Assembly (NCBI GenBank): GCA_011390575.1
Contig: JAABSE010000009.1
Coordinates: forward strand, 1 to 64,000
From: Sphingobacteriia bacterium
GTDB taxonomy: Bacteria > Bacteroidota > Bacteroidia > Bacteroidales > UBA7960
Reading direction: 5' to 3'
DNA: 64,000 bases
Within the stretch, counting starts at the first letter, position 1; each line of letters begins with the position of its first letter. The notes under the pieces were generated by a model, which was not told where the DNA came from, made no database searches, and worked only from the letters and a program-made list of their open reading frames with translations. The position numbers and the translations under genes were made by a program. Shown here piece by piece: positions 1 to 64,000 of the stretch.

Positions 1-2453
1 TGGTATGGCTATCTTTTACTTCTGATGTATGGGACAAGCATTTTATACAAACCCATGACATCGACCTTTCGGAAAGTGCACAGTGGAATGGGGGGTGGCA
101 ACCTGTTGGAAATGTCAACACTCCCTTCACTGGTAATTATAACGGACAAGGTAAGGCGATCTACAATCTTTTTATCAATCGCCCTGAAAATGATTATCAG
201 GGTTTTTTTGGCTTGTCAGAAGGAGGGCTTCTTCAAAACATACAAATAAGCAATGCACAAATAACGGGTTATAACTATGTAGCGATTCTGGCGGGGAAAA
301 CGGACTTAATTTCACAAATATCCCATTGCACTGTAAATGGAGAGGTGGCAGGGTTTCATTATACAGGTGGAATCGCAGGCTTTTGCACGCAGACAAACAT
401 TATTAGCTGCAAGACATCAGGAAATCTGCAGGGTAGTTATTACAGCGGAGGTATTTGCGGGTGGCTTACACTGGGTACCATTACCCATTGCCACAGTAGT
501 ACATCCATATCAGGCGGAGTATACACAGGGGGGATTACCGGACAAAACTCCTCACTGATAAAAGACTCCTATTTTACAGGGAATATAGAAGGAGCTTTAG
601 AAACAGGAGGAATTGCAGGAATAAACGCTTATCTGATAAAGAATAGCTTTTATGATTTCGAAAATAGTCATATCAATAACGAATGTATAATTACAGAAGG
701 GGCAATATTTCAAGAGCATTTTGAGGATTGGATTGCCAATGATCTAACTTTAGACATCAATGAATATCTGGTTCAAGAAGATGGAGTTTATCTGATTCAC
801 AGCTTTGACGAATTAAAGCATTTACTTCCCTTTGGGCAAATTAACAACACGAATTATAAACTAATGGATGACATTGACCTGGTTGCACATCAGGGATTTT
901 ACATCCCCTACTTTAGAGGCAATTTTAACGGTAACAACCACAAAATAAAGAATCTCTCGATTCTGGAATCAAACAACAGATATACAGGTCTGTTTGGAAA
1001 ATGTGCTAACGCAACCCTAAGTAACCTAAGCATAGAAGACTTTTCTATTTATGGCTACATAAGGTCAGGGGGACTGGCAGGAGAAGTGAGTTATACATTT
1101 GTAGAAAACTGCTCTGCCTTCGGAAACCTTACCAGTAATAATATTGAATCCGGGTTATTAGTGGGTAGAGCTATTGGCTCTACCATTGAAAATTGCTTTT
1201 CGGTTGGAGATCTTCACAGCAACAGCGTCCTTGCAGGCGGTTTATCAGGCAGCCTGACGGAATCTGTGATTAAGAACTCTTACTCTCTGGCTAATATACA
1301 TAACACTTCAGCCTATACAGGGGGATTAGCAGGTAAGATTTCATGGTCATCTGTCATTAGGTACAGCTATTACGCAGGAGCAATTACTTCCGGAGAACCC
1401 AACCAAGGTGGTATTTCCGGCAAAACTGATGAGTCTTCCGAAATTATCAATTCATTCTGGGATACGGAAGTTTCAGGAATTGATGTAAGTGCCGGAGGTA
1501 CCGGGCTGAATTCAGAAGAAATGAAAAATATCCAGACATACCTTGCTGCCGGCTGGGATTTTATCAATGAAAGCCAGAACGGGAATGATGACATTTGGGG
1601 TATAGATGAGCAGGGCATTCAAAACGAGGGCTACCCGTTTTTATCGTGGCAGAATTATTCGCATGTACAAATCCCGGTTGTTTCCACTCTTGGGATTGAA
1701 GAACTGGCACCTGACTATGCCATCATTACAGCTGAACTCATGGTACCTGGATATCCGGCACCTTATCAGCATGGCATTTGCTGGAATACTGCAGGAAACC
1801 CTACCATCGCCGATAGCCACACAGAGAATGGAGCCATCAGCCAGCCCGGAACATTTAGCAATCAGGCAGAGCCCCTTTCATCGAAGACTCAATATTTTGT
1901 AAGGGCTTATGTGTTGTCAGATGCAGGAATATTTTATGGAAATGAGATTGAATTTATCACCCCTGCCCATTACTATACCCTACTGGCTGAGGTAACAGGA
2001 AATGGAATCATTCTGGTTAATGGTTCAGACTATTCTGAACCTGCATCTTTTGAAGAAGGTACCACCCTGAATTTGCTTGCTGTAGCCGGAGAAGGCTGGA
2101 AATTTGATAACTGGACTGGTGATTGGGAAACCCAAAGCGAACAGACATCCCTGGTTTTAAATGGGAACATGGAAATCACTGCCAATTTCAGCCCTGCTAC
2201 CCATACAGAAAATTCTTATGACGAGGGTATCACAATCGCTCCCAATCCTTTTTCAGATTACATTCAAGTGAATGGAGCCGAAAAACTTACCCGGCTAAAG
2301 CTCTATAACAGTTCAGGAAATATCATTTTACATGAAAGCCCGGTACCACCTAACCTCAATACCCAAAGTTTAAAACCGGGAATATATTTCCTTATACTTG
2401 AAAAACTTACCGGAAGTTTTATACAAATGAAAATAGTTAAGGGTAACAGTTAG
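1..2453 (+). CDS. GLUG-repeat T9SS-sorted surface protein, 5' truncated
   Basis: The reading frame is open from base 3, so the gene begins before the window; the first ATG/TTG inside (213) is not the true start. Residues just upstream (DIDLS...FTGNYNGQGK, read from bases 3-210) belong to the same fold. The body carries many GLUG-type repeats (GGIAG, GGLAG and GGISG cores about every 25-30 residues) typical of beta-helical secreted proteins. A fibronectin-like stretch and an InlB_B-like repeat (GEGWKFDNWTGDW) follow. The end is a type A T9SS sorting domain (IAPNPFSDYIQV... LKPGIYFLILE), so the protein is probably exported through the outer membrane and anchored or released. Ligand unknown. Confidence 0.9.
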   Translation, partial: VWLSFTSDVWDKHFIQTHDIDLSESAQWNGGWQPVGNVNTPFTGNYNGQGKAIYNLFINRPENDYQGFFGLSEGGLLQNIQISNAQITGYNYVAILAGKTDLISQISHCTVNGEVAGFHYTGGIAGFCTQTNIISCKTSGNLQGSYYSGGICGWLTLGTITHCHSSTSISGGVYTGGITGQNSSLIKDSYFTGNIEGALETGGIAGINAYLIKNSFYDFENSHINNECIITEGAIFQEHFEDWIANDLTLDINEYLVQEDGVYLIHSFDELKHLLPFGQINNTNYKLMDDIDLVAHQGFYIPYFRGNFNGNNHKIKNLSILESNNRYTGLFGKCANATLSNLSIEDFSIYGYIRSGGLAGEVSYTFVENCSAFGNLTSNNIESGLLVGRAIGSTIENCFSVGDLHSNSVLAGGLSGSLTESVIKNSYSLANIHNTSAYTGGLAGKISWSSVIRYSYYAGAITSGEPNQGGISGKTDESSEIINSFWDTEVSGIDVSAGGTGLNSEEMKNIQTYLAAGWDFINESQNGNDDIWGIDEQGIQNEGYPFLSWQNYSHVQIPVVSTLGIEELAPDYAIITAELMVPGYPAPYQHGICWNTAGNPTIADSHTENGAISQPGTFSNQAEPLSSKTQYFVRAYVLSDAGIFYGNEIEFITPAHYYTLLAEVTGNGIILVNGSDYSEPASFEEGTTLNLLAVAGEGWKFDNWTGDWETQSEQTSLVLNGNMEITANFSPATHTENSYDEGITIAPNPFSDYIQVNGAEKLTRLKLYNSSGNIILHESPVPPNLNTQSLKPGIYFLILEKLTGSFIQMKIVKGNS

Positions 2454-2488
2454 TCAAAAATATACAGGGGGTTTATGGCTTACTGTCA

Positions 2489-3913
2489 TCACTCAAAAAA
2501 CTCATCCGAAAACCCCATCAGATAAAGTTTGCTGGTAGCTCGTGTAAGTGCGGTATACAACCAGCGGTAGTATTCGGTATCAGGATTTTTGTCGGGGATG
2601 TATCCCATTTCCACGAAGACGTTTTCCCATTGCCCACCCTGGGCTTTATGACATGTGAGCGCATAGGCAAACTTCACCTGCAATGCATTCAGATAGGGGT
2701 TTTTCTTGATTTTGGCCATGCGCTTGCGCTGGCTGGGCTCATCTTCATAGTCGCGGCTTACTTCATCCCAGAGTTTGCTCCCGTCAGCATAACTCAGGGC
2801 AGGCCCGTCCACATGCAAGGTATCCAGCATGATGGTAACATCAATTTCAGCCTCCTGGGGATAATCAAGCATGCGGGCAGTGATTTGGGCAAACCGAAAA
2901 CCATACAATTCTTCCACCCGCTGCACCCTCAACACTTCAACGATATCACCATTGGCGATAAAGCCTGCCGGTGAATCTTTGGGCAACCAGAAATAATTGT
3001 TTTTCACCACCATCAGCAGGTCCCCTGCCCCAATTTCATCTTCCATAAACAATACCCGTTGCCGGATGTGCTGATTATACAGGTTAGCCCTTTTGTTGCT
3101 CCGGCATACAATGATGGTATTTTCGAAATTCCTTGCTGAAAAAGCATCCGTAATATATTCAGCGGCATCAGGCCCCTGCAACCTCAGAATGTCTTTGAAA
3201 CCGTCCAGTTCAAAAGGGATAAAACCCTCTTCGCCGGTTTCAATTTTATTGCGCATAATAGTGGCATTGTAGAGGATTCCACTATCGGCTTCCTGCCTCA
3301 CAACCTGGCGCAATTCGGCAGTGTGGATATCCAGGTGAAAAGAGTTTTTCAAAAACGGAATATCCAGTGCCGGGCTTTCATTGCTTTTGACGGGGGGAAG
3401 CTGGGCAACATCGCCAATCAGTATTAATTTGCAATTTTCACCACTAAACACATACGATATAAGGTCATCCAGCAAGTTACCCGATCCAAATGCATCTTCG
3501 TTGTTTCGTTGCTGGGAAATCATGGAGGCCTCATCAACAATAAAGAGGGTGTCTACATGTTTATTGGGCATTATGGAAAAGCTCACTGCCCCGTCGGCAG
3601 TTTCCTTAAGAGCGTAAATTTTGCGGTGTATGGTATAAGCTGGTTTACCCGAATAACCGGCCAGCACTTTGGCAGCCCTTCCCGTGGGTGCCAGCAATAC
3701 ACTTTGTGCTTTCATGGCCGGAAGAACCTTTACCAGGTTGGATACAAGCGAAGTTTTTCCAGTACCGGCATACCCTTTCAATACAAATACTGAAGAGGGG
3801 CTATGAGAAACCAGAAAAACAGAGAGCTTGTCTATTACAACATCCTGATCAGGGGTGGGTTCATAATCAAATTCCTGGAGAAAAATATTTTTAAATTCCT
3901 GTGGGTTTAACAT
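2489..3913 (-). CDS. RecD2-like ATP-dependent DNA helicase (AAA_30/UvrD_C_2)
   Basis: Superfamily 1 helicase of the short RecD2-like type common in this phylum. It has a Walker A GYAGTGKT near residue 50, a Walker B FIVDEASMI, a QLPPVKS motif III region, and a C-terminal UvrD_C_2 motif TCHKAQGGQW followed by YTALTRA. It should unwind DNA using ATP in repair or recombination. The ATG at 3913 (protein MLNPQEFKNIF) was preferred over the longer frame from 3961, because the extra N-terminal 16 residues look untranslated. It is convergent with the GLUG protein and lies downstream of tamL on the same strand. RecB/RecC partners are not in the window. Confidence 0.88.
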   Translation of the reverse strand: MLNPQEFKNIFLQEFDYEPTPDQDVVIDKLSVFLVSHSPSSVFVLKGYAGTGKTSLVSNLVKVLPAMKAQSVLLAPTGRAAKVLAGYSGKPAYTIHRKIYALKETADGAVSFSIMPNKHVDTLFIVDEASMISQQRNNEDAFGSGNLLDDLISYVFSGENCKLILIGDVAQLPPVKSNESPALDIPFLKNSFHLDIHTAELRQVVRQEADSGILYNATIMRNKIETGEEGFIPFELDGFKDILRLQGPDAAEYITDAFSARNFENTIIVCRSNKRANLYNQHIRQRVLFMEDEIGAGDLLMVVKNNYFWLPKDSPAGFIANGDIVEVLRVQRVEELYGFRFAQITARMLDYPQEAEIDVTIMLDTLHVDGPALSYADGSKLWDEVSRDYEDEPSQRKRMAKIKKNPYLNALQVKFAYALTCHKAQGGQWENVFVEMGYIPDKNPDTEYYRWLYTALTRATSKLYLMGFSDEFFE

Positions 3914-4005
3914 AGTAACGATATAAGAGGGGTTTTTATGAAACCTGAATATCAACTGCATGAATTAGCTAACTCTATCAGGCTGGCCAATTTGATAATA
4001 CAGGT

Positions 4006-6360
4006 TCAGAAAGGATACCCAATTGCGAGGTTTAAATTTAAGTCTTTGAATGCCGGCCAGGAGGAAATCCATTGAGCAGCCGCAGGCTGTGCCGGATCTT
4101 TAATAGGAACAGCAGCATCAATACGCAGTATAAAGAAATCAAAGTCCATGCGAATCCCTGCACCCCCTCCCATGGCAATATCATTATGAAGTTCAGAAAC
4201 ACGAAACTCCCCCCCGGGGAACTGTTCATTCTTATTAACGAACCAAACATTACCGGCATCAAGGAAAAAAGCCCCATGCCAAAAACCATAAAACTTAAAC
4301 CTGTACTCTAAATTGGCTTCCAGTTTTATATCTCCATATCTGTCGAAACGAATCTCATCAGTACCCTTATAACTGCCAGGCCCCAGGGTGTATATTCTCC
4401 AGGCACGCAGTCCATTGGCTCCCCCCCCATAGTAACTCTTGATGAATGGCAAAACATCCACATTCCCGTAGGGTACACCTATCCCACCCATCGCGCGGAA
4501 AACCAGGGTTTGGCGCTCATCAAAAATCCGGTAATACCGAAAATCAGCATCTCCTTTTACAAACTGAGAAAAAGGGATATTGAAAACGTTGTAGCTCCCC
4601 TCTTCGTCGCGCGAAAGGTTAAGACCGTCAGCCGTAAGGCTAAGCAAATTGCCTGCTGATTCAAAGTTGGCGCGCAGATACATAAAATCAGCAATACTCC
4701 CTAATTGCTGTGTATTGTACATATAGGTATATTTCAAACCCAGGATAAAATGGTCGCGAAACCTGCTGAGAATAAAAGGATTGGCATCAGGAATATTGGC
4801 TCTGAGAATAGAATCGTTGAATACCCTCACCGAGCTGATTTCAATGGGGTGAATAAAATGTCTTTTGCGGGCGGTTTCATTCCATTCAAAACCATAATTC
4901 AGATTCAGGATGTAGCGGGTATAGTCGGGTCGTTGTCTGAAATTAATCCCTGCCACAACACTGCTCTTGGGCCTGGAATTTCGTGATAACCGTTCCAGAG
5001 GAACAGGCAGGAGCAATTTGGGAAAATCCACTCCCAGCTCTACTCCCAGCTCCAGGGTATTAAAAGGAAGTCGTTGAAATACCTCATCAGACCGTGAATC
5101 GCCGGTAACTTCCAACGCTCCCTTAAGCCGGAGGTTGAAAATCTCAGCTCCCCGAAATACATTGCGGTTCTGATACAGGATGTTACTGGCCACCCCCAGA
5201 TTGCCCGCAGTGTTCAGCCCCTCAGCTTCTATGGTAAAAGCGTTAGCTGCCGACCGGTTGAGCTGAATGGTGGTTTGCAAAAATCCCAGCGTATCATTGG
5301 GAACACCCTGACGGGGATTTTCGGATTCAGAAAACTGAAGGTTGATGTACCGGTAATTGCGCATCTCAGATAGAAAGGTATAACTCTGTTCTACCCTTGA
5401 CACCTGGAAGTAGTCACCAGGCCGCACCATAAGATGATTTACTATCACGGAGGGTTTTATGCGTAAAGGGCGGTTGTGACGAAACTCATATTCATATTCA
5501 TCCCCCCCCCTGCGACCACGGGCAATATAAAAGGTTGTATCTGTGCGGGGAACTTGTGCAGTAAGTGCAGTATACTCTGGCAGCAATACTACCTGGTCGA
5601 TCCTGTACCTTTTATGGCGTTCCTGAACCAATGAATCTCTGTTGCCCGGTACTGGACGTTGCGGATTGGAAACCCGCATTTCGAGGTTCACCATATGTTT
5701 GTTGAGGTTGCTGTCAACCTGGAAAAACAGAAAATCCCTTGAAAAACGGTAAAATCCATTGTTTCTCAAATTGCGGGCAATGCGGTCACGTTCGGCATGC
5801 AGTACATCTGCATCATAACGTTCTCCTGACTCCAAAAGCGTATTTACAGTGTCTGTCAGAATAAAACCCTTTAAAAAAGGATCCTCAATATCAAACGATA
5901 CTTCATTAAACCGATAAGGGGTATTCCCCTTAATATAGTAGGTAATCCTCGCACGATTTCTTTTCAGCTCTTCTTCGAAATCTACCTCAGCGTTGAAATA
6001 ACCTTTGGAATGAAGATACATTTCAAATTGTCGCACCGTATTATGCGCCATGCTGGCGTCGTATAGTACCGGAGCCTCACCGATGGTGTTCTTCATCCAT
6101 CTGCGAAACCTGGTCTCTTTCCCCCGGTCAGCAAGTTGATACATGTTAAGGTGAAAACGATAAAATCCGAATATCCTGCGGTTGGGTCGTTGTCTGTAAA
6201 AACGGGTAAGCTCTGAACGCTGCACTTCGGAGTCTTCTATCTCTATAACATTTTTGTTCAGCAAATAACTCCCTTCAGGTAACCGTCGTGCAGGATTACA
6301 CGAGGACAAAAAAAGCAGCAAAACCAATAAGGATGGTATATATAGAACTCTAATCTGCAA
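4006..6360 (-). CDS. tamL: TamL, BamA/TamA-family outer-membrane assembly lipoprotein
   Basis: Member of the Omp85 superfamily with an N-terminal lipobox, the hallmark of the Bacteroidota TamL variant. The sequence LLLFLSSCNPARRLPEG gives a lipidated Cys, then POTRA-like segments (for example KGNTPYRFNEVSFDIED) and a C-terminal 16-strand-type barrel ending KDLNLNLAIGYPF. It is expected to act in the outer membrane with TamB in inserting envelope proteins; tamB is not adjacent here. A TTG at 6360 gives a compact lipoprotein signal peptide (MQIRVLYIPS... to Cys21). ATG starts at 6423 or 6462 are possible but would make the leader over 40 residues. Confidence 0.85.
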   Translation of the reverse strand: MQIRVLYIPSLLVLLLFLSSCNPARRLPEGSYLLNKNVIEIEDSEVQRSELTRFYRQRPNRRIFGFYRFHLNMYQLADRGKETRFRRWMKNTIGEAPVLYDASMAHNTVRQFEMYLHSKGYFNAEVDFEEELKRNRARITYYIKGNTPYRFNEVSFDIEDPFLKGFILTDTVNTLLESGERYDADVLHAERDRIARNLRNNGFYRFSRDFLFFQVDSNLNKHMVNLEMRVSNPQRPVPGNRDSLVQERHKRYRIDQVVLLPEYTALTAQVPRTDTTFYIARGRRGGDEYEYEFRHNRPLRIKPSVIVNHLMVRPGDYFQVSRVEQSYTFLSEMRNYRYINLQFSESENPRQGVPNDTLGFLQTTIQLNRSAANAFTIEAEGLNTAGNLGVASNILYQNRNVFRGAEIFNLRLKGALEVTGDSRSDEVFQRLPFNTLELGVELGVDFPKLLLPVPLERLSRNSRPKSSVVAGINFRQRPDYTRYILNLNYGFEWNETARKRHFIHPIEISSVRVFNDSILRANIPDANPFILSRFRDHFILGLKYTYMYNTQQLGSIADFMYLRANFESAGNLLSLTADGLNLSRDEEGSYNVFNIPFSQFVKGDADFRYYRIFDERQTLVFRAMGGIGVPYGNVDVLPFIKSYYGGGANGLRAWRIYTLGPGSYKGTDEIRFDRYGDIKLEANLEYRFKFYGFWHGAFFLDAGNVWFVNKNEQFPGGEFRVSELHNDIAMGGGAGIRMDFDFFILRIDAAVPIKDPAQPAAAQWISSWPAFKDLNLNLAIGYPF

Positions 6361-6602
6361 GAGGGTAAGTATATTGAGTGAATAATCTTTACTAATATGA
6401 TTGTTGCACAAAAATAAAACCATTTTACTTAGTCTTAGCAAAAAATAGCTCAAAATCATCATGTATTATTCTTTTCTCCTCAGCCAACCTATGGATACAG
6501 GTTTTAAAAACAATAAAAACCAGTTTTACATCTCTTTAATTAACTCTTTATGAACTACTTAAAGTATTTACTGAAAATTTTTTCAGATTTTTATCAAAAA
6601 AA

Positions 6603-6634
6603 CTTGCACAATTAAAATTAGTATATTAGATTTG
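6603..6634 (+). promoter_or_regulatory. Bacteroidota-type promoter for the GntR/ABC operon
   Basis: A perfect -7 element TAGATTTG lies at 6627-6634, with CTTG at 6603-6606 as a -33-like element 20 bases upstream. The predicted transcription start is about 6641, inside the palindrome described next. Confidence 0.6.
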
Positions 6635-6637
6635 CAG

Positions 6638-6657
6638 TGTATTAGAATTGTAGTACA
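6638..6657. promoter_or_regulatory. candidate GntR (YtrA-type) operator palindrome
   Basis: The 20-mer TGTATTAGAATTGTAGTACA matches its reverse complement at 16 of 20 positions, with TGTA/TACA arms. It sits immediately after the -7 box and over the predicted transcription start, the place for steric repression. The GntR gene at 8287 is the natural candidate ligand; this is an inference. Confidence 0.5.
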
Positions 6658-6683
6658 GTAGTAACATAACAAACAAGTAAGCC

Positions 6684-7508
6684 ATGATAAACATTAAAAA
6701 CCTAACATTTGGTTATAAAAAGAACCAACAATTGTTCCGCGAGCTTACCCTCGACCTCAAGGCAGGGAGCATTTACGGACTATTTGGCATGAACGGTGCA
6801 GGCAAGACAACATTGCTCAAGCATATTTCGGGCATGCTGTTTCCCCAGCAGGGTGAGTGTCTTATTTTTGAAAAAGATGTAAAAGAAAGAACACCTGAAA
6901 TAATGGCCAACATTTACATTATTCCTGAAGAATTCGTTCTCCCTTCCATCAAAATAAGCACCTTTGCTGAATTGCATGCACCCTTTTACCCCCGATTCAG
7001 CTACGAATTGTTTGAAAAGTATCTGAAAGAGTTTGAAATCAGCAATGGAAAAAACCTGACCAAATACTCTTACGGACAGAAGAAGAAATTTCTGATTGCC
7101 TTCGGTTTGGCCACTCAAACCAATGTATTGCTCATGGATGAGCCCACCAACGGGTTGGACATTCCCTCCAAGAGTCAGTTTCGCCGAATCATGGCAGCAG
7201 CAGCCACAGAAGATCAATGCATTGTAATCTCCACTCACCAGGTACGCGATTTGGCCAGTATAATCGACCATGTAATTGTGCTGGACAACGGAAAAATCAT
7301 TTTCCACAAAAGTACTTTTGACATTGGTGAAAAGCTATCCTTTGGCAAGCTGAGAGAGGCCAGCAACCAGCAGGTATTGTATGCTGAAGAAGTTCTGGGG
7401 GGCAAGGCAGCCATTTACCAGAACAACGGCCAGGATACAGCCATTGACCTCGAGCTGCTGTTTAACGCAATTATTAAAGATCCACAAGTTATAAACCAGG
7501 CAATATAA
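6684..7508 (+). CDS. ABC transporter ATP-binding protein (YtrB-like)
   Basis: ATPase subunit of an export-type ABC transporter. Walker A GMNGAGKTT is at residues 35-43, the variant signature SYGQK at 129-133, Walker B VLLMDEPTNGLD at 148-159 and the H-loop His near 185. The C-terminal 70 residues are non-conserved. It is the first gene of a tight run (12 bases to the permease, then 1 base to the GntR regulator), resembling the ytr operon of Firmicutes and many Bacteroidota operons that respond to cell-wall-active compounds. The substrate cannot be read from sequence. Transcription is likely controlled by the palindrome at 6638-6657. Confidence 0.88.
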   Translation: MINIKNLTFGYKKNQQLFRELTLDLKAGSIYGLFGMNGAGKTTLLKHISGMLFPQQGECLIFEKDVKERTPEIMANIYIIPEEFVLPSIKISTFAELHAPFYPRFSYELFEKYLKEFEISNGKNLTKYSYGQKKKFLIAFGLATQTNVLLMDEPTNGLDIPSKSQFRRIMAAAATEDQCIVISTHQVRDLASIIDHVIVLDNGKIIFHKSTFDIGEKLSFGKLREASNQQVLYAEEVLGGKAAIYQNNGQDTAIDLELLFNAIIKDPQVINQAI

Positions 7509-7520
7509 TATCATACAACC

Positions 7521-8285
7521 ATGGAAAAAATAAATCAATTTTCGCTACAACGTTTTGCCCTTTTAATCAAACGGTATGCAATGTTTAACATGAAAAGCTG
7601 GCTCATTGGTCTTGGGGCACTGGCAGGTGTGCTGATTGTTGTTTCAGCACTAACAATCATTTTTTCTGGCGGTGTTTACCGCATCAGCGGGATGGTTTCC
7701 CTGGGTCAGGTAATTATTTTTACAGGAGGTTTACTGATTGCCTCAATGGCCTACAACGAGATTCATACCCCTGCCAAAAGCCAATTCTACCTCACCCTGC
7801 CCGCTACTACGGCAGAAAAACTTTTCTCACACTGGATAGTGACCTCAGTAATCTTTATTCTGCTGGCCAATGTCTTGCTCTTTGCTGTTTTATTCTTAAC
7901 CAGTAGCATTGCCTTTTTTGCTCTTTCCATACCCATAGAGACTTTCAACCCATTTACAAATGAAAATCTCACCCTTATGAGTATTTATCTGGTGGTGCAC
8001 AGCATATTTTTCCTGGGAGCCTTGTATTTCAGGAAGAACAATTTTCTGAAAACCATTCTCAGTTTATTCGTAATACAAACTGTACTTAACATATTTATCT
8101 TTTTGCTGGCTTACCTTGTTATGGGTAAAGAAGCGTTCCAGGGAGATATGCAGGATATAAACATCAACATAACCCAGTTTACTACTGAAGTCTTCCCTGT
8201 AGTTATGAAAGTTCTATTCTTTGGCTTGCTTGGACCCTTTTGTTTAGTTGTAAGCTATTTCAGACTTAAAGAAAGAGAGGTATAA
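7521..8285 (+). CDS. ABC transporter permease, YtrC/ABC-2 type
   Basis: Integral membrane protein of 254 residues with about six hydrophobic segments (for example residues 28-50, 55-78, 110-135, 145-165, 175-197 and 228-247) and no catalytic motif. It follows the ATPase gene by 12 bases and precedes the GntR gene by one base, so it is the membrane partner of that ATPase. The conserved cytoplasmic stretch after the second membrane segment (EIHTPAKSQFYLTLPATTAEK) is typical of this phylum's permeases of the class. Substrate unknown. Confidence 0.8.
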   Translation: MEKINQFSLQRFALLIKRYAMFNMKSWLIGLGALAGVLIVVSALTIIFSGGVYRISGMVSLGQVIIFTGGLLIASMAYNEIHTPAKSQFYLTLPATTAEKLFSHWIVTSVIFILLANVLLFAVLFLTSSIAFFALSIPIETFNPFTNENLTLMSIYLVVHSIFFLGALYFRKNNFLKTILSLFVIQTVLNIFIFLLAYLVMGKEAFQGDMQDININITQFTTEVFPVVMKVLFFGLLGPFCLVVSYFRLKEREV

Positions 8286-8286
8286 A

Positions 8287-8652
8287 ATGGAATTTATAGA
8301 CAACCAACCCATTTACATGCAAATAGCAGATATATTTTGTGAAAATATTCTGTTGCTCAAATGGAAAACCAACGAGCGCATTCCTTCGGTCCGCGATGTA
8401 GCAGTGCAAATGGAGGTAAACCCCAATACCGCCATGAGAGCCTTTGTTTTCCTGCAGGAAAAGGAAATCATCTTCAACAAACGGGGCATTGGTTACTTTG
8501 TATCAGAAGAAGGATACAGAAAAGCTCTGGAGTTGAAAAGAGCAGAATTCATTGAAAAAGATTTGCCCATTGTAATGAAAACCATGAAATTACTCGACAT
8601 TACGTGCGAAGAAATGGAAGATCTTTATCAACAAAACAATACCCCTGATTAA
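8287..8652 (+). CDS. GntR-family transcriptional regulator, YtrA subfamily
   Basis: A 121-residue protein with an N-terminal winged helix (residues about 10-78, including IPSVRDVAVQMEVNPNTAMR and a KRGIGYFVS wing). The short C-terminal helical tail lacks any UTRA or FadR ligand domain, which defines the YtrA subfamily. It is translated one base after the permease stop. Members normally repress their own ABC operon and are relieved by envelope-active compounds. Here the gene is third rather than first in the operon, so autoregulation through the palindrome at 6638-6657 would control all three genes and probably the DUF2807 gene. Confidence 0.88.
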   Translation: MEFIDNQPIYMQIADIFCENILLLKWKTNERIPSVRDVAVQMEVNPNTAMRAFVFLQEKEIIFNKRGIGYFVSEEGYRKALELKRAEFIEKDLPIVMKTMKLLDITCEEMEDLYQQNNTPD

Positions 8653-8702
8653 AAACTGGTGACTCAATCTATCATAAAACTTAACCTCAAAATTCAGTAC
8701 CC

Positions 8703-9440
8703 ATGAAAAAAAGTAATCTTATTCTCCTCGTTGCGTTGGGAGTAGTAATTATAACCATCATTACCGGTATATTTTTCGTTAAATCACAATTATTTGCCGA
8801 AATAACCCGTGGAGATGGTAACATCGTGCAAACAACCAGGGATATTCCCACCTTTGAAAAAATTAAAATCAAAGGCCGGTACAATGTATATTATACCCAG
8901 GAAAGTCCGCAGGAGCTCATTATTTTTGCGGATGAGAATCTTCAGGAATTTATTCGCACGGAGGTCAGAAACAATGAACTGCACATTGAATCCTCTCAAC
9001 CCATTCGATCCGGTTCTGAGCTGCGCATAGAGCTCAGCAACGATTTTATCACCCATGTGGAAGCTTCGGCTTCATCAGGATTCTTTACTACCGGAGGCAT
9101 GGTTCTCCCCCTTTTGCATCTAACGGCCAATGCAGGCTCTAATATAGACGTAGAAGGCATTTTTGAAACCCTGTTTGCAACCCAGAATGCAGGTGCGAAC
9201 CTGAAAGTCAAGGGTGAAACCGAAAAACTGGAGGCTGAATCCAATGCTGGTGGCACCATTGATGCATCACAACTGGAAGCGGCAAGTGCTGTTGTAAAAG
9301 CCAATGCAGGAGCAAGCGTGAGGGTAAATGCAGCAGAACTGGATGCTGAAGCCAATGCAGGTGGTTCGGTGAGGTACCTGGGTGACCCGGTATTTAAAAG
9401 TATGAGAACAAGTTCCGGCGGTAACATTAGCAAACTGTAA
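8703..9440 (+). CDS. DUF2807 (head GIN domain) exported protein
   Basis: 245 residues beginning with a membrane or signal segment (residues 5-26). It then follows the DUF2807 pattern: a TRDIPTFEKIKIKGRYNVYY opening and a run of about 20-residue rungs rich in NAG, SNAG and NAGG turns (TANAGSN, TQNAGAN, ESNAGGT, KANAGAS, EANAGGS), consistent with a short right-handed beta-solenoid. It should face the periplasm. Its position 50 bases after the GntR gene repeats an association seen in other Bacteroidota, but its biochemical role is not established. Confidence 0.85.
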   Translation: MKKSNLILLVALGVVIITIITGIFFVKSQLFAEITRGDGNIVQTTRDIPTFEKIKIKGRYNVYYTQESPQELIIFADENLQEFIRTEVRNNELHIESSQPIRSGSELRIELSNDFITHVEASASSGFFTTGGMVLPLLHLTANAGSNIDVEGIFETLFATQNAGANLKVKGETEKLEAESNAGGTIDASQLEAASAVVKANAGASVRVNAAELDAEANAGGSVRYLGDPVFKSMRTSSGGNISKL

Positions 9441-9493
9441 AGGATAAGCATTTATTGTCGGAGCCTGCATGCAGGTTGAACCCATTTTTTGTG

Positions 9494-9501
9494 TAAATTT
9501 G
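9494..9501 (+). promoter_or_regulatory. -7 element TAAATTTG upstream of the HAD gene
   Basis: Perfect match to TAnnTTTG. No clear -33 element at the usual spacing (the nearest TTG, 9476-9478, is 15 bases away). The predicted start near 9508 would place the hairpin at 9514 in the leader. Confidence 0.4.
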
Positions 9502-9513
9502 CAACCTTAAACC

Positions 9514-9551
9514 AGAAAGCCTCCTTTATTCAGAGGCTTTCTTTCTTTTTC
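9514..9551 (+). terminator. intrinsic terminator or leader hairpin
   Basis: A perfect 10-bp stem (AGAAAGCCTC at 9514-9523, GAGGCTTTCT at 9533-9542) with a 9-base loop is followed by a T-rich tract TTCTTTTTC. It can end the DUF2807 operon; it also lies 15-23 bases before the next start codon and downstream of a consensus -7 box. Confidence 0.65.
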
Positions 9552-9565
9552 AGAAAATTACAGCA

Positions 9566-10276
9566 ATGAATACTTCAAAATATAAACATCTCTTTTTTGA
9601 TCTGGACCGAACCCTGTGGGATTTTGACACCAACAACAAAGTCACCTTCAGGGAGATGCATGATAAGTTTCAGCTCCAAAGCAGAGGGATTCATGACCCG
9701 GATGCCTTTTATGCCCAATACCAGGAAATAAATTTTGCCTTATGGGATCAGTATAAAAAGCAAATGATAACCAAAGAGGTGCTGAATTTCAACAGGTTTA
9801 ATGATAGCCTGAATCTTTATAAAATCGATGAGCCGGAGCTGGCAAGAGAAATGGGGGCCCATTACATTGCAAACAGCCCGCGACAAACCATGCTTTACCC
9901 CGGAACCATAGAGTTGCTTGACATTTTACACAGGCAATACCAGATGCACATCATTACCAACGGGTTTGAAGAGGTGCAATTTATAAAAATTGAAAAAAGC
10001 GGATTAGGAAAATACTTTGACAAAATTATCACTTCGGAAAGAGCAGGTTTTAAAAAGCCAGACCGAAGAATCTTTGAATTTGCCCTCCGGGAAACCGGGG
10101 CCAACTTATCAGAGAGTATTATTATCGGGGATGACCCTGAAGCAGATATCCTGGGTGCTCAGCTTATTGGAATGGATCAGATTTGGGTAAAACATCCTCC
10201 TTTGAAAGAAAGCAAAGAAAAACCCACTTATGAGGTGGGTCGTTTGAGTGATATCTTACATATTCTTCAGGGGTAA
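9566..10276 (+). CDS. HAD hydrolase, YjjG-like noncanonical nucleotidase
   Basis: 236 residues with the full set of HAD motifs. Motif I is FFDLDRTLWDFDTN (DxD near residues 12-14), motif II is the HIITNGFEEVQ threonine, motif III is the Lys in KKPDRRIF, and motif IV is IIIGDDPEADILGA. The alpha-helical cap between motifs I and II and the LWDF opening match the YjjG/YfnB group, which dephosphorylates nucleoside monophosphates including noncanonical pyrimidines. Substrate is inferred from family only. It is convergent with psd and has 12 bases between stops. Confidence 0.82.
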   Translation: MNTSKYKHLFFDLDRTLWDFDTNNKVTFREMHDKFQLQSRGIHDPDAFYAQYQEINFALWDQYKKQMITKEVLNFNRFNDSLNLYKIDEPELAREMGAHYIANSPRQTMLYPGTIELLDILHRQYQMHIITNGFEEVQFIKIEKSGLGKYFDKIITSERAGFKKPDRRIFEFALRETGANLSESIIIGDDPEADILGAQLIGMDQIWVKHPPLKESKEKPTYEVGRLSDILHILQG

Positions 10277-10288
10277 TTTGCTTTGAGA

Positions 10289-10948
10289 TTATTTAAAACT
10301 GGCCAAAACAGTTCTCCCCCCTTTTACCATATCGCCAATATTAACATTGATGCGGGCATCCAGCGGCAGGAAAACATCAACCCTGGAGCCGAACTTGATG
10401 AATCCCATTTCCGATCCCTGCACCACTTCTTCTCCTTCTTTGCTGTAACAAACAATACGTCTGGCCAGTGCTCCTGCTATCTGACGCACCAGAACAGGTC
10501 CCCGGGTGGGATGTTGCAGAACGACAGTAGTTCGCTCATTGTCTGTTGACGATTTAGGATGCCATGCTACAAGGTATTTTCCGGGGTGGTATTTATAGTA
10601 ATTCACCGTGCCACTCACCGGATACCTGTTTACATGAACATTTACCGGCGACATAAAAATGGAAACCTGTATGCGTTCATCCTGAAGATATTCCCCTTCA
10701 TGGGTTTTTTCAATTACTACCACTTTACCATCAGCAGGGCAAATTACATGGTTATCATTGAGTTCTGTTTTCCTTTTGGGAGAACGAAAGAATTGCAGTA
10801 TTATCAGAAAAAGCAATCCAAGGGCAACATACGTAATGGTATGCCAGAGGGTTTGAACAGGCCAGATAATATTTATCAGCAAAGAAATACCAGCAACAAA
10901 CAGTAGTGTAAAAAACAGGCTGGTATAGCCTTCCTTATGTATTTTCAT
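10289..10948 (-). CDS. psd: phosphatidylserine decarboxylase proenzyme
   Basis: Short PSD of the archaeal/Bacteroidota type that converts phosphatidylserine to phosphatidylethanolamine. Two N-terminal membrane helices precede the catalytic domain with the ICPADGKVVV motif. The self-cleavage site is FGS followed by RVDVFLP, where the Gly-Ser bond is cut and the Ser becomes the pyruvoyl group. ATG at 10948 (MKIHKEGYTS) matches the family N terminus; the frame stays open to 11020. The phosphatidylserine synthase gene often found beside psd is absent here, while cdsA is the next gene upstream. Confidence 0.9.
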   Translation of the reverse strand: MKIHKEGYTSLFFTLLFVAGISLLINIIWPVQTLWHTITYVALGLLFLIILQFFRSPKRKTELNDNHVICPADGKVVVIEKTHEGEYLQDERIQVSIFMSPVNVHVNRYPVSGTVNYYKYHPGKYLVAWHPKSSTDNERTTVVLQHPTRGPVLVRQIAGALARRIVCYSKEGEEVVQGSEMGFIKFGSRVDVFLPLDARINVNIGDMVKGGRTVLASFK

Positions 10949-11286
10949 CTCTTTGGGTATTTTGTATTTTAAGTATTTGTATTTATCTATTTCTCTAGTC
11001 TCTGCATTAACAATTGCCAACTAACCATCAAAAATTTCGCATCTCACCCCAACCTTCTGCCTTTGCGCTGTCATCAGCAGAGTGCTTTTTATTGCAATTT
11101 TTTCGCAGCGCCATTTATCATTGCATCTTTATACTCCTTAGGAGTTGGGGGAGGTGCAATGAGTAACGTTCACATTCTGCAATCAACAATCCAACAATCT
11201 TTTAATCGGAACTCCCATTCTTACATTCTCCACCCAACACTTTTCACTTTTCTCTTTTCTCTTTTCACTTTTCTCTGGCCTTCCGT
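10949..11286. other. psd-cdsA intergenic stretch
   Basis: About 340 bases between the cdsA stop and the chosen psd start hold no convincing gene. It includes a low-complexity CTTTT/CACTTTT tract (listed separately) and a pyrimidine-biased strand. Short frames here lack protein-like composition. Confidence 0.5.
11240..11276. repeat. low-complexity CTTTT-type tandem tract
   Basis: Imperfect tandem units of CTTTTCA and CTTTTCT (purine-rich GAAAAG units on the minus strand) directly after the cdsA 3' end. Could arise by slippage; no function visible. Confidence 0.6.
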
Positions 11287-12108
11287 CTATATTGACACCC
11301 ACAAAAGATAAACAAAAACAAAAGGAACAGCCATAATTACGCCGTCAAAGCGGTCGAGAATTCCTCCGTGACCGGGTAGGATTCTGCCACTGTCCTTGGC
11401 TTTGATACTTCTTTTAAACATAGACTCAAACAAATCACCATACGTGCTGAAAATAACCACCAATGCTCCTATTACCATCCAGTTCAACAATGATAATTCA
11501 GTGTAAAATAAACTGATTACAGCGGCTGTAATAAGACACAGTATACCCCCGCCAGAGGTTCCTTCCCATGTTTTCTTGGGGGAAACCCTCTCAAAAAGTT
11601 TATGTCTGCCAATGCTTGAGCCTACCAGATAGGCTCCTGATTCATTTACCCATATTAAGAAGAAAAAACCAAGCACTATATTATGAGCGTACACACCCGA
11701 TTCAAAAGCAGGATTTGGCAAATAGTTGAGCAGGGCAAAGGGCACAGCAACATATAACAGACCAAAAAATGTAAAGGCTACATTGGTGAAGGGATCTGGC
11801 AGATTTCGATACAGTTCGAATAAAAAGACAAAAAAGATAAGCAAAAAATTGAACAATAAAACATCCAGCGGTGCCAGCTCGAGAGAAACCAAGGCATTGG
11901 ATACAAACAAAACCCCTCCTGCAACCACACCCAACACCTTATTGGGGTAAATTTCAGCTCTTTCGAGCAAAGTGTAAAATTCCCACAGCCCCAGAATGGT
12001 AACCAGAAGAAAAAACGATGCAAAAACATATCGGCCCAGCACAACCGAAAATATTACAAGCAAAACAATTGCTATTCCTGTAAGAGTACGTGTTGCAAGA
12101 TTACTCAA
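11287..12108 (-). CDS. cdsA: phosphatidate cytidylyltransferase
   Basis: 273-residue integral membrane enzyme making CDP-diacylglycerol from phosphatidate and CTP, the precursor of all phospholipids. About seven to eight membrane helices are visible. The CTP-transferase signature is complete: SIKAKDSGRILPGHGG (234-249) then ILDRFDG (250-256), with the conserved SPKKTWEG (176-183) and GDLFESMFKR upstream. Its start overlaps the end of the DUF2007 gene by eight bases. It supplies CDP-diacylglycerol toward the phosphatidylserine used by Psd. Confidence 0.95.
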   Translation of the reverse strand: MSNLATRTLTGIAIVLLVIFSVVLGRYVFASFFLLVTILGLWEFYTLLERAEIYPNKVLGVVAGGVLFVSNALVSLELAPLDVLLFNFLLIFFVFLFELYRNLPDPFTNVAFTFFGLLYVAVPFALLNYLPNPAFESGVYAHNIVLGFFFLIWVNESGAYLVGSSIGRHKLFERVSPKKTWEGTSGGGILCLITAAVISLFYTELSLLNWMVIGALVVIFSTYGDLFESMFKRSIKAKDSGRILPGHGGILDRFDGVIMAVPFVFVYLLWVSI

Positions 12109-12307
12109 AGTTTTCTTTCTTTATGATTTGTTTTGCCTTTAAAACATCATCAGGTTCAACATACAATTCAATTTCTCCGAAAAGATAAGCCGAGTCTTTT
12201 TTGCTCAAAGAAAAGCATTTAATACCATTCTCTTCCATAACAGCCTTGACTATTTGAGCAATATGGTCATATTGGGTCGAATAAATACATTGCCAGTCCA
12301 TATTCAT
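12101..12307 (-). CDS. DUF2007-domain small protein
   Basis: About 67-residue soluble protein with the DUF2007 pattern: an opening beta strand (WQCIYST), a helix ending in VMEENGIKC, the core SAYLFGEIELYVEPDD and a C-terminal helix with KAKQIIKKE. DUF2007 proteins resemble a PII-like or signal-transducing fold but have no proven role. Starts at 12307 (MNMDWQ) or 12301 fit homologues better than 12343. The stop overlaps the cdsA start, indicating translational coupling with lipid synthesis. Confidence 0.75.
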   Translation of the reverse strand: MNMDWQCIYSTQYDHIAQIVKAVMEENGIKCFSLSKKDSAYLFGEIELYVEPDDVLKAKQIIKKENFE

Positions 12308-12396
12308 AATCAGCAAAGATGGGATATTTTTTTTAATCTCCAAACATATTTCAACTGCAATGCAAGCGATACAGGCATTATGAATTAAATTTCAGT

Positions 12397-13059
12397 TTAT
12401 TCGGACTCTTCTCTGAATTCGTCAATAAAAAATACAACCAATCGCGATGGCCCATGGGCTCCCAATACGAGAGTTTTTTCAATATCAGCAGTTCTGCTGG
12501 GTCCGGTTATCAAAGTAATCATAGAAGGTATCGGTGAGTCTTCATACTTTTTTTTGATCGCACGAAAAGCATCTTTCAAATCATAAACCAGTTGACCTTT
12601 CCATGCAACAACAATATGCAATGGAGGCCAGAAAAAACCTTTACGTCCACAACCCTGCCTGCTGCTTACCATGATAGATCCCAAACGGGCCACCAGGTAT
12701 TCGCATGTACTCACTCCTATTTCACAATTATTGATTTCCTCGCGGGCATTGAAACAAAAAATGCCGTTATCGTTGAGAATTTTTTGCAAAATATTTTCGT
12801 AACAATGTAATTCCTTGCAACTTTGCCCGGAAAGAAATTCATTGAAATTAAGAGCAAACTCCTCAAGGTTGCTGCTATAGACAAACTGCCCGCCAACCTT
12901 TGCCAGGGCTTCAGCAAAGGTCACCTCATCATATTCAGAGTCGGCTCTGGCATATATGGTATCAGAAAAGTCTTCATTCTGATATGGAGGTTCCATGGGA
13001 TTCACGAGCGCATCCCTGATAGCTTTCAATACCTTTTCCCTTGAAGTACTTTCCTTCAT
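12397..13059 (-). CDS. LUD-domain protein (LutC/YkgG-like)
   Basis: 220 residues matching the LUD superfamily. Features are the N-terminal helical region with SREKVLKAIRDAL, the central ISTCEYLVARLGSIMVSS-like block (GVSTCEYLVARLG) and the C-terminal ITGPSRTADIEKTLVLGAHGP motif. LutC participates in an iron-sulfur lactate oxidase with LutA and LutB, but no lutA or lutB lies here, so this solitary member sits between ftsH and DUF2007 as in many related genomes. Its activity is unknown; a role in lactate use should not be assumed. Confidence 0.85.
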   Translation of the reverse strand: MKESTSREKVLKAIRDALVNPMEPPYQNEDFSDTIYARADSEYDEVTFAEALAKVGGQFVYSSNLEEFALNFNEFLSGQSCKELHCYENILQKILNDNGIFCFNAREEINNCEIGVSTCEYLVARLGSIMVSSRQGCGRKGFFWPPLHIVVAWKGQLVYDLKDAFRAIKKKYEDSPIPSMITLITGPSRTADIEKTLVLGAHGPSRLVVFFIDEFREESE

Positions 13060-13087
13060 TTTTGTTTCACTGACCCTTAGGGTTTAA

Positions 13088-15232
13088 TTAGGGTTTAATA
13101 TTGTCTGCTTTCCCGGGATCAGATATTTCTTTTTCAGCAGCTTCCTCTGTTCCGTTGGGTTTTTCCCCGTGGTTGCTCTGCGCCTTATTCTCTTTCAGGC
13201 CTTCCACTTCTGCTTCAGGACCGGCAGGATAGGTCTCAGTCTCTCCGTAAGGTCGTTTTCCAAATATTTTTTCCAGGTCTTCACGGAAAATCACCTCTTT
13301 TTCCAGCAGCAGATTCGCCAGGATTTCGAGCTTATCGCGATTTTCAGTAAGAATATTCAACGACCGTTGATAGGCTTCATCTATGATGGATTTTACCTCA
13401 TGGTCAATTAGTTCTGCTGTTTTTTCTGAGTATGGTTTGTGGAAAGAATACTCGTTCTGACCGGATGAATCGTAATAGCTGAGGTTTCCCACTTTGCTGT
13501 TAAGGCCAAAATAAGCTACCATGGCAAAAGCCTGCTTGGTTACTTTCTCCAGATCGTTGAGAGCACCGGTTGAAATTCTGTCAAATACCAGACGCTCAGC
13601 AGCTCTACCGCCCAATGCGGAGGTAATTTCGTCAAACATCTGCTCATAGGTGGTTAGTTGCCGTTCTTCGGGCAAATACCATGCAGCACCCAACGCCTTT
13701 CCTCTCGGCACTATGGTAACTTTTACCAGCGGATGCGCATGTTCGAGCAACCAGCTCGTGGCAGCATGTCCGGATTCGTGAAAAGCAACGACTTTCTTTT
13801 CATGGGGAGAGATGATTTTGTTTCTCTTTTCCAGTCCACCGATAATACGGTCAACAGCATCCATAAAGTCCTGTTTGTCTACCGCTTTCTTGTTTCTACG
13901 TGCAGCAATCAGGGCGGCTTCATTACAAACATTGGCAATGTCGGCACCGGAAAAACCGGGTGTCTGGCGTGCCATAAAATCAGGTTCCACCCCTTCGCCC
14001 AGTTTAATAGGTTTCATGTGGACTTTAAAAATGGCTTTACGTTCTTCCAGGTCGGGCATTTCCACCTGGATCTGGCGGTCAAACCTACCTGCACGCAATA
14101 ATGCTCTGTCGAGAATATCAGCCCTGTTGGTAGCAGCGAGGATAATTACCCCTACGTTGGTTCCAAACCCGTCCATTTCTGTAAGCAGCTGGTTGAGTGT
14201 ATTCTCACGCTCATCGTTGGCACCTGTCATCGCATTTTTGCCCCTGGCACGGCCGATGGCATCAATCTCATCAATAAAGATGATACATGGTGCTTTTTCT
14301 TTGGCCTGCTTAAAGAGGTCTCTTACGCGTGATGCTCCTACCCCAACAAACATCTCCACAAAATCGGATCCACTGAGAGAGAAGAAGGGCACTTGTGCCT
14401 CACCTGCCACAGCCTTAGCCAGCAATGTTTTTCCTGTTCCGGGAGGTCCCACCAGCAAAGCTCCTTTGGGAATCTGTCCTCCCAGGTCGGTATATTTGGT
14501 AGGATTTTTCAAGAAGTCTACAATCTCCATGAGCTCTATCTTGGCTTCATCCAGCCCTGCGACATGGTTAAAGTTTACATTTACCCGGGTATCCTTGTCG
14601 TAAACCTGTGCTTTGGATTTTCCAATATTGAAAATCTGCCCGCCACCGGCACCACCTGCCATGCGGCGCATGATGAATATCCAGAAAACGATTAACAATC
14701 CAATGGGAAGCAACCAGCTTAAAATATCACTACCCCAGTCTTTACGTTGTTCATAAAAAATCGGTACACGTTCGTTGGCAGGAATCTCCGCCTGAGCTTC
14801 GTCAACCTTTTCAACAAAATTATCTACCGAACCAATTTTAAAGGTAAAATGAGGTCCATCTGTAACACCTTGTTCACTGAGATCTTCATAATTGTTTATC
14901 CTGTCTTCGCGGATAAAAACCTCTACCATTTCGCGGTTTATCACCAGGATTTTTTCCAGGTCACCACTTTTGAGCATTTGGTTTTCGAATCGTTGCTGAG
15001 ATATTTCCACCGCTGTGCCACCCCAGTTATAAAACTGAAGGGCTATAAAAAGCAGAGCCAGTAAGCCGTATATCCAGTAAAAATTGAAAGGAGGTGTTTT
15101 ACCTTTTCCCGGTCCGCTGCCAGAGCCTGGTTTCTTTTTGTCACCTGAGGATGATCCTCCGGATGAGCCCGGATTGCCCTTGGGATTTTTATTGGGACTT
15201 TCCGAATGTAGTGTATGGTTTTCTTTGTTCAT
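13088..15232 (-). CDS. ftsH: ATP-dependent zinc metalloprotease FtsH
   Basis: 714-residue membrane AAA+ protease that degrades misfolded or regulatory membrane proteins. A Gly/Ser/Lys-rich N terminus precedes membrane helix 1 (51-70). The FtsH extracytoplasmic domain follows, then helix 2 (168-190), Walker A GPPGTGKT (262-269), Walker B IIFIDEID (317-324), the SRH region ([17 protein letters not shown]) and the zinc site HESGH (485-489), with the third ligand Asp near 560. The acidic tail beyond residue 665 is not conserved. It is co-directional with rsfS 37 bases upstream, so the two are likely cotranscribed. An 11-bp tandem duplication covers the stop codon. Confidence 0.97.
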
Positions 15233-15269
15233 TATAAAGTTTAGCTAAATATAATTCAAACGATAATTC

Positions 15270-15644
15270 TTATTCATCTTCAACCCTCTGCACCGGTGCA
15301 TCGGCCCAGAGATCTTCGATTTGGTAATGTTCTCTTACTTCCTGTTGAAAAACATGGACTACTACATCCAGATAATCCAGCAGAATCCATTCGGCATTCA
15401 TGAACCCTTCTCTTCTACCCGGCTTCATGCCCATGTGTTTGTTTACCTGATCTTCTATGGATTCAGCAATAGCACTTACATGCGTACTGCTGGTACCATG
15501 ACAAACAACGAAATAATCACATACTGTACTCTTGATACTTCCAAGATTCAAACAGGTAATTTTTTTTCCCTTTTTTTCCTGAATTCCTTTGATCACTTCT
15601 TCTACCAATAATTCTGTGATATCAGTCACTTTTTCTTTTACCAT
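15270..15644 (-). CDS. rsfS: ribosomal silencing factor RsfS
   Basis: 124-residue member of the RsfS/YbeB/Iojap family, which binds ribosomal protein uL14 and blocks subunit joining when nutrients are scarce. The family core is present: a CDYFVVCHGTSSTHVSAIAE block, HMGMKPGRREGFMNAEWILLDYLDVVVHVF, and a final EHYQIEDLWADAP. A consensus -7 box lies about 90 bases upstream on the same strand, and ftsH follows, so rsfS is likely the first gene of the rsfS-ftsH-LUD-DUF2007-cdsA-psd run. Confidence 0.95.
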   Translation of the reverse strand: MVKEKVTDITELLVEEVIKGIQEKKGKKITCLNLGSIKSTVCDYFVVCHGTSSTHVSAIAESIEDQVNKHMGMKPGRREGFMNAEWILLDYLDVVVHVFQQEVREHYQIEDLWADAPVQRVEDE

Positions 15645-16037
15645 GCACGATTTTATTATTCTACTTTTGATGAAATTGCTTTTATTTGTATAAGTTTTCT
15701 ACCTTGTGTAATTTCAGTCCTTTGCAAGCTACAAAAGTAACTATTTTTCATGAGACTAGTGTCTGTTCACTGAAAGCCTTGAACTGTTCTTTTGATTTTT
15801 TAAAGGTAATCATCAAACAAAATTGATTACTGATTTGATGATGCAGAAAAAACACTTTTAACCGCTAATTGTTTGTATCAAACACTAAACAGATTACAGA
15901 GAGTACTGTTCGCCCATCAGAAGAATAAAAAAATCGGCCCAATGCACACCATCCTATTTTTTAACAGGGTGCCGGAATTAATTGCAAAAGAATTCCTCAA
16001 AAGCCATCACAACAGCATTCTTACTAAATAAATAACC
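15645..16037. other. divergent intergenic region rsfS/birA
   Basis: 393 bases without a supportable gene. The only clear signal is the minus-strand -7 element listed below. Several ATTGATTA/TTTGATGA-like AT-rich segments are seen; no tRNA or structured RNA was recognised. Confidence 0.5.
15732..15739 (-). promoter_or_regulatory. -7 element for the rsfS-ftsH operon
   Basis: CAAAAGTA on the plus strand reads TACTTTTG on the minus strand, a perfect TAnnTTTG, about 88 bases before the rsfS start. No convincing -33 element was found. Confidence 0.45.
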
Positions 16038-16796
16038 ATGCAATATTCGCCTGTAACACCTCAAGTATTGGAATTTGAACAACTGGCTTCAACCAATGAC
16101 AAAGCAAAAGAATTGCTCAAAGAGCAAGAAGTCCGTGAAGGAACAATAATTAAAGCGATTCATCAATTTGCCGGCAGAGGCTACGCATCCAATACCTGGG
16201 AAAGCGCGCCCGGAAAAAACGTAACAGCTTCCTGGATTTTAAAGCCGGATTTTATGGCCCCCCATCATCAGTTCAGGTTGACCCAAATGCTTTCTCTCGC
16301 CTTAAAAAACACTGTGGATCATTGGCTGGGTTCAGGTTTTGTTACTACCATTAAATGGCCCAACGACATATATCTGGATAACCGTAAAATTGCAGGTATT
16401 CTGGTGGAAAACAGTATCATGACTGACAAAATTAAACACGCTGTGTGTGGCATAGGACTCAATGTAAATCAGGAAATTTTTGTTTCCGACGCACCCAATC
16501 CGGTATCAATGCATCAGGCTACGGGTAAAGAATTCCCGGTAGATGAGATTATTAGCACCTTATCAGAAAAAATTAGTTACTGGTACAACTGTCTCCGGAC
16601 AGAAAAAAATACTTTTGTGCTGGATGCATATCATAATGCCCTGTTTCGCAGGAATACAAAAGCAAAATTTTTTGCAGGAGAAGACAGGTTTGAAGGAATC
16701 ATAACCGGCACCGATTCCTGGGGCCGCCTTATCATTGAAACAGCCCGGGGAGAAACCAGGCTGTTTGATTTTAAGGAAGTGGGTTTTATTCTGTAA
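16038..16796 (+). CDS. birA: biotin--[acetyl-CoA-carboxylase] ligase
   Basis: 252-residue biotin protein ligase that activates biotin with ATP and attaches it to carboxyl-carrier lysines. The catalytic motifs are QFAGRGYASNTW (biotin/AMP loop) and TTIKWPNDIYLDNRKIAGIL, followed by the IGLNVNQE segment and a small C-terminal SH3-like domain. There is no N-terminal helix-turn-helix, so this is the monofunctional class without repressor activity. It converges with the SRPBCC gene, the stops being five bases apart. Confidence 0.93.
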   Translation: MQYSPVTPQVLEFEQLASTNDKAKELLKEQEVREGTIIKAIHQFAGRGYASNTWESAPGKNVTASWILKPDFMAPHHQFRLTQMLSLALKNTVDHWLGSGFVTTIKWPNDIYLDNRKIAGILVENSIMTDKIKHAVCGIGLNVNQEIFVSDAPNPVSMHQATGKEFPVDEIISTLSEKISYWYNCLRTEKNTFVLDAYHNALFRRNTKAKFFAGEDRFEGIITGTDSWGRLIIETARGETRLFDFKEVGFIL

Positions 16797-16801
16797 ATCT
16801 A

Positions 16802-17203
16802 TCAGGAAAAATGCTGCTGTAATTTCTGAGCAAGCATATCCACAAAGTTTTGCAGGGGTTTGGAGGCTACGGCCTTGATGAAAGGGTTCAAATCTGCATT
16901 GAATATTATTTCTACCCTGGAGCTGTTTTCATCAATGGGAAAGAAAAAAACATCCAGTGTATAATCAATGGGGTTTTTTCCATCAGCTATGATTTGAATG
17001 TTTTTGTCGGGATTTCTCTGAGCAATTCGCATGTTTAAATCTGCCATTCCTTCAATGGTAAAAGAACAGCTGTCGGCGTCTGCTTTCCAGTTTTTTATTT
17101 GTTCGGGCATTAATTTACCAAAATTGGTAAAATCGCTCATAAAGGTAAAAACTTCGTTGGATGAAGCATTCACTTCAACTCTCTCGCTTACAAATTCAGT
17201 CAT
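16802..17203 (-). CDS. SRPBCC (START-like) family protein
   Basis: 133 residues with the START/polyketide-cyclase fold pattern: ERVEVNASSNEVFTFMSDFTNFGKLMP at the start, alternating strands in the middle and a long C-terminal helix (KPLQNFVDMLAQKLQQHF). Proteins of this fold hold hydrophobic ligands; the ligand is unknown here. ATG at 17203 was chosen because the frame upstream of it runs back into the pyrE end. It follows pyrE by 47 bases and is likely cotranscribed. Confidence 0.8.
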   Translation of the reverse strand: MTEFVSERVEVNASSNEVFTFMSDFTNFGKLMPEQIKNWKADADSCSFTIEGMADLNMRIAQRNPDKNIQIIADGKNPIDYTLDVFFFPIDENSSRVEIIFNADLNPFIKAVASKPLQNFVDMLAQKLQQHFS

Positions 17204-17250
17204 CGTGAAATAATTATGGTTAATTTTTGTGGATAAATGGTCGTTTCCGG

Positions 17251-17886
17251 TTACCGCCAGGCTTTGGGGTCTTCCCTCCACTTTTCCAGCGAGTCCAGAC
17301 TGCTGTGGTGCATAACACCCATATTTACTGCCTGCCTGATAAGGGTATTAAAATCCGTAAGGGTATGCAGGGTGCATTTGGCTGACTTCATGTTTTCGTC
17401 TGCATTTTCCAGTCCATAGGTAAAAATAGCAATCATTCCCAAAACTTCGACCTTTGCATTGATAAGTGCGTCAACAGCAGCCAGACTGCTTTGACCTGTT
17501 GAAACCAGGTCTTCGATTACCACAACCTTCTTCCCTTCCGGAAGATGGCCTTCTACCTGGTTTCCAAGCCCATGTTCTTTTTGGCTACTCCGAACATATA
17601 CAAATGGCAAATCCAGTTCCTCAGCCACCAAGACACCATGAGCTATAGCTCCTGTAGCTACTCCGGCAATTACTTCTGCTTCGGGATAATATTCTTTTAC
17701 TTTCTGCGCCAGGGATTTTCTGACATAATTGCGAACTTCCGGGAAGGACAGAATCCTGCGGTTATCGCAATAAATAGGCGACTTTAAGCCACTGGCCCAG
17801 GTAAAAGGCTCGGTGACATTAAGTTTGACAGCCTTTATTTCGAGCAGGTATTTTGCAACTTTTTCTGATATTTCTGTCTGGCTCAT
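17251..17886 (-). CDS. pyrE: orotate phosphoribosyltransferase
   Basis: Pyrimidine synthesis enzyme joining orotate and PRPP to give OMP. The conserved WASGLKSPIYCDNR loop binds orotate, KEHGLGNQVEG is the flexible catalytic loop, and VVVIEDLVSTGQSS is the PRPP-binding motif. The start at 17886 (MSQTEISEKV) matches homologues better than 17919. A candidate minus-strand -7 box (CAAACCTA on plus, 18001-18008) lies 115 bases upstream. It is followed by the SRPBCC gene. Confidence 0.95.
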   Translation of the reverse strand: MSQTEISEKVAKYLLEIKAVKLNVTEPFTWASGLKSPIYCDNRRILSFPEVRNYVRKSLAQKVKEYYPEAEVIAGVATGAIAHGVLVAEELDLPFVYVRSSQKEHGLGNQVEGHLPEGKKVVVIEDLVSTGQSSLAAVDALINAKVEVLGMIAIFTYGLENADENMKSAKCTLHTLTDFNTLIRQAVNMGVMHHSSLDSLEKWREDPKAWR

Positions 17887-18081
17887 GAGATATGTTTTAA
17901 ATAAAAATAAATCATTCAAGTTTTCAGCAATTGCATTTTATCTCCAACTCCCTGATTTACAAACCGCAGAACTCTTGGGGAGTAAAACTGAAACCGCCGG
18001 CAAACCTACGGATTTTTTGCCAAATAGGAAAGCTTCTTTAAACTCATTACAATACTTCCTGCACTTCAGGAAATCCTTTGG

Positions 18082-18112
18082 GTTGCTATTGCCTTAATTT
18101 GCTTTACTTTTG
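18082..18112 (+). promoter_or_regulatory. promoter for the Nudix gene
   Basis: GTTG at 18082-18085 and the perfect -7 TACTTTTG at 18105-18112 are separated by 19 bases, giving a leader of about 14 bases before the ATG at 18133. Confidence 0.6.
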
Positions 18113-18132
18113 CCTGTAAAACAGACAAACCC

Positions 18133-18765
18133 ATGATACAGCTTTTTTATAACGATACAGAGATAATACTATCGGAATCTGCCTCACATCAATCCGGCAA
18201 CAGCCTTTCTTTTTCGGACCTCCGTAAAAAAGGCACTGACCATTTTTTGAAATCACTTGAGGAGAATAGTATCGGTGAAAGAATTGTAATCCACGGAAAG
18301 AGTGCAGAAAAGATGCTCAGATACTTCAGCGAAAACCTTATCGAAATCACTGCCGGTGGCGGCCTGGTGCAAAATTCCGATAACGATATCCTGTTTATTT
18401 TCAGAAACGGAAAATGGGATTTGCCCAAGGGGAAACCGGAAGGAAATGAGAGCATTGAAGCAACAGCATTGAGAGAGGTAGAAGAAGAGTGTGGTATCTC
18501 AGAACTGGAAATTGTGGGGAATTTGCCAGCAACTTATCATATTTATCCATTGGCAACCACGGGGTATGTGCTGAAAAAATCTGTCTGGTTTCATATGCGT
18601 TATTATGGAAACCAACCCCTGATAGCACAAACCGATGAAGGTATCACTGAAGCCCGCTGGGTAAAAATTCCTGTAGCAGCAGATATACTACAAAAGGCAT
18701 TTCCGTCCATAAAATCTTTGGTGGAGTACTTTACCGGTAACTATCTGCGCGGTCCCCTCTCCTGA
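18133..18765 (+). CDS. Nudix hydrolase
   Basis: 210-residue protein with a full Nudix box, GX5EX7REVEEECGI, at residues 100-122. The preceding NGKWDLPKG is also typical. An N-terminal domain of about 75 residues without a recognised signature precedes it; this two-part architecture is common in Bacteroidota Nudix proteins near coaD and pyrE. Substrate is unknown; candidates are nucleoside diphosphate derivatives. Its 3' end overlaps the end of the TlpA-like gene by 25 bases (convergent). Confidence 0.88.
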   Translation: MIQLFYNDTEIILSESASHQSGNSLSFSDLRKKGTDHFLKSLEENSIGERIVIHGKSAEKMLRYFSENLIEITAGGGLVQNSDNDILFIFRNGKWDLPKGKPEGNESIEATALREVEEECGISELEIVGNLPATYHIYPLATTGYVLKKSVWFHMRYYGNQPLIAQTDEGITEARWVKIPVAADILQKAFPSIKSLVEYFTGNYLRGPLS

Positions 18766-20159
18766 TGGAGGAGCCACTCAATTTGACTTTTGAGTTCACC
18801 TGCCGGTCTGCGGGCAGGGAATCCAATCACTTTCCCTTCCCGATCGGCTAAAATGTATAAAGGCATGCCCCGAACCTGGTAGGTATCCAATAAACTGAAG
18901 TCGCCTGCAAAGTGCAGGTTCTTCCATGGAAAGTTATGTTGCCGGGTAAACCTTTCCAGGGCCTGCCTGTCTCTGTCGGTTGAAATCGCAACGATAGCAA
19001 TATCTTCTTTGTGTTCCTGCTCAATTTGTTGTAATGCAATAAAATCGAGCAAACAGCTTTCGCACCAGCTTGCCCAGAAACCGATATAGAGATATTTGCC
19101 CCGAAAGTCATCAGGCAGTTTTACAGCAGTACCTGTATCATCATATAATACAAACGAAGGCATTTCACTGCCTTTCTGCAAGTGATTTTTGAGATAAAGA
19201 ATATTGCCTGCAATGATTTTATGTTGTGGAAACTTGCTGTTTTCCTTAACCCAAACCAATATATTTTCAATATTTGACTCACTGTAATCGGGATTCCCGT
19301 GCATATCCTGCAAGCCCTTGAGCATAACAAGCTCCCGAATCACTTCATTGCGTAATACCGAGTCTTTGCCCAGTGAGTCCATCAATGCATGGTAGCTGTT
19401 AAGCTCATTAATGGTATATCGAAGATCATATCCGCTAATGCTTCTGCTTCCACCAAAGATATATGTATCAAACACGGTATTGAAAAAATTCATGTACTGG
19501 GTATTTTGATACAAAACAGGCTGATTAAGGATGTATTCCTGCACCAGGGATGAAAAGCGACTCAGGTTGGCTACCTGTCGGTAATAGGCATAGGTATAAC
19601 GATAGTAGTCGCGAAAGTACTTTCGATCTACAGACCCGAAAAGGGAGTCGGTATGCTCGCGGATGTTTTCAAGCAAACCGGCATTCCGGGTTGTTTGCAT
19701 CACAACAAACTTTTCTGCCAGCTGCTTATGCAGTTCATCTTCAAATTCGTCAATTTCATGGTTCAGGTTTCCATTATTTTCTGAAATGGTATGGGTAAAA
19801 CTCCAGGGATTCAGGTAAGGATTGATGCGATCGTCGAGACGGGAAAAATCTACGGAGTCCCATTCTAAATGGTATTCCTTTCCTGGCTCGGCAAACATAC
19901 CCATACGTGCATGATCAATCCTGAAAAATACATACAGAGGCTCGAAACGTGAGAAAGTAAGGGAGAAATTACCATCCTCGTCAACAACTGCTGCATCAAT
20001 TTCCATTTCACGATAGGTGATTAGGTCACTATATTGCATCAACCGGATTTTCTTTCCCTGGGCTCCGGGGAAATTGCCGGTGATGGAAATATCAAAATCT
20101 GCGGCATCAACGGAAAAAGCCATCAACAACAGCAATACTGGAAAAACGATTCGCTTCAT
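18741..20159 (-). CDS. TlpA-like thioredoxin-domain exported protein with DUF4369-like N terminus
   Basis: 472 residues with a signal peptide (1-20). An N-terminal beta-rich DUF4369-like domain (FDISITGNFPGAQGKKIRLMQ) follows, then a long helical middle, then a C-terminal thioredoxin fold with CXXC motif WASWCESC and the cis-Pro segment YQVRGMPLYIL. It is likely a periplasmic thiol-disulfide oxidoreductase. Target proteins are unknown. It stands alone between coaD and the Nudix gene. Confidence 0.88.
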   Translation of the reverse strand: MKRIVFPVLLLLMAFSVDAADFDISITGNFPGAQGKKIRLMQYSDLITYREMEIDAAVVDEDGNFSLTFSRFEPLYVFFRIDHARMGMFAEPGKEYHLEWDSVDFSRLDDRINPYLNPWSFTHTISENNGNLNHEIDEFEDELHKQLAEKFVVMQTTRNAGLLENIREHTDSLFGSVDRKYFRDYYRYTYAYYRQVANLSRFSSLVQEYILNQPVLYQNTQYMNFFNTVFDTYIFGGSRSISGYDLRYTINELNSYHALMDSLGKDSVLRNEVIRELVMLKGLQDMHGNPDYSESNIENILVWVKENSKFPQHKIIAGNILYLKNHLQKGSEMPSFVLYDDTGTAVKLPDDFRGKYLYIGFWASWCESCLLDFIALQQIEQEHKEDIAIVAISTDRDRQALERFTRQHNFPWKNLHFAGDFSLLDTYQVRGMPLYILADREGKVIGFPARRPAGELKSQIEWLLHQERGPRR

Positions 20160-20327
20160 TTATATATCAATTCAACTCTGTCTAAGAACCGGAAAAAATC
20201 TATGCATTTGTAAGCATTTCCTAAAAGAAAAAATCTTGGGTAGATTAAATTTTCTACAAGAGACAAACGGCAGGATGAGGAAAATATTTTATTTCATACT
20301 TTTCCTGCAACTGCGAGCAAGGGTAAT

Positions 20328-20789
20328 TCAGGAAAACTTCACTTGTTTGGGTACAAAGGGAGTAGCATCGCCATTGTTGCGAATAATATCTCTCACTATG
20401 GAAGAATTCAGGGCTGTATGTTCAGGTGTGGTAAGCAGGAAAACATTCTCAATTTCAGGATATAACTGTTTATTTATCTGCCCGATACTTCTTTCAAATT
20501 CAAAATCGGCTGAGGTGCGTAAACCTCTGAGAATAAAACCAATATTATTTTTTCTGCAAAAATCTACAGTAAGGCCTTCATAGGTTTTTATCTCAACTGA
20601 AGGATAGTTTTCAAATACTTTTTTCAGCCATTCTACTCTTTTTTCTACAGGAAAAAAACCGGTTTTATCCGCATTGACCCCCACGGCCACAACAATCTTA
20701 TCAAACAATGGGATTGCTCTGAGCACGATAGATTCATGACCGATGGTCACAGGGTCAAAAGAGCCGGGGAATACTGCAATTTTCTCCAT
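20328..20789 (-). CDS. coaD: phosphopantetheine adenylyltransferase
   Basis: 153-residue enzyme of coenzyme A synthesis that adds AMP to 4'-phosphopantetheine. It has FPGSFDPVTIGHESI with the TxGH motif, the VAVGVNADKT loop, FILRGLRTSADFEFE (phosphate and substrate binding), and a C-terminal SSIVRDI nucleotide loop. It follows rsmD by 12 bases in the usual rsmD-coaD order. No unusual features. Confidence 0.96.
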   Translation of the reverse strand: MEKIAVFPGSFDPVTIGHESIVLRAIPLFDKIVVAVGVNADKTGFFPVEKRVEWLKKVFENYPSVEIKTYEGLTVDFCRKNNIGFILRGLRTSADFEFERSIGQINKQLYPEIENVFLLTTPEHTALNSSIVRDIIRNNGDATPFVPKQVKFS

Positions 20790-20801
20790 AATGAAAGGGT
20801 A

Positions 20802-21341
20802 TTATTCTTTGGGTTTGAAAAAACTAAAATGCACCTTACCGTATCTTCTCTTTTCAACAAAAAACGGGTGAGCAGAAAAACTGATATTTTCGCCATGTTC
20901 TAACACAAGCCAGCCTGTGGGTTTTACAATATTGGCCTCGAATACTTTTCCCGGAATTTCGGGTATTCCCTGGAAATCGTAAGGAGGATCGGCAAACACG
21001 ATATCAAAATCCGTTTTACAAAAGCTCAGAAAATGAAAGGTTTCAGCCCGGACCGCCCTGAGGTTTTCCATCTCAAAAGCATCGGCGGTTTTCTTGATAA
21101 ACTGCACACAGTGGTTGTTGATATCCACAGCGATAACCTCAGTGGCCCCTCGGGAAGCAAACTCATAGGCTATGTTTCCGGTACCTGCAAAAAGGTCAAG
21201 TACGGTAATAGCCTCAAAGTCAAAATGGTTATTGATAATACTGAAAAGCGCCTCTTTGGCCATATCCGTGGTAGGTCTCACAGGAAGCTTTGAGGGGGCT
21301 ATGATTTGTCTTCGCTGGTATTTTCCACCAATTATCCGCAT
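20802..21341 (-). CDS. rsmD: 16S rRNA (guanine-966 N2)-methyltransferase RsmD
   Basis: 179 residues. The opening MRIIGGKYQRRQI and RPTTDMAKEALFSII match RsmD. The SAM-binding motif is VLDLFAGTGNIAYEFASRG and the catalytic DPPY motif is in VFADPPYDF. It modifies the small ribosomal subunit in the P-site region. Its start overlaps the end of the DUF3822 gene by about 10 bases, and coaD follows closely. Confidence 0.95.
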   Translation of the reverse strand: MRIIGGKYQRRQIIAPSKLPVRPTTDMAKEALFSIINNHFDFEAITVLDLFAGTGNIAYEFASRGATEVIAVDINNHCVQFIKKTADAFEMENLRAVRAETFHFLSFCKTDFDIVFADPPYDFQGIPEIPGKVFEANIVKPTGWLVLEHGENISFSAHPFFVEKRRYGKVHFSFFKPKE

Positions 21342-22201
21342 GAATTCAGGTTTAAAAGACTAAAGTAGTAATGATGAGGAATATCATCAAAACAGTCGCT
21401 GTATTTGAATAGTTCACTCCGAGGTCCGAATGAAACAGATTTTACGTACAATCTTATTTTCTTATAAAGTTCGCTCTCGATGCTCACTTCACCATAAAGC
21501 ATTGCATCCAGCTTTTCAGCCTGCAAATCCAGTTGTTCCAGGGCAAAGAAGAGATAATAAAACAGGTCTTCCCACGATTGGTAGGAAAATGAATTGTAGA
21601 AAATAAGATTGGAATTATCGAAAATCAGAATCTCAAAATGGTCCTTCTGGACATTCAGCACCAGCTCGGGGCTAAACCGTCCATAACGTACCATGTACAA
21701 GATATTTTCTATCAGGCTTGTTGAGTTATGCCGAATACGGCACCCCGGAAAGAGATAGTTGATTTTTTGCAGCAATACCTTGGGAAACGGATAAAGAGCA
21801 TATGCCGACAGGTTATTGAGCTTGTCTATCTTGATTTTAAAATCCTTGTCAGGGTAAAGGTTAAAATTACTGAAGCTGTTTTTTTCCAGGTAGGAAAACA
21901 ATTCAGCGGGGACAAAGGTCACTTTTTGACTGACCAGAGAGAAACTGATTCTTTGATAATAAGCAGTGAGAAATTTCTTTTCCTTGGCGATATATTCCAG
22001 GAAATCAGCAGCAACATCATAGCTTCCGGTATGCTCAAGACGGAAAGACTCAAGTAAGGTATACCTGAATCTTTCCGTATCCAGCACACAATAAGAAAAT
22101 CCACCGGGCGAAAGCTCGATGGATAAAAAGTTTTTACCGGAAGCGTTCAATACATTTTCCGTATCATGAATACTTAACAGTTCTTGAAATGGAATATGCA
22201 T
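21332..22201 (-). CDS. DUF3822-family protein (actin-like fold)
   Basis: 289 residues matching the Bacteroidota-specific DUF3822 family that regularly precedes rsmD. It begins with the LSIELSPGGFSYCVLD nucleotide-like loop and contains alternating strands consistent with an actin/hexokinase-type fold, as suggested for the family. No catalytic function is established. The overlap with rsmD indicates translational coupling. Confidence 0.8.
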   Translation of the reverse strand: MHIPFQELLSIHDTENVLNASGKNFLSIELSPGGFSYCVLDTERFRYTLLESFRLEHTGSYDVAADFLEYIAKEKKFLTAYYQRISFSLVSQKVTFVPAELFSYLEKNSFSNFNLYPDKDFKIKIDKLNNLSAYALYPFPKVLLQKINYLFPGCRIRHNSTSLIENILYMVRYGRFSPELVLNVQKDHFEILIFDNSNLIFYNSFSYQSWEDLFYYLFFALEQLDLQAEKLDAMLYGEVSIESELYKKIRLYVKSVSFGPRSELFKYSDCFDDIPHHYYFSLLNLNSCG

Positions 22202-22215
22202 TATCGTTGGTATTA

Positions 22216-22809
22216 TTATTCCCAGTTACCGTCAGTCGAGGCTTCAAACATAGAACCCACGCGCAGACCAGCCTCGATATCACGAGTATAATATACTCTC
22301 CACCGATCAAGGTCTTTCATGTAGTCTGTTGGCAAAGCATAGGCTTCAAATACGGGTAGTTTGGTTAAACCTCTTTCAATTTCACCGGCATCCAGGGCAA
22401 ATTTCACACCTTCAGTAAAGGGAACATAGGCCAAAGAATCGATAGGATAGCGAGCTTTGCGCAAAAGACTGTCTTTAGCCTGAACCCATGAAGTATCACG
22501 CTGAACAATACCTTTCTCTACGGCTTCTGCTTCTGTTAAACTATCGGGCACAGTACCCAACGCCATAATTACAGGCAATGAGTCGGTTTTGTAGAATTTT
22601 ATCAGCGAGTCCATATCACTGACAAAGCTTCCATACCTTGAACGATGGGCAACCTGCACCTGACGAATATCCTTTAATCTTTGCACAATCTGAGCTTCTC
22701 TCTTGGCAACTTCACGATTAAATTTTACGGGCTCCATGATGCTTTCGTAAATAAAATAACCCAAAAGAACAATAACCAGGGCCATTACAATTTGAATAAT
22801 AGTTTTCAT
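22216..22809 (-). CDS. membrane-anchored protein of unknown function with pilin-like N terminus
   Basis: 197 residues starting with one hydrophobic segment (IIQIVMALVIVLLGYFIYESI) followed by a long helix with KREAQIVQRLKDIRQVQVAHRSRYGSF, an arrangement like type IV pilin or pseudopilin subunits, though no prepilin peptidase site is obvious. The soluble part includes repeated acidic and hydrophobic strands. It is the first gene of the DUF3822-rsmD-coaD run. The start at 22809 (MKTIIQIV) was chosen over 22854. Function unknown. Confidence 0.7.
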   Translation of the reverse strand: MKTIIQIVMALVIVLLGYFIYESIMEPVKFNREVAKREAQIVQRLKDIRQVQVAHRSRYGSFVSDMDSLIKFYKTDSLPVIMALGTVPDSLTEAEAVEKGIVQRDTSWVQAKDSLLRKARYPIDSLAYVPFTEGVKFALDAGEIERGLTKLPVFEAYALPTDYMKDLDRWRVYYTRDIEAGLRVGSMFEASTDGNWE

Positions 22810-23242
22810 CTTATTACAAAATTTTAAATTAAGATAAACGATGAATTTCGACATGTGTCAAGCCTGATTCTTTTAGCGTCCAACGCATGACCAATTTCAT
22901 CTGCTAATGGTTTTTTATTGAATGTGTTAAAAGGAATGTGATATATAATGCTTTTATATGATACTTCAAAATAGCTCCATAATCCATTCACAGAATTATT
23001 ATTTTTACTTACAATGTCAGCTGCGCTGCAACAAAAACACCCAGACTTTTGATTTTTAATTAAAACTCCGCGTGACAGGGTTTCCTTTTCAATTGGCTTT
23101 TCGCCCATTTTACGGACCTTTGTGTCTGCTTTTCTCGTCTCGCCTTTGAACACTGCAAATATTCAATTTTTTTTTTAAAACCACTAATTATTTCTTAAAA
23201 ACATTTACAAAAAAATATATAGCAAATGTAGTGAAGGATTTA
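22810..23242. other. lptD/upstream-gene intergenic stretch
   Basis: 433 bases. A minus-strand frame of 109 residues (22824-23153) ends 15 bases before the next start, and a minus-strand TACATTTG box lies at 23223-23230. The frame's composition does not look like any family I recognise and its coding status is doubtful. An AT-rich tract with a T9 run lies at 23166-23176. No RNA gene recognised. Confidence 0.4.
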
Positions 23243-26026
23243 TCAGAACTGAACCCTGTCGAGGTGATGAGTTCGGCGTGTTAGTTTCAGATCTTGCAAT
23301 ACACTTGATTTCACCCTGAGTGTAAGGTTATAACTCTGCCTGAAACCAAATGGGATCCAGTTGATTAATATCTCCCAGCAATGCAAATCCCGGTAAATAT
23401 CAAGAGATGTATAGGTTATTTCTTTCAATTCAAAATTGTATCCGCTGCTAAAGCCAATTCGCCAGTTGGGGGTTAGATTTACATCTCCTGAAAAGTTGAG
23501 ATTTTGAAGAATCTTATGATCCTTGGCTTGTTCGGGCCATAAGATATTGGTATTATAATTAAGTGAATAAGAAAATCTCAGCGACCAGGGGACGGAATAA
23601 TCAATGACTCCGGGTGGTAATGCCGGTTGTTCCATCGCCTCCTGTTCGCTGCCATTACTATCATTTTCCATACCCATACCGTTGACAGGATCAGCACCTT
23701 GCCCACGCTGCCCCTGTTGAGAGAGCCCTCCTCCTACTCCTCCCTGCCCTTGTCGGTTCGAGCCCTGGGTTTCACCCCCCTGAAGGCTGTAATTAAAACT
23801 AAGGGCCCAGGAGCTGTTTCTCAAGCGAAGCAACCGTTTCTCCGTTTCCCACAAAAAAGTGTTGTAGGCGCGCCCCAGGCTATCTGCAGCATAGGGAGAC
23901 CAGCTGCTGGAGTAGGTAATATCAAACTGACCGAAAAGGCGCGTACGACCACTGACTCTGATATCGCTAAGATTGAGAGAATCAGCTGCCAGGTTATAAC
24001 TTGTGGAAAGACTCAGATTGTCGATGAGCGCAATCTTCCGCTCTCCGTTTACGCTGTCTTTGCGGCTTCTCACCTTCATTTCAAGGTTGTTGGTAAGAGA
24101 AAAGTTGATGGAGCCCGACCTGCCTGCCTGTGGGGAGCCATACATTTCACTGCCAAAATAAGAGTACGTAACCTCTTCCTCCCTATTGGGGTCATAATAG
24201 GAACCATAATATCCCCAGAATGGGTCAGCAAAATCGGGACGCAGAGAAAAACCAAGACTGGGAGAAACCACATGCCTCAAAGCTGTTACTGGTCCACGGC
24301 GGAATTGAGCCATCCCATATATCCGTGTATTTAAAGAACTGGAATAACTGAAATCGCGCACACCAAAAAAACCTGTGATGGTATCATTTACTACCTGCCC
24401 ACTTGCAGGAGTGAAAAATTCATCATTCGGATCTTGCTCCCAGTGTTGTTCTATTTTGCGAAAATACCAGCGTTCATTATAGTTTATGGAGTTGCTGAGA
24501 TTAAAGTGATTTAAAACCCGGAATGAATGGCTCAGCGGTATAGTATGCTGAACACCGCTTCGCAAATCATCGAACATGGAGCTGGTAAACATGTCTTCTT
24601 CGATTGTATTTATCTCATTGCGGGCATTCATATTATAATTCATGGTAATTTCTTCATACCAGCGCAAATTTCCCTGCACATTCCGTCGTCTGAAAGGATG
24701 AAATCTGCCCACACTGAAAGCTATCTCAGGCAGGCTCATATCTACTGTTTGGGTAATGGTATTCTGGCTGTGACGGGCATTGATGGACAAACTGTAACGT
24801 CCTGCCCAGTTGGCCGAATAGCTGATATTGGATGAAAAAGTATTGGACAAATAGTCGTTGGTGGTGGTAGGATTGAAACGGCTGTACTGGCTGCTGCCGG
24901 CATTTACGTTGGCCCGGAATACGCTGTTGGGCCTGGCTTTGGGGTCCTGGCTATGATTCCATATCACCCGGAAATCTCTGTTACGCTCATAACCCGGAAG
25001 GTTTTCCTCTCCCAGGATGTTGATGGCATAATTGAGGTTGAAATTACCATTGTATTTATAGCGTTTTCTGTAATTGGAACCCAATCGTGCCCCCCAGCTC
25101 CCTCTTGAATAAATATCACCCCTGATGGATAAATCGATGTAATCATTGATCCCCCAGTAAAAGCCGCCATTTTCCAGGTAAAAACCTCTGTTGTTGGTTT
25201 CACCATAAGAGGGAATCAGGATACCTGAGGCCTGGCCCCGGGTATTGGGAAAGAATCCAAAAGGCAAAATCAGGGGGGTCCTCACCCCCATGATAGTCAA
25301 TCGGGGTGCCGTAGAGATAATTTTATCGTTGGGAATTATCTTGGCCCGGTTAAAAGAAATATGAAAATGGGGATCGGGATTATCGCAGGTAGTATATTTT
25401 CCTGAACTGACGTGAACGTTCTTGGTCTCCATTATTTTCACTATATCGCCATGCAGATATCCATCGGCTTCTTCAGTTATTACCTGAACCGTTCGTCCTT
25501 TTTGTGATTCAAAATTGTATCTGATTTCTTTTGATTCAAAACTCTGATCTCCTTCCTGAAATACCGGATTGCCCTGAATAACTCCCAGAGAATCGGGCAT
25601 ACCCACGGCATAAACCTCCTTGGTATTGAAATTGATTGTTACATAGGCTGCCTGCAGATGGATATTGGTATACTTCAAATCCGCATCACCCCATAGATGA
25701 ACCACCTGCCTCCGGATATCAAACCGAGTGGAATCTACTGCCGAATAATCGACCTTCGAATCAAGAATCATGGCCGAACCTCTTTGTCTTACGGGCTGTT
25801 CAGCATCTTCAGCAAGGGTGTCGTTTTCCGGGCTGGGTGTGGGGATAACAGGTTCAATAATCGTATCGGGAACAAGGGAGGAAGGGCTGGACTGCAAAAG
25901 CGTAGTATCAGTCAAAAAAACATTACCGAAAGAGAAAACAGCCTCCCCCGAAACACTTTTGCCGGAAACCAACCCATAACCAAATGTTATGATTATAAAA
26001 AACTTGAATACTAAGCTTGTACGCAA
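23243..26026 (-). CDS. lptD: LPS-assembly outer-membrane protein LptD
   Basis: 927-residue protein with a signal peptide (1-22). An OstA/LptA-like jellyroll (residues about 85-260, with VHLWGDADLKY and VTINFNTKEVYAVG) follows, then a large outer-membrane barrel. The LptD plug/barrel region is marked by PLILPFGFFPNTRGQASGIL and later repeated NYR and SYN strands. It should place lipopolysaccharide or related glycolipid in the outer leaflet. The region near residues 775-815 is Gly/Gln-rich and low complexity (GGETQGSNRQGQGGVGGG), probably a surface loop. LptE is not adjacent. Confidence 0.88.
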   Translation of the reverse strand: MRTSLVFKFFIIITFGYGLVSGKSVSGEAVFSFGNVFLTDTTLLQSSPSSLVPDTIIEPVIPTPSPENDTLAEDAEQPVRQRGSAMILDSKVDYSAVDSTRFDIRRQVVHLWGDADLKYTNIHLQAAYVTINFNTKEVYAVGMPDSLGVIQGNPVFQEGDQSFESKEIRYNFESQKGRTVQVITEEADGYLHGDIVKIMETKNVHVSSGKYTTCDNPDPHFHISFNRAKIIPNDKIISTAPRLTIMGVRTPLILPFGFFPNTRGQASGILIPSYGETNNRGFYLENGGFYWGINDYIDLSIRGDIYSRGSWGARLGSNYRKRYKYNGNFNLNYAINILGEENLPGYERNRDFRVIWNHSQDPKARPNSVFRANVNAGSSQYSRFNPTTTNDYLSNTFSSNISYSANWAGRYSLSINARHSQNTITQTVDMSLPEIAFSVGRFHPFRRRNVQGNLRWYEEITMNYNMNARNEINTIEEDMFTSSMFDDLRSGVQHTIPLSHSFRVLNHFNLSNSINYNERWYFRKIEQHWEQDPNDEFFTPASGQVVNDTITGFFGVRDFSYSSSLNTRIYGMAQFRRGPVTALRHVVSPSLGFSLRPDFADPFWGYYGSYYDPNREEEVTYSYFGSEMYGSPQAGRSGSINFSLTNNLEMKVRSRKDSVNGERKIALIDNLSLSTSYNLAADSLNLSDIRVSGRTRLFGQFDITYSSSWSPYAADSLGRAYNTFLWETEKRLLRLRNSSWALSFNYSLQGGETQGSNRQGQGGVGGGLSQQGQRGQGADPVNGMGMENDSNGSEQEAMEQPALPPGVIDYSVPWSLRFSYSLNYNTNILWPEQAKDHKILQNLNFSGDVNLTPNWRIGFSSGYNFELKEITYTSLDIYRDLHCWEILINWIPFGFRQSYNLTLRVKSSVLQDLKLTRRTHHLDRVQF

Positions 26027-26047
26027 TTCTTTTTAATATTATTTTTG
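26016..26047 (+). promoter_or_regulatory. promoter for the amidase gene
   Basis: CTTG at 26016-26019 and the perfect -7 TATTTTTG at 26040-26047 with a 20-base spacer. The implied leader is about 145 bases, and the element overlaps the lptD 5' end on the other strand. Confidence 0.45.
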
Positions 26048-26198
26048 CACAATATGAGAGAAAATATCACGTAGATATTACAGAACTGTTTTTTGATATT
26101 AATTTCGCGGCATTACAAATTGAAAAACTGGTTACAAACCGGGTATTCACCAACCCGAAATTCAAGCGCAAAACTATAAAAAAACGAGCAATTAATAA

Positions 26199-27386
26199 GT
26201 GAAACGAAAGATTATAATTTTTGGTATATTATCCATGCTTTTACTGTATGCACTTCCCTTGCAGGCAGACAGGCATGGTTTCGTTCGTAAGGTTGTTATT
26301 GACCCCGGGCATGGAGGACGCGATCCGGGGGCAATAGGGGCCAACTCTGAGGAAAAAGATTTGGTGCTTTCCATTTCATTGAAGCTTGGGCGCTACATTG
26401 AAGAAAATTTCGACGATGTAGAAGTAATCTATACCCGAACCACTGATGAGTTTATTGGATTGCAACGCAGGGCGCAGATTGCCAATGAAAACAAAGCAGA
26501 CTTGTTTATTTCCATGCATATAAACTCTGTAGCATCTCATAGGCCCTATGGAACCGAGACATTTGTAATGGGATTGCATAAAAGCAAAGAAAACCTTGCG
26601 GTGGCAAAAAAAGAAAATGCTTCCATTCTCTATGAGGATGATTACCTGGAAACCTACGATGGATATGACCCCAACTCCCCTGAATCAAATATCATGTTCA
26701 GCATGTTTCAAAACCTTTACCTGAATCAAAGCCTTACCATGGCATCATTGATACAGGATCAATTCAGAGACCGTGCCGGCAGGCATGACCGCGGGGTTAA
26801 GCAAGCAGGTTTCCTGGTTTTGTATAACATTGCCATGCCGGGAATTCTTGTCGAAGCGGGTTTTTTAAGCAACCCCAAAGAAGAAAAGTACCTGATGTCG
26901 GAAACCGGCCAGGCGCATATTGCATCCGCTGTTTTCAGAGCATTCAGAGATTACAAAAACTACCAGGACAACCTGGCACAGCAACAATTGGCTGTTATTA
27001 ATGGCAACAGCATTGATGCTTCCGACAGCGATAATTTACATGATGTTTCTGCCAATCCCGATCGATCCGTTTCTGCTCACAGCACTCCTCCATCAGACAA
27101 TGGCCCGGTAATTTCGTTCAGGGTTCAATTTGCTACTACTTCTATTGAAAGACCTGCAGATGCGCCTGAATTTAAAGGATTAGAAGGAATTAGCTTTTAT
27201 TTCCATGACGGGTTGTACAAATATACCGTTGGAAATGAAAAAACACTGGAAGAAGCGGTGCTGATTCAACAAAACCTTCACAAAAATGGTTTTAAGGATG
27301 CATTTGTTGTGGCTTTCAAAAATAACGAACGCATCGCACCGGCGGAAGCGATGAGATTGGTTAAGGAAATTTCAGAGAATCCTTAA
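26199..27386 (+). CDS. N-acetylmuramoyl-L-alanine amidase with C-terminal SPOR-like domain
   Basis: 395 residues with a signal peptide and an amidase_3 domain that cleaves the MurNAc-L-Ala bond of peptidoglycan. VVIDPGHGGRDPGAIG has the zinc-ligand His, SEEKDL the Glu and LFISMHINS the second His; the late PGILVEAGFLSNPKEE contains the catalytic Glu. The last 100 residues (VISFRVQFATTS... with FHDGLYKYTVGN) look like a divergent SPOR domain that binds denuded glycan. It starts a run amidase-MlaD-PBP4. Start codon is GTG at 26199. Confidence 0.9.
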   Translation: MKRKIIIFGILSMLLLYALPLQADRHGFVRKVVIDPGHGGRDPGAIGANSEEKDLVLSISLKLGRYIEENFDDVEVIYTRTTDEFIGLQRRAQIANENKADLFISMHINSVASHRPYGTETFVMGLHKSKENLAVAKKENASILYEDDYLETYDGYDPNSPESNIMFSMFQNLYLNQSLTMASLIQDQFRDRAGRHDRGVKQAGFLVLYNIAMPGILVEAGFLSNPKEEKYLMSETGQAHIASAVFRAFRDYKNYQDNLAQQQLAVINGNSIDASDSDNLHDVSANPDRSVSAHSTPPSDNGPVISFRVQFATTSIERPADAPEFKGLEGISFYFHDGLYKYTVGNEKTLEEAVLIQQNLHKNGFKDAFVVAFKNNERIAPAEAMRLVKEISENP

Positions 27387-27472
27387 TCCTGCATTACTGC
27401 CTGAATTAAAAAGGAAATAAGATGTGATTCTGACTAACACATTGATACAATAAATTCTAAAAAACTATCATT

Positions 27473-28426
27473 TTGAAAATTTCGAGAGAGATCAAACTAG
27501 GCATTCTTACCGTATTGTCTGTATTTTTATTTATCTGGGGGCTAAACTACCTCAAGGGGAAGGATATTTTTTCCCGTCAAATTATATTTTATGCCATATA
27601 TGATGATGTCACGAGCCTCATCGAATCCAATCCTGTGTTGCTCAGTGGGGTCACTATCGGCCAGGTAAACCGTATCAGTTTTATTCCCGACGGCAGTGGT
27701 CGCATTCTGGTAGAAAACATTGTTTCTGCCGATGTTCCCATTCCCGACAATTCTGTGGCTATGCTTACAGGCGTTAGCCTTACCGGATCCCGCGAAATTG
27801 TCATCCAACTGGGAGACTCCCCCACTCTCATAAGCGATGGCGACACCCTTGCTTCGGGATTGCAATCCTCCCTTCAGGATGAGGTAAGCCAGATGGTCAC
27901 TCCGATCAAAGAAAAAGCCGAAGAGCTGTTCGGCCAGATTGACTCCGTAATGGTCGTTTTTCAGGCTATTTTCAATGAGCAGACCCGGGTAAATATTACC
28001 CAAAGTTTTCAAAGCATCCAGAATACTCTGGAAAATCTGGAAAAAACTACAGTCCGAATGGACCAAACCATTGACAGGGAATCCACAAGAATTTCCACCA
28101 TCCTCGGCAATGCCGAATCCATCAGTCAAAACCTGAAAGACAACAATGAAACCATCAATACCATTCTAAACAACTTCTCCTCTATTTCTGATAGCCTGGC
28201 AGCCGCTAATCTAACCCAGACACTGCTGCAGGCAGAACATAGCGTAAGCAGTCTCAACAACATACTTGAAAAAATTGAGAAAGGTGAAGGAACCATGGGG
28301 ATGCTGGTAAATGATGAAGAATTGTATAATAACATGGAGGCCTCATCCAAACAGTTGGAATTGCTGCTGGAAGATATTCGCAGCAACCCCGGTAACTATA
28401 TCCGTATTTCTGTTTTTGGACGATAG
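27473..28426 (+). CDS. MlaD/MCE-domain lipid transport protein
   Basis: 317 residues. A TTG start gives MKISREIKLGILTVLSVFLF, matching homologues; no better start exists. One membrane helix (10-28) is followed by an MCE domain (about 35-115, with SNPVLLSGVTIGQVNRISF and SLTGSREIVIQLG) and a long coiled-coil C terminus (120-300). MlaD-like proteins form hexameric rings that move phospholipids between membranes. The ATPase and permease partners MlaF/MlaE are not in the window. Confidence 0.85.
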   Translation: MKISREIKLGILTVLSVFLFIWGLNYLKGKDIFSRQIIFYAIYDDVTSLIESNPVLLSGVTIGQVNRISFIPDGSGRILVENIVSADVPIPDNSVAMLTGVSLTGSREIVIQLGDSPTLISDGDTLASGLQSSLQDEVSQMVTPIKEKAEELFGQIDSVMVVFQAIFNEQTRVNITQSFQSIQNTLENLEKTTVRMDQTIDRESTRISTILGNAESISQNLKDNNETINTILNNFSSISDSLAAANLTQTLLQAEHSVSSLNNILEKIEKGEGTMGMLVNDEELYNNMEASSKQLELLLEDIRSNPGNYIRISVFGR

Positions 28427-28457
28427 TTGAGAAGACATTAATAAACCTGCACGCATT

Positions 28458-29951
28458 ATGGGAAAAAAACTTTCTGTTATCCTGATTTCTTCCTTATTGT
28501 TTCTTTCCGTTTTGTATGCTTTCACAGCCTCTGAAGAATCGCGCAATTCTCCCATAAATAAAGCCCTCAGCGACTTTTCCAAAGATGAGTCACTCAATAA
28601 TGCCTCATGGGGATTTTATGCAGTTGATACCCGTACAGGCAAAACAATTATTGGCCACAACCCCGATTTGGCTTTAATTCCCGCATCTACCCAGAAAGTG
28701 GTAACAACCCTTACGGCTCTTTCCCTGCTGGGAAGTGACTATACATTTGAAACCCTGCTTCAGTATGATGGTAAGATAGAAAACGGAATCCTTAAAGGAA
28801 ACTTATACGTCAAAGGATCAGGAGATCCCATGCTGGGAGCTAAAATGGCAGATGACAGTCTGGCCCTTGACCTGGTTTTTGCAAAATGGCTCAGGGAGAT
28901 CAATGCAACAGGAATCACAGCCATTGAGGGCAATATTATTGCCGATGGTTCCTGGTTTGATGATCAATTGATTCCTTCCAAATGGATGTGGGAGGATATG
29001 GGGAATTATTACGGTGCAGGGGCACATGCACTTACGGCTCATGAAAATCTGTACAGTGTCTTTTTTCAGCCGGGCAATCGGGAGGGCGCTCCTGCAAAAG
29101 TATTGAAAACTGACCCTATCGTACCCGGAATGACCTTTCACAATGATGTTGCTACCGGTCCCCGCGGTTCGGGAGACAAGGTTTACATTTATGGTTCGCC
29201 CTACAGCAACCAGCGCTGGCTTACCGGCACAGTGCCTTTGGGCGAGAATAATTTTGAAGTAAAAGGCTCACTTCCGGATCCTGGGCATTTTCTGGCCGCT
29301 GCACTTGCCAGCTTCTTACAACAAAAGGATATAGCGCTGAAAGGTTCCGCTTATACCCATCGAAATGCTCCCGTAAATGAGAGGAAAGCTGCCAGGATAA
29401 TTATCAGCCGGCTTCTTTCACCAAATCTTGAAGATATTGCTGCCCGTACCAACTTCAACAGCGTGAATACGTATGCTGAGAATCTGATCAAAACATTGGG
29501 AAGAGTATTTCATGATGAAGGCACTTTTTCGTCCGGATCAGAAGTCATTACCGGGTTCTGGGATGATAAAGGATTGGATACGCAGGGATTGCGCATACAC
29601 GATGGCAGCGGATTATCTCCCTACAACAATATTACCGTACGCCAGCTTACCACAATGCTTTTGTTTGCCGCACAGGATGAGGCTTTGTACAACAGCCTTA
29701 TCAAAGGTTTTCCTGTAGCAGGCCGGAATGGCTCGCTGGCAGGTATGTTTACCGGCACTTCTTCGCAGGGAGTCCTTACCGCCAAAAGCGGATTTCTCGG
29801 GAATGTACGTGCCTATGCAGGCTATACACGATCGAAGGAAGGACACCTTATTGCTTTCACCTTTATCGTAAACAACTACAGTGGCACCCCGATCGAAATG
29901 CGTCGCAAAATGGAGAAATTGATGGATACGCTCACCGGTATGAAATTGTAA
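28458..29951 (+). CDS. dacB: D-alanyl-D-alanine carboxypeptidase/endopeptidase, PBP4 family
   Basis: 497-residue periplasmic peptidase of the S13 family with a signal peptide (1-24). Active-site motifs are SxxK at residues 77-80 (STQK), SxN within FNSVNTYAENL, and KSG within LTAKSGFLGNVR. It trims or cuts peptide crosslinks in peptidoglycan. The long insert between SxxK and SxN is typical for PBP4. It follows mlaD by 31 bases and may be part of the same transcript. Confidence 0.93.
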   Translation: MGKKLSVILISSLLFLSVLYAFTASEESRNSPINKALSDFSKDESLNNASWGFYAVDTRTGKTIIGHNPDLALIPASTQKVVTTLTALSLLGSDYTFETLLQYDGKIENGILKGNLYVKGSGDPMLGAKMADDSLALDLVFAKWLREINATGITAIEGNIIADGSWFDDQLIPSKWMWEDMGNYYGAGAHALTAHENLYSVFFQPGNREGAPAKVLKTDPIVPGMTFHNDVATGPRGSGDKVYIYGSPYSNQRWLTGTVPLGENNFEVKGSLPDPGHFLAAALASFLQQKDIALKGSAYTHRNAPVNERKAARIIISRLLSPNLEDIAARTNFNSVNTYAENLIKTLGRVFHDEGTFSSGSEVITGFWDDKGLDTQGLRIHDGSGLSPYNNITVRQLTTMLLFAAQDEALYNSLIKGFPVAGRNGSLAGMFTGTSSQGVLTAKSGFLGNVRAYAGYTRSKEGHLIAFTFIVNNYSGTPIEMRRKMEKLMDTLTGMKL

Positions 29952-30072
29952 ATGCATTCCGGAAAAGTAAAGAGAATTTTCTTCACCGGTTAAAACCTAC
30001 ACTACCCTTTGGTAAATATACCTTAAATATATACTTCTTACAATTCGAAAAGACCGGAAAACCCGGAGTTAA

Positions 30073-30112
30073 TTCAGGATAACAGGTTACTATTCTCTTC
30101 AGATAACAGGTT
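30073..30112 (+). promoter_or_regulatory. direct repeat upstream of the two-component locus
   Basis: TTCAGGATAACAGGTT (30073-30088) and TTCAGATAACAGGTT (30098-30112) differ by one base and lie 24 bases apart. OmpR-family regulators bind direct repeats, and the RR gene at 31622 is in this locus. A near-consensus -7 (TAATTTCG, 30157-30164) follows without a good -33, as expected for an activated promoter. Confidence 0.45.
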
Positions 30113-30181
30113 TCCGAATGGAGAATATCTTCACTGAATCTTCATCTTTAATTGTCTAATTTCGTAAAAAAAAGAATGGCC

Positions 30182-30574
30182 ATGAAAAAGATTACTCTAT
30201 CTGTTCTAATCATACTAATGACAGGATTACTCATCAACCTGACAGCCCAGGAGCAAGAATTGCCTGAAAAGGAGAAAAGAGAAACGAAGATGGAGAAGAA
30301 AGAGCAGGAAACTTCGCCCAAAACACCAGGTCCACCATCCAGAGAAGCCCATCAGGAATCAGAGAAGAACAGGGAAAAAGAACCAGAAAAGAGCCAGGAA
30401 GCCGATTCATCGGAGAACATAAAAAAAGTATCTCCCAACAAGCAGGAAGGAGCAGGAAAAAGATCCTCAGCTCGTCCTGGCCGTGGCGCCAGACCGGAAA
30501 TTATCCGGCCCGAACGCGGTCGCCCCGCCGGAGCAGGAAGACCCAAAGGAGCAGGAAGACCCGGCAGGAATTAA
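30182..30574 (+). CDS. small secreted charged protein with Arg-Gly-Pro-rich tail
   Basis: About 130 residues. A clean signal peptide (MKKITLSVLIILMTGLLINLTAQ) is followed by a Glu/Lys-rich low-complexity stretch. The C-terminal Arg/Gly/Pro/Ala tail includes PERGRPAGAGRPKGAGRPGRN. No fold or family recognised; it is probably disordered in the periplasm or outside. The ATG at 30182 was chosen because an earlier ATG (30176) adds only two residues. It is the first gene of a co-directional group with the barrel protein, response regulator, kinase and a second small basic protein. Confidence 0.65.
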   Translation: MKKITLSVLIILMTGLLINLTAQEQELPEKEKRETKMEKKEQETSPKTPGPPSREAHQESEKNREKEPEKSQEADSSENIKKVSPNKQEGAGKRSSARPGRGARPEIIRPERGRPAGAGRPKGAGRPGRN

Positions 30575-30637
30575 CCCATTTACTGTTTTGTTGCTCATAT
30601 TAATGCACTGTTAAACCCGTTCTAAAAAGTAAATCAA

Positions 30638-31537
30638 ATGATTCGCCCGGTAAAATACTTAATGATAGTGCTTTTCCTGCAGGGTTCCCCTGCTGCGGCA
30701 TTTACCACAATAAATGCTGCTTTTCAGGCGGATACCACTCAAATACAGGTGCCGGAGACAAATCCTGAGCCTGCAACCCCATTTTACAATCATTCCATTT
30801 TTCTGGGCACTGGTTTTGGCAATGATTTGCTTTACACAGGTACAACCCTCACCGACAACAGCCCCTTTCTTTCTGCTGATATCCTTTACAGTTACAAAGG
30901 AAAATTATGGACATCTGCCACTATCTATAACCTGCCCGACTTGGGAGTAAAATTCCCCCTGCTTGATGCATCGCTGGGTTATAATCATGTCTTCAACGAT
31001 TATTTCGATATAGCAGGGTCTGTTTCTTACTATCACAGCTCTGGCAGCGTAAAAGAGGAACTGTATGATAGTTTCTCCTGGTTTCGGCTTAGCGGTGGAT
31101 TTGACTGGTACTGGATATACTCCAAAGTGACTTACGGAAGAATACTAGCTGAAGATTCTGGTTCTTACCTGTATTTCCGCAATTCGAGATACTTCCGAAC
31201 CGCTTCCTGGGGGAAATCCAAAACCTACATTTCTGTGGATCCCAATATCAATCTTCTTTTCGGCAACTCTACACAGATATCTGCCACTTTGCGCCCCGGA
31301 ACAGGAAATCCTGACCGACCAGGGCAGGGAGGCCCTGGCAGAAATCCGGTAAACACAGATAGCTCAAACCAGTTCAATATTCTTCAAACGGAGATTTCTG
31401 TACCTGTATCATTGTACATTCAGAATTTCACTATTGATGCTGAACCTCTGTTATTGTTTCCCCATAACAGCAATGAAGACAACCCTGACATGAAAGGATT
31501 TTACATCTTTCTGAATATTTCATACATGATATTTTAG
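30638..31537 (+). CDS. outer-membrane beta-barrel protein of unknown function
   Basis: 299 residues with a signal peptide (1-28), repeated amphipathic strands with aromatic girdles (YNHSIFLGTGFGN, FDWYWIYSKVTYG) and an aromatic C terminus (NISYMIF) typical of barrels. A loop near residues 225-245 is Gly/Pro/Arg-rich (RPGTGNPDRPGQGGPGRNP), echoing the tails of the small proteins on both sides. No family recognised. Confidence 0.65.
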   Translation: MIRPVKYLMIVLFLQGSPAAAFTTINAAFQADTTQIQVPETNPEPATPFYNHSIFLGTGFGNDLLYTGTTLTDNSPFLSADILYSYKGKLWTSATIYNLPDLGVKFPLLDASLGYNHVFNDYFDIAGSVSYYHSSGSVKEELYDSFSWFRLSGGFDWYWIYSKVTYGRILAEDSGSYLYFRNSRYFRTASWGKSKTYISVDPNINLLFGNSTQISATLRPGTGNPDRPGQGGPGRNPVNTDSSNQFNILQTEISVPVSLYIQNFTIDAEPLLLFPHNSNEDNPDMKGFYIFLNISYMIF

Positions 31538-31621
31538 TCTCATTCCAACTGAATAAAAAAACAGATTTACAGGGGATTACGTGCAAGTGCGGGAACCAAA
31601 TTCTAACAAAGCCCTATCACC

Positions 31622-32296
31622 ATGAACATACTCATAGTTGAAGATGAAGAGCAACTGGCAGGCGAAATGGCTGGCTACCTCCACAAGGAAAACTTTCTAT
31701 GTGAGATTGCTTCCACGGGTAATGAAGCTTCTGAGAAAATTGCGGTAAACCGTTATGATTTTATTTTGCTTGATTTGGGCCTGCCGGATTATGAGGGTCT
31801 TGATTTACTTAAGGAGGCACTTCATTCAGACTATCAGCCGGGTATCATCATTATTACAGCACGAGGGGCTCTAGAGGACAAAATCAAAGGCCTGGACCTG
31901 GGAGCCGATGATTATCTTGCCAAACCCTTTTCACTGGCCGAACTTCTGTCCCGTATTTTTGCAGTGGCCCGAAGAAAATTCAACACACACTCCGATGCGA
32001 TTAATGCCGGAGAGTTTCTGGTGAATATCCAGTCCCGTAAAATTCTTCATAAAACCAAAGAAGTAGAACTTACACGCAAAGAATTTGACCTGTTAACATA
32101 CCTGTTGCTTAACAAAAACAAAACCCTTACCCGGATTCAACTATACGAGCATATCTGGGGCAATATGCTCGATGATCAGTATGACAGCAATTTTATAGAT
32201 GTGCACATGAAAAACCTGCGAAGAAAACTATCAGTCCATGCATCAGCAGACTGGATAAAAACCATCAGAGGAGTAGGATATCAGGCAGTTTTGTAA
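31622..32296 (+). CDS. OmpR/PhoB-type response regulator
   Basis: 224 residues. The receiver has the acid pair E8-D9, phosphoacceptor D51 (FILLDLGLPDYEG) and the Lys of DDYLAKPFS. A winged-helix DNA-binding domain follows (about 128-222, ELTRKEFDLLTYLLLNKNKTLTR and FIDVHMKNLRRKL). Directly followed by its kinase, 24 bases later. The direct repeat at 30073-30112 is the natural candidate binding site. Confidence 0.92.
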   Translation: MNILIVEDEEQLAGEMAGYLHKENFLCEIASTGNEASEKIAVNRYDFILLDLGLPDYEGLDLLKEALHSDYQPGIIIITARGALEDKIKGLDLGADDYLAKPFSLAELLSRIFAVARRKFNTHSDAINAGEFLVNIQSRKILHKTKEVELTRKEFDLLTYLLLNKNKTLTRIQLYEHIWGNMLDDQYDSNFIDVHMKNLRRKLSVHASADWIKTIRGVGYQAVL

Positions 32297-32320
32297 ATTT
32301 GTGTTTAGACTATAAAAGGT

Positions 32321-33637
32321 ATGATGAAACTCCGCTACAAATTGAGTTTGTTTAACGTGCTTTCCAAATTTCTGTTTGGAGCAGTTTTCGTATTGCTCAT
32401 GCCGGCAATATTGGAGAGAATTAACACCCTGCAAACAGATAACGAATTGATAAACAAAAGAGAAAGGGTGATTGATTTGATTGAACGCTGGGGGGTAGCC
32501 TTTTTCATGGAAGATGTGGAGAATGATGCCTACGGGAGTTATAACATTTTGCGCGAAGAGTATATCAGTCTTGAACGTGTTGAACTGGAAGAGCACTGGA
32601 ATTTTATTGAAGTTACCCGTCGCAACATTGAAGATGAAATAATAGATTACAGAGTCCTGAATTACACCTTTCTGATTGATGGGGAGATGTACTTGCTTGA
32701 AATAGGGAAAAGCCTTTCGAGCATTCATAAAACTGAGAAGAATATTACCAGACTCATGTGGCTGTTTTTGCTTGTATTTGTGCTGGCATCCAGCGTTACA
32801 GACATTTCCTTTGCCACTTTTCTTATCAGGCCCCTTGAACGAATCAATCAAAAACTAAAAAAAACATCTACGCCGGCACAATTTGATACTGCCCTGGTGC
32901 TCACCTCCACCACCGAATTTATTCAGCTTGATCAAACCCTCAGTGAGCTGATGCAAAAAATAAACGATCTTTTTCGTAAAGAGAAGGAAACTACCTCCAA
33001 CATTTCGCACGAATTACTAACTCCGATTTCGGTGTTAAGAGGCAAACTGGAAAACCTCATGATACAGAAGGATTTAAGCAATGAATCACTGCAGAAAACG
33101 GAAGAAGCCCTCAAAACCCTCCACCGATTAAAAACCATGGTTAACTCCCTGCTGATGATTGCCAGGGTGGAAAGTCATCAATACCTGAAAGAAGAAACTT
33201 TCTTCGCAGATGAACTGGTGAAAGAAGTTCTGGAAGAATTATCGCCCATGGCTGAGGATAAAAACATCACTTTTCAAAGCCATTTTGATCTGAAGATAAA
33301 ATTTGAACATGCCAACCGGGCACTATTATTCAACATGTTTTATAACATTGTGAACAATGCCATAAAATATACACAAAGAAAAGGAGTCATTTCACTGGCG
33401 ACTTTCCGGCAAAACAACTACAGCGTGCTAAAAATCAGCGACAACGGTCCCGGCATGAATGAAATCCAGCTTCAAAACCTTTTTACCCGTTTTAAAAACA
33501 CGACAAAGCATAAGAATAGCGGCACGGGTATTGGGCTGGCCATTTCCAAAACCATAGCCGATTTTCATGGGATACAAATTAGGGTAAAAAGCACTGAAGG
33601 CAAAGGAACAGAATTTTTTTTCCATATTCCTTCCTGA
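32321..33637 (+). CDS. membrane sensor histidine kinase
   Basis: 438 residues. Two membrane helices (about 10-32 and 145-168) enclose a periplasmic segment of about 110 residues rich in acidic residues, with no recognised sensor domain. HisKA has NISHELLTPIS with His230. The HATPase part has the N box NMFYNIVNNAIKYTQ, DNGPGM and GTGIGLAISKT. It pairs with the preceding response regulator. The acidic periplasmic domain would suit sensing of cationic compounds, but that is inference. Confidence 0.92.
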   Translation: MMKLRYKLSLFNVLSKFLFGAVFVLLMPAILERINTLQTDNELINKRERVIDLIERWGVAFFMEDVENDAYGSYNILREEYISLERVELEEHWNFIEVTRRNIEDEIIDYRVLNYTFLIDGEMYLLEIGKSLSSIHKTEKNITRLMWLFLLVFVLASSVTDISFATFLIRPLERINQKLKKTSTPAQFDTALVLTSTTEFIQLDQTLSELMQKINDLFRKEKETTSNISHELLTPISVLRGKLENLMIQKDLSNESLQKTEEALKTLHRLKTMVNSLLMIARVESHQYLKEETFFADELVKEVLEELSPMAEDKNITFQSHFDLKIKFEHANRALLFNMFYNIVNNAIKYTQRKGVISLATFRQNNYSVLKISDNGPGMNEIQLQNLFTRFKNTTKHKNSGTGIGLAISKTIADFHGIQIRVKSTEGKGTEFFFHIPS

Positions 33638-33701
33638 GTTCATGATTTCTTCATGTTGACTGCCCTACATTTGTTTCAGTATTAACTAAAAAAGTACAAA
33701 C

Positions 33702-34121
33702 ATGAAAACAATTTTTGCAAGTGCAGTAATCGTGTTGATGGTCAGCACTGCTGCAATCAGTCAGAGCACGCAACCTGTGCAGGAGCAGCGTCAGAAACGT
33801 GAGCAAACACAAACTCAGGCAAACCAGCATGGTCAGGATGTAAGCAATGTTGCCAGAGAAGTACCCGGAGGTCAGGGAAAAGGCGAGGTTGTAAGTGGCC
33901 AGGCCCTGACCAAAAGAGAACAAAAAAGACTTGAAAGACAAGAAAGAAAGCAATTGAAACAACAGGAAAAAATCCAGAAAAGAGAGCAAAAAAGATTGCA
34001 GGACGGAACCGGAAACCAACAGCGCAAACAAACTGCCCGCCCACAACGTCCGGAAAGACCCAACCAGCCAAACCGGCCGAACCGCTCCCAAACCCCTGCC
34101 CGTTCCGGCAGACCCAGATAA
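33702..34121 (+). CDS. small secreted basic protein with Arg/Pro-rich tail
   Basis: 139 residues: signal peptide (1-20), a Gln/Lys/Arg/Glu helical region (TKREQKRLERQERK, KQLKQQEKIQKREQKRL) and an Arg-Pro-Asn tail (PQRPERPNQPNRPNRS ending ARSGRPR). It resembles the first protein of the locus in layout (leader, charged helix, Arg-Pro tail) although sequence identity is low complexity. It lies right after the kinase and ends at a strong terminator, so it belongs to this locus. Function unknown. Confidence 0.65.
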   Translation: MKTIFASAVIVLMVSTAAISQSTQPVQEQRQKREQTQTQANQHGQDVSNVAREVPGGQGKGEVVSGQALTKREQKRLERQERKQLKQQEKIQKREQKRLQDGTGNQQRKQTARPQRPERPNQPNRPNRSQTPARSGRPR

Positions 34122-34148
34122 CAATAATAAAATCCATGAAAACAAAAT

Positions 34149-34175
34149 AGCCCGGCCATGACCGGGCTTTTTTAT
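34149..34175. terminator. bidirectional-looking intrinsic terminator
   Basis: Perfect 7-bp stem AGCCCGG/CCGGGCT (34149-34155, 34162-34168) with a 6-base loop, followed by TTTTTTA. It closes the two-component locus and precedes the end of the convergent LuxR-type gene. Confidence 0.75.
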
Positions 34176-34204
34176 TTCAATACCATACCCCACAATATTG
34201 AAAT

Positions 34205-34858
34205 TCACTCCAGATGATTTTCCAGTGCATATCGAAAAAGTCCTACCAACGTTTGAGTTTCGGTTTTTCTGTATATGATTTTTCGGTACCGGGAAATGGT
34301 TGAGGGGTTCATTTTTAATATGTTTGCAATTTGTATATCCGTAAGTTCCCTTACAACCAAACGCAAAATTTCTGTCTCCATTTGCGTTAAACCATATTCA
34401 TTCTGGGAAAACCCGTTTTTTCCCGGCTTTACCATCCCCCTTAACAGCCCAGGCAAACTGTAATCTCCATAAAAGGTGTGATTGCTGAGTACCTGGTTAA
34501 TGGCCTTAAAAAACTGGTCGGGACCCGCATTTTTCAGAATAAACCCTTCTGCTTCAGCCCCTGCAATTTCATATAAAATATCTGGTTCATCTTTGGGTGT
34601 AACAGTCAGAACTTTGGTACAGGGGAATTTTTCCTTTACTTTTCGGACCAGATCTATTCCCGATACACCATTGAGCTGTACATTGGTAATTAGCAAATCA
34701 ACAGGTTGCTGTTCCATGATTTGTAATGCTTCATCGGAAGAGGCAGCAACCAAAGGATTGCCCAGCCGTCTTTTCATTCTAAGCATGGCCTTCAATCCTT
34801 CTGCATACATGCGATGGGTATCTGTAATTAAAATCTGAATGTCACTGCCTTTTTCCAT
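34205..34858 (-). CDS. orphan LuxR/NarL-type regulator with degenerate receiver
   Basis: 217 residues with an N-terminal receiver-like domain and a C-terminal LuxR helix-turn-helix (about 150-215, TQMETEILRLVVRELTDIQIANIL and STISRYRKIIYRKT). The usual phosphoacceptor Asp is Asn59 (LLITNVQLNG), and the acidic pair at the start reads ITDTH, with the second acid replaced by Thr. The Lys of FILKNAG is kept. The domain is therefore unlikely to be phosphorylated in the standard way. No partner kinase is adjacent; the gene is divergent from two paralogous barrel genes. Confidence 0.85.
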   Translation of the reverse strand: MEKGSDIQILITDTHRMYAEGLKAMLRMKRRLGNPLVAASSDEALQIMEQQPVDLLITNVQLNGVSGIDLVRKVKEKFPCTKVLTVTPKDEPDILYEIAGAEAEGFILKNAGPDQFFKAINQVLSNHTFYGDYSLPGLLRGMVKPGKNGFSQNEYGLTQMETEILRLVVRELTDIQIANILKMNPSTISRYRKIIYRKTETQTLVGLFRYALENHLE

Positions 34859-35171
34859 TGCTATACCATTTTATCAAAACTACCTGCAACCAGAGTCTTT
34901 TCAAATCAGAACCTCCTCTTAAAACAACATTCTTTGTTGATCAGTAACGCATTTTTTTCTTTAAACAAAACTAAATTAAACATTCAACATAGAAAAACCA
35001 AATTTAATTGTAACTTTTTTCATATTAAACATAACCAAGGAGGTTCTTGCAGTATTTTTATGGAATCAGGAATCTGTTGCAGCATTTTACATCTCAAATG
35101 TTAAAAACCATTTTCTTCCATGGTAATATTAAAATTTTGTTAATTTTGTGACATATTATAAATATCAAACT
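34859..35171. promoter_or_regulatory. divergent promoter region of LuxR-type gene and barrel-protein pair
   Basis: 313 AT-rich bases. Minus-strand -7 boxes TAGTTTTG (34966-34973 on plus) and TAAATTTG (34999-35006) can serve the regulator. A plus-strand TAATTTTG at 35141-35148 can serve the barrel-protein gene, 24 bases before its start. No recognised operator. Confidence 0.4.
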
Positions 35172-36314
35172 ATGAAGAGTATCCTGTATTCAACAATAGT
35201 GGTTTTGATTTCGATTTCTGATGGTCTGTCCCAGTTTCAACCTCGTATGGGTTCTATAAACGGAACATTAGAACTTGGAGATACACTAGTTTTTTCTGCT
35301 GAGATAAAAAAGCCCGGCACATGGCCCGCTGAAGTCAAAGCCCGGCAGGCGGGGAAAGATCTTGTACTATACAAGGCAGGAGAAGCCACTGGGGTTACCA
35401 TAGGCAATGACACATACGATGCACTGAGAGTGGAAATGGACGATGGCAGCCATGTGTATTATTTCGTTGAAGAACTCTCCCATGGGAAGGCCAGTCTTTA
35501 TCACAGCAAACGGGGAAAATACAGGTTTTATGTAAAGACGGACCAACCTGAAGGTATAAAGAGGGAAAATTACCGGCAATTAATCAGCGATCTTGCCGGA
35601 CCATTTGCAAACTCCTATTGTAACCATCAGAAAACGGTATTCACCAAATCTTCCCTGGCTTATTTTTTTGAGCGGTACAATGAAGATGCACTTAATGCTC
35701 ATTTTCCAATGCCTTTTGTTACTGCGGGCATTCAATACAATTTTCTGAGTTTCTTACTACCCGAAAGTTCCTATCAAACCCTGAAAATCAACAGCAGAAC
35801 CCTCGAGTCATCCTTTTATTCGCCTGTTGTATCAGCACACTTTCCTTTTTATACCAACCGTTTCCTGGGAGCAGACATAAGGCTTGCCAACCTCTCTGGA
35901 AATTCAATGGCAACATTTGGCGAGATAGAAACTGACAATTACATTCAGGATGTGTTGATTGATTTCTCCATGCTACAGCTTGATGCCGCATTGCGTTATA
36001 CCTATTCATGGAAAAAAGTTGAACCTTATATAGCCGTAGGACTTAGCGGCATATATTCATTGGATTTTTCTGACAAGGTTGCCTTTTTTCAGGTGCAGGA
36101 CAATATTTTTACTACCACATATTTCGAAAATTATCAAAAACGACCCGAATGGTTTGCAGGAATAAACCTGAACCAGGGAGTAAAATACTATTTCCTGCCC
36201 CGTAATTTTATCGCCGCTGAATGGGGTTATGGCCGTTACATAGAACTAACCGGTTCAGACTATCAAATAAGTAATTTATTCTTTAATGTTTCAATTAATT
36301 TCTGGCCATGGTAA
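35172..36314 (+). CDS. outer-membrane barrel protein with N-terminal soluble domain (paralogue A)
   Basis: 380 residues from ATG at 35172 (MKSILYSTIVVL) with a signal peptide. An N-terminal soluble part of about 130 residues (ending in a YRQLISDLAGPF helix) is followed by a barrel with alternating amphipathic strands and a C-terminal FNVSINFWPW. The next gene encodes a protein with the same two-part layout and a matching ELLELTNRYLNEMLINFG segment, so they are paralogues. Family not recognised. Confidence 0.65.
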   Translation: MKSILYSTIVVLISISDGLSQFQPRMGSINGTLELGDTLVFSAEIKKPGTWPAEVKARQAGKDLVLYKAGEATGVTIGNDTYDALRVEMDDGSHVYYFVEELSHGKASLYHSKRGKYRFYVKTDQPEGIKRENYRQLISDLAGPFANSYCNHQKTVFTKSSLAYFFERYNEDALNAHFPMPFVTAGIQYNFLSFLLPESSYQTLKINSRTLESSFYSPVVSAHFPFYTNRFLGADIRLANLSGNSMATFGEIETDNYIQDVLIDFSMLQLDAALRYTYSWKKVEPYIAVGLSGIYSLDFSDKVAFFQVQDNIFTTTYFENYQKRPEWFAGINLNQGVKYYFLPRNFIAAEWGYGRYIELTGSDYQISNLFFNVSINFWPW

Positions 36315-36370
36315 GATTTAACTTGACTACCTTCAAGGGCAAACATACATCGGGTTGTATTAGTTTCAGT

Positions 36371-37492
36371 ATGTTTCAAATCCATTTCATTCAAACCCTA
36401 ACCTTGTTATGCCTGTTAATATTTCTTTCGGCAACTTCGCAAGCACAAAGACAAAGGCTCGGCAAGATAAAAAAAAATGATGGGGTCTATTTACGTGGCA
36501 AAATCCTTTTTGACCCTTCCAAACCGGATACTGTTTCTTTTTTACAACTCAACTACCTGATAACCTCATTTGGAGCCGATGAGGTGGAATACTTTCAACT
36601 TGAAGGAAAAAATCCCTATGTATCGCGTACTATCATTCATGATTACAAAAGGAAGGCGGTATTACTGGAAAAGGTAATTAGCGGGCCAGTTACCTATTTG
36701 TACCTGCAAGATTCCCCCGACCGGTTTTTTGTGGAGCATGAGGAATTGCTGGAGCTTACAAACAGGTATTTAAATGAAATGCTTATAAATTTTGGCCCTG
36801 ATTGCTCCAGATGGCAGCGGCAGCTGGACAATTCACCCCTGCACCATAAGAAAGTCAGATTTATAGTGAATGAAATCAACAATGGTAAGTGTCGCAACAT
36901 CCCCTATGCTACCATTGGTATTTTTGGATCCTGGTTTTTATCGCAACATACTATAAGCAAAGACGCTTTTGGATATAATATTCCTGATGAGCTGAACAAT
37001 AATCTGAACAATTATTCTCTTGGCCTTTATTTGGATATCCCTGTTTGGAATATTCCAGGTTTTAACCTCCGATATCAGGCAGGATTTTATCAGCACCTTT
37101 TTTCTCATACTTTTCGTATTGACGACGCAAACTATAGCACCCTGAAAATTGACCGTGCTGATTTGATGTTCGAAATAATGCCTGTATTTCAGCTTAATTC
37201 AGAAATCATCAGACCCTATTTTTTTGCCGGACCGGCTCTTACTCTCAACCTTAACAATGGTAGCGAAATAAGAAGATATACAGCCGTACTAAACGTTATA
37301 AGAGAAAGATTAAATCCTTTAGATGCAAACATTTTTTCTCCGGGTATCTCAGCGGGTGCGGGCATTAAATACCACTATAAACCTGAAGCATATTTGGCAT
37401 TGGAATTCAAAACCACGCATGTGGCTTTTGGGAATGGCCATAAAACCAATCTCTGGCAGGCAGGAGTTTCGGCCAATATTATCAACTTTTAA
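36371..37492 (+). CDS. outer-membrane barrel protein with N-terminal soluble domain (paralogue B)
   Basis: 373 residues from ATG at 36371 (MFQIHFIQTL, giving a signal peptide ending near SQAQ); the frame is open from 36308 and would then overlap paralogue A by 7 bases. The soluble domain has EVEYFQLEGKNPYVSR and VTYLYLQDSPDRFFVEHEE; the barrel ends VSANIINF. Same design as paralogue A, probably a tandem duplication. It may be cotranscribed with A (57 bases from stop to this start). Confidence 0.65.
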   Translation: MFQIHFIQTLTLLCLLIFLSATSQAQRQRLGKIKKNDGVYLRGKILFDPSKPDTVSFLQLNYLITSFGADEVEYFQLEGKNPYVSRTIIHDYKRKAVLLEKVISGPVTYLYLQDSPDRFFVEHEELLELTNRYLNEMLINFGPDCSRWQRQLDNSPLHHKKVRFIVNEINNGKCRNIPYATIGIFGSWFLSQHTISKDAFGYNIPDELNNNLNNYSLGLYLDIPVWNIPGFNLRYQAGFYQHLFSHTFRIDDANYSTLKIDRADLMFEIMPVFQLNSEIIRPYFFAGPALTLNLNNGSEIRRYTAVLNVIRERLNPLDANIFSPGISAGAGIKYHYKPEAYLALEFKTTHVAFGNGHKTNLWQAGVSANIINF

Positions 37493-37646
37493 ACAGGCCG
37501 AAAAGAGCGTTTTGTGGTGGATCGGTTTTCCAACATAAGCAATTAAAAGCAGATCGTTTATACTAACAAAACGTTCTATTGCCATTTAACATAAACTTCA
37601 TGCAACGAGCAGACAGATATTACGAATTTATTACAGAGAAAAGAAG

Positions 37647-37654
37647 TACCTTTG
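37647..37654 (+). promoter_or_regulatory. -7 element TACCTTTG for typA
   Basis: Perfect TAnnTTTG. It lies over the alternative TTG start at 37652, which argues that translation begins at ATG 37682 with a leader of about 20 bases. Confidence 0.55.
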
Positions 37655-37681
37655 CACCCTTATTTTATAAATGTAAAGAAA

Positions 37682-39481
37682 ATGCAGAATATTCGTAATA
37701 TTGCAATTATCGCTCACGTAGACCACGGCAAAACCACACTGGTAGACAGACTACTGCACCAGGGAAAACTCTTCAGAGATAACCAGGACGCCGGTGAACT
37801 TATCATGGACAGTAACGATCTGGAACGTGAAAGAGGAATTACCATTTTGTCAAAAAACTGCTCGGTACGATACAATGATATAAAAATCAACATCATCGAC
37901 ACTCCCGGTCACTCCGATTTTGGGGGAGAAGTAGAACGGGTGCTCAACATGGCTGATGGTGTACTGCTCATCGTGGATGCTTTTGAAGGCCCCATGCCCC
38001 AGACCCGTTTTGTGCTGGAAAAAGCCATTCAGCTTCACAAAAAACCCATCGTGGTTATCAACAAAGTGGACAAACCCAACTGCGACCCCGAGTTTACACA
38101 GGAGAAAGTTTTTGACCTGATGTTCTCTCTCGATGCCACTGAAGATCAATTGAACTTTCCAACAGTATATGGTTCAGCCAAAGAGGGATGGATGGGCCCT
38201 GACTGGACTACACCTACCGAAGATGTTTCTTACCTCCTGGACATGATTCTTGAACACATACCTGCAGCACCCCAGCTTGAAGGAAATACCCAGATGCAAA
38301 TCACATCACTGGACTATAGTTCCTACCTGGGAAGGATTGCTGTAGGCAGGCTTACCCGGGGTAAACTTGCTCCCAACCAGCAGGTGTCTCTGGTAAAAAG
38401 AGATGGCACTATCAAAAAGGCAAAAATCAAAGAACTTTATGTTTTTGAAGGACTGGGAAAAGAGAAGATCAAAACAGAGATTGAATCAGGAGAAATATGT
38501 GCTGTTTTGGGCATGGAAAATTTTGAAATTGGAGACACCATTGCAGATTTTGAGGCGCCTGAAGGGATGCTGCCCATTTCCATTGATGAGCCAACCATGA
38601 GCATGCTCTTCACCATCAACAACTCTCCATTCTTTGGTAAGGACGGTAAATTTGTCACTTCCCGCCATTTGCGCGACCGGTTGTTTCTGGAAACAGAAAA
38701 GAACCTGGCCATGCGCGTGGAACCGACCGATTCTGCTGATGCTTACATGGTTTACGGAAGGGGTGTATTGCACCTATCTATCCTGATCGAGACCATGCGC
38801 CGCGAAGGGTATGAATTGCAGGTAGGCCAGCCCAGGGTGATTATCAAGGAGGTAGACGGGGTTAAGCACGAACCGGTAGAATTCCTAACTGTACATGTTC
38901 CCGAACAGTTTGCGGGAAAAGTAATTGAAATGGTATCGCAGCGCAAAGGAGAATTGGCAAATATGGAAAATAAAGGTGAACGCACTCACCTGGAATTTGA
39001 AATGCCTTCCCGGGGGCTGATTGGTTTACGTTCCAATATGCTTACTGCTACCGAAGGCGAAGCTGTAATGTCGCACCGGCTAAAAGGATTTGAGCCCTAC
39101 AAAGGAGATTTTCAGCGCAAGCGAAACGGGGCCATCATTGCCATGGAAACAGGCACGGCTATAGCTTATTCCATTGATAAACTGCAGGACAGAGGCAAAT
39201 TCTTTATCGATCCGGGTGAAGATATTTATGCCGGACAGGTCATTGGCGAAAACAACAAACAGGAGGATCTCATTGTAAACCTGACCAAAACAAAAAAACT
39301 GAGCAACGTCAGGGCTTCAGGATCTGACGACAAAGCTATCATTGCTCCTGCCGTGAAATATTCGATGGAAGAAGCCCTTGAATATATTGCTGAAGATGAG
39401 TTTGTAGAATTTACTCCTGCTAAAATAAGAATGCGCAAGATCATCCTCGATGAGCACGAGAGAAAGAGAACGAAGAAATAG
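37682..39481 (+). CDS. typA: ribosome-associated GTPase TypA/BipA
   Basis: 599-residue translational GTPase related to EF-G. G1 is AHVDHGKTT, the switch region is [12 protein letters not shown]3 is [15 protein letters not shown]4 is VINKVDKP and G5 is GSAKEGWMG. The C-terminal EF-G-like domain has [20 protein letters not shown], and the typical [23 protein letters not shown] segment. It acts in ribosome assembly and stress or cold growth. The start at 37682 ([10 protein letters not shown]) fits the family and the promoter position. A terminator follows. Confidence 0.96.
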
Positions 39482-39553
39482 TTTATACATAATTCAATCT
39501 TTCAAATTTGATTATTAACTGTTAGTACAAGACAAATTCTATTGTCAAATGAT

Positions 39554-39597
39554 AAAACAGCTGTATTCATCCTATGATGCGATATTGCTGTTTTTTT
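39554..39597 (+). terminator. terminator after typA
   Basis: Stem AAAACAGC/GCTGTTTT (39554-39561, 39587-39594) with an internal CATCCTATGATG structured loop, followed by TTTTTTTA. Confidence 0.6.
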
Positions 39598-39646
39598 ATA
39601 TAAACAGAGCCTATAGGTAATGCCATTTATCCTACCTTTACAGGCT

Positions 39647-40879
39647 ATGGAACAACCTCAGCCCAAACTTCACATTGCCCTTCCTGCCATGAACGAGCGG
39701 GATTATATTGAAAGAACCCTTGAATGTATCAGCAAGCAAACCCTGAAGGACTTTCACACCTGGATCTGTGTAAATCAGCCGGAGAGCTACCGAAACAACT
39801 CCGACAAAAATCACATCTGCGAAAACAATGGTCGCACACTGGAATTGCTCAGCCAATACAAATTGCCCAACCTTCACATTCTCGATTACAGTTCTGAAGG
39901 CCGGGGGTGGCAGGAAGGAAAACTGGGTGTGGGAATGGCGCGCAAAACACTGATGGATACCATTGCAGCCTATGCCAACTCTGAAGACATCATCGTTTCC
40001 ATGGATGCCGATACGATTTTTGAGGAAGAATATCTTTCATCCGTAAAGCAACAATTTGAAGAAAACCCAAGTGCCCTGGCCCTGGCCAATCCCTATTACC
40101 ATCCCCTGGTACCCGATGAAACTACTACGAGGGCAATGCTCAGGTATGAGATTTATATGCGGTACTACTCGCTGAACCTGCGTTTTACCGGTACGCCCTA
40201 CTGCTTCAGCCCTTTAGGATCTTCTATGGCGGCGCGCGTGAGTGCCTACAGAAAAATCAACGGTCTAACCCCAAAAAAAAGTGGTGAGGACTTTTACTTC
40301 CTGCAAAAAATGGTAAAAGCAGGACGTTTGCTCATGTACAATCATCAGATTGTTTACCCGGGTACGCGCTTGTCTGATCGTGTGTTTTTCGGAACAGGGC
40401 CTGCCATGATCAAGGGTATTGCCGGGCAATGGGATGCCTATCCCCTCTTCAACCCCGAACTGTTTGATCTTGTGAAGCAAACCATAGCATTGTTTCCTCA
40501 ACTCTTTCGCAACCCATGCCCCACACCCATGGACGAATATTTCAATACCCACTTTAAAGAAACAGATATATTTGCTCCCCTGCGCATAAACAATAAAGAC
40601 CAGGCAAGATTTATCAAGGCTTGCCACGAAAAGATTGATGGTTTGCGTATTCTGCAGTTTCTGAAAGCAAACCACATCCTCAATCCGCGCAGTGATGAAG
40701 AAAACCTGTTGTTGTTTGTAGAAAGGTTTTTCCCGGATGCTGACATTCAGATAAAGATAAAAGATTTGAGTTTTTCCCATTCCGATGTGGATATCTTAAA
40801 TAAAATCCGTAATTTTCTGTTCGAAACAGAACTGAAAATACAGAAAAATGAAGCATACAAAAACAGAGCATCCTTATGA
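39647..40879 (+). CDS. glycosyltransferase family 2 protein
   Basis: About 410 residues with a GT-A fold at the N terminus: HIALPAMNERDYIERTLECISKQTLKDF is the nucleotide-sugar strand-helix, VSMDADTIF carries the DxD-like metal motif, and KKSGEDFYFLQKMVKAGRL the acceptor region. No transmembrane segments, so it is cytosolic or peripheral. Acceptor and sugar unknown. The start at 39647 (MEQPQPKLH) is favoured by homologous openings; 39620 is also in frame. Its 3' end overlaps miaA by 32 bases. Confidence 0.85.
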   Translation: MEQPQPKLHIALPAMNERDYIERTLECISKQTLKDFHTWICVNQPESYRNNSDKNHICENNGRTLELLSQYKLPNLHILDYSSEGRGWQEGKLGVGMARKTLMDTIAAYANSEDIIVSMDADTIFEEEYLSSVKQQFEENPSALALANPYYHPLVPDETTTRAMLRYEIYMRYYSLNLRFTGTPYCFSPLGSSMAARVSAYRKINGLTPKKSGEDFYFLQKMVKAGRLLMYNHQIVYPGTRLSDRVFFGTGPAMIKGIAGQWDAYPLFNPELFDLVKQTIALFPQLFRNPCPTPMDEYFNTHFKETDIFAPLRINNKDQARFIKACHEKIDGLRILQFLKANHILNPRSDEENLLLFVERFFPDADIQIKIKDLSFSHSDVDILNKIRNFLFETELKIQKNEAYKNRASL

Positions 40880-41783
40880 CCTGATTGTAATTACAGGGCC
40901 TACTGCTACCGGAAAAACCCGGCTGGCAGCTGAACTGGCTTTTGAGCTTGATGCTGAAATCATTGGTGCTGATTCAAGACAGGTTTACAGAGGTATGGAT
41001 GTAGGCACCGGAAAGGATCTTGCAGATTATATAGTCAATGGAAAAATCATTCCCGCTCATCTGGTGGATATGGTTGAACCTGGTTATGAATTCAATGTTT
41101 TTGAATTTCAGGAGGAATTTTTCAAAGCCTTCCAGCATATCCGCAAAAGGGGAAAACAGGCTATCATGTGCGGTGGCACAGGCATGTATATTGAAGCAGC
41201 ACTGGCCGGTTACAAAATGCTGAAAGTCCCTGAAAACCCTTCATTGCGAAAAAAACTTGAAACCCAAACTCACGAAGAGCTGGTAGAAAGACTGGCGGCA
41301 ATGCGTCCGCTGCACAATACTACTGATGTTACCTTGCGTGACCGACTCATCAGAGCCATTGAAATTGGAACCTATCAGCAGGCCCATTCTGACGAAAAGC
41401 AAGCCACACCTGACTTCAGCAAAATCATATTCGCACTTGACTTTCCCAGGCAGGTGGTAAGGGAGCGGATTACGCAAAGGTTGAAACTCAGACTGGAAAC
41501 CGGTATGATAGAAGAAATTCAAAAGCTACTTAAATCAGGTCTAAAGCCTGAGCAGTTAACCTTTTACGGACTGGAATACAAATATATTACGTTGTATGTT
41601 ATCGGAGAAATATCCCGTAACGAAATGTTTTCAAGACTCAACACGGCCATTCACCAGTTTGCCAAACGGCAAATGACATGGTTCAGAAGAATGGAAAAAA
41701 ACGGTTTTGAAATTCATTGGATAGATGGAATGTTGGACAATCCCCAAAAAATAAATATCATAAAAGAAAAAGTATGCAGCTAA
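40848..41783 (+). CDS. miaA: tRNA dimethylallyltransferase, divergent MiaA
   Basis: 311 residues. The P-loop GPTATGKT (17-24) and ADSRQVYRGMDVGTGKD are clear, but the usual MDIGTAKP is replaced by MDVGTGKD, as in the second MiaA type found in some Bacteroidota. The MCGGTGMYIEAAL segment and the C-terminal FAKRQMTWFRR are conserved. It adds a dimethylallyl group to adenosine 37 of tRNAs reading codons starting with U. It overlaps the glycosyltransferase gene upstream and the peptidase gene downstream. Confidence 0.88.
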   Translation: MKHTKTEHPYDLIVITGPTATGKTRLAAELAFELDAEIIGADSRQVYRGMDVGTGKDLADYIVNGKIIPAHLVDMVEPGYEFNVFEFQEEFFKAFQHIRKRGKQAIMCGGTGMYIEAALAGYKMLKVPENPSLRKKLETQTHEELVERLAAMRPLHNTTDVTLRDRLIRAIEIGTYQQAHSDEKQATPDFSKIIFALDFPRQVVRERITQRLKLRLETGMIEEIQKLLKSGLKPEQLTFYGLEYKYITLYVIGEISRNEMFSRLNTAIHQFAKRQMTWFRRMEKNGFEIHWIDGMLDNPQKINIIKEKVCS

Positions 41784-43282
41784 GTAAACGACTATTATTT
41801 CTTTTCTTTCTTACAATGGCCTCGTGCCAGCTTTCACTCGAATCACCAACCCTTTTGAGGGCTTTTAGTCAGCCAGCAACTTCAGAAGAAGTAATTACAT
41901 TCAGCCAGCGGGCTGCCTCGGAATCCGACTTGCTCTCAATTGAAACTTTGGGTCAGAGTGAAACGGGAATCCCTCTGGTAGCCATCAAAGCAGCTGCCGA
42001 TGCCCGTGAAAGTGAAACACCCCTGCGTGTTTTGATTTTTGCTCAGCAACACGGTAACGAACAGAGCGGCAAGGAAGCTGCTCTGCTGCTAATCAGTGAT
42101 CTGGCCAAAGGAAAACATGCTCACTGGTTTTCCAATATGGAACTATGGATTGTGCCACACATCAACCCTGATGGCTCCGATGAAAACCAGCGCCGCAATG
42201 CCGGAGGTATCGACCTTAACCGCGATCACATTGTGCAACTTGCTCCGGAAACAAGAGCTCTGCACGCACTCTTTCGCAGTGAAATGCCCCATGTTACCAT
42301 CGACATTCATGAGTACCAGCCTTTCAGAGAATCCTGGGAGGAGTTTGGTGCATACAAAACCTTTGATGTACAAGTAGGAGTGCCTACCAACCCCAATGTA
42401 AGCAACGAAATAAAAACCTTTGCCCTTAAAGAAGCCCTGCCTGCCATAGAAGACCACCTCAACGGTAAAGGTTTTAGTTTCCAGAACTATATTGTTGGCC
42501 CCGTGCCCACACAAGGGCGCACCCGCCACTCCACTGTTGATTTTGACGATGGCAGACAATCATTTGCCATATTGGGCTCCATCGCCTTTATTTACGAAGG
42601 AATTAACGGCCGCGACGGATTTGTTGAAAACCTGGAGCGAAGAACTTACGGGCAATACGAAGCCCTGCTGGCCATGCTTGAGTTTCTTCACAACAACAGC
42701 CAGAGGGCTACCTTGATATCTGAAAACGCACGGCAGCAATTAAAAGAAAGTACACCAGGCGAAAAAGTGGCCATTCGAATCGAGCACTTTCCTGACGGTT
42801 CTCCCCTTTTGCTGCCCCTCACCTCTTCAAAAACCGGCGCTGACACCCTGGTTGTGGTAGAAAACTACCATCCATTGGTTAAACCCACCCTGGAGGTAAC
42901 CCGTCCCAAGGCTTATCTCGTGCCACGCAATGACAGCCTGCTGGTCAGTTTTCTGCACTTGCACGACATTAAAATCCTTGAAAACGCTGAAATAAAAGGA
43001 AGTCCGGTTATTGCCTACCATATTGATAGGATAGATATGAGTGAAGATGAAGAGTTACCCAACCGTTTTCCCCGGGTAACTACCAGAGCAAAAGAAGGGC
43101 AAAACCTTTCAGAGGAGTATTTGTACATCCCGGTATCACAGCTTCACAGCAACTTTCTGGTAAGCTTGTTCGAACCACAATCGATGCTGGGGCTGGCACA
43201 AAGACCGGGATTTGAATACTTGCTGGAGGAAAGAAAGGAGTTTCCCATACTGAGGGTGGAGCCGGTAAATACTATTAAATGA
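41774..43282 (+). CDS. M14-family zinc carboxypeptidase-like lipoprotein
   Basis: 502 residues from ATG 41774, with a lipoprotein signal (LFFLTMASC, Cys at position 18), so it is likely membrane-anchored in the periplasm or on the surface. The M14 zinc site is H93 and E96 (QQHGNEQSG), NPDG, GGIDLNRDH and H179 in IDIHEY; the catalytic Glu may be in FIYEGINGRDG. It cleaves peptide or amidated substrates, specifics unknown. Its start overlaps the miaA end by 10 bases. Confidence 0.85.
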   Translation: MQLSKRLLFLFFLTMASCQLSLESPTLLRAFSQPATSEEVITFSQRAASESDLLSIETLGQSETGIPLVAIKAAADARESETPLRVLIFAQQHGNEQSGKEAALLLISDLAKGKHAHWFSNMELWIVPHINPDGSDENQRRNAGGIDLNRDHIVQLAPETRALHALFRSEMPHVTIDIHEYQPFRESWEEFGAYKTFDVQVGVPTNPNVSNEIKTFALKEALPAIEDHLNGKGFSFQNYIVGPVPTQGRTRHSTVDFDDGRQSFAILGSIAFIYEGINGRDGFVENLERRTYGQYEALLAMLEFLHNNSQRATLISENARQQLKESTPGEKVAIRIEHFPDGSPLLLPLTSSKTGADTLVVVENYHPLVKPTLEVTRPKAYLVPRNDSLLVSFLHLHDIKILENAEIKGSPVIAYHIDRIDMSEDEELPNRFPRVTTRAKEGQNLSEEYLYIPVSQLHSNFLVSLFEPQSMLGLAQRPGFEYLLEERKEFPILRVEPVNTIK

Positions 43283-43447
43283 TTTCAGCTTATGAAACAG
43301 GGAACTATTGATTACGAATCCAAAGATTAGAATGTCACAAATATAAATTTCTTAATAAACATTATATTCGACTTTGTAGTTTAACACTATTGTATCCAGA
43401 TGTGATGAAAAGGTGAAACTCATAGAACGGATTAAAACGGCAATATA

Positions 43448-44788
43448 GTGAATCGCAAATTCAAATTCATACGGTCCGGTTTTGTGCCCGGGATATTAAT
43501 CTTTTTGCTGCTGTTTGCCGCCATGGCAGGGAACTCCTTTTCTCAAAATTATGAAAACACCATTGAGTTTGAAGCCCGAAACGAGCTCCTCCGTTCTGTA
43601 CTCAACAGACTCTCCTCAGAACATGCTATCAACATCACCTACAATGCATCGGACGATGTATTTGATGTGCTGATCAATTATTCCACGAGCGGAAAAACTC
43701 CCCTGGAGATATTAAGAGAAATTCTTATTCAAAACGGACATGAATTCAGAGAGTCAGGCAACCACCTGGTAATACTGAAAGCAACGGCAAAAACCCGCCG
43801 ACCAGCTCCTCCAGCAGAAACTACCATTTCACCCCTCACCCGCGAGCCGGCAGATACCTCCCGGCAGCTGCAGTTAACAGATACTTTGTCTGAATCACTT
43901 GCCGAGACTGTAATTAAACGTGATACGATTTTTATCAGGGATACTATTTTTCATGTTGAACAGCAAATTATCAGGGACACAGTTTTTGTTGAACGCCCTC
44001 CTCAAAGAGAAGTCACCCGGCCCGAAACGCTGGTTCGCGATTTGCTGGGAGTTGAAGTCAACGGCCGTGAACGTTGGGCTGTAGGGTTATCTTTTACCCA
44101 TATGATCACCGATTACCAGTTGACAGGAAATTCAACCCTCACTCCTGAACTGGAGAAGGTAAAACAGGCAGAAGCCTTCTCCATCAGAAATTTCGGTTTA
44201 GGTGCTTCCCTGCAATACAATACGGGCAGTCTTTCTGTCATTGCAGGACTAGCTATCAACAGTTTTGCCCACAGATTCGACTACTCAGAACTTTTTTCCA
44301 GCGGGGGTTTTAACCGCATCGATACGCTCGATTCCTTCTTTGTCATTCAGCAAAATGATACCATCTGGACCCATATTACCGATACAACCTACATTCCTCT
44401 TGAAAGCCAGGAAATATTTTACGAAAGGATGAACAGGATGGGGTTTATGGAAACCAGCCTTGCTGTTTCATGGGACTTTTATGCCGGAAGAAATTTCGTT
44501 TGGTACGCCAGGGGAAATTTTCACGCCAGCACGCCCCTTTGGTTAAATGCTCAAACCATTCAAAACAGTGAAGGATTTCCTGCTGTAAATGTTAACCGCG
44601 ACAATTTCTCGCCATGGGTGCTGGCCTGGTCGGGTGGGCTGGGTGCAAAAATCAGGTTAAATCCCATCAGTGATGTATTTGCCGAAACATGGTATCGCAG
44701 GTATCTGAATACGTGGAACAAAAACCATCCTTTGGAACGCAGAATGCACGGAGGAGGTGTCAGGCTTGGAATTTTGTACTATTTCTGA
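43448..44788 (+). CDS. STN-domain outer-membrane protein without FecI/FecR partners
   Basis: 446 residues beginning with GTG (MNRKFKFIRSGF, giving a signal peptide). Residues 36-112 form an STN (secretin/TonB short N-terminal) domain (TIEFEARNELLRSVLNRLSSEH and PLEILREILIQNGHEFRESG). A linker with three RDTI/VF copies (158, 164, 176) follows, and then a barrel (about 205-446). STN domains usually signal to an anti-sigma FecR or receive TonB, yet no sigma/anti-sigma pair is nearby. It is 11 bases from the next gene, so the two are likely cotranscribed. Confidence 0.75.
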   Translation: MNRKFKFIRSGFVPGILIFLLLFAAMAGNSFSQNYENTIEFEARNELLRSVLNRLSSEHAINITYNASDDVFDVLINYSTSGKTPLEILREILIQNGHEFRESGNHLVILKATAKTRRPAPPAETTISPLTREPADTSRQLQLTDTLSESLAETVIKRDTIFIRDTIFHVEQQIIRDTVFVERPPQREVTRPETLVRDLLGVEVNGRERWAVGLSFTHMITDYQLTGNSTLTPELEKVKQAEAFSIRNFGLGASLQYNTGSLSVIAGLAINSFAHRFDYSELFSSGGFNRIDTLDSFFVIQQNDTIWTHITDTTYIPLESQEIFYERMNRMGFMETSLAVSWDFYAGRNFVWYARGNFHASTPLWLNAQTIQNSEGFPAVNVNRDNFSPWVLAWSGGLGAKIRLNPISDVFAETWYRRYLNTWNKNHPLERRMHGGGVRLGILYYF

Positions 44789-44799
44789 AAAGAATAATA

Positions 44800-47700
44800 A
44801 TGGACACAAAAACCAAAATATCTCTATTTAAAACCCCGGGTATGTATTTACTCAGGGGGATTATGGTTTTGCTGTTCCTGACTGGTCAGAAAAAAGAAAT
44901 GGCTGCCTCTGATTCGGTAAACCAACCCAAAGATTTACCGGTAATTGAGGTAGGAGGTGTGCTGAATGGTTCTGCTTTCTGGACGGCTGACAATATTTAC
45001 TGGGTGGCAAATAATCTTACCATCCCATTCGGATCTGCCCTGCAGGTGCAGGCAGGTACTACCATCGTATTTTCCCAGGGCAGGGGGATCAATGTGGAAG
45101 GAGGAAAACTTTCCATGGTGGGGAATGAAACCGACAGCATACGGCTGCTTCCCAATCATGGTGAAGGAGAAACCTGGAACTGGAACGGGATTACTTTGAG
45201 CTCCATCGACAATCCCGGCGATGTTGTGTTTGACTATGTGGTGATTAAAAACGCTGTAAAAGGAATCACAGGGCAAAATGCCCATTACGTTTCTCTTACC
45301 AACAGCTTAATCAGCGATATATTTTTTATTGGCATCAGTCTGACCAACAGCTCCTACTGGAATGTAAGCGAGAACATATTTAAAGACAATTATATCGGAA
45401 TAGAAATCTATGCAACAGGTGATGGAAATCAGGCCTCATATAATACGATTGAAAAAAACATATTCAACAACTTCATCACTAATATCAGTATTCAAAGTAA
45501 CAACCATGGCTTTTGCTATCATAATTTAGTAGAAGATAATCTGATAAAAAACGGCCAGCAGGGTATCTGGCTTTTCAGCTCAAATTTAGGCACATCCGCC
45601 CATACGCATATCAGCAGAAACATCATTATCAATAATGGGAATGACAACGATGGATTTGGAATTTACAGCTCCATGGATTCTACCTTTATCAGCAACAATA
45701 TATTCTGGCGCAATACTACTGCAGCTGCTTTTGTTTCGGCCGGCGATTCGTATTTTCACAACAACAACATCTTTGAAAACAAGATGGGCCTCATGTTCAG
45801 AAACAACTCAAGCGATATCGCTATTGGAGATAATACCTTTACCGGAAACAAAGATGATGTCATAACATTTCTGGCAGACCAGAATGTTTCGTTTTCGGGG
45901 AACAATATCTTCCGCAACCACAGAGATTCAGCCATTGTTAAAAATCTCACCCCTTTTGATATTGACATCAGTAATACTTACTGGGAAACAAATACTGACA
46001 GCATCATAGAAAAGCTTCTTTACGATTTTGACGATAACCCTGCACTGGGAGCATTGCAATATAAGCCCATATTGGAACAAGCCAACATAGAGGCTCCTGT
46101 TTCTGCTCCTTCTGGTTTTGTAAAACAGATTGTTGAAGGTAATACAAGGCTGAGCTGGAGATCAAACCCCGAATCGGACCTGCTGGGATATAAAATATTC
46201 TTCGGAGAGTTCTCCCATTACAGCTTTACAGATTCTACGGGATTGCTGACAGACACCGTGTTCTATCTTGGTGAAGAAATTACAGGACCCATTGGCATAG
46301 CAGCTTTTGACCTTAACTATAACAGCAACAAAGGCCAACTGAATGGCAACAAAAGCCCCTACGCTATTGCAACTGAAATACCCTATGCGGGCACAGATAC
46401 GACCCTGTGCATTAACGCCGTGGTATTTGATATTACTCAAAGCAATGTACCTGATACCTTTGACGAATTCTCCTGGAGCACCTCGGGTGATGGCACATTT
46501 TCCAATATGGAAGATCTTAGTCCGGCTTATTTTCCGGGGGAAGAAGACAAAGCAGCGGGACAGGTTGTTTTGCGGCTCACAGCACAAAAAGACACTACTA
46601 TGGTGGTTTACGATGAGTTTGTTTTATCCTTTGCCCCGCTTCCGGTTGCCTATGCGGGAAAAAACAGCTTCATCAGTCCTGAAGATACTTATAGTACCTT
46701 AGAGGCTTTTGCAGAGAACTATGAATCCATTCAGTGGCAAAGCTCAGGAGATGGCAATTTCAGCCATCCCAACCACATCCTCACCGATTACATTCCCGGC
46801 CCGGAGGACATTAGCCGGCAGGAAGTAACTCTGGTACTTTCAGTTCAATCGCAATGGTGTGAAACCGTAAGAGATACGGTTTTGCTTTTCATCAGACCGG
46901 CCTACTGCATAGAGGGACGGATATGGCACGACAACACCCCGGTTTCCGGGAATCCTGTCATCGCATTTCTGATGGAAGACTACCAAACGGGGCTCCCGAC
47001 CCGCTTCCTCACCTGGTCGGATGAAAACGGAGAATTCAGGTTCGACAGACTTTTCAAGGGTGATTATATTCTCTATGTTCCCGCCGATACCCTGCCCGAA
47101 AACCAACAGCTTCCCTCCTACTACGTAGAGCAAACCCGGTGGGAGAAGGCGTACAGCCATTATCTTTCGGGTAATACATTCGGAATAGATATCTATATTC
47201 CCTCACTGTCCCAGGCATTCCCCTCCGGAACCGGCACCATTCGTGGTCATTTTGCATTGCCTGACTTGCATCCTGATGATGAAAATCTGTATTGCCGTCC
47301 ATGGTTTTCAGACTCCGGGGAAGAGTTTTGTGTCGGAGGGCTATCCAACATCAGCATTCTTTTATACAGCCTGAGCGGACAAAGGGTTTATGGCCATACC
47401 CTTACCGACGTCAGTGGAGAATTTTCCTTTTCTCACCTTCCTTACGGAACCTACATTCTTGAAGTGGAGATGGCCGGATTTGAGTCGGTACCTTCCGGAC
47501 CCCTGCACATTACTCCCCAGCAGGAAGTCATTGAAAGTGTGGCTCTCACCATTAAAGAAGCCCTGAAAATCAGCATTGTCATTCCCGGGGATCATTCTAA
47601 CCCGGATGGTTGGATTTTATATCCCAATCCGGCAAGGGATGTACTCACTGTTTCTTCCGCCTCTATTTCTACAGGCGAAGAGATTGAAATTCAGATTCAC

Positions 47701-47853
47701 AACATGGCCGGCCAGCCTGTTATGAAACAAACGGCTGTTCCTGGTTCGTCGCAGACAAAAATCAATATCGGCCATCTTTTATCCGGGAACTATGTTCTTA
47801 CTTTGATTTCCAGGGACAATCAAGAAGTTTTTCTTTTTAGTGTTGCTCCTTAG
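44800..47853 (+). CDS. large T9SS-sorted protein with right-handed beta-helix
   Basis: 1017 residues from ATG 44800 (MDTKTKISLFK, signal peptide to about 38). A right-handed parallel beta-helix domain (roughly 50-420, with NNIFWRNTTAAAF and NNIFENKMGLMFRNN repeats, NosD-like) is followed by fibronectin-type and PKD-like segments (EFSWSTSGDGTFSN and IQWQSSGDGNFSHP). Two carboxypeptidase-regulatory-like domains (SFSHLPYGTYILEVEMAGF) and a type A T9SS sorting domain (LYPNPARDVLTV... SGNYVLTLISRDN) complete it. Probable surface or secreted carbohydrate-binding or structural protein. Confidence 0.88.
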   Translation: MDTKTKISLFKTPGMYLLRGIMVLLFLTGQKKEMAASDSVNQPKDLPVIEVGGVLNGSAFWTADNIYWVANNLTIPFGSALQVQAGTTIVFSQGRGINVEGGKLSMVGNETDSIRLLPNHGEGETWNWNGITLSSIDNPGDVVFDYVVIKNAVKGITGQNAHYVSLTNSLISDIFFIGISLTNSSYWNVSENIFKDNYIGIEIYATGDGNQASYNTIEKNIFNNFITNISIQSNNHGFCYHNLVEDNLIKNGQQGIWLFSSNLGTSAHTHISRNIIINNGNDNDGFGIYSSMDSTFISNNIFWRNTTAAAFVSAGDSYFHNNNIFENKMGLMFRNNSSDIAIGDNTFTGNKDDVITFLADQNVSFSGNNIFRNHRDSAIVKNLTPFDIDISNTYWETNTDSIIEKLLYDFDDNPALGALQYKPILEQANIEAPVSAPSGFVKQIVEGNTRLSWRSNPESDLLGYKIFFGEFSHYSFTDSTGLLTDTVFYLGEEITGPIGIAAFDLNYNSNKGQLNGNKSPYAIATEIPYAGTDTTLCINAVVFDITQSNVPDTFDEFSWSTSGDGTFSNMEDLSPAYFPGEEDKAAGQVVLRLTAQKDTTMVVYDEFVLSFAPLPVAYAGKNSFISPEDTYSTLEAFAENYESIQWQSSGDGNFSHPNHILTDYIPGPEDISRQEVTLVLSVQSQWCETVRDTVLLFIRPAYCIEGRIWHDNTPVSGNPVIAFLMEDYQTGLPTRFLTWSDENGEFRFDRLFKGDYILYVPADTLPENQQLPSYYVEQTRWEKAYSHYLSGNTFGIDIYIPSLSQAFPSGTGTIRGHFALPDLHPDDENLYCRPWFSDSGEEFCVGGLSNISILLYSLSGQRVYGHTLTDVSGEFSFSHLPYGTYILEVEMAGFESVPSGPLHITPQQEVIESVALTIKEALKISIVIPGDHSNPDGWILYPNPARDVLTVSSASISTGEEIEIQIHNMAGQPVMKQTAVPGSSQTKINIGHLLSGNYVLTLISRDNQEVFLFSVAP

Positions 47854-48012
47854 AGTCTTTTGCCTTCTTATTGTTATTGTTTCCTTTTTTCCTGATGCGA
47901 ACTCTTTGTGCAAATGTCTTCTCATTGCGCTGACAAGAAATGTTGCGACATTGGATTAAATCTCAAACCTGATAAGTTTCAGCAACGTATCATTTGAGGC
48001 AAAATACAACCA

Positions 48013-48046
48013 CAAAAAAAGGCTGCCTCAATGATGAAGCAGCCTT
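48013..48046 (-). terminator. intrinsic terminator of the giant T9SS gene
   Basis: On the minus strand the stem AAGGCTGC/GCAGCCTT (48039-48046 pairing with 48019-48026) is followed by seven Ts (plus-strand AAAAAAA at 48014-48020). Confidence 0.7.
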
Positions 48047-48065
48047 GGGTAAAAACAACAGATAC

Positions 48066-51000
48066 TTATTGCTTTATAAGCTTATGCACATCTCTGTCTC
48101 CATTTTCATTTTCAAGATAAATCACATAAATACCAGGTTGCAAGTTAGATGTATTCAAGCGGTTTGTGGTTAGTATTTCATCTATGATTATCTCTCCGAG
48201 GATGTTGGTTATAATAAGTCTGCTGTTTTCTTCTACTCCGGACACTTCAATAAATTCTCTGAAGGGGTTGGGGAAAATCCGGGTTGATCCCGATAGTTCT
48301 ATTTCATCAATAGAAGTGGGCGTTTGCATGCCCCATATATCGAAAATCTCCAGATCACTTCCTACTATAATCTCACGGTTGGGACCTTCCTCCCACTCAT
48401 GATCATGTTCACCCTCATTGAGAAAATACTTGTAGGAATATACGCCCGGTTCCATTTGGAATGTCTTGGTATACACCATGGTTTCATGGTTACCCGCCAT
48501 CACCTGATTACGGTGATTGGTACCGAGTACGGCCCAGTTGTGCATGGATCCCGTAAGTGCTACATCTTCCTGCAGGGGATTGAATACGGAAGCATTGGTC
48601 ATATCAATATGAAAGGTTACGCTGTATTGTTCTGCTTCAACAAAATTGGCAGTCAGCACAACATCATTTCCAGGCATGGTATAAAAGAAAACAGGCTCCT
48701 CGCTTATGATTTCTCCAGCCTGGTCTGTCCAGCTAGTAAACACATAATTATCATTGGGTGAAGCATTTACCAGCACCTCTGAACCCTCGCTATACCATGC
48801 TGAACCAATCAGCGATCCACTTCCTGCTGGTTCTGAAACCAGACTCAACAGAAAAGCTTCGTTAAGGGTAAAATCCAGGGATGCAATCTCAGATTCACCG
48901 GTAGCATACACTGCCTGCACAGCAACGGTATAATCTCCTTCCGCAACACTGCTGAACAGGAATTGCGTTTCTGAAACCCCTTCGGCTACCAGTTCACCAT
49001 CAAAAAACACATTGTATCCAAGGGCATTGCTATTCTTTGCAGGATCGTTAGCAAATGTATCCTTTGCGGGTAAACCTGCAATGAAGTCTTTCAAATCCAT
49101 GGACTGGTCTCCTACAGTTATATTATCAATGGCCCAGGTACTCCATAAACCTACTCCGTTGGGACCGTCATCTGCATGCCATGCAAGCTGCACATTACTT
49201 CCTGCATAAAGGGACAAATCAATGGTTACAGAGTCGGTGTAATGATTTACACCATAGGGTAAATCACTGGCATTCCATAAAATATCCCATGTATCTCCGC
49301 CATCCTGGGTGATTTTAACATAATAGTTATCACCAAAACTGGATCCGTTTGTACCGTGATACCAGAAGACAAGATCTCCGGCTGGAGCCACAAACTCAGG
49401 AGAAATCAACCATTCATTCTGATCCATAAAACTCCACATGATGAAAGCCTGGTATTGACCTTCCCGGGGGACTATCGGGTTAGAGAATGGAACGGTTTCA
49501 ACGATCTGCCAGGTATTGGCATAACCGGATTGTGTATTGGTGTTGGTAATTATCTGGCTCCAGCCTTCAGGCAAAGAACCCTCTTCAAAACTTTCTTCCC
49601 ACCCATGAAGGGGATTGTTCCAGCTAAATAATACCTGCCCTGACTCCAGACCCTCTCTGGCAACCAAAAGATTGACAGGGGCATCTAACTGCTCAATCAA
49701 CATGGCATCCAAAGTTATGTCAGACTGAATTTCCAGGTTCTCAACAATATAGAGCTCATAGTTGTCCAGTGAAATCTGCATTGTATAGAATCCTTTGCGA
49801 ACGGATGGAAAGTTAACGACACCCAGGGCATCCACCTCACCGGAATAAAAGTATTGCTCAGCCTCTTCGTTGATCAGTTTGACCTCTGCACCTTCAGGAA
49901 TTTCACCGGTATTGGCTGTTACATTAACCGTTACTTCTACAGGGTAAAGAAGATCAAAGTTGATGGTTACAATTTCAGAAACTCCGCTACTGTACACAGA
50001 CTGTACACCTGCAGTTAGATTTCCCTCGGGCAGGTCTGTAAACAAGTATTCCCAATCTTCGGTAAAGGCTACCGGTTCGTCCATATCGTCCAGGAATACA
50101 TTAAACCCGGTTACTGATTTACCAGCCGACTTATTACCAGATGAAGCATATGCAGGACTTCCCGGATCTTCAGGAGTCGGAATTTCAATGGATTTTAATT
50201 CTCCACCGAATGTAATCATTTGATTGGTCTCCTGAGCCGACTTATTGTTAATGCTGCCATAATCATTTCCTAAAGCACGGATGAAAAAATTCCATTGGAA
50301 TCCATAAGATTCAAGGGGAATGAATTCATCAGAAAGTACATTTGTGTTAAAAAAATGAGTATTGGGAATGAAGGGCCATTCAGGATCTGCCCCTTCTTCC
50401 GCAGCCAGTGCAAGAAATCCCTCTGCTCCCAAACCCATGAAAAATCCGTTGGGGGCCACAACAGGTTGGCTAAATTGGTAGGTTGTCCATGCACCATCCT
50501 GATTAAGAGCAACATCATCAGCTGTGTATAATAAATCATTGGGGTCAGGCAATCCGTTTTCATCGAGACCAAAAACCCATATTTTTACTGTTTCTATGGA
50601 CTGTTGGTCCACATCACTGGCCCAAATCCAGGACATCTCGAATAGCTCTGCATTGTTTGCATGCGCAACCCCCAGAACAGCATTGTCAGAAATGCTGGTG
50701 GTACCCAGTGCGGTAGTCGGTGTTCCGTTATCGTATCTGAATTCTGTATTTCCCAAAGGAATACTCCAGGAGAACAGGGCATTACCTGCACCAAAGTTGT
50801 CATAATCAATCGCAAGAGAACCCGGTGTAAGGATTATTTCCGAAATAACCACCAGCCCCAGGTCAATATCACCCTCTACCAGCAACGACTCATTGGTAAA
50901 AGATTCATAACCCGGTGCAATAACACTGAACATGTATTCACCTTCAAAAACACCATCTATAACAAAATCACCATTACTATCAATATTGACAAGATAATCA

Positions 51001-53975
51001 TCATATCCTTCAAGCGTCACAACAGCATTGTCAGGAATAAGGCCATTGTTCCCCTCTACAGAACCTGAAACGGTATATTGAGGGATGGATTCAAAGGTTA
51101 CATCCAGAATGGTGGTTTCATCTTCCGCAATTTCAACCGCTTCAATAGTTTGGGAGAAATAGCCAAACAAACTGAATTCAACATCATAGCTGCCAGGCAA
51201 CACATAGGGTAAGCTATAGTTACCGTCCTCATCCGTAAAAGTGTTGGTTTGCGTACCGGCCAACCTGACTTTGGCACCTTCCACCGGGCCATCACTATCC
51301 GATACCAATCCCTCAAGCGCTCCTAAGCCTTCGGTGGAGAAAAATAAGGTGGTATTGGGATACCAGTCGCTATGCTGCAAAAAACCGGGGTTTGCAGGAT
51401 CAATAGTTTCGTCTGCAGACCTTCTGATGGTTCGGGCCGAACCGGGATCAGATGAAGCATAAAACCTGTTACTGTTGCTAAACCACTGGTCTTCAAACTC
51501 CCTGCTGGCAAACACAACAAGATTATCTCCTGCATAAGGATAAGGTGTATCCAGTGGAATGAAGATATCATTTTTCCCTTCGGGGAAATCTACTGTTCCA
51601 TCAAAAACGAGCATTAACTCATCAACATCGATCCAACCTTCCACAAGATTTTCCTGCGTTGTTTCGCCCACCCAAATCTTTATGGCTTTGCCCGGAAGAT
51701 CGTTGGCAAACTCATTTTTGTATTGCAAGGCCGTGAGCACACCACCCGTAAGTCCCAACTCTTCGGGGTAATATAAAGTCTGGCTCAAACTTGCTTTCCA
51801 GAAAAAGTCAAAGGGAATACTGGTTGGAGCGAAAGTGGACTGGGTTCCCACCTGTGCAACAAACGAACCTTCGGGTAAAACATTTATCTCAAAATCGGTA
51901 GTATTGTTGTTGGCAGGATTTTCATCCCCTGCAAAATCCACCATGCCATAAATAAAAGTACTTTCGGTTTGCTGAGGTGTCCAGGGCAGTGAAAATTCAG
52001 CTGTCTCTCCCGGTTGCAGCAACTCTCCTGAAACCGATGAAAGCTCGATATCCCCCTCACCCATTAGTCTGACAACGAAATCGCCTGTTGCCGTTTGCCC
52101 GGCATTCTGAACAGACACTGTATATATTGTTTCTGAACCTACTACTGGATAGGCATTGCCTGTAATATTTTCAGCCAGCAAATCATTCTCCAGCAAGGGT
52201 TCAATAATGATATTGTCAATGTACCAGTAGTCGATATTATAAGAGTTTCCTTCAAAACGCAAGCCCAGCTGAACCGATGATTCACCGGAAGGAATATTAA
52301 ATACATAGCTGTACTCTCCCTGGGGAATATCTTCGTTGGATATTTCCTGTTCCCAAATATTTATCCAGCTATTTCCATCATCAACTGAATAATCCATGGC
52401 CACTTTTTCATTATTGGAGGCGGCAAAGTTATCCAGGAATTGATGAAAGGTAAGCCGTACAGCCTCATTATCCTGCAAGTCGATTACAGGACTTACCAAC
52501 CTGCTTTGGCCTGTTGTTCCGGGCACCCAGTTCAGTTTCAATTCAGGAGTTTCACCTCCGGCTACTTCTGAGTGAGAAATTTCCCAATGATGCGATACGC
52601 CTGTCAGTTCCCATCCTGCAGGCAAACTACCAGGCTGATAATCAAAAGGTTCAAAGTACAACAATCCATCAAGGCCCAAAGAAGCAACATTGGAGATAGC
52701 AGCCCCCCCTTCGCCTTGTTCATTGGATGCTGTTACCGTGTAAAAGTAGTTTCCAGCCCCCGGGATTGTATTGTCTGTAAAGGAAATATCAGTAATTCCT
52801 TCTGCTACGGTAACAAATCCGGGCATTCGAACCAAAGTATATGTGGTAAGACTGGTATTAATAGCACCTCCGTTAAACCCAGACTGGGGAGCATCCCAGC
52901 TAATAAAAGCATTGTTATCCACTTCGCTGAGTATAACATTGGAAGGAGCTGCAGGCACATCGAAACCTGCAAAAACAGTTGTACGGGCAGTAGGTCCATT
53001 GCCATTCTGATTTTCTGCCACTACAGCATAACTTACAATACCTGAAACGTCAATTTCATTGTCGGTAAAACTTTCGGTTCCACCAATTACCGGATTACTG
53101 ATAGTTTGCAGTAAGGTCTCTCCCCTGTAAACAAAAATATTATCCAAATCACTCAAAGGTTCACCTCCAAAGGTAGTTGATGGGTTTTCCCAGGCAAGGT
53201 CAACAATGAGTTGACCATTTTCATCTGCTGTGGCTGTTAATTGCAAGGGAGCTGCAGGAGCTTCCGGATCGGCGGCAGGTTCAACCCATGCGCTTATCAT
53301 CCAGTTGAAATCCAGGAAAAATTCCTCATTCATAGAAAACCATACACCGTCAACTTGCAGCATATCCCCCTTTCCTGTAACCGCAGGGCCGGAGTCTACC
53401 CCGGCAGGATAAACATTTGAACCTTCCACCTGGTAACCTACCCATAAATCCTGACTTTCATCTATCAGAACAGGCATCTCAAGGTCTATTACATTTTCCT
53501 GGTTGGGTACAATGGAATCAATAACCTGAGAATAGATTTCCTGGGGTGGATTTTGTCCCTGCCATATTTTCAGGGTAAAATCAGCCATATCACCGGGAAC
53601 GATACTCACTGAGGATATTTGATAACCTGCTAATTCCGACAGGTCAGCAGGTTCAAATCGTGCAGCCACATCAAACACAAAATTCTCCTGGCTTCCGATG
53701 GCAGTGCTGTAATCACCATTTATCCAGCTCATCCATTCGCCCTCTGCAATATTGTTTTTGGCAACATTTACTGCAGAAAAACCCTTGCTGAATCCAGGTT
53801 GGGGATTGATGGAAATGCCTTTTAATTCTGGATTAAAAGGCAACTGACCCTTTTCGGCATGAGCATTATTGCGTTCCTGATTCAGTTTTTCGTAATATCC
53901 CGGAGCAATCTCATGGGATTGGCTCCACAGCGAAAGGCTCGCCAGCGTGATCAAAATAGTTAATAGTTTTTTCAT
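48066..53975 (-). CDS. giant multidomain T9SS-secreted protein
   Basis: 1969 residues with a signal peptide. It contains several fibronectin III domains (about 240-440), two cleaved-adhesin/choice-of-anchor-J-type domains (FEPFDYQPGSLPAGWEL and SFEEGSLPEGWSQI), a CARDB-like domain, and carboxypeptidase-regulatory-like domains (GPVEGAKVRLAGTQTNTF). A repeated FN3-like segment (GFNVFLDD... and GYNVFFDG...) is followed by an InlB-type repeat, a CBM48/20-like domain (SMHNWAV... YSYKYFLNEG) and a type A T9SS sorting domain (IFPNPFREFIEVSG). Likely adhesin or binding protein at the cell surface. Confidence 0.88.
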   Translation of the reverse strand: MKKLLTILITLASLSLWSQSHEIAPGYYEKLNQERNNAHAEKGQLPFNPELKGISINPQPGFSKGFSAVNVAKNNIAEGEWMSWINGDYSTAIGSQENFVFDVAARFEPADLSELAGYQISSVSIVPGDMADFTLKIWQGQNPPQEIYSQVIDSIVPNQENVIDLEMPVLIDESQDLWVGYQVEGSNVYPAGVDSGPAVTGKGDMLQVDGVWFSMNEEFFLDFNWMISAWVEPAADPEAPAAPLQLTATADENGQLIVDLAWENPSTTFGGEPLSDLDNIFVYRGETLLQTISNPVIGGTESFTDNEIDVSGIVSYAVVAENQNGNGPTARTTVFAGFDVPAAPSNVILSEVDNNAFISWDAPQSGFNGGAINTSLTTYTLVRMPGFVTVAEGITDISFTDNTIPGAGNYFYTVTASNEQGEGGAAISNVASLGLDGLLYFEPFDYQPGSLPAGWELTGVSHHWEISHSEVAGGETPELKLNWVPGTTGQSRLVSPVIDLQDNEAVRLTFHQFLDNFAASNNEKVAMDYSVDDGNSWINIWEQEISNEDIPQGEYSYVFNIPSGESSVQLGLRFEGNSYNIDYWYIDNIIIEPLLENDLLAENITGNAYPVVGSETIYTVSVQNAGQTATGDFVVRLMGEGDIELSSVSGELLQPGETAEFSLPWTPQQTESTFIYGMVDFAGDENPANNNTTDFEINVLPEGSFVAQVGTQSTFAPTSIPFDFFWKASLSQTLYYPEELGLTGGVLTALQYKNEFANDLPGKAIKIWVGETTQENLVEGWIDVDELMLVFDGTVDFPEGKNDIFIPLDTPYPYAGDNLVVFASREFEDQWFSNSNRFYASSDPGSARTIRRSADETIDPANPGFLQHSDWYPNTTLFFSTEGLGALEGLVSDSDGPVEGAKVRLAGTQTNTFTDEDGNYSLPYVLPGSYDVEFSLFGYFSQTIEAVEIAEDETTILDVTFESIPQYTVSGSVEGNNGLIPDNAVVTLEGYDDYLVNIDSNGDFVIDGVFEGEYMFSVIAPGYESFTNESLLVEGDIDLGLVVISEIILTPGSLAIDYDNFGAGNALFSWSIPLGNTEFRYDNGTPTTALGTTSISDNAVLGVAHANNAELFEMSWIWASDVDQQSIETVKIWVFGLDENGLPDPNDLLYTADDVALNQDGAWTTYQFSQPVVAPNGFFMGLGAEGFLALAAEEGADPEWPFIPNTHFFNTNVLSDEFIPLESYGFQWNFFIRALGNDYGSINNKSAQETNQMITFGGELKSIEIPTPEDPGSPAYASSGNKSAGKSVTGFNVFLDDMDEPVAFTEDWEYLFTDLPEGNLTAGVQSVYSSGVSEIVTINFDLLYPVEVTVNVTANTGEIPEGAEVKLINEEAEQYFYSGEVDALGVVNFPSVRKGFYTMQISLDNYELYIVENLEIQSDITLDAMLIEQLDAPVNLLVAREGLESGQVLFSWNNPLHGWEESFEEGSLPEGWSQIITNTNTQSGYANTWQIVETVPFSNPIVPREGQYQAFIMWSFMDQNEWLISPEFVAPAGDLVFWYHGTNGSSFGDNYYVKITQDGGDTWDILWNASDLPYGVNHYTDSVTIDLSLYAGSNVQLAWHADDGPNGVGLWSTWAIDNITVGDQSMDLKDFIAGLPAKDTFANDPAKNSNALGYNVFFDGELVAEGVSETQFLFSSVAEGDYTVAVQAVYATGESEIASLDFTLNEAFLLSLVSEPAGSGSLIGSAWYSEGSEVLVNASPNDNYVFTSWTDQAGEIISEEPVFFYTMPGNDVVLTANFVEAEQYSVTFHIDMTNASVFNPLQEDVALTGSMHNWAVLGTNHRNQVMAGNHETMVYTKTFQMEPGVYSYKYFLNEGEHDHEWEEGPNREIIVGSDLEIFDIWGMQTPTSIDEIELSGSTRIFPNPFREFIEVSGVEENSRLIITNILGEIIIDEILTTNRLNTSNLQPGIYVIYLENENGDRDVHKLIKQ

Positions 53976-54214
53976 AACAGGAAAATTTGAGATATGGTTG
54001 AATAAATCAATGACTTAAACACTTATTTTATTTCTTGGTTCAATACAACAGACAGTCCTGAACAGAAAAACCCTTAGTAATTTTTACTTTAAGGATATAT
54101 TTTTATCATTTTATAAGCTTAGGGGATGGTTCTGACGCAAACGTTGCTTCCCAAAATGGTTATTCTTACTATTTTTACGGATTGAATTCAGTTATTCAAC
54201 AACCTGGCAAAAAA

Positions 54215-55039
54215 ATGTTTTTATCTACACCCCGCAACTATTTTCTGAGCAAACCTCAATTTCTTGACAATCCACACAGCTGGATCCCTCACATCCCTTT
54301 TGCTTTTTGGCTGATGGAAATGATAAAGCCGAAAATTATGGTGGAGTTAGGCACCTACAGCGGAAACTCTTATTTTGCTTTTTGCCAGGCAAGAAAAGCT
54401 CTCAGGATACCTACCATGTGTTTTGCCGTGGATACATGGCAGGGAGATGTGCATGTGGGCAAATACAGTAAAGAAGTATTTCAGCGGGTAAACAGAATCA
54501 ATCAAGAAGAATTTGCCGGTTTTTCTACCCTTCTGAAAATGAAATTTGACAAGGCTTTGGATCGCTTTTCTGAAAAAAGTATTGATGTACTGCATATTGA
54601 CGGAACTCATACCCTGAAAGCAGCAAGAAATGATTTTAATAACTGGCTGCCCAAAATGAGTCAACAGTGTATTATTCTTCTTCATGATACAAAAGTTAGA
54701 AGGCCGGGATTTGAAGTATGGAAGTTGATGGAAGAAATCAGAGAGCAATACAATCTCCTGGAGTTTCCCTTTGGCGAAGGGCTTGCCGTAATATGTGCGG
54801 GAGAAAATCCTCCTGCACCCATAACTGATCTCATTGAACATTCCAAAAATAATCCGGAAATCATTCAATGGTTTGAAATATTGGGAAACAATATTTTATG
54901 GAAAAAAGAAAGAGAGGATCTAAAACATCAGACCGAAAAATGGAAACAAAAAACTGCCCTGCTCAATAGTGAACTATTAAAGGAAAAAAGAAAAACCAAA
55001 AAGCTTGTAAAACAGCTACGCAAAAAATCTCAGTCTTAG
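54215..55039 (+). CDS. class I SAM-dependent methyltransferase (Methyltransf_24 type)
   Basis: 275 residues. The Rossmann motif is MVELGTYSGNSYFAF, the VDTWQGDVHVG loop follows, then IDVLHIDGTHTLKAARNDFNNW with the acidic Asp, and LLHDTKVR; this matches Methyltransf_24 enzymes found near glycan or glycosyltransferase genes. The C terminus is a Lys-rich coiled coil (KQLRKKSQS). ATG at 54215 is used; TTG at 54182 would add 11 residues. Substrate unknown. Confidence 0.8.
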   Translation: MFLSTPRNYFLSKPQFLDNPHSWIPHIPFAFWLMEMIKPKIMVELGTYSGNSYFAFCQARKALRIPTMCFAVDTWQGDVHVGKYSKEVFQRVNRINQEEFAGFSTLLKMKFDKALDRFSEKSIDVLHIDGTHTLKAARNDFNNWLPKMSQQCIILLHDTKVRRPGFEVWKLMEEIREQYNLLEFPFGEGLAVICAGENPPAPITDLIEHSKNNPEIIQWFEILGNNILWKKEREDLKHQTEKWKQKTALLNSELLKEKRKTKKLVKQLRKKSQS

Positions 55040-55041
55040 CC

Positions 55042-55147
55042 TCAATCCCACATCCCTTTTTCAGTCGCGGGGACTCCGCTGCGCCCCAACCTTAATCTTA
55101 ACATCAATCCCGCATCCCTCCGGTCGCGGGACTTCGGGCTACGCCCT
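55042..55147. repeat. two imperfect ~45-bp GC-rich direct repeats
   Basis: Copy 1 (55042-55086) and copy 2 (55104-55147) share TCAATCCC[A/G]CATCCCT, GTCGCGGG and GCCC with small changes, at a 62-base period. Purine-rich TTAAGATTAAGG-like spacers lie between and after them on the minus strand. Much more GC-rich than flanking intergenic DNA. Confidence 0.65.
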
Positions 55148-55152
55148 CAGCC

Positions 55153-55728
55153 TCAGCCCTTATACCCCACGGCCCGTTCCAGGTTCAGTATACCCTCCAT
55201 TACAGTATCGTTGAAATAAGTGCGGGTAAAATTGGCTTCCAGCACATCGGCACCGGTAAGATCAGCCCCTGAAAGGTTGGCTTTAAACAGGTTGGCACGG
55301 AGAAGTTCACCATACCGGATGATACATTGAGAAAGATCGGATCGGGTAAAATCGCAGTTCACTGCAGAAATCTTGGTCATATCAGCTTCAGCCATATTCG
55401 TATCAGAAAGATCAGCTTCATCTACCCTGGCATGGCTTAGATTGGCACCTGCCAGCACCGCTCCGTCAAGGGTTGCACCTGTAAGGTTGGCATTGCTTAA
55501 ATCAGCATTGGCCAGAAACGCTCCTGAAAGGTTCGCTCCCTGCAAATTGGCACCCCGCAAGTCTGCCTTCGAAAAGTTAGCACCTGACAAATCAGCACCC
55601 GCAAAATTGGCACCGACAAGAGTGGCTCCGCGTAAATTTAACGGTCGGTAAGAATCCCCTACCGAACTCTGCGCTATCAATAGCCAAAGATCTTTATCAG
55701 TAAGAAACCTGTTTTCATTTTCGTTCAT
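55153..55728 (-). CDS. pentapeptide-repeat protein
   Basis: 191 residues made almost entirely of A(D/N)LXX units (GANFAGADLSGANFSKADLRGA, ADLSNANLTGATLDG and so on, about 25 repeats), forming a right-handed quadrilateral beta-helix. No signal peptide. Such proteins can mimic DNA or protect gyrase (Qnr-like), but the sequence does not identify a target. A consensus promoter lies 30-60 bases upstream. Confidence 0.9.
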   Translation of the reverse strand: MNENENRFLTDKDLWLLIAQSSVGDSYRPLNLRGATLVGANFAGADLSGANFSKADLRGANLQGANLSGAFLANADLSNANLTGATLDGAVLAGANLSHARVDEADLSDTNMAEADMTKISAVNCDFTRSDLSQCIIRYGELLRANLFKANLSGADLTGADVLEANFTRTYFNDTVMEGILNLERAVGYKG

Positions 55729-55757
55729 TTGTCAGGCATAATTGGTTTTTAATGATA

Positions 55758-55789
55758 CAAATTTATATTTTTTATTGATACACTGCAAT
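55758..55789 (-). promoter_or_regulatory. promoter of the pentapeptide gene
   Basis: Minus-strand -7 TAAATTTG (55758-55765) with a -33-like TTG at 55786-55788, spacer 20 bases. Confidence 0.55.
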
Positions 55790-55888
55790 AAAATATAAAC
55801 TAAATTTATTTTGTAGCTTTTGCCAAAAAATACTTAAAAACACATCTTAACAAATCTTACCTGTTATTCGCATTAATCTTAGCCCCTT

Positions 55889-56467
55889 TTATCTTAATCT
55901 TTCACCTATACTATATGCATCTCCGATTTTTTCTCCCAGCTTTCTGTATTCTCTTGCTCCCCCCATGTAGATCAAAGGGTCCATCGCCTCTGCCATATAG
56001 GAACCGGGATTTTGAGGATCTCTCAGCTTATCGGTATCCATATGAACCTGAAGAATTTTGCCAACAAAATGATGGGTCTTTCCAAAAAGGGAAGAAGACA
56101 CCAGTTCACATTCAATATTTAAAGGACATTCTTTAATTATGGGTGAAGGAATTTTTAGGGAAGGAACTTTGGTCAAGCCGGTCTTAGCAAATTTGTCCAC
56201 TTCTTTACCAGATGAAATACCGCAATAATCGGCTTCCGTCATGATATCAGTTCCAGCAATATTAACCGTAAAGTGCTTGTTTTTCAGAATTTCATCACCC
56301 GAAAAACCCCTGGAACCCACTGAAATCCCCAAGGTGGGAGGGGCACTTGTGAGCAGGCTCACCCAGGCAATGGTGACAATATTGGCTTTTTCAGGAGTGC
56401 CTGTTACCACCAGGCTAACAGGCATAGGAAACAGAATCTTTTGTGGTTCAAACGTTGTTTTGTTCAT
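55889..56467 (-). CDS. flavin reductase-like (flavoredoxin) protein
   Basis: 192 residues of the flavin reductase-like fold: VSLVVTGTPEKANIVTIAWVSLLTSAPPTLGISV, the RGFSGDEILKNKHFTVNIAG segment that contacts FMN, and a C-terminal IYMGGAREYRKLG. It should bind FMN and transfer electrons in anaerobic or low-potential redox reactions; partner unknown. Start ATG 56467 (MNKTTFEPQK) chosen over 56491. Confidence 0.85.
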   Translation of the reverse strand: MNKTTFEPQKILFPMPVSLVVTGTPEKANIVTIAWVSLLTSAPPTLGISVGSRGFSGDEILKNKHFTVNIAGTDIMTEADYCGISSGKEVDKFAKTGLTKVPSLKIPSPIIKECPLNIECELVSSSLFGKTHHFVGKILQVHMDTDKLRDPQNPGSYMAEAMDPLIYMGGAREYRKLGEKIGDAYSIGERLR

Positions 56468-56596
56468 GACTTCACATTTTTCCTTCAACAATAATGTTAA
56501 AACACATGCGAAAGATACAAAAACAACCGGGCTACAAAATGGGTATTTTTACGTAAAATCCTCCCCCCAAAAAAAATGAGGTTAAATTAACCCGGA

Positions 56597-58078
56597 TTAT
56601 ACATTCAGTTGGTTGAGAAAATTTTCTGCGTTACTAAAATGGGCCTCTCGCTTCTCTTCATCCATCTTTTCCAGCGTGCGCAGCAACATTCCCATCCGGG
56701 GATTCTTTCCAAAAAAATCACGATGTTGATCCATGAAACGCCAGAAAAGTCCGTCCCAGGTTCGTTGCCAATCCCCTTTAGGAAAATCACTCATTTTCAT
56801 CAGGTAATTGCTTCCGCTGAAGTAAGGCTTGGTGGACATTAGTCCGCCATCGGCAAACTGACTCATACCGTAAACATTCGGCACCATCACCCAGTCCCAT
56901 GCATCTATAAATAATTCCATAAACCATCGGTAAACCTCATCCGGATCAAACTCGCACAACAACATAAAATTTCCAAGTACCATCAACCTTTCAATATGAT
57001 GACAATATCCGGTTTTTAAAACCCTTTTGATAACAATATCTACAGGATCAATTCCTGTAGTTCCATCATAAAAAGAGTCAGGAATTTTTCGGTAAAAGCC
57101 CCAGAAGTTAAGGGTACGCTCTTCTCTTCCCTTTAATTCATACATTGCCCTTATAAACTCTCTCCAGCCAACGATTTGCCTGACAAATCCTTCCAGTGAG
57201 TTAAGCGGAATCTCATTTTTCGAACTATACCGCAATGCAGCATCCAGCACCTGCTGAGGAGTAAGCAGTCCGTTGTTCAACAAAGGAGAAAGGACACTGT
57301 GGTGCAATATGCTTTCACCGGCAATCATAGCGTCTTCATAAGGCCCAAATTCCGTAAACCTTTCTGCAAAAAAGTTCTCCATCCAGCCAACAGCACTTTC
57401 ATGGGTGACAGGATAGAGAGGCTTATTGCTCAGCGAACCGTGATTGTCCCCAAAATTCTTCTCCACATAAGTTACAGCCTCTTGATAATAATCGTTTTGT
57501 TCAGGAAATCTAAGCCGGGGTGGATTTTTCCCGGCAGGATACTTTTTCCTGTTTTCAGCATCAAAGCTCCACTTCCCTCCCAGCGGCTTCTTGTCACCTT
57601 CAAGCAATAGTTTCCTCTTCTTACGTTGGTCTGTATAAAAGTCAGCGTGATAAAACCTTTTCTTGTCGGCAAAGTAGTTTTCAATCTCCCGGCGTGAATT
57701 CATAAACAATGGAGATGAATGCATTTTCAAACTGACACCGTAGTCACTCCCGGAACTTTTCAGTCTTTGCCTGAGCCAGTCATCAGTGGGATCAATGCAA
57801 TGCACCTCGGTCACCCCCTCTTTGCTGAGTCGTGGAAACAACTCCCGGATATCAGATTCCTTTTGCTGACAGGATATATACCAGACCTTAACTCCTTTCT
57901 CTTTTAAAAAGTTTTCATAGAACTTCATGGAGGCCCTCATGAAGGCCAGCTTTTGTTTGTGGAAGTTGTATTGGGTAAAAAACAGCTGTTCTTCAACAAG
58001 ATACACCTCCCCCTCATCAAAAGGTAATGAAGATTTTTCAAACAACTGATGGGGAAACACAAGAGAAACTGTGCTCAT
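56597..58078 (-). CDS. DPRP-family cryptochrome/photolyase lacking the Fe-S cysteines
   Basis: 493 residues. The alpha/beta antenna domain opens SLVFPHQLFE and continues EVYLVEEQLFFTQYNF (1-140). The all-helical FAD domain (about 200-493) has FVRQIVGWREFIR, TGYCHHIERLMVLGNFMLL, DAWDWVMVPNVYGMSQFADGG and TKPYFSGSNYLMKMS. In the related bacterial Fe-S photolyases (FeS-BCP, PhrB type) the region after MS carries cysteines for a 4Fe-4S cluster; here residues 431-440 read DFPKGDWQRT and no cluster seems possible. It overlaps the DUF2256 gene by the ATGA junction. Confidence 0.9.
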   Translation of the reverse strand: MSTVSLVFPHQLFEKSSLPFDEGEVYLVEEQLFFTQYNFHKQKLAFMRASMKFYENFLKEKGVKVWYISCQQKESDIRELFPRLSKEGVTEVHCIDPTDDWLRQRLKSSGSDYGVSLKMHSSPLFMNSRREIENYFADKKRFYHADFYTDQRKKRKLLLEGDKKPLGGKWSFDAENRKKYPAGKNPPRLRFPEQNDYYQEAVTYVEKNFGDNHGSLSNKPLYPVTHESAVGWMENFFAERFTEFGPYEDAMIAGESILHHSVLSPLLNNGLLTPQQVLDAALRYSSKNEIPLNSLEGFVRQIVGWREFIRAMYELKGREERTLNFWGFYRKIPDSFYDGTTGIDPVDIVIKRVLKTGYCHHIERLMVLGNFMLLCEFDPDEVYRWFMELFIDAWDWVMVPNVYGMSQFADGGLMSTKPYFSGSNYLMKMSDFPKGDWQRTWDGLFWRFMDQHRDFFGKNPRMGMLLRTLEKMDEEKREAHFSNAENFLNQLNV

Positions 58079-58230
58079 AATTCTTCATTTTTATGGTTTT
58101 TACATCGCTGGCTGCAGTAAACTACATTATCCCATGTCAGGGCCCACTTCCTGCGCCACAAAAATGTCAAACCGCAAACAGGGCAAATTTTTGAAGGAAA
58201 GTTTTCCTTTTTACGCATTTTTGCTGCCAT
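58075..58230 (-). CDS. DUF2256 zinc-ribbon small protein
   Basis: 51 residues, found by reading the minus strand: MAAKMRKKENFPSKICPVCG then LTFLWRRKWALTWDNVVYCS and QRCKNHKNEEL. It has a CxxC (16-19) and a CxxxC (39-43) and the W-R-K-W core of DUF2256. The ATGA overlap (58075-58078) couples it to the photolyase gene, and 56 bases separate it from the upstream FAD-domain photolyase. DUF2256 commonly accompanies photolyases; its job is unknown. Confidence 0.9.
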   Translation of the reverse strand: MAAKMRKKENFPSKICPVCGLTFLWRRKWALTWDNVVYCSQRCKNHKNEEL

Positions 58231-58286
58231 CAGACATATTGTTGGTTACACTTTCACAATTGAGGAATCAATTTTTCCAGACTAAC

Positions 58287-59372
58287 CTATCTGAAAGGAT
58301 ATTGTTTCTCACACTTTTTCCAGAAACCGAAAAAAGAAGGAAAATAGCCTTTCACATCAAACATCCAGTCCCGGGGCTCTTCAATTCCGTGGTAATGCCG
58401 GTTCAGTGGATGTTCTTTGAAAAATATTTTACCAGGATGAAAGGTCTGTACAAAATCATCAAACTCTCCGGCAAATACCTTAATGTCTTCGATGTTACCG
58501 GCGAGTTCCATCACAAAGTTTATGGTCTTATCCGAAACAGGATACTGCCTGAAATGTGAAGGTTCAAGTAAAAGTACACGATTTGCCTTACTATCTTTTT
58601 TCCATAGCGGATCGAGGTTATAAAAGTTATACAACAGCACCGGTAGTTGCAGATCTAAATCATTAACCGTGCTTTCCGGCAAACGGATATCCAGATTTGG
58701 CATGCAGGTGCTTTGGAGAATATCAGGCACTTTAATGTCAGCCAGCTCCTCATAACTGACATCGAGAAAGGTATTTTTCTGTGGGGAATAGCAGTATTTA
58801 TTGATGTTTTGCTGGTTAGTATAGTATTTTTTGTTGCTGAAAGTACCGGCAACCCATTGCCAGCTCAGCGCATTGCTGGCCCAGTCAGCATCAAGCAAAT
58901 GGTAATAGAGCCAGCGGGCGGGCGTTTTCCAGTAGCTTCCACCCACGTTGCATGCAATGGAAGCCACATACATCCGCAGGTGATTGTGCATATATCCGGT
59001 CTGATAAAACTCACGAATCTCTTCGTCAATGGCTTCAATGCCTGTTTTGGCCTCTACCATTGCAAGAGGCATCTCACGGTGGGTTACATTCTGCTGAGCA
59101 AATTTCATATCGCTGTTGATTTCATTCCCTTTGTGCACCCATACCTGCTGAAAATAATCTCTCCAGGCAAGCTCCTGCAAAAGTTTATACATTTTTTGAG
59201 GATTAATTCCTCTATCCAGCAACCTTTCCATAACAAAGCGGGTGCTGATGACCCCTCTTGATATGTAGGGTGAAAGACGTGTTACTGCACCATCAATATA
59301 GTTTCGTGTTTTCCCGTAGGCTGCAGGGTCTGTATAGTCTATCTGTTCAAGGATAGCAGAGAGTTGCGTCAT
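58287..59372 (-). CDS. FAD-binding photolyase-like protein with C-terminal alpha/beta domain
   Basis: 361 residues from ATG 59372 (MTQLSAILEQID); 59405 is also possible, and the frame is open to 59579. The FAD-domain comes first: TRNYIDGAVTRLSPYISRG, LLQELAWRDYFQQVW, TGYMHNHLRMYVASIACN, YHLLDADWASNALSWQWVAG. The last 120 residues resemble the photolyase N-terminal alpha/beta domain (RVLLLEPSHFRQYPVSDKT, NIEDIKVFAGEF). That is the reverse of the normal domain order. First gene of the photolyase operon. Confidence 0.85.
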   Translation of the reverse strand: MTQLSAILEQIDYTDPAAYGKTRNYIDGAVTRLSPYISRGVISTRFVMERLLDRGINPQKMYKLLQELAWRDYFQQVWVHKGNEINSDMKFAQQNVTHREMPLAMVEAKTGIEAIDEEIREFYQTGYMHNHLRMYVASIACNVGGSYWKTPARWLYYHLLDADWASNALSWQWVAGTFSNKKYYTNQQNINKYCYSPQKNTFLDVSYEELADIKVPDILQSTCMPNLDIRLPESTVNDLDLQLPVLLYNFYNLDPLWKKDSKANRVLLLEPSHFRQYPVSDKTINFVMELAGNIEDIKVFAGEFDDFVQTFHPGKIFFKEHPLNRHYHGIEEPRDWMFDVKGYFPSFFGFWKKCEKQYPFR

Positions 59373-59554
59373 ATTTTGTATTTTGCTGATATGATTTACA
59401 ACCATCAAAAACCCGGTATTGTTCTCAAAGATTACATCATGTATCAAACAAAAGTGAAATACACAGGTTAATGGGAAAATATCCCTATAAAATCTTAAAA
59501 ATATTAAAGCTGATAATTTTATTGAATTATTTACGAGTTTAGTATGTTTTTTTA

Positions 59555-59562
59555 TAATTTTG
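59555..59562 (+). promoter_or_regulatory. -7 element TAATTTTG for pckA
   Basis: Perfect TAnnTTTG; leader about 56 bases to ATG 59625. The -33 element is not clear. Confidence 0.5.
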
Positions 59563-59624
59563 GCGGCATCAAAACACATTAATTAAAACAGTGGACTAAC
59601 GCCACTGCAAATAAAAAAACCCTT

Positions 59625-61904
59625 ATGAACCAAAAAACAAAAACAATCCAGATCCATCCTCCGGATCTTACCATTTATGGTATCAAAGACACAACAGAAA
59701 TTCATTACAACCTGTCTTATGACGAACTGTTTGAGCATGAGACTGACCCTTCTCTGGAAGGGTTTGAAAAAGGCTTTGAGACCGAAAACGGTGCCGTAGC
59801 TGTCGATACAGGCATCTTTACCGGCAGATCGCCCAAGGATAAATATATTGTGATGGAAGAAACCTCCAAAAACAATATATGGTGGGCAGGCCCCAATGCC
59901 AAACGCTCTGACAACCATCCCATCAGCGAGCAGGTTTGGGATGAGCTCAAAGAAACAACCCTGCAACAGTTTCAAGGCAAAAAGCTTTATGTAATGGATG
60001 CATTTTGTGGTGCCAACGAAAACTCCAGGCTGAGAATCAGGGTAATCACAGAAGTAGCATGGATGGCTCATTTTGTGAAAAACATGTTTATCCGTCCTAC
60101 CGAAGAGGAGTTACTGGACTTTGAGCCTGATTTTGTGATGCTCAATGCATGCAAAACGGTAAACGATCGCTGGGAAGAACAAAATCTCAATTCTGATGTA
60201 TATGTGGCATTCAACCTGAAAGAAAAGATGTCGCTGGTGGGTGGCACCTGGTACGGAGGGGAGATAAAAAAAGGATTCTTCAGCATCATGAATTATTACC
60301 TTCCCCTCAACAGTATGGCCTCCATGCATTGTTCTGCCAATATGGGAAAAAACGGGGATACAGCTATCTTTTTCGGACTTTCGGGCACAGGAAAAACAAC
60401 TCTGTCGGCCGATCCCGAGCGCTATCTCATCGGAGATGATGAACATGGATGGGATGATGAAGGTATTTTTAACTTCGAAGGAGGTTGCTACGCTAAATGC
60501 ATCAACCTCAGCAAAGAAAAAGAACCCGATATATACAACGCTATCCGTCGCAACGCCCTGCTTGAAAATGTGGTATACAACACTCAAAGCGGAGAAATCA
60601 ATTTTTACGACACCACCAAAACAGAAAACACCCGTGTTTCCTACCCCATTCATCATATCGACAATATTGTGAAGCCGGTAAGCAAGGGAACACATCCCAA
60701 AAAGATAATCTTTCTCACGGCGGATGCCTTTGGGGTTTTGCCTCCTGTTTCAAGACTCAGCCGCGAACAAGCCATGTATTACTTTCTCAGTGGTTACACA
60801 AGTAAACTGGCCGGTACCGAAAGAGGAGTAAAAGAACCCTTACCTACTTTCTCTTCTGCTTTCGGAGCTGCATTTTTGATGGTACATCCCACAATTTATG
60901 CAAGACAACTGGCCGATAAGATGAAAAAGCATGGAGCGACCGCTTACCTGGTAAATACCGGTTGGATAGGAGGCCCTTACGGTATAGGGCAGCGTATAGA
61001 TCTGGAATCTACCCGTAACATCATCAGGGCCATACTGGATGGATCCCTTGACAATGCTCCCGTGGAAGAAGTAGCTCCATTCGGGCTGAGCATACCCAAA
61101 GAGGTCAAAGGAGTTGATTCTTTGATTCTCAACCCTAAGAATACCTGGAAATACGAAACCTCTTATAATAAGCAGGCTGAAAAAATTGCTGAAAAGTTCA
61201 TTGAAAACTTTGACCAGTTCCTGGATACAGAAGAGGGTCAGCGCCTGGTAGCTGCCGGTCCGCAAAACCAGTTTATGAAGCAGTATTACAAATACTACGA
61301 ACGCAAACTGGATAAGATGGAGAAGAAGCACCATGATGAAATTCTCAGGCTCAAAGACCAGATTTATATTCTGCAAAGCGCATTTCACGATTATGTCTCC
61401 TTCAATAGTATCAATTCCGATTACAAAAAAAGGAAGCTGCATCGCTACGTACCTGTAATTTCGTGGTTCGATACAGAAAACAAGGACGAAAGCATGAACT
61501 GCTACCATGCTGTATTAAAACTTACTAAGATTGTAGGGCTGGATGCCTATAGCCAGGAAGAAAGCGTGATGGGTTATAATGAGTTTATGACCCGCTCGCG
61601 CGAGGAAATGACCACTGCGCAGGTTTATGATATCATTGATGATATTTATAAATGCTTTGCGTCAAAACCTTGCAAAAACCCCGAAATTATCAAGGCAAAA
61701 GACGCCCTGCTTGACGTTGCTCATGAAGTGGAAAACTTCATTATTAAAGTTGGTTCATTGATTGTTATAAAATTCGTTGATACAGAAGGTCAGAGCCATT
61801 TCCATGTCAAAAAACTTTCCATCAGCGGCCTTATTCATATTGACAAAAATCCTCATTTGATCAAAGAACCCTGGCAGCTGGTTGAGGAGATCCAGTATTT
61901 TTAA
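59625..61904 (+). CDS. pckA: ATP-dependent phosphoenolpyruvate carboxykinase with 213-residue C-terminal extension
   Basis: PEPCK (ATP) joins or cleaves oxaloacetate and PEP in gluconeogenesis or mixed-acid fermentation. Residues 1-546 hold the full enzyme: substrate site [14 protein letters not shown] (63-76), [12 protein letters not shown] (206-217), MHCSANMG (234-241), the P-loop GLSGTGKTT (251-259), the GDDEHGW (270-276) metal region and [11 protein letters not shown] (373-383). Residues 547-759 are additional: a coiled coil ([20 protein letters not shown]) and a compact C-terminal part ending [13 protein letters not shown]. The frame is continuous with no stop. Confidence 0.93.
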
Positions 61905-61920
61905 ATTACCTTTGTAAAAC

Positions 61921-62001
61921 GGCCGTGGCAGTTTCATAACAACGTAAACCTTTTTCTCTGCTTGCAATGCAAATATTTACGGAAACTGCCCGGCCTTTTT
62001 T
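61921..62001. terminator. long-stem bidirectional terminator after pckA
   Basis: Left arm GGCCGTGGCAGTTTC (61921-61935), right arm GAAACTGCCCGGCC (61982-61995) with one bulge, then TTTTTT. The 46-base loop contains CGTAAA (61943-61948) pairing with TTTACG (61976-61981). The stem also ends near the stop of the minus-strand ORF at 62000. Confidence 0.65.
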
Positions 62002-62233
62002 ATCTTCCCCCTCCAACTACTCTGAAGACTTGAACAATTTCGTTATCATCCATCAGGAATTTCTTAGTACTGCCATTTGTGGTGTTATGGAAGATCTCAA
62101 TAAAGTTCAGAGAATGAGATTTTTGAACACAAATCTCATTTTTAAGCACCAAATGTGTTTTAAAAGTGTCGAAAACAACAAAACAATTGATAATCATGCA
62201 CATATTCATTAAAAAGATTTGCTTATGTTGCAA
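62000..62233 (-). CDS. small ORF with ThiS/MoaD-like C terminus (uncertain)
   Basis: Up to 77 residues, ending STKKFLMDDNEIVQVFRVVGGGR. The final DDNEIV-VFRVVGGG is close to the D-G-D-x-V-E-I-V-R-x-V-G-G-G ends of ubiquitin-like sulfur carriers. The N-terminal half is weakly hydrophobic and does not show a clear first beta-grasp strand, so this may be a decayed or diverged gene. Starts at 62233, 62209 or 62197. It converges on pckA at a stem-loop, which fits a real gene, but coding is not assured. Confidence 0.35.
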   Translation of the reverse strand: MQHKQIFLMNMCMIINCFVVFDTFKTHLVLKNEICVQKSHSLNFIEIFHNTTNGSTKKFLMDDNEIVQVFRVVGGGR

Positions 62234-62248
62234 AAATTTGTATTTTTG
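62218..62248 (+). promoter_or_regulatory. promoter of the cold-shock gene
   Basis: -33 TTTG at 62218-62221 and -7 TATTTTTG at 62241-62248, spacer 19 bases: the best match to the Bacteroidota consensus in this window. Leader about 33 bases. Confidence 0.7.
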
Positions 62249-62287
62249 AATGTTAAATCTATTTTAATGCATTAATTTATCTCTGAC

Positions 62288-62479
62288 ATGGAAAACGGAA
62301 CAATTAAATTTTTTAATGAGAAAAAGGGCTATGGTTTTATTGTTGATGATGAAACAGGAGCAGATGTGTTTGTTCATCACACAGGATTGGTTGATAAAAT
62401 CAAAAATGATGACAAGGTAACTTTCGAAATTACCGAGGATGACAAAGGGAAAAAGGCAGTCAATGTAAGAATTGCCTGA
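62288..62479 (+). CDS. cold-shock protein (CspA family)
   Basis: 63-residue single CSD domain. RNP1 KGYGFIV and RNP2 VFVHHT are present, with MENGTIKFFN at the start. It binds single-stranded RNA/DNA as an RNA chaperone. The promoter is strong and a terminator follows, so it is probably a single-gene unit. Confidence 0.95.
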   Translation: MENGTIKFFNEKKGYGFIVDDETGADVFVHHTGLVDKIKNDDKVTFEITEDDKGKKAVNVRIA

Positions 62480-62503
62480 AGGATTTAAAACGCCCCAAAC
62501 AAA

Positions 62504-62531
62504 AGCCTTGTAAAACCTACAGGGCTTTTTT
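62504..62531 (+). terminator. terminator of the cold-shock gene
   Basis: 9-bp stem AGCCTTGTA/TACAGGGCT (62504-62512, 62518-62526, one T-G wobble), 5-base loop, then TTTTTT. Confidence 0.75.
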
Positions 62532-62552
62532 CATGTTTGGCCAGCAATCAAA

Positions 62553-62585
62553 TTGAGGCTGTAACGCGAAAATAGCGTAATTTCG
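62553..62585 (+). promoter_or_regulatory. promoter of the ABC-F gene with overlapping inverted repeat
   Basis: TTG at 62553-62555 and variant -7 TAATTTCG at 62578-62585. The inverted repeat GCGAAAAT...AATTTCGC (62566-62573, 62579-62586) covers the -7 box and may be an operator. Confidence 0.4.
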
Positions 62586-62605
62586 CAAAAAACAATTTCT
62601 ACAGA

Positions 62606-64000
62606 ATGAACTATTTTCAGGCAGACAACCTCAGTAAAGCATACGCAGAAAAATTATTGTTTGAAGACATCAGCTTTGGCATTGACCAGGGACAGAAAGT
62701 AGGTCTGATAGCCCGCAATGGTGCCGGAAAAACCACCTTGCTCAACATCATGGTAGGGAAAGATATTCCCGATTCGGGGTCTTGCAATTTCAGAAAAGGA
62801 TTGCGCATTGCCTACCTGGATCAGAACCCTGCTTTTGCTCCCGAACCCACGGTTATTCAAACCATCCTCAATGATGACAGCCCTGTTATCAGTACCCTGA
62901 GAGAATATGAAAAGCAAGTGCGGCTGCACGAGCAAGATCCCCAAAAAGCAGACAACGAAACCTTGCAGAAGCTTATAACCAAAATGGATGAACTGCAAGC
63001 CTGGAGCATGGAGGCCAAAATCCGGCAAATCCTTTCTCAACTTAAAATCGAAGATTTTGACCAACCGGTGGGTCAACTTTCGGGTGGACAGATAAAAAGG
63101 GTGGCACTGGCCAAGATCCTGGTGGAAGAAGCCGACTTTATCATCCTTGACGAGCCCACCAACCACCTTGACCTTGAAATGATTGAATGGCTGGAAGACT
63201 ACCTGGCCAAACAGAAACTTACCTTATTGCTGGTTACCCACGACCGGTATTTCCTCGACAATGTTTGCAATGAGATTCTTGAGCTGGAAAACGGCAATAT
63301 CTACCACTACAGGGGCAATTATGCTTATTTCCTGCAAAAGAAGCAGGAGCGGGAGGCCGATTTAAAGATAAGGACTGAAAAGGCACGCAACCTGCTCAAA
63401 AAAGAAACCGAATGGATGAGGCGTCAGCCCAAGGCACGCACCACCAAATCCAAAGCCCGCATCACTGCTTTTCATGATTTGAAAGAAACCGCTTCGGTAC
63501 AATCTGCCAGCCAGCAGGGTGAAATTGTTATGCAGTCGGCACGGATGGGAAAGAAAATCCTGGAACTGGAAAATGTTAGCAAAAGTTTTGATGACAAACT
63601 TATCATCGATGATTTTTCCTATATTTTTAAAAAGCAGGAAAAAACCGGTATTGTAGGCATGAACGGCTCGGGAAAAACCACCCTGCTCAACATCATCACC
63701 CGTAAATTACAACCCGACAAAGGCACTGTAACCACCGGAGAAACGGTACAGTATGGATATTACACCCAGGAAGGCATAAAGGTAGATGAAAACAAAAAGG
63801 TGATTGAGGTGGTCAAGGACATTGCTGAGAGCATCAAGGTAGGTAAAGATGTAACCATGTCTGCCGCACAGTTTTTGCAATATTTCAACTTCCCCTTCTC
63901 TGCCCAGAACGACCTGGTGCGAAAACTCAGCGGAGGAGAAAGAAGACGGCTTTACCTGTTAACCGTTTTGATGAAAAATCCTAATTTTTTGATTCTTGAT
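62606..64000 (+). CDS. ABC-F ATPase, 3' truncated by the window end
   Basis: 465 codons from ATG 62606 stay open to the last base. Two ABC domains: the first has P-loop ARNGAGKTT (36-44, with Ala replacing the usual first Gly), SGGQ and DEPTNHLD; the second has GMNGSGKTT (351-359) and SGGERRR. The linker between them is the charged arm typical of ABC-F proteins (KEREADLKIRTEKARN, RRQPKARTTKSKAR). There are no membrane segments. ABC-F proteins act on the ribosome, and some protect it from antibiotics. The frame stops at NFLILD, inside the second Walker B motif. Confidence 0.9.
   Translation, partial: MNYFQADNLSKAYAEKLLFEDISFGIDQGQKVGLIARNGAGKTTLLNIMVGKDIPDSGSCNFRKGLRIAYLDQNPAFAPEPTVIQTILNDDSPVISTLREYEKQVRLHEQDPQKADNETLQKLITKMDELQAWSMEAKIRQILSQLKIEDFDQPVGQLSGGQIKRVALAKILVEEADFIILDEPTNHLDLEMIEWLEDYLAKQKLTLLLVTHDRYFLDNVCNEILELENGNIYHYRGNYAYFLQKKQEREADLKIRTEKARNLLKKETEWMRRQPKARTTKSKARITAFHDLKETASVQSASQQGEIVMQSARMGKKILELENVSKSFDDKLIIDDFSYIFKKQEKTGIVGMNGSGKTTLLNIITRKLQPDKGTVTTGETVQYGYYTQEGIKVDENKKVIEVVKDIAESIKVGKDVTMSAAQFLQYFNFPFSAQNDLVRKLSGGERRRLYLLTVLMKNPNFLILD

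Follow-up and report, generated by a model that had tools for sequence, protein, structure and literature searches.

A NarL/FixJ-type regulator with asparagine at the phosphoacceptor site, encoded divergently from two outer-membrane barrel genes

Introduction

What can a response regulator do once its receiver has lost the aspartate that takes the phosphoryl group, and which genes would it act on? The question is raised by a gene, here called REG, in the window (the whole stretch of 64,000 nucleotides that was analysed). A first-pass annotation of this DNA had described its product as a LuxR-type regulator with Asn in place of the acceptor Asp. The source genome (G000), whose gene content points to the Bacteroidota, is assembled at 4.1 Mb in 198 contigs, with a completeness of 90%.

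Receivers of this kind form an established class. A pseudo-receiver (PsR) is a recognisable receiver without one or more of the five active-site residues, and an aspartate-less receiver (ALR) is one without the acceptor Asp (PMC4395418, PMC12632262; these papers, and PMC4125116 below, are cited from excerpts). ALRs make up about 4% of receivers, and pseudo-receivers about 6% of the bacterial ones (PMC12632262). Among the residues that replace the acceptor, Asn ranks second in frequency (16% of ALRs); ALRs usually retain the first acid and the Lys and usually lack the second acid (PMC4395418). The residue at T+1 is usually small in receivers that are phosphorylated. The routes proposed for pseudo-receivers are constitutive activity set by amount, partners or ligands, and their on/off switching is described as unsolved (PMC12632262).

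Gene and domain architecture

The features of REG are:

34205-34858, minus strand: REG, NarL/LuxR-type regulator with a pseudo-receiver, 217 aa (intact ORF, Pfam, NarL alignment, orthologs)
34499-34834, minus strand: receiver-like domain, residues 9-120, PF00072 (Pfam; model with alternating strand/helix order)
34226-34390, minus strand: LuxR/GerE helix-turn-helix (HTH) domain, residues 157-211, PF00196 (Pfam)
34682-34684, minus strand: Asn59 codon AAT, acceptor position (codon read, common to orthologs)

REG belongs to the NarL/FixJ (LuxR-type) family, both the N-terminal PF00072 domain (64.7 bits) and the C-terminal PF00196 GerE domain (30.6 bits) being present with scores above the curated cut-offs. 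Its top solved relative by sequence (phmmer) is NarL. The predicted model (mean pLDDT 85, pTM 0.62) consists of a receiver followed by the HTH, with pLDDT below 50 at linker residues 140-154, and its top structural matches are full-length NarL-family regulators, spr1814 (4zmr) being first, together with LiaR and RcsB.

The acceptor site

In the phmmer alignment LILLDLNMPG of NarL pairs with LLITNVQLNG of REG, which aligns Asn59 with the acceptor Asp. Its codon, AAT, is shared by the window and the two close orthologs, those of genomes G006 and G003. We rejected a sequencing or assembly error, because the same residue stands in these two further assemblies at 73-77% protein identity.

The surrounding pocket was examined in a 40-row alignment, the rows of which were picked by hand from the loci collected at that stage. 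It includes the receiver-only ortholog of genome G007 (L044) and leaves aside the other receiver-only or non-LuxR sequences (L007-L009, L011, L012, L041), the hemerythrin-linked L010, the partial L082 and duplicates. The four members of the REG clade, in the order window, G006, G003 and G007, have N, N, N and T at the acceptor and T, T, A and N at the second acid, so that two of the five catalytic residues are missing from every one of them; the first acid is D in all four. Among the 36 LuxR-type rows outside the clade the acceptor is D in 36, and the second acid is D in 35 with one gap. The first-pass annotation had also reported an N-terminal acid pair reduced to one and a retained Lys, and both readings hold: Asp13 is kept with Thr14 in place of the second acid, and Lys109 is invariant in 40 of 40 rows (36 of 36 outside the clade). 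To that description can be added that Thr87 is kept (T, T, T and L across the clade), that T+1 is P, S, P and P, and that the D+4 position of REG is Asn, not Pro; K-3 is F, V, V and Q.

An alternative alignment that would restore an acceptor Asp was sought and none was found. The sole nearby Asp, D54, falls in a column of its own that is nearly invariant in the canonical relatives, so that no shift of the alignment brings it to the acceptor.

With N59 and T14, REG lacks the residue set of a canonical phosphorylated response regulator. Since these changes remove both the acceptor Asp and the second metal-binding acid, the protein would not be phosphorylated by a histidine kinase in the ordinary manner, and Pro or Ser at T+1 instead of the usual small residue was counted in the same direction. 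It is highly likely that the receiver is non-phosphorylatable. As far as its sequence can tell, REG falls within the published definition of an aspartate-less receiver or pseudo-receiver, and it fits that class on every feature open to such a comparison (first acid and Lys kept, second acid lost).

Orthologs and selection

Full-length REG is found in three of the 12 members of the genus (the window's genome, G006 and G003) and a receiver-only ortholog in a fourth (G007). The G006 and G003 proteins are 77% and 73% identical to REG, and 145 of the 217 residues are invariant across the three. For the three full-length pairs dN/dS (NG86) is about 0.13, 0.12 and 0.15 (0.136/1.044, 0.162/1.333 and 0.106/0.701), values of dS near or above 1 being saturated; the HTH taken alone is under purifying selection in all three pairs by the same method. 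The longest invariant run, 20 residues, is that around Asn59 (residues 51-70; shuffle p 0.016 for the whole protein and 0.006 for the receiver). This block, along with the purifying selection, disfavours decay, and in these three genomes REG is to all appearances a functional protein in which the Asn has become settled.

The ortholog in G007 (L044:10125-10529, plus strand) is a stand-alone pseudo-receiver of 134 aa, with Thr at the acceptor and without an HTH. Its best match in the window's genome is REG (2.1e-22; runner-up 2.4e-9), and it is divergent from homologs of typA, a glycosyltransferase and miaA in the same order as at the REG locus. A gene that by eye is RecA-like lies next to it, and there are no barrels at this locus. 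In G007 the receiver part may serve some purpose other than DNA binding; alternatively, it may be undergoing decay.

Origin among kinase-linked regulators

In an order-level draw of 393 genomes the only ortholog-level match to REG came from the window's own genome; G003 and G006 evidently lie outside the draw. Relatives at E < 1e-36 came from 14 other genomes of it; the 13 newly listed keep the Asp, and so does the fourteenth, L016. A search of genome contigs with REG alone gave one partial match (36%), a far outlier in the tree.

In the midpoint-rooted tree the REG clade (support 100/99) has a long stem (1.18) and stands among canonical regulators. A smaller first tree grouped it with L015/L017/L002 (SH-aLRT 89), and a larger one, to which 13 sequences were added and from which L041 and duplicates were left out, placed it beside L127 (98/90). 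We are therefore unsure of the exact canonical sister, which changes with the sampling and involves long branches. Since both trees set the clade among canonical regulators, loss of the Asp is most simply taken as derived.

The nearest canonical sequences (L127-L131) are 35-39% identical to REG by BLASTP and all keep the Asp. Four of the five corresponding loci read (L162, L163, L164 and L166) have a TPR-HisKA_3-HATPase kinase gene immediately upstream; no such kinase was present on the contig of the fifth (L165). Each of L162-L164 has, just downstream, a small LuxR-HTH protein together with a lipoprotein predicted by eye, and in L162 there is a barrel gene as well. The small proteins have no receiver (L162:7305-7577, L163:8659-8994 and L164:8829-9191, the last by BLASTP only). 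These TPR-HisKA_3 kinase/LuxR-type pairs of the same order thus resemble the REG locus in being its nearest canonical sequences, with a predicted lipoprotein nearby in three of five loci, and differ in that all keep the Asp and most are kinase-linked. No cognate histidine kinase adjoins REG: the kinase closest to it (32321-33637) comes after an OmpR-type regulator on the opposite strand, and this two-component pair (31622-33637) has no counterpart beside REG in G006. As the nearest canonical loci are mostly kinase-linked and REG is not, it looks like the orphaned descendant of a kinase-linked regulator. The ancestral target, we infer, would have been neighbouring envelope genes.

The divergent barrel genes

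On the far side of the promoter region are two genes:

35172-36314, plus strand: B1, secreted, N-terminal domain plus 8-stranded outer-membrane barrel (model, orthologs)
36308-37492, plus strand: B2, remote B1 paralog, OMP_b-brl just below cut-off (Pfam, hhalign)

The ATG at 35172 was preferred for B1 over the listed GTG at 35148 because the orthologs start there; the real start of B2 is perhaps an internal ATG near 36371. The B1 model (pLDDT 81) has weak structural matches to the small barrels Ail, OmpA, NspA and OmpX. B2 scored 26.5 bits against OMP_b-brl, the cut-off being 28.7. The two had been called paralogs in the first-pass annotation. They are so remotely, alignment against alignment (hhalign probability 99.8), and one gene of genome G014 was matched by both, but direct BLASTP of B1 against B2 gave nothing significant.

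The divergent placement of REG also stands up to comparison, the order REG-B1-B2 being kept in three of three genomes with full-length REG. Close orthologs of B1 and B2 occur in exactly these three among the 12 genus members. As the three are closely related, their common gene order should be weighed as roughly a single event. No REG-like gene was seen beside distant barrel homologs in the stretches read from G000, G003, G005, G006, G010, G014, G015, G018 and G039, some of these stretches being truncated where a contig stops.

Other differences were noted around the locus. G006 and G003 have a lipoprotein-like gene of 584-592 aa between B1 and B2, and that of G006 encodes TIG and Kelch domains. 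The gene is missing from the window (36308-36371), where the start codon that overlaps the end of B1 is still present; this leftover codon may add a spurious N-terminal extension to B2. The window also encodes two small proteins, a barrel-like protein and the OmpR-type regulator/kinase pair between the PBP4-like gene and REG (30152-34121). These genes are without counterpart there in G006; in G003 the kinase and one of the small proteins are retained. Lastly, G006 and G003 have a gene of 485-486 aa between typA and the glycosyltransferase gene that the window lacks (39482-39619).

The shared intergenic DNA

The region between REG and B1 contains:

34859-35171, unstranded: shared REG-B1 intergenic region, 313 bp, 27% GC (conserved in three genomes)
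34925-34939, unstranded: inverted repeat CAACA-N5-TGTTG, candidate operator or leader element of REG (in a conserved block; 5-bp arms, weak alone)
35141-35148, plus strand: TAnnTTTG-like box, 31 bases before the B1 ATG (same distance in G006; G003 box at 40 bases)

In the three genomes 211 of 318 intergenic columns are identical; of the 63 fourfold-degenerate sites of REG, 20 are. The pairwise identity with G006 comes to 0.73, while three other intergenic regions gave 0.61, 0.53 and 0.45, and shuffled sequence 0.34. The region upstream of typA reached 0.75, and the idea that the REG-B1 DNA is uniquely conserved was given up on that account. These figures support a constrained regulatory region between the two genes. 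TAnnTTTG is the consensus of the Bacteroidota -7 box, and the box at 35141-35148 resembles it.

The repeat, which is the one conserved inverted repeat of the region, is enclosed in a conserved block, TTAAAACAACAT-N-CTTTGTTGATCA, and lies 67-81 bases before the REG ATG and about 232 from that of B1. When six genomes were searched with up to 3 mismatches, zero-mismatch matches to the block were confined to this locus in G000, G003 and G006; the other matches, five scattered in G005, G006, G007 and G010, all had 3 mismatches. We rejected the palindrome as a regulon-wide operator, there being no convincing second site in the six. The repeat itself is not statistically special, for at one mismatch or fewer the window holds 1 copy of the pattern where 3.15 are expected. 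Its position close to REG fits autoregulation better than control of the barrels. Autoregulation would thus be a little better supported than barrel control, and regulation of the barrel operon by REG seems plausible.

Mode of action and alternatives

REG is very probably a working DNA-binding regulator. The reading that we favour is that of an orphan, aspartate-less NarL/FixJ regulator which acts independently of phosphorylation on its own promoter and probably on the divergent barrel operon. Its ancestor would have been a kinase-linked response regulator. Having become non-phosphorylatable in the usual way, unphosphorylated REG would most likely dimerise and bind DNA, its cellular amount, and not a kinase, setting the activity. 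The most likely targets would be the REG promoter and the outer-membrane barrel operon, with the TIG/Kelch lipoprotein added in two relatives. Loss of phosphorylation, constitutive DNA binding, autoregulation and control of the barrel operon are what we infer from the features above, and that REG controls its own and/or the adjacent promoters we consider probable on balance.

It is possible, if somewhat unlikely, that REG is a true pseudo-receiver regulator of other genes and that its adjacency to the barrels is incidental. The G007 ortholog sits at the same typA locus without barrels, barrel operons occur elsewhere without REG, and the conserved repeat is near REG and not near B1. Against this, the divergent order and the intergenic sequence are kept in all three genomes, and a conserved block without a good second copy in six genomes argues against a large regulon working through it.

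We think it unlikely that REG depends on a partner, forming heterodimers with another LuxR-type regulator and tuning that partner's targets in the manner of WhiI and BldM. Its genome holds several canonical LuxR-type regulators, the retained Lys and Thr imply that the fold and surfaces of the receiver are probably intact, and even the receiver-only G007 protein could still pair with other receivers. A linked partner gene is absent, however, the neighbouring pair being OmpR-type and not conserved beside REG in G006, and REG's own HTH is under purifying selection.

Decay of REG toward loss, with the missing Asp a symptom devoid of function, is quite improbable. The restriction of the gene to four of 12 genus members, one of them without HTH, the long stem of the clade and two Arg-to-Trp changes within the G003 HTH would suit it, but not the low dN/dS, the invariant acceptor loop, the conserved upstream DNA or the reading frames, which are intact in all four members of the clade.

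A Val following Asn slows deamidation, and Val follows Asn59. It is very improbable that deamidation in the cell turns Asn59 into Asp, so that REG would still be a phosphorylated regulator: Asn-to-Asp reversion at the acceptor has been reported for a receiver (PMC4395418) and Lys109 and Thr87 are kept, but the second metal-binding acid is also gone and T+1 is Pro or Ser throughout the clade, no cognate kinase is adjacent, and the one-base change from Asp to Asn codon has not been undone in three genomes.

A second Asn-bearing LuxR-type protein

The same genome encodes, outside the window on contig C154, another LuxR-type protein with Asn at the acceptor (L047:9588-10175, plus strand), the receiver of which is barely recognisable (17.7 bits). 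The protein is present in 12 of 12 genus members, the Asn is kept in 21 of 21 aligned homologs, and a gene with a hemerythrin-HHE domain adjoins it in 21 of 21 loci. The two may form a conserved sensor-regulator pair for oxygen, NO or redox state; no link to a published hemerythrin-annotated protein of P. gingivalis was found in the excerpt available.

Comparison with known pseudo-receivers

The residue pattern of REG is exactly that of the ALRs and pseudo-receivers in the excerpts of PMC4395418 and PMC12632262, with no difference in kind. What is added is a clade, in a Bacteroidota-like genome and beside a barrel operon. RitR of Streptococcus pneumoniae likewise combines an acceptor Asn with DNA binding, although its DNA-binding domain, unlike that of REG, is of the OmpR/PhoB type (PMC4395418), and it is switched by a disulfide of a linker Cys (PMC12632262), whereas the single Cys of REG, C80, is in the receiver. 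A RitR-like redox switch was accordingly rejected for REG, which has no linker Cys and in which C80 is Phe in G003. WhiI and BldM of Streptomyces are both of the NarL/LuxR type. They are orphans, WhiI with a degenerate pocket and BldM independent of phosphorylation; WhiI lacks the Lys that REG retains and is reported to work as a heterodimer with BldM (PMC4125116). A search of the literature on aspartate-less receivers, atypical NarL regulators and LuxR pseudo-receivers of Bacteroidetes, with coverage that takes in few subscription papers, found nothing on the REG clade.

Significance

In most respects the REG clade is a further example of a common and already known class of proteins. What it offers beyond that is a short series: a kinase-linked form with Asp, a form with Asn and an HTH, and a form with Thr and no HTH. 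We think it unlikely that the series records a kinase-linked regulator which became independent of phosphorylation and then, in G007, shed its HTH to leave a 134-aa pseudo-receiver functioning by protein binding. The last two forms lie at one syntenic locus, and a single intergenic region is available there for tests of the target.
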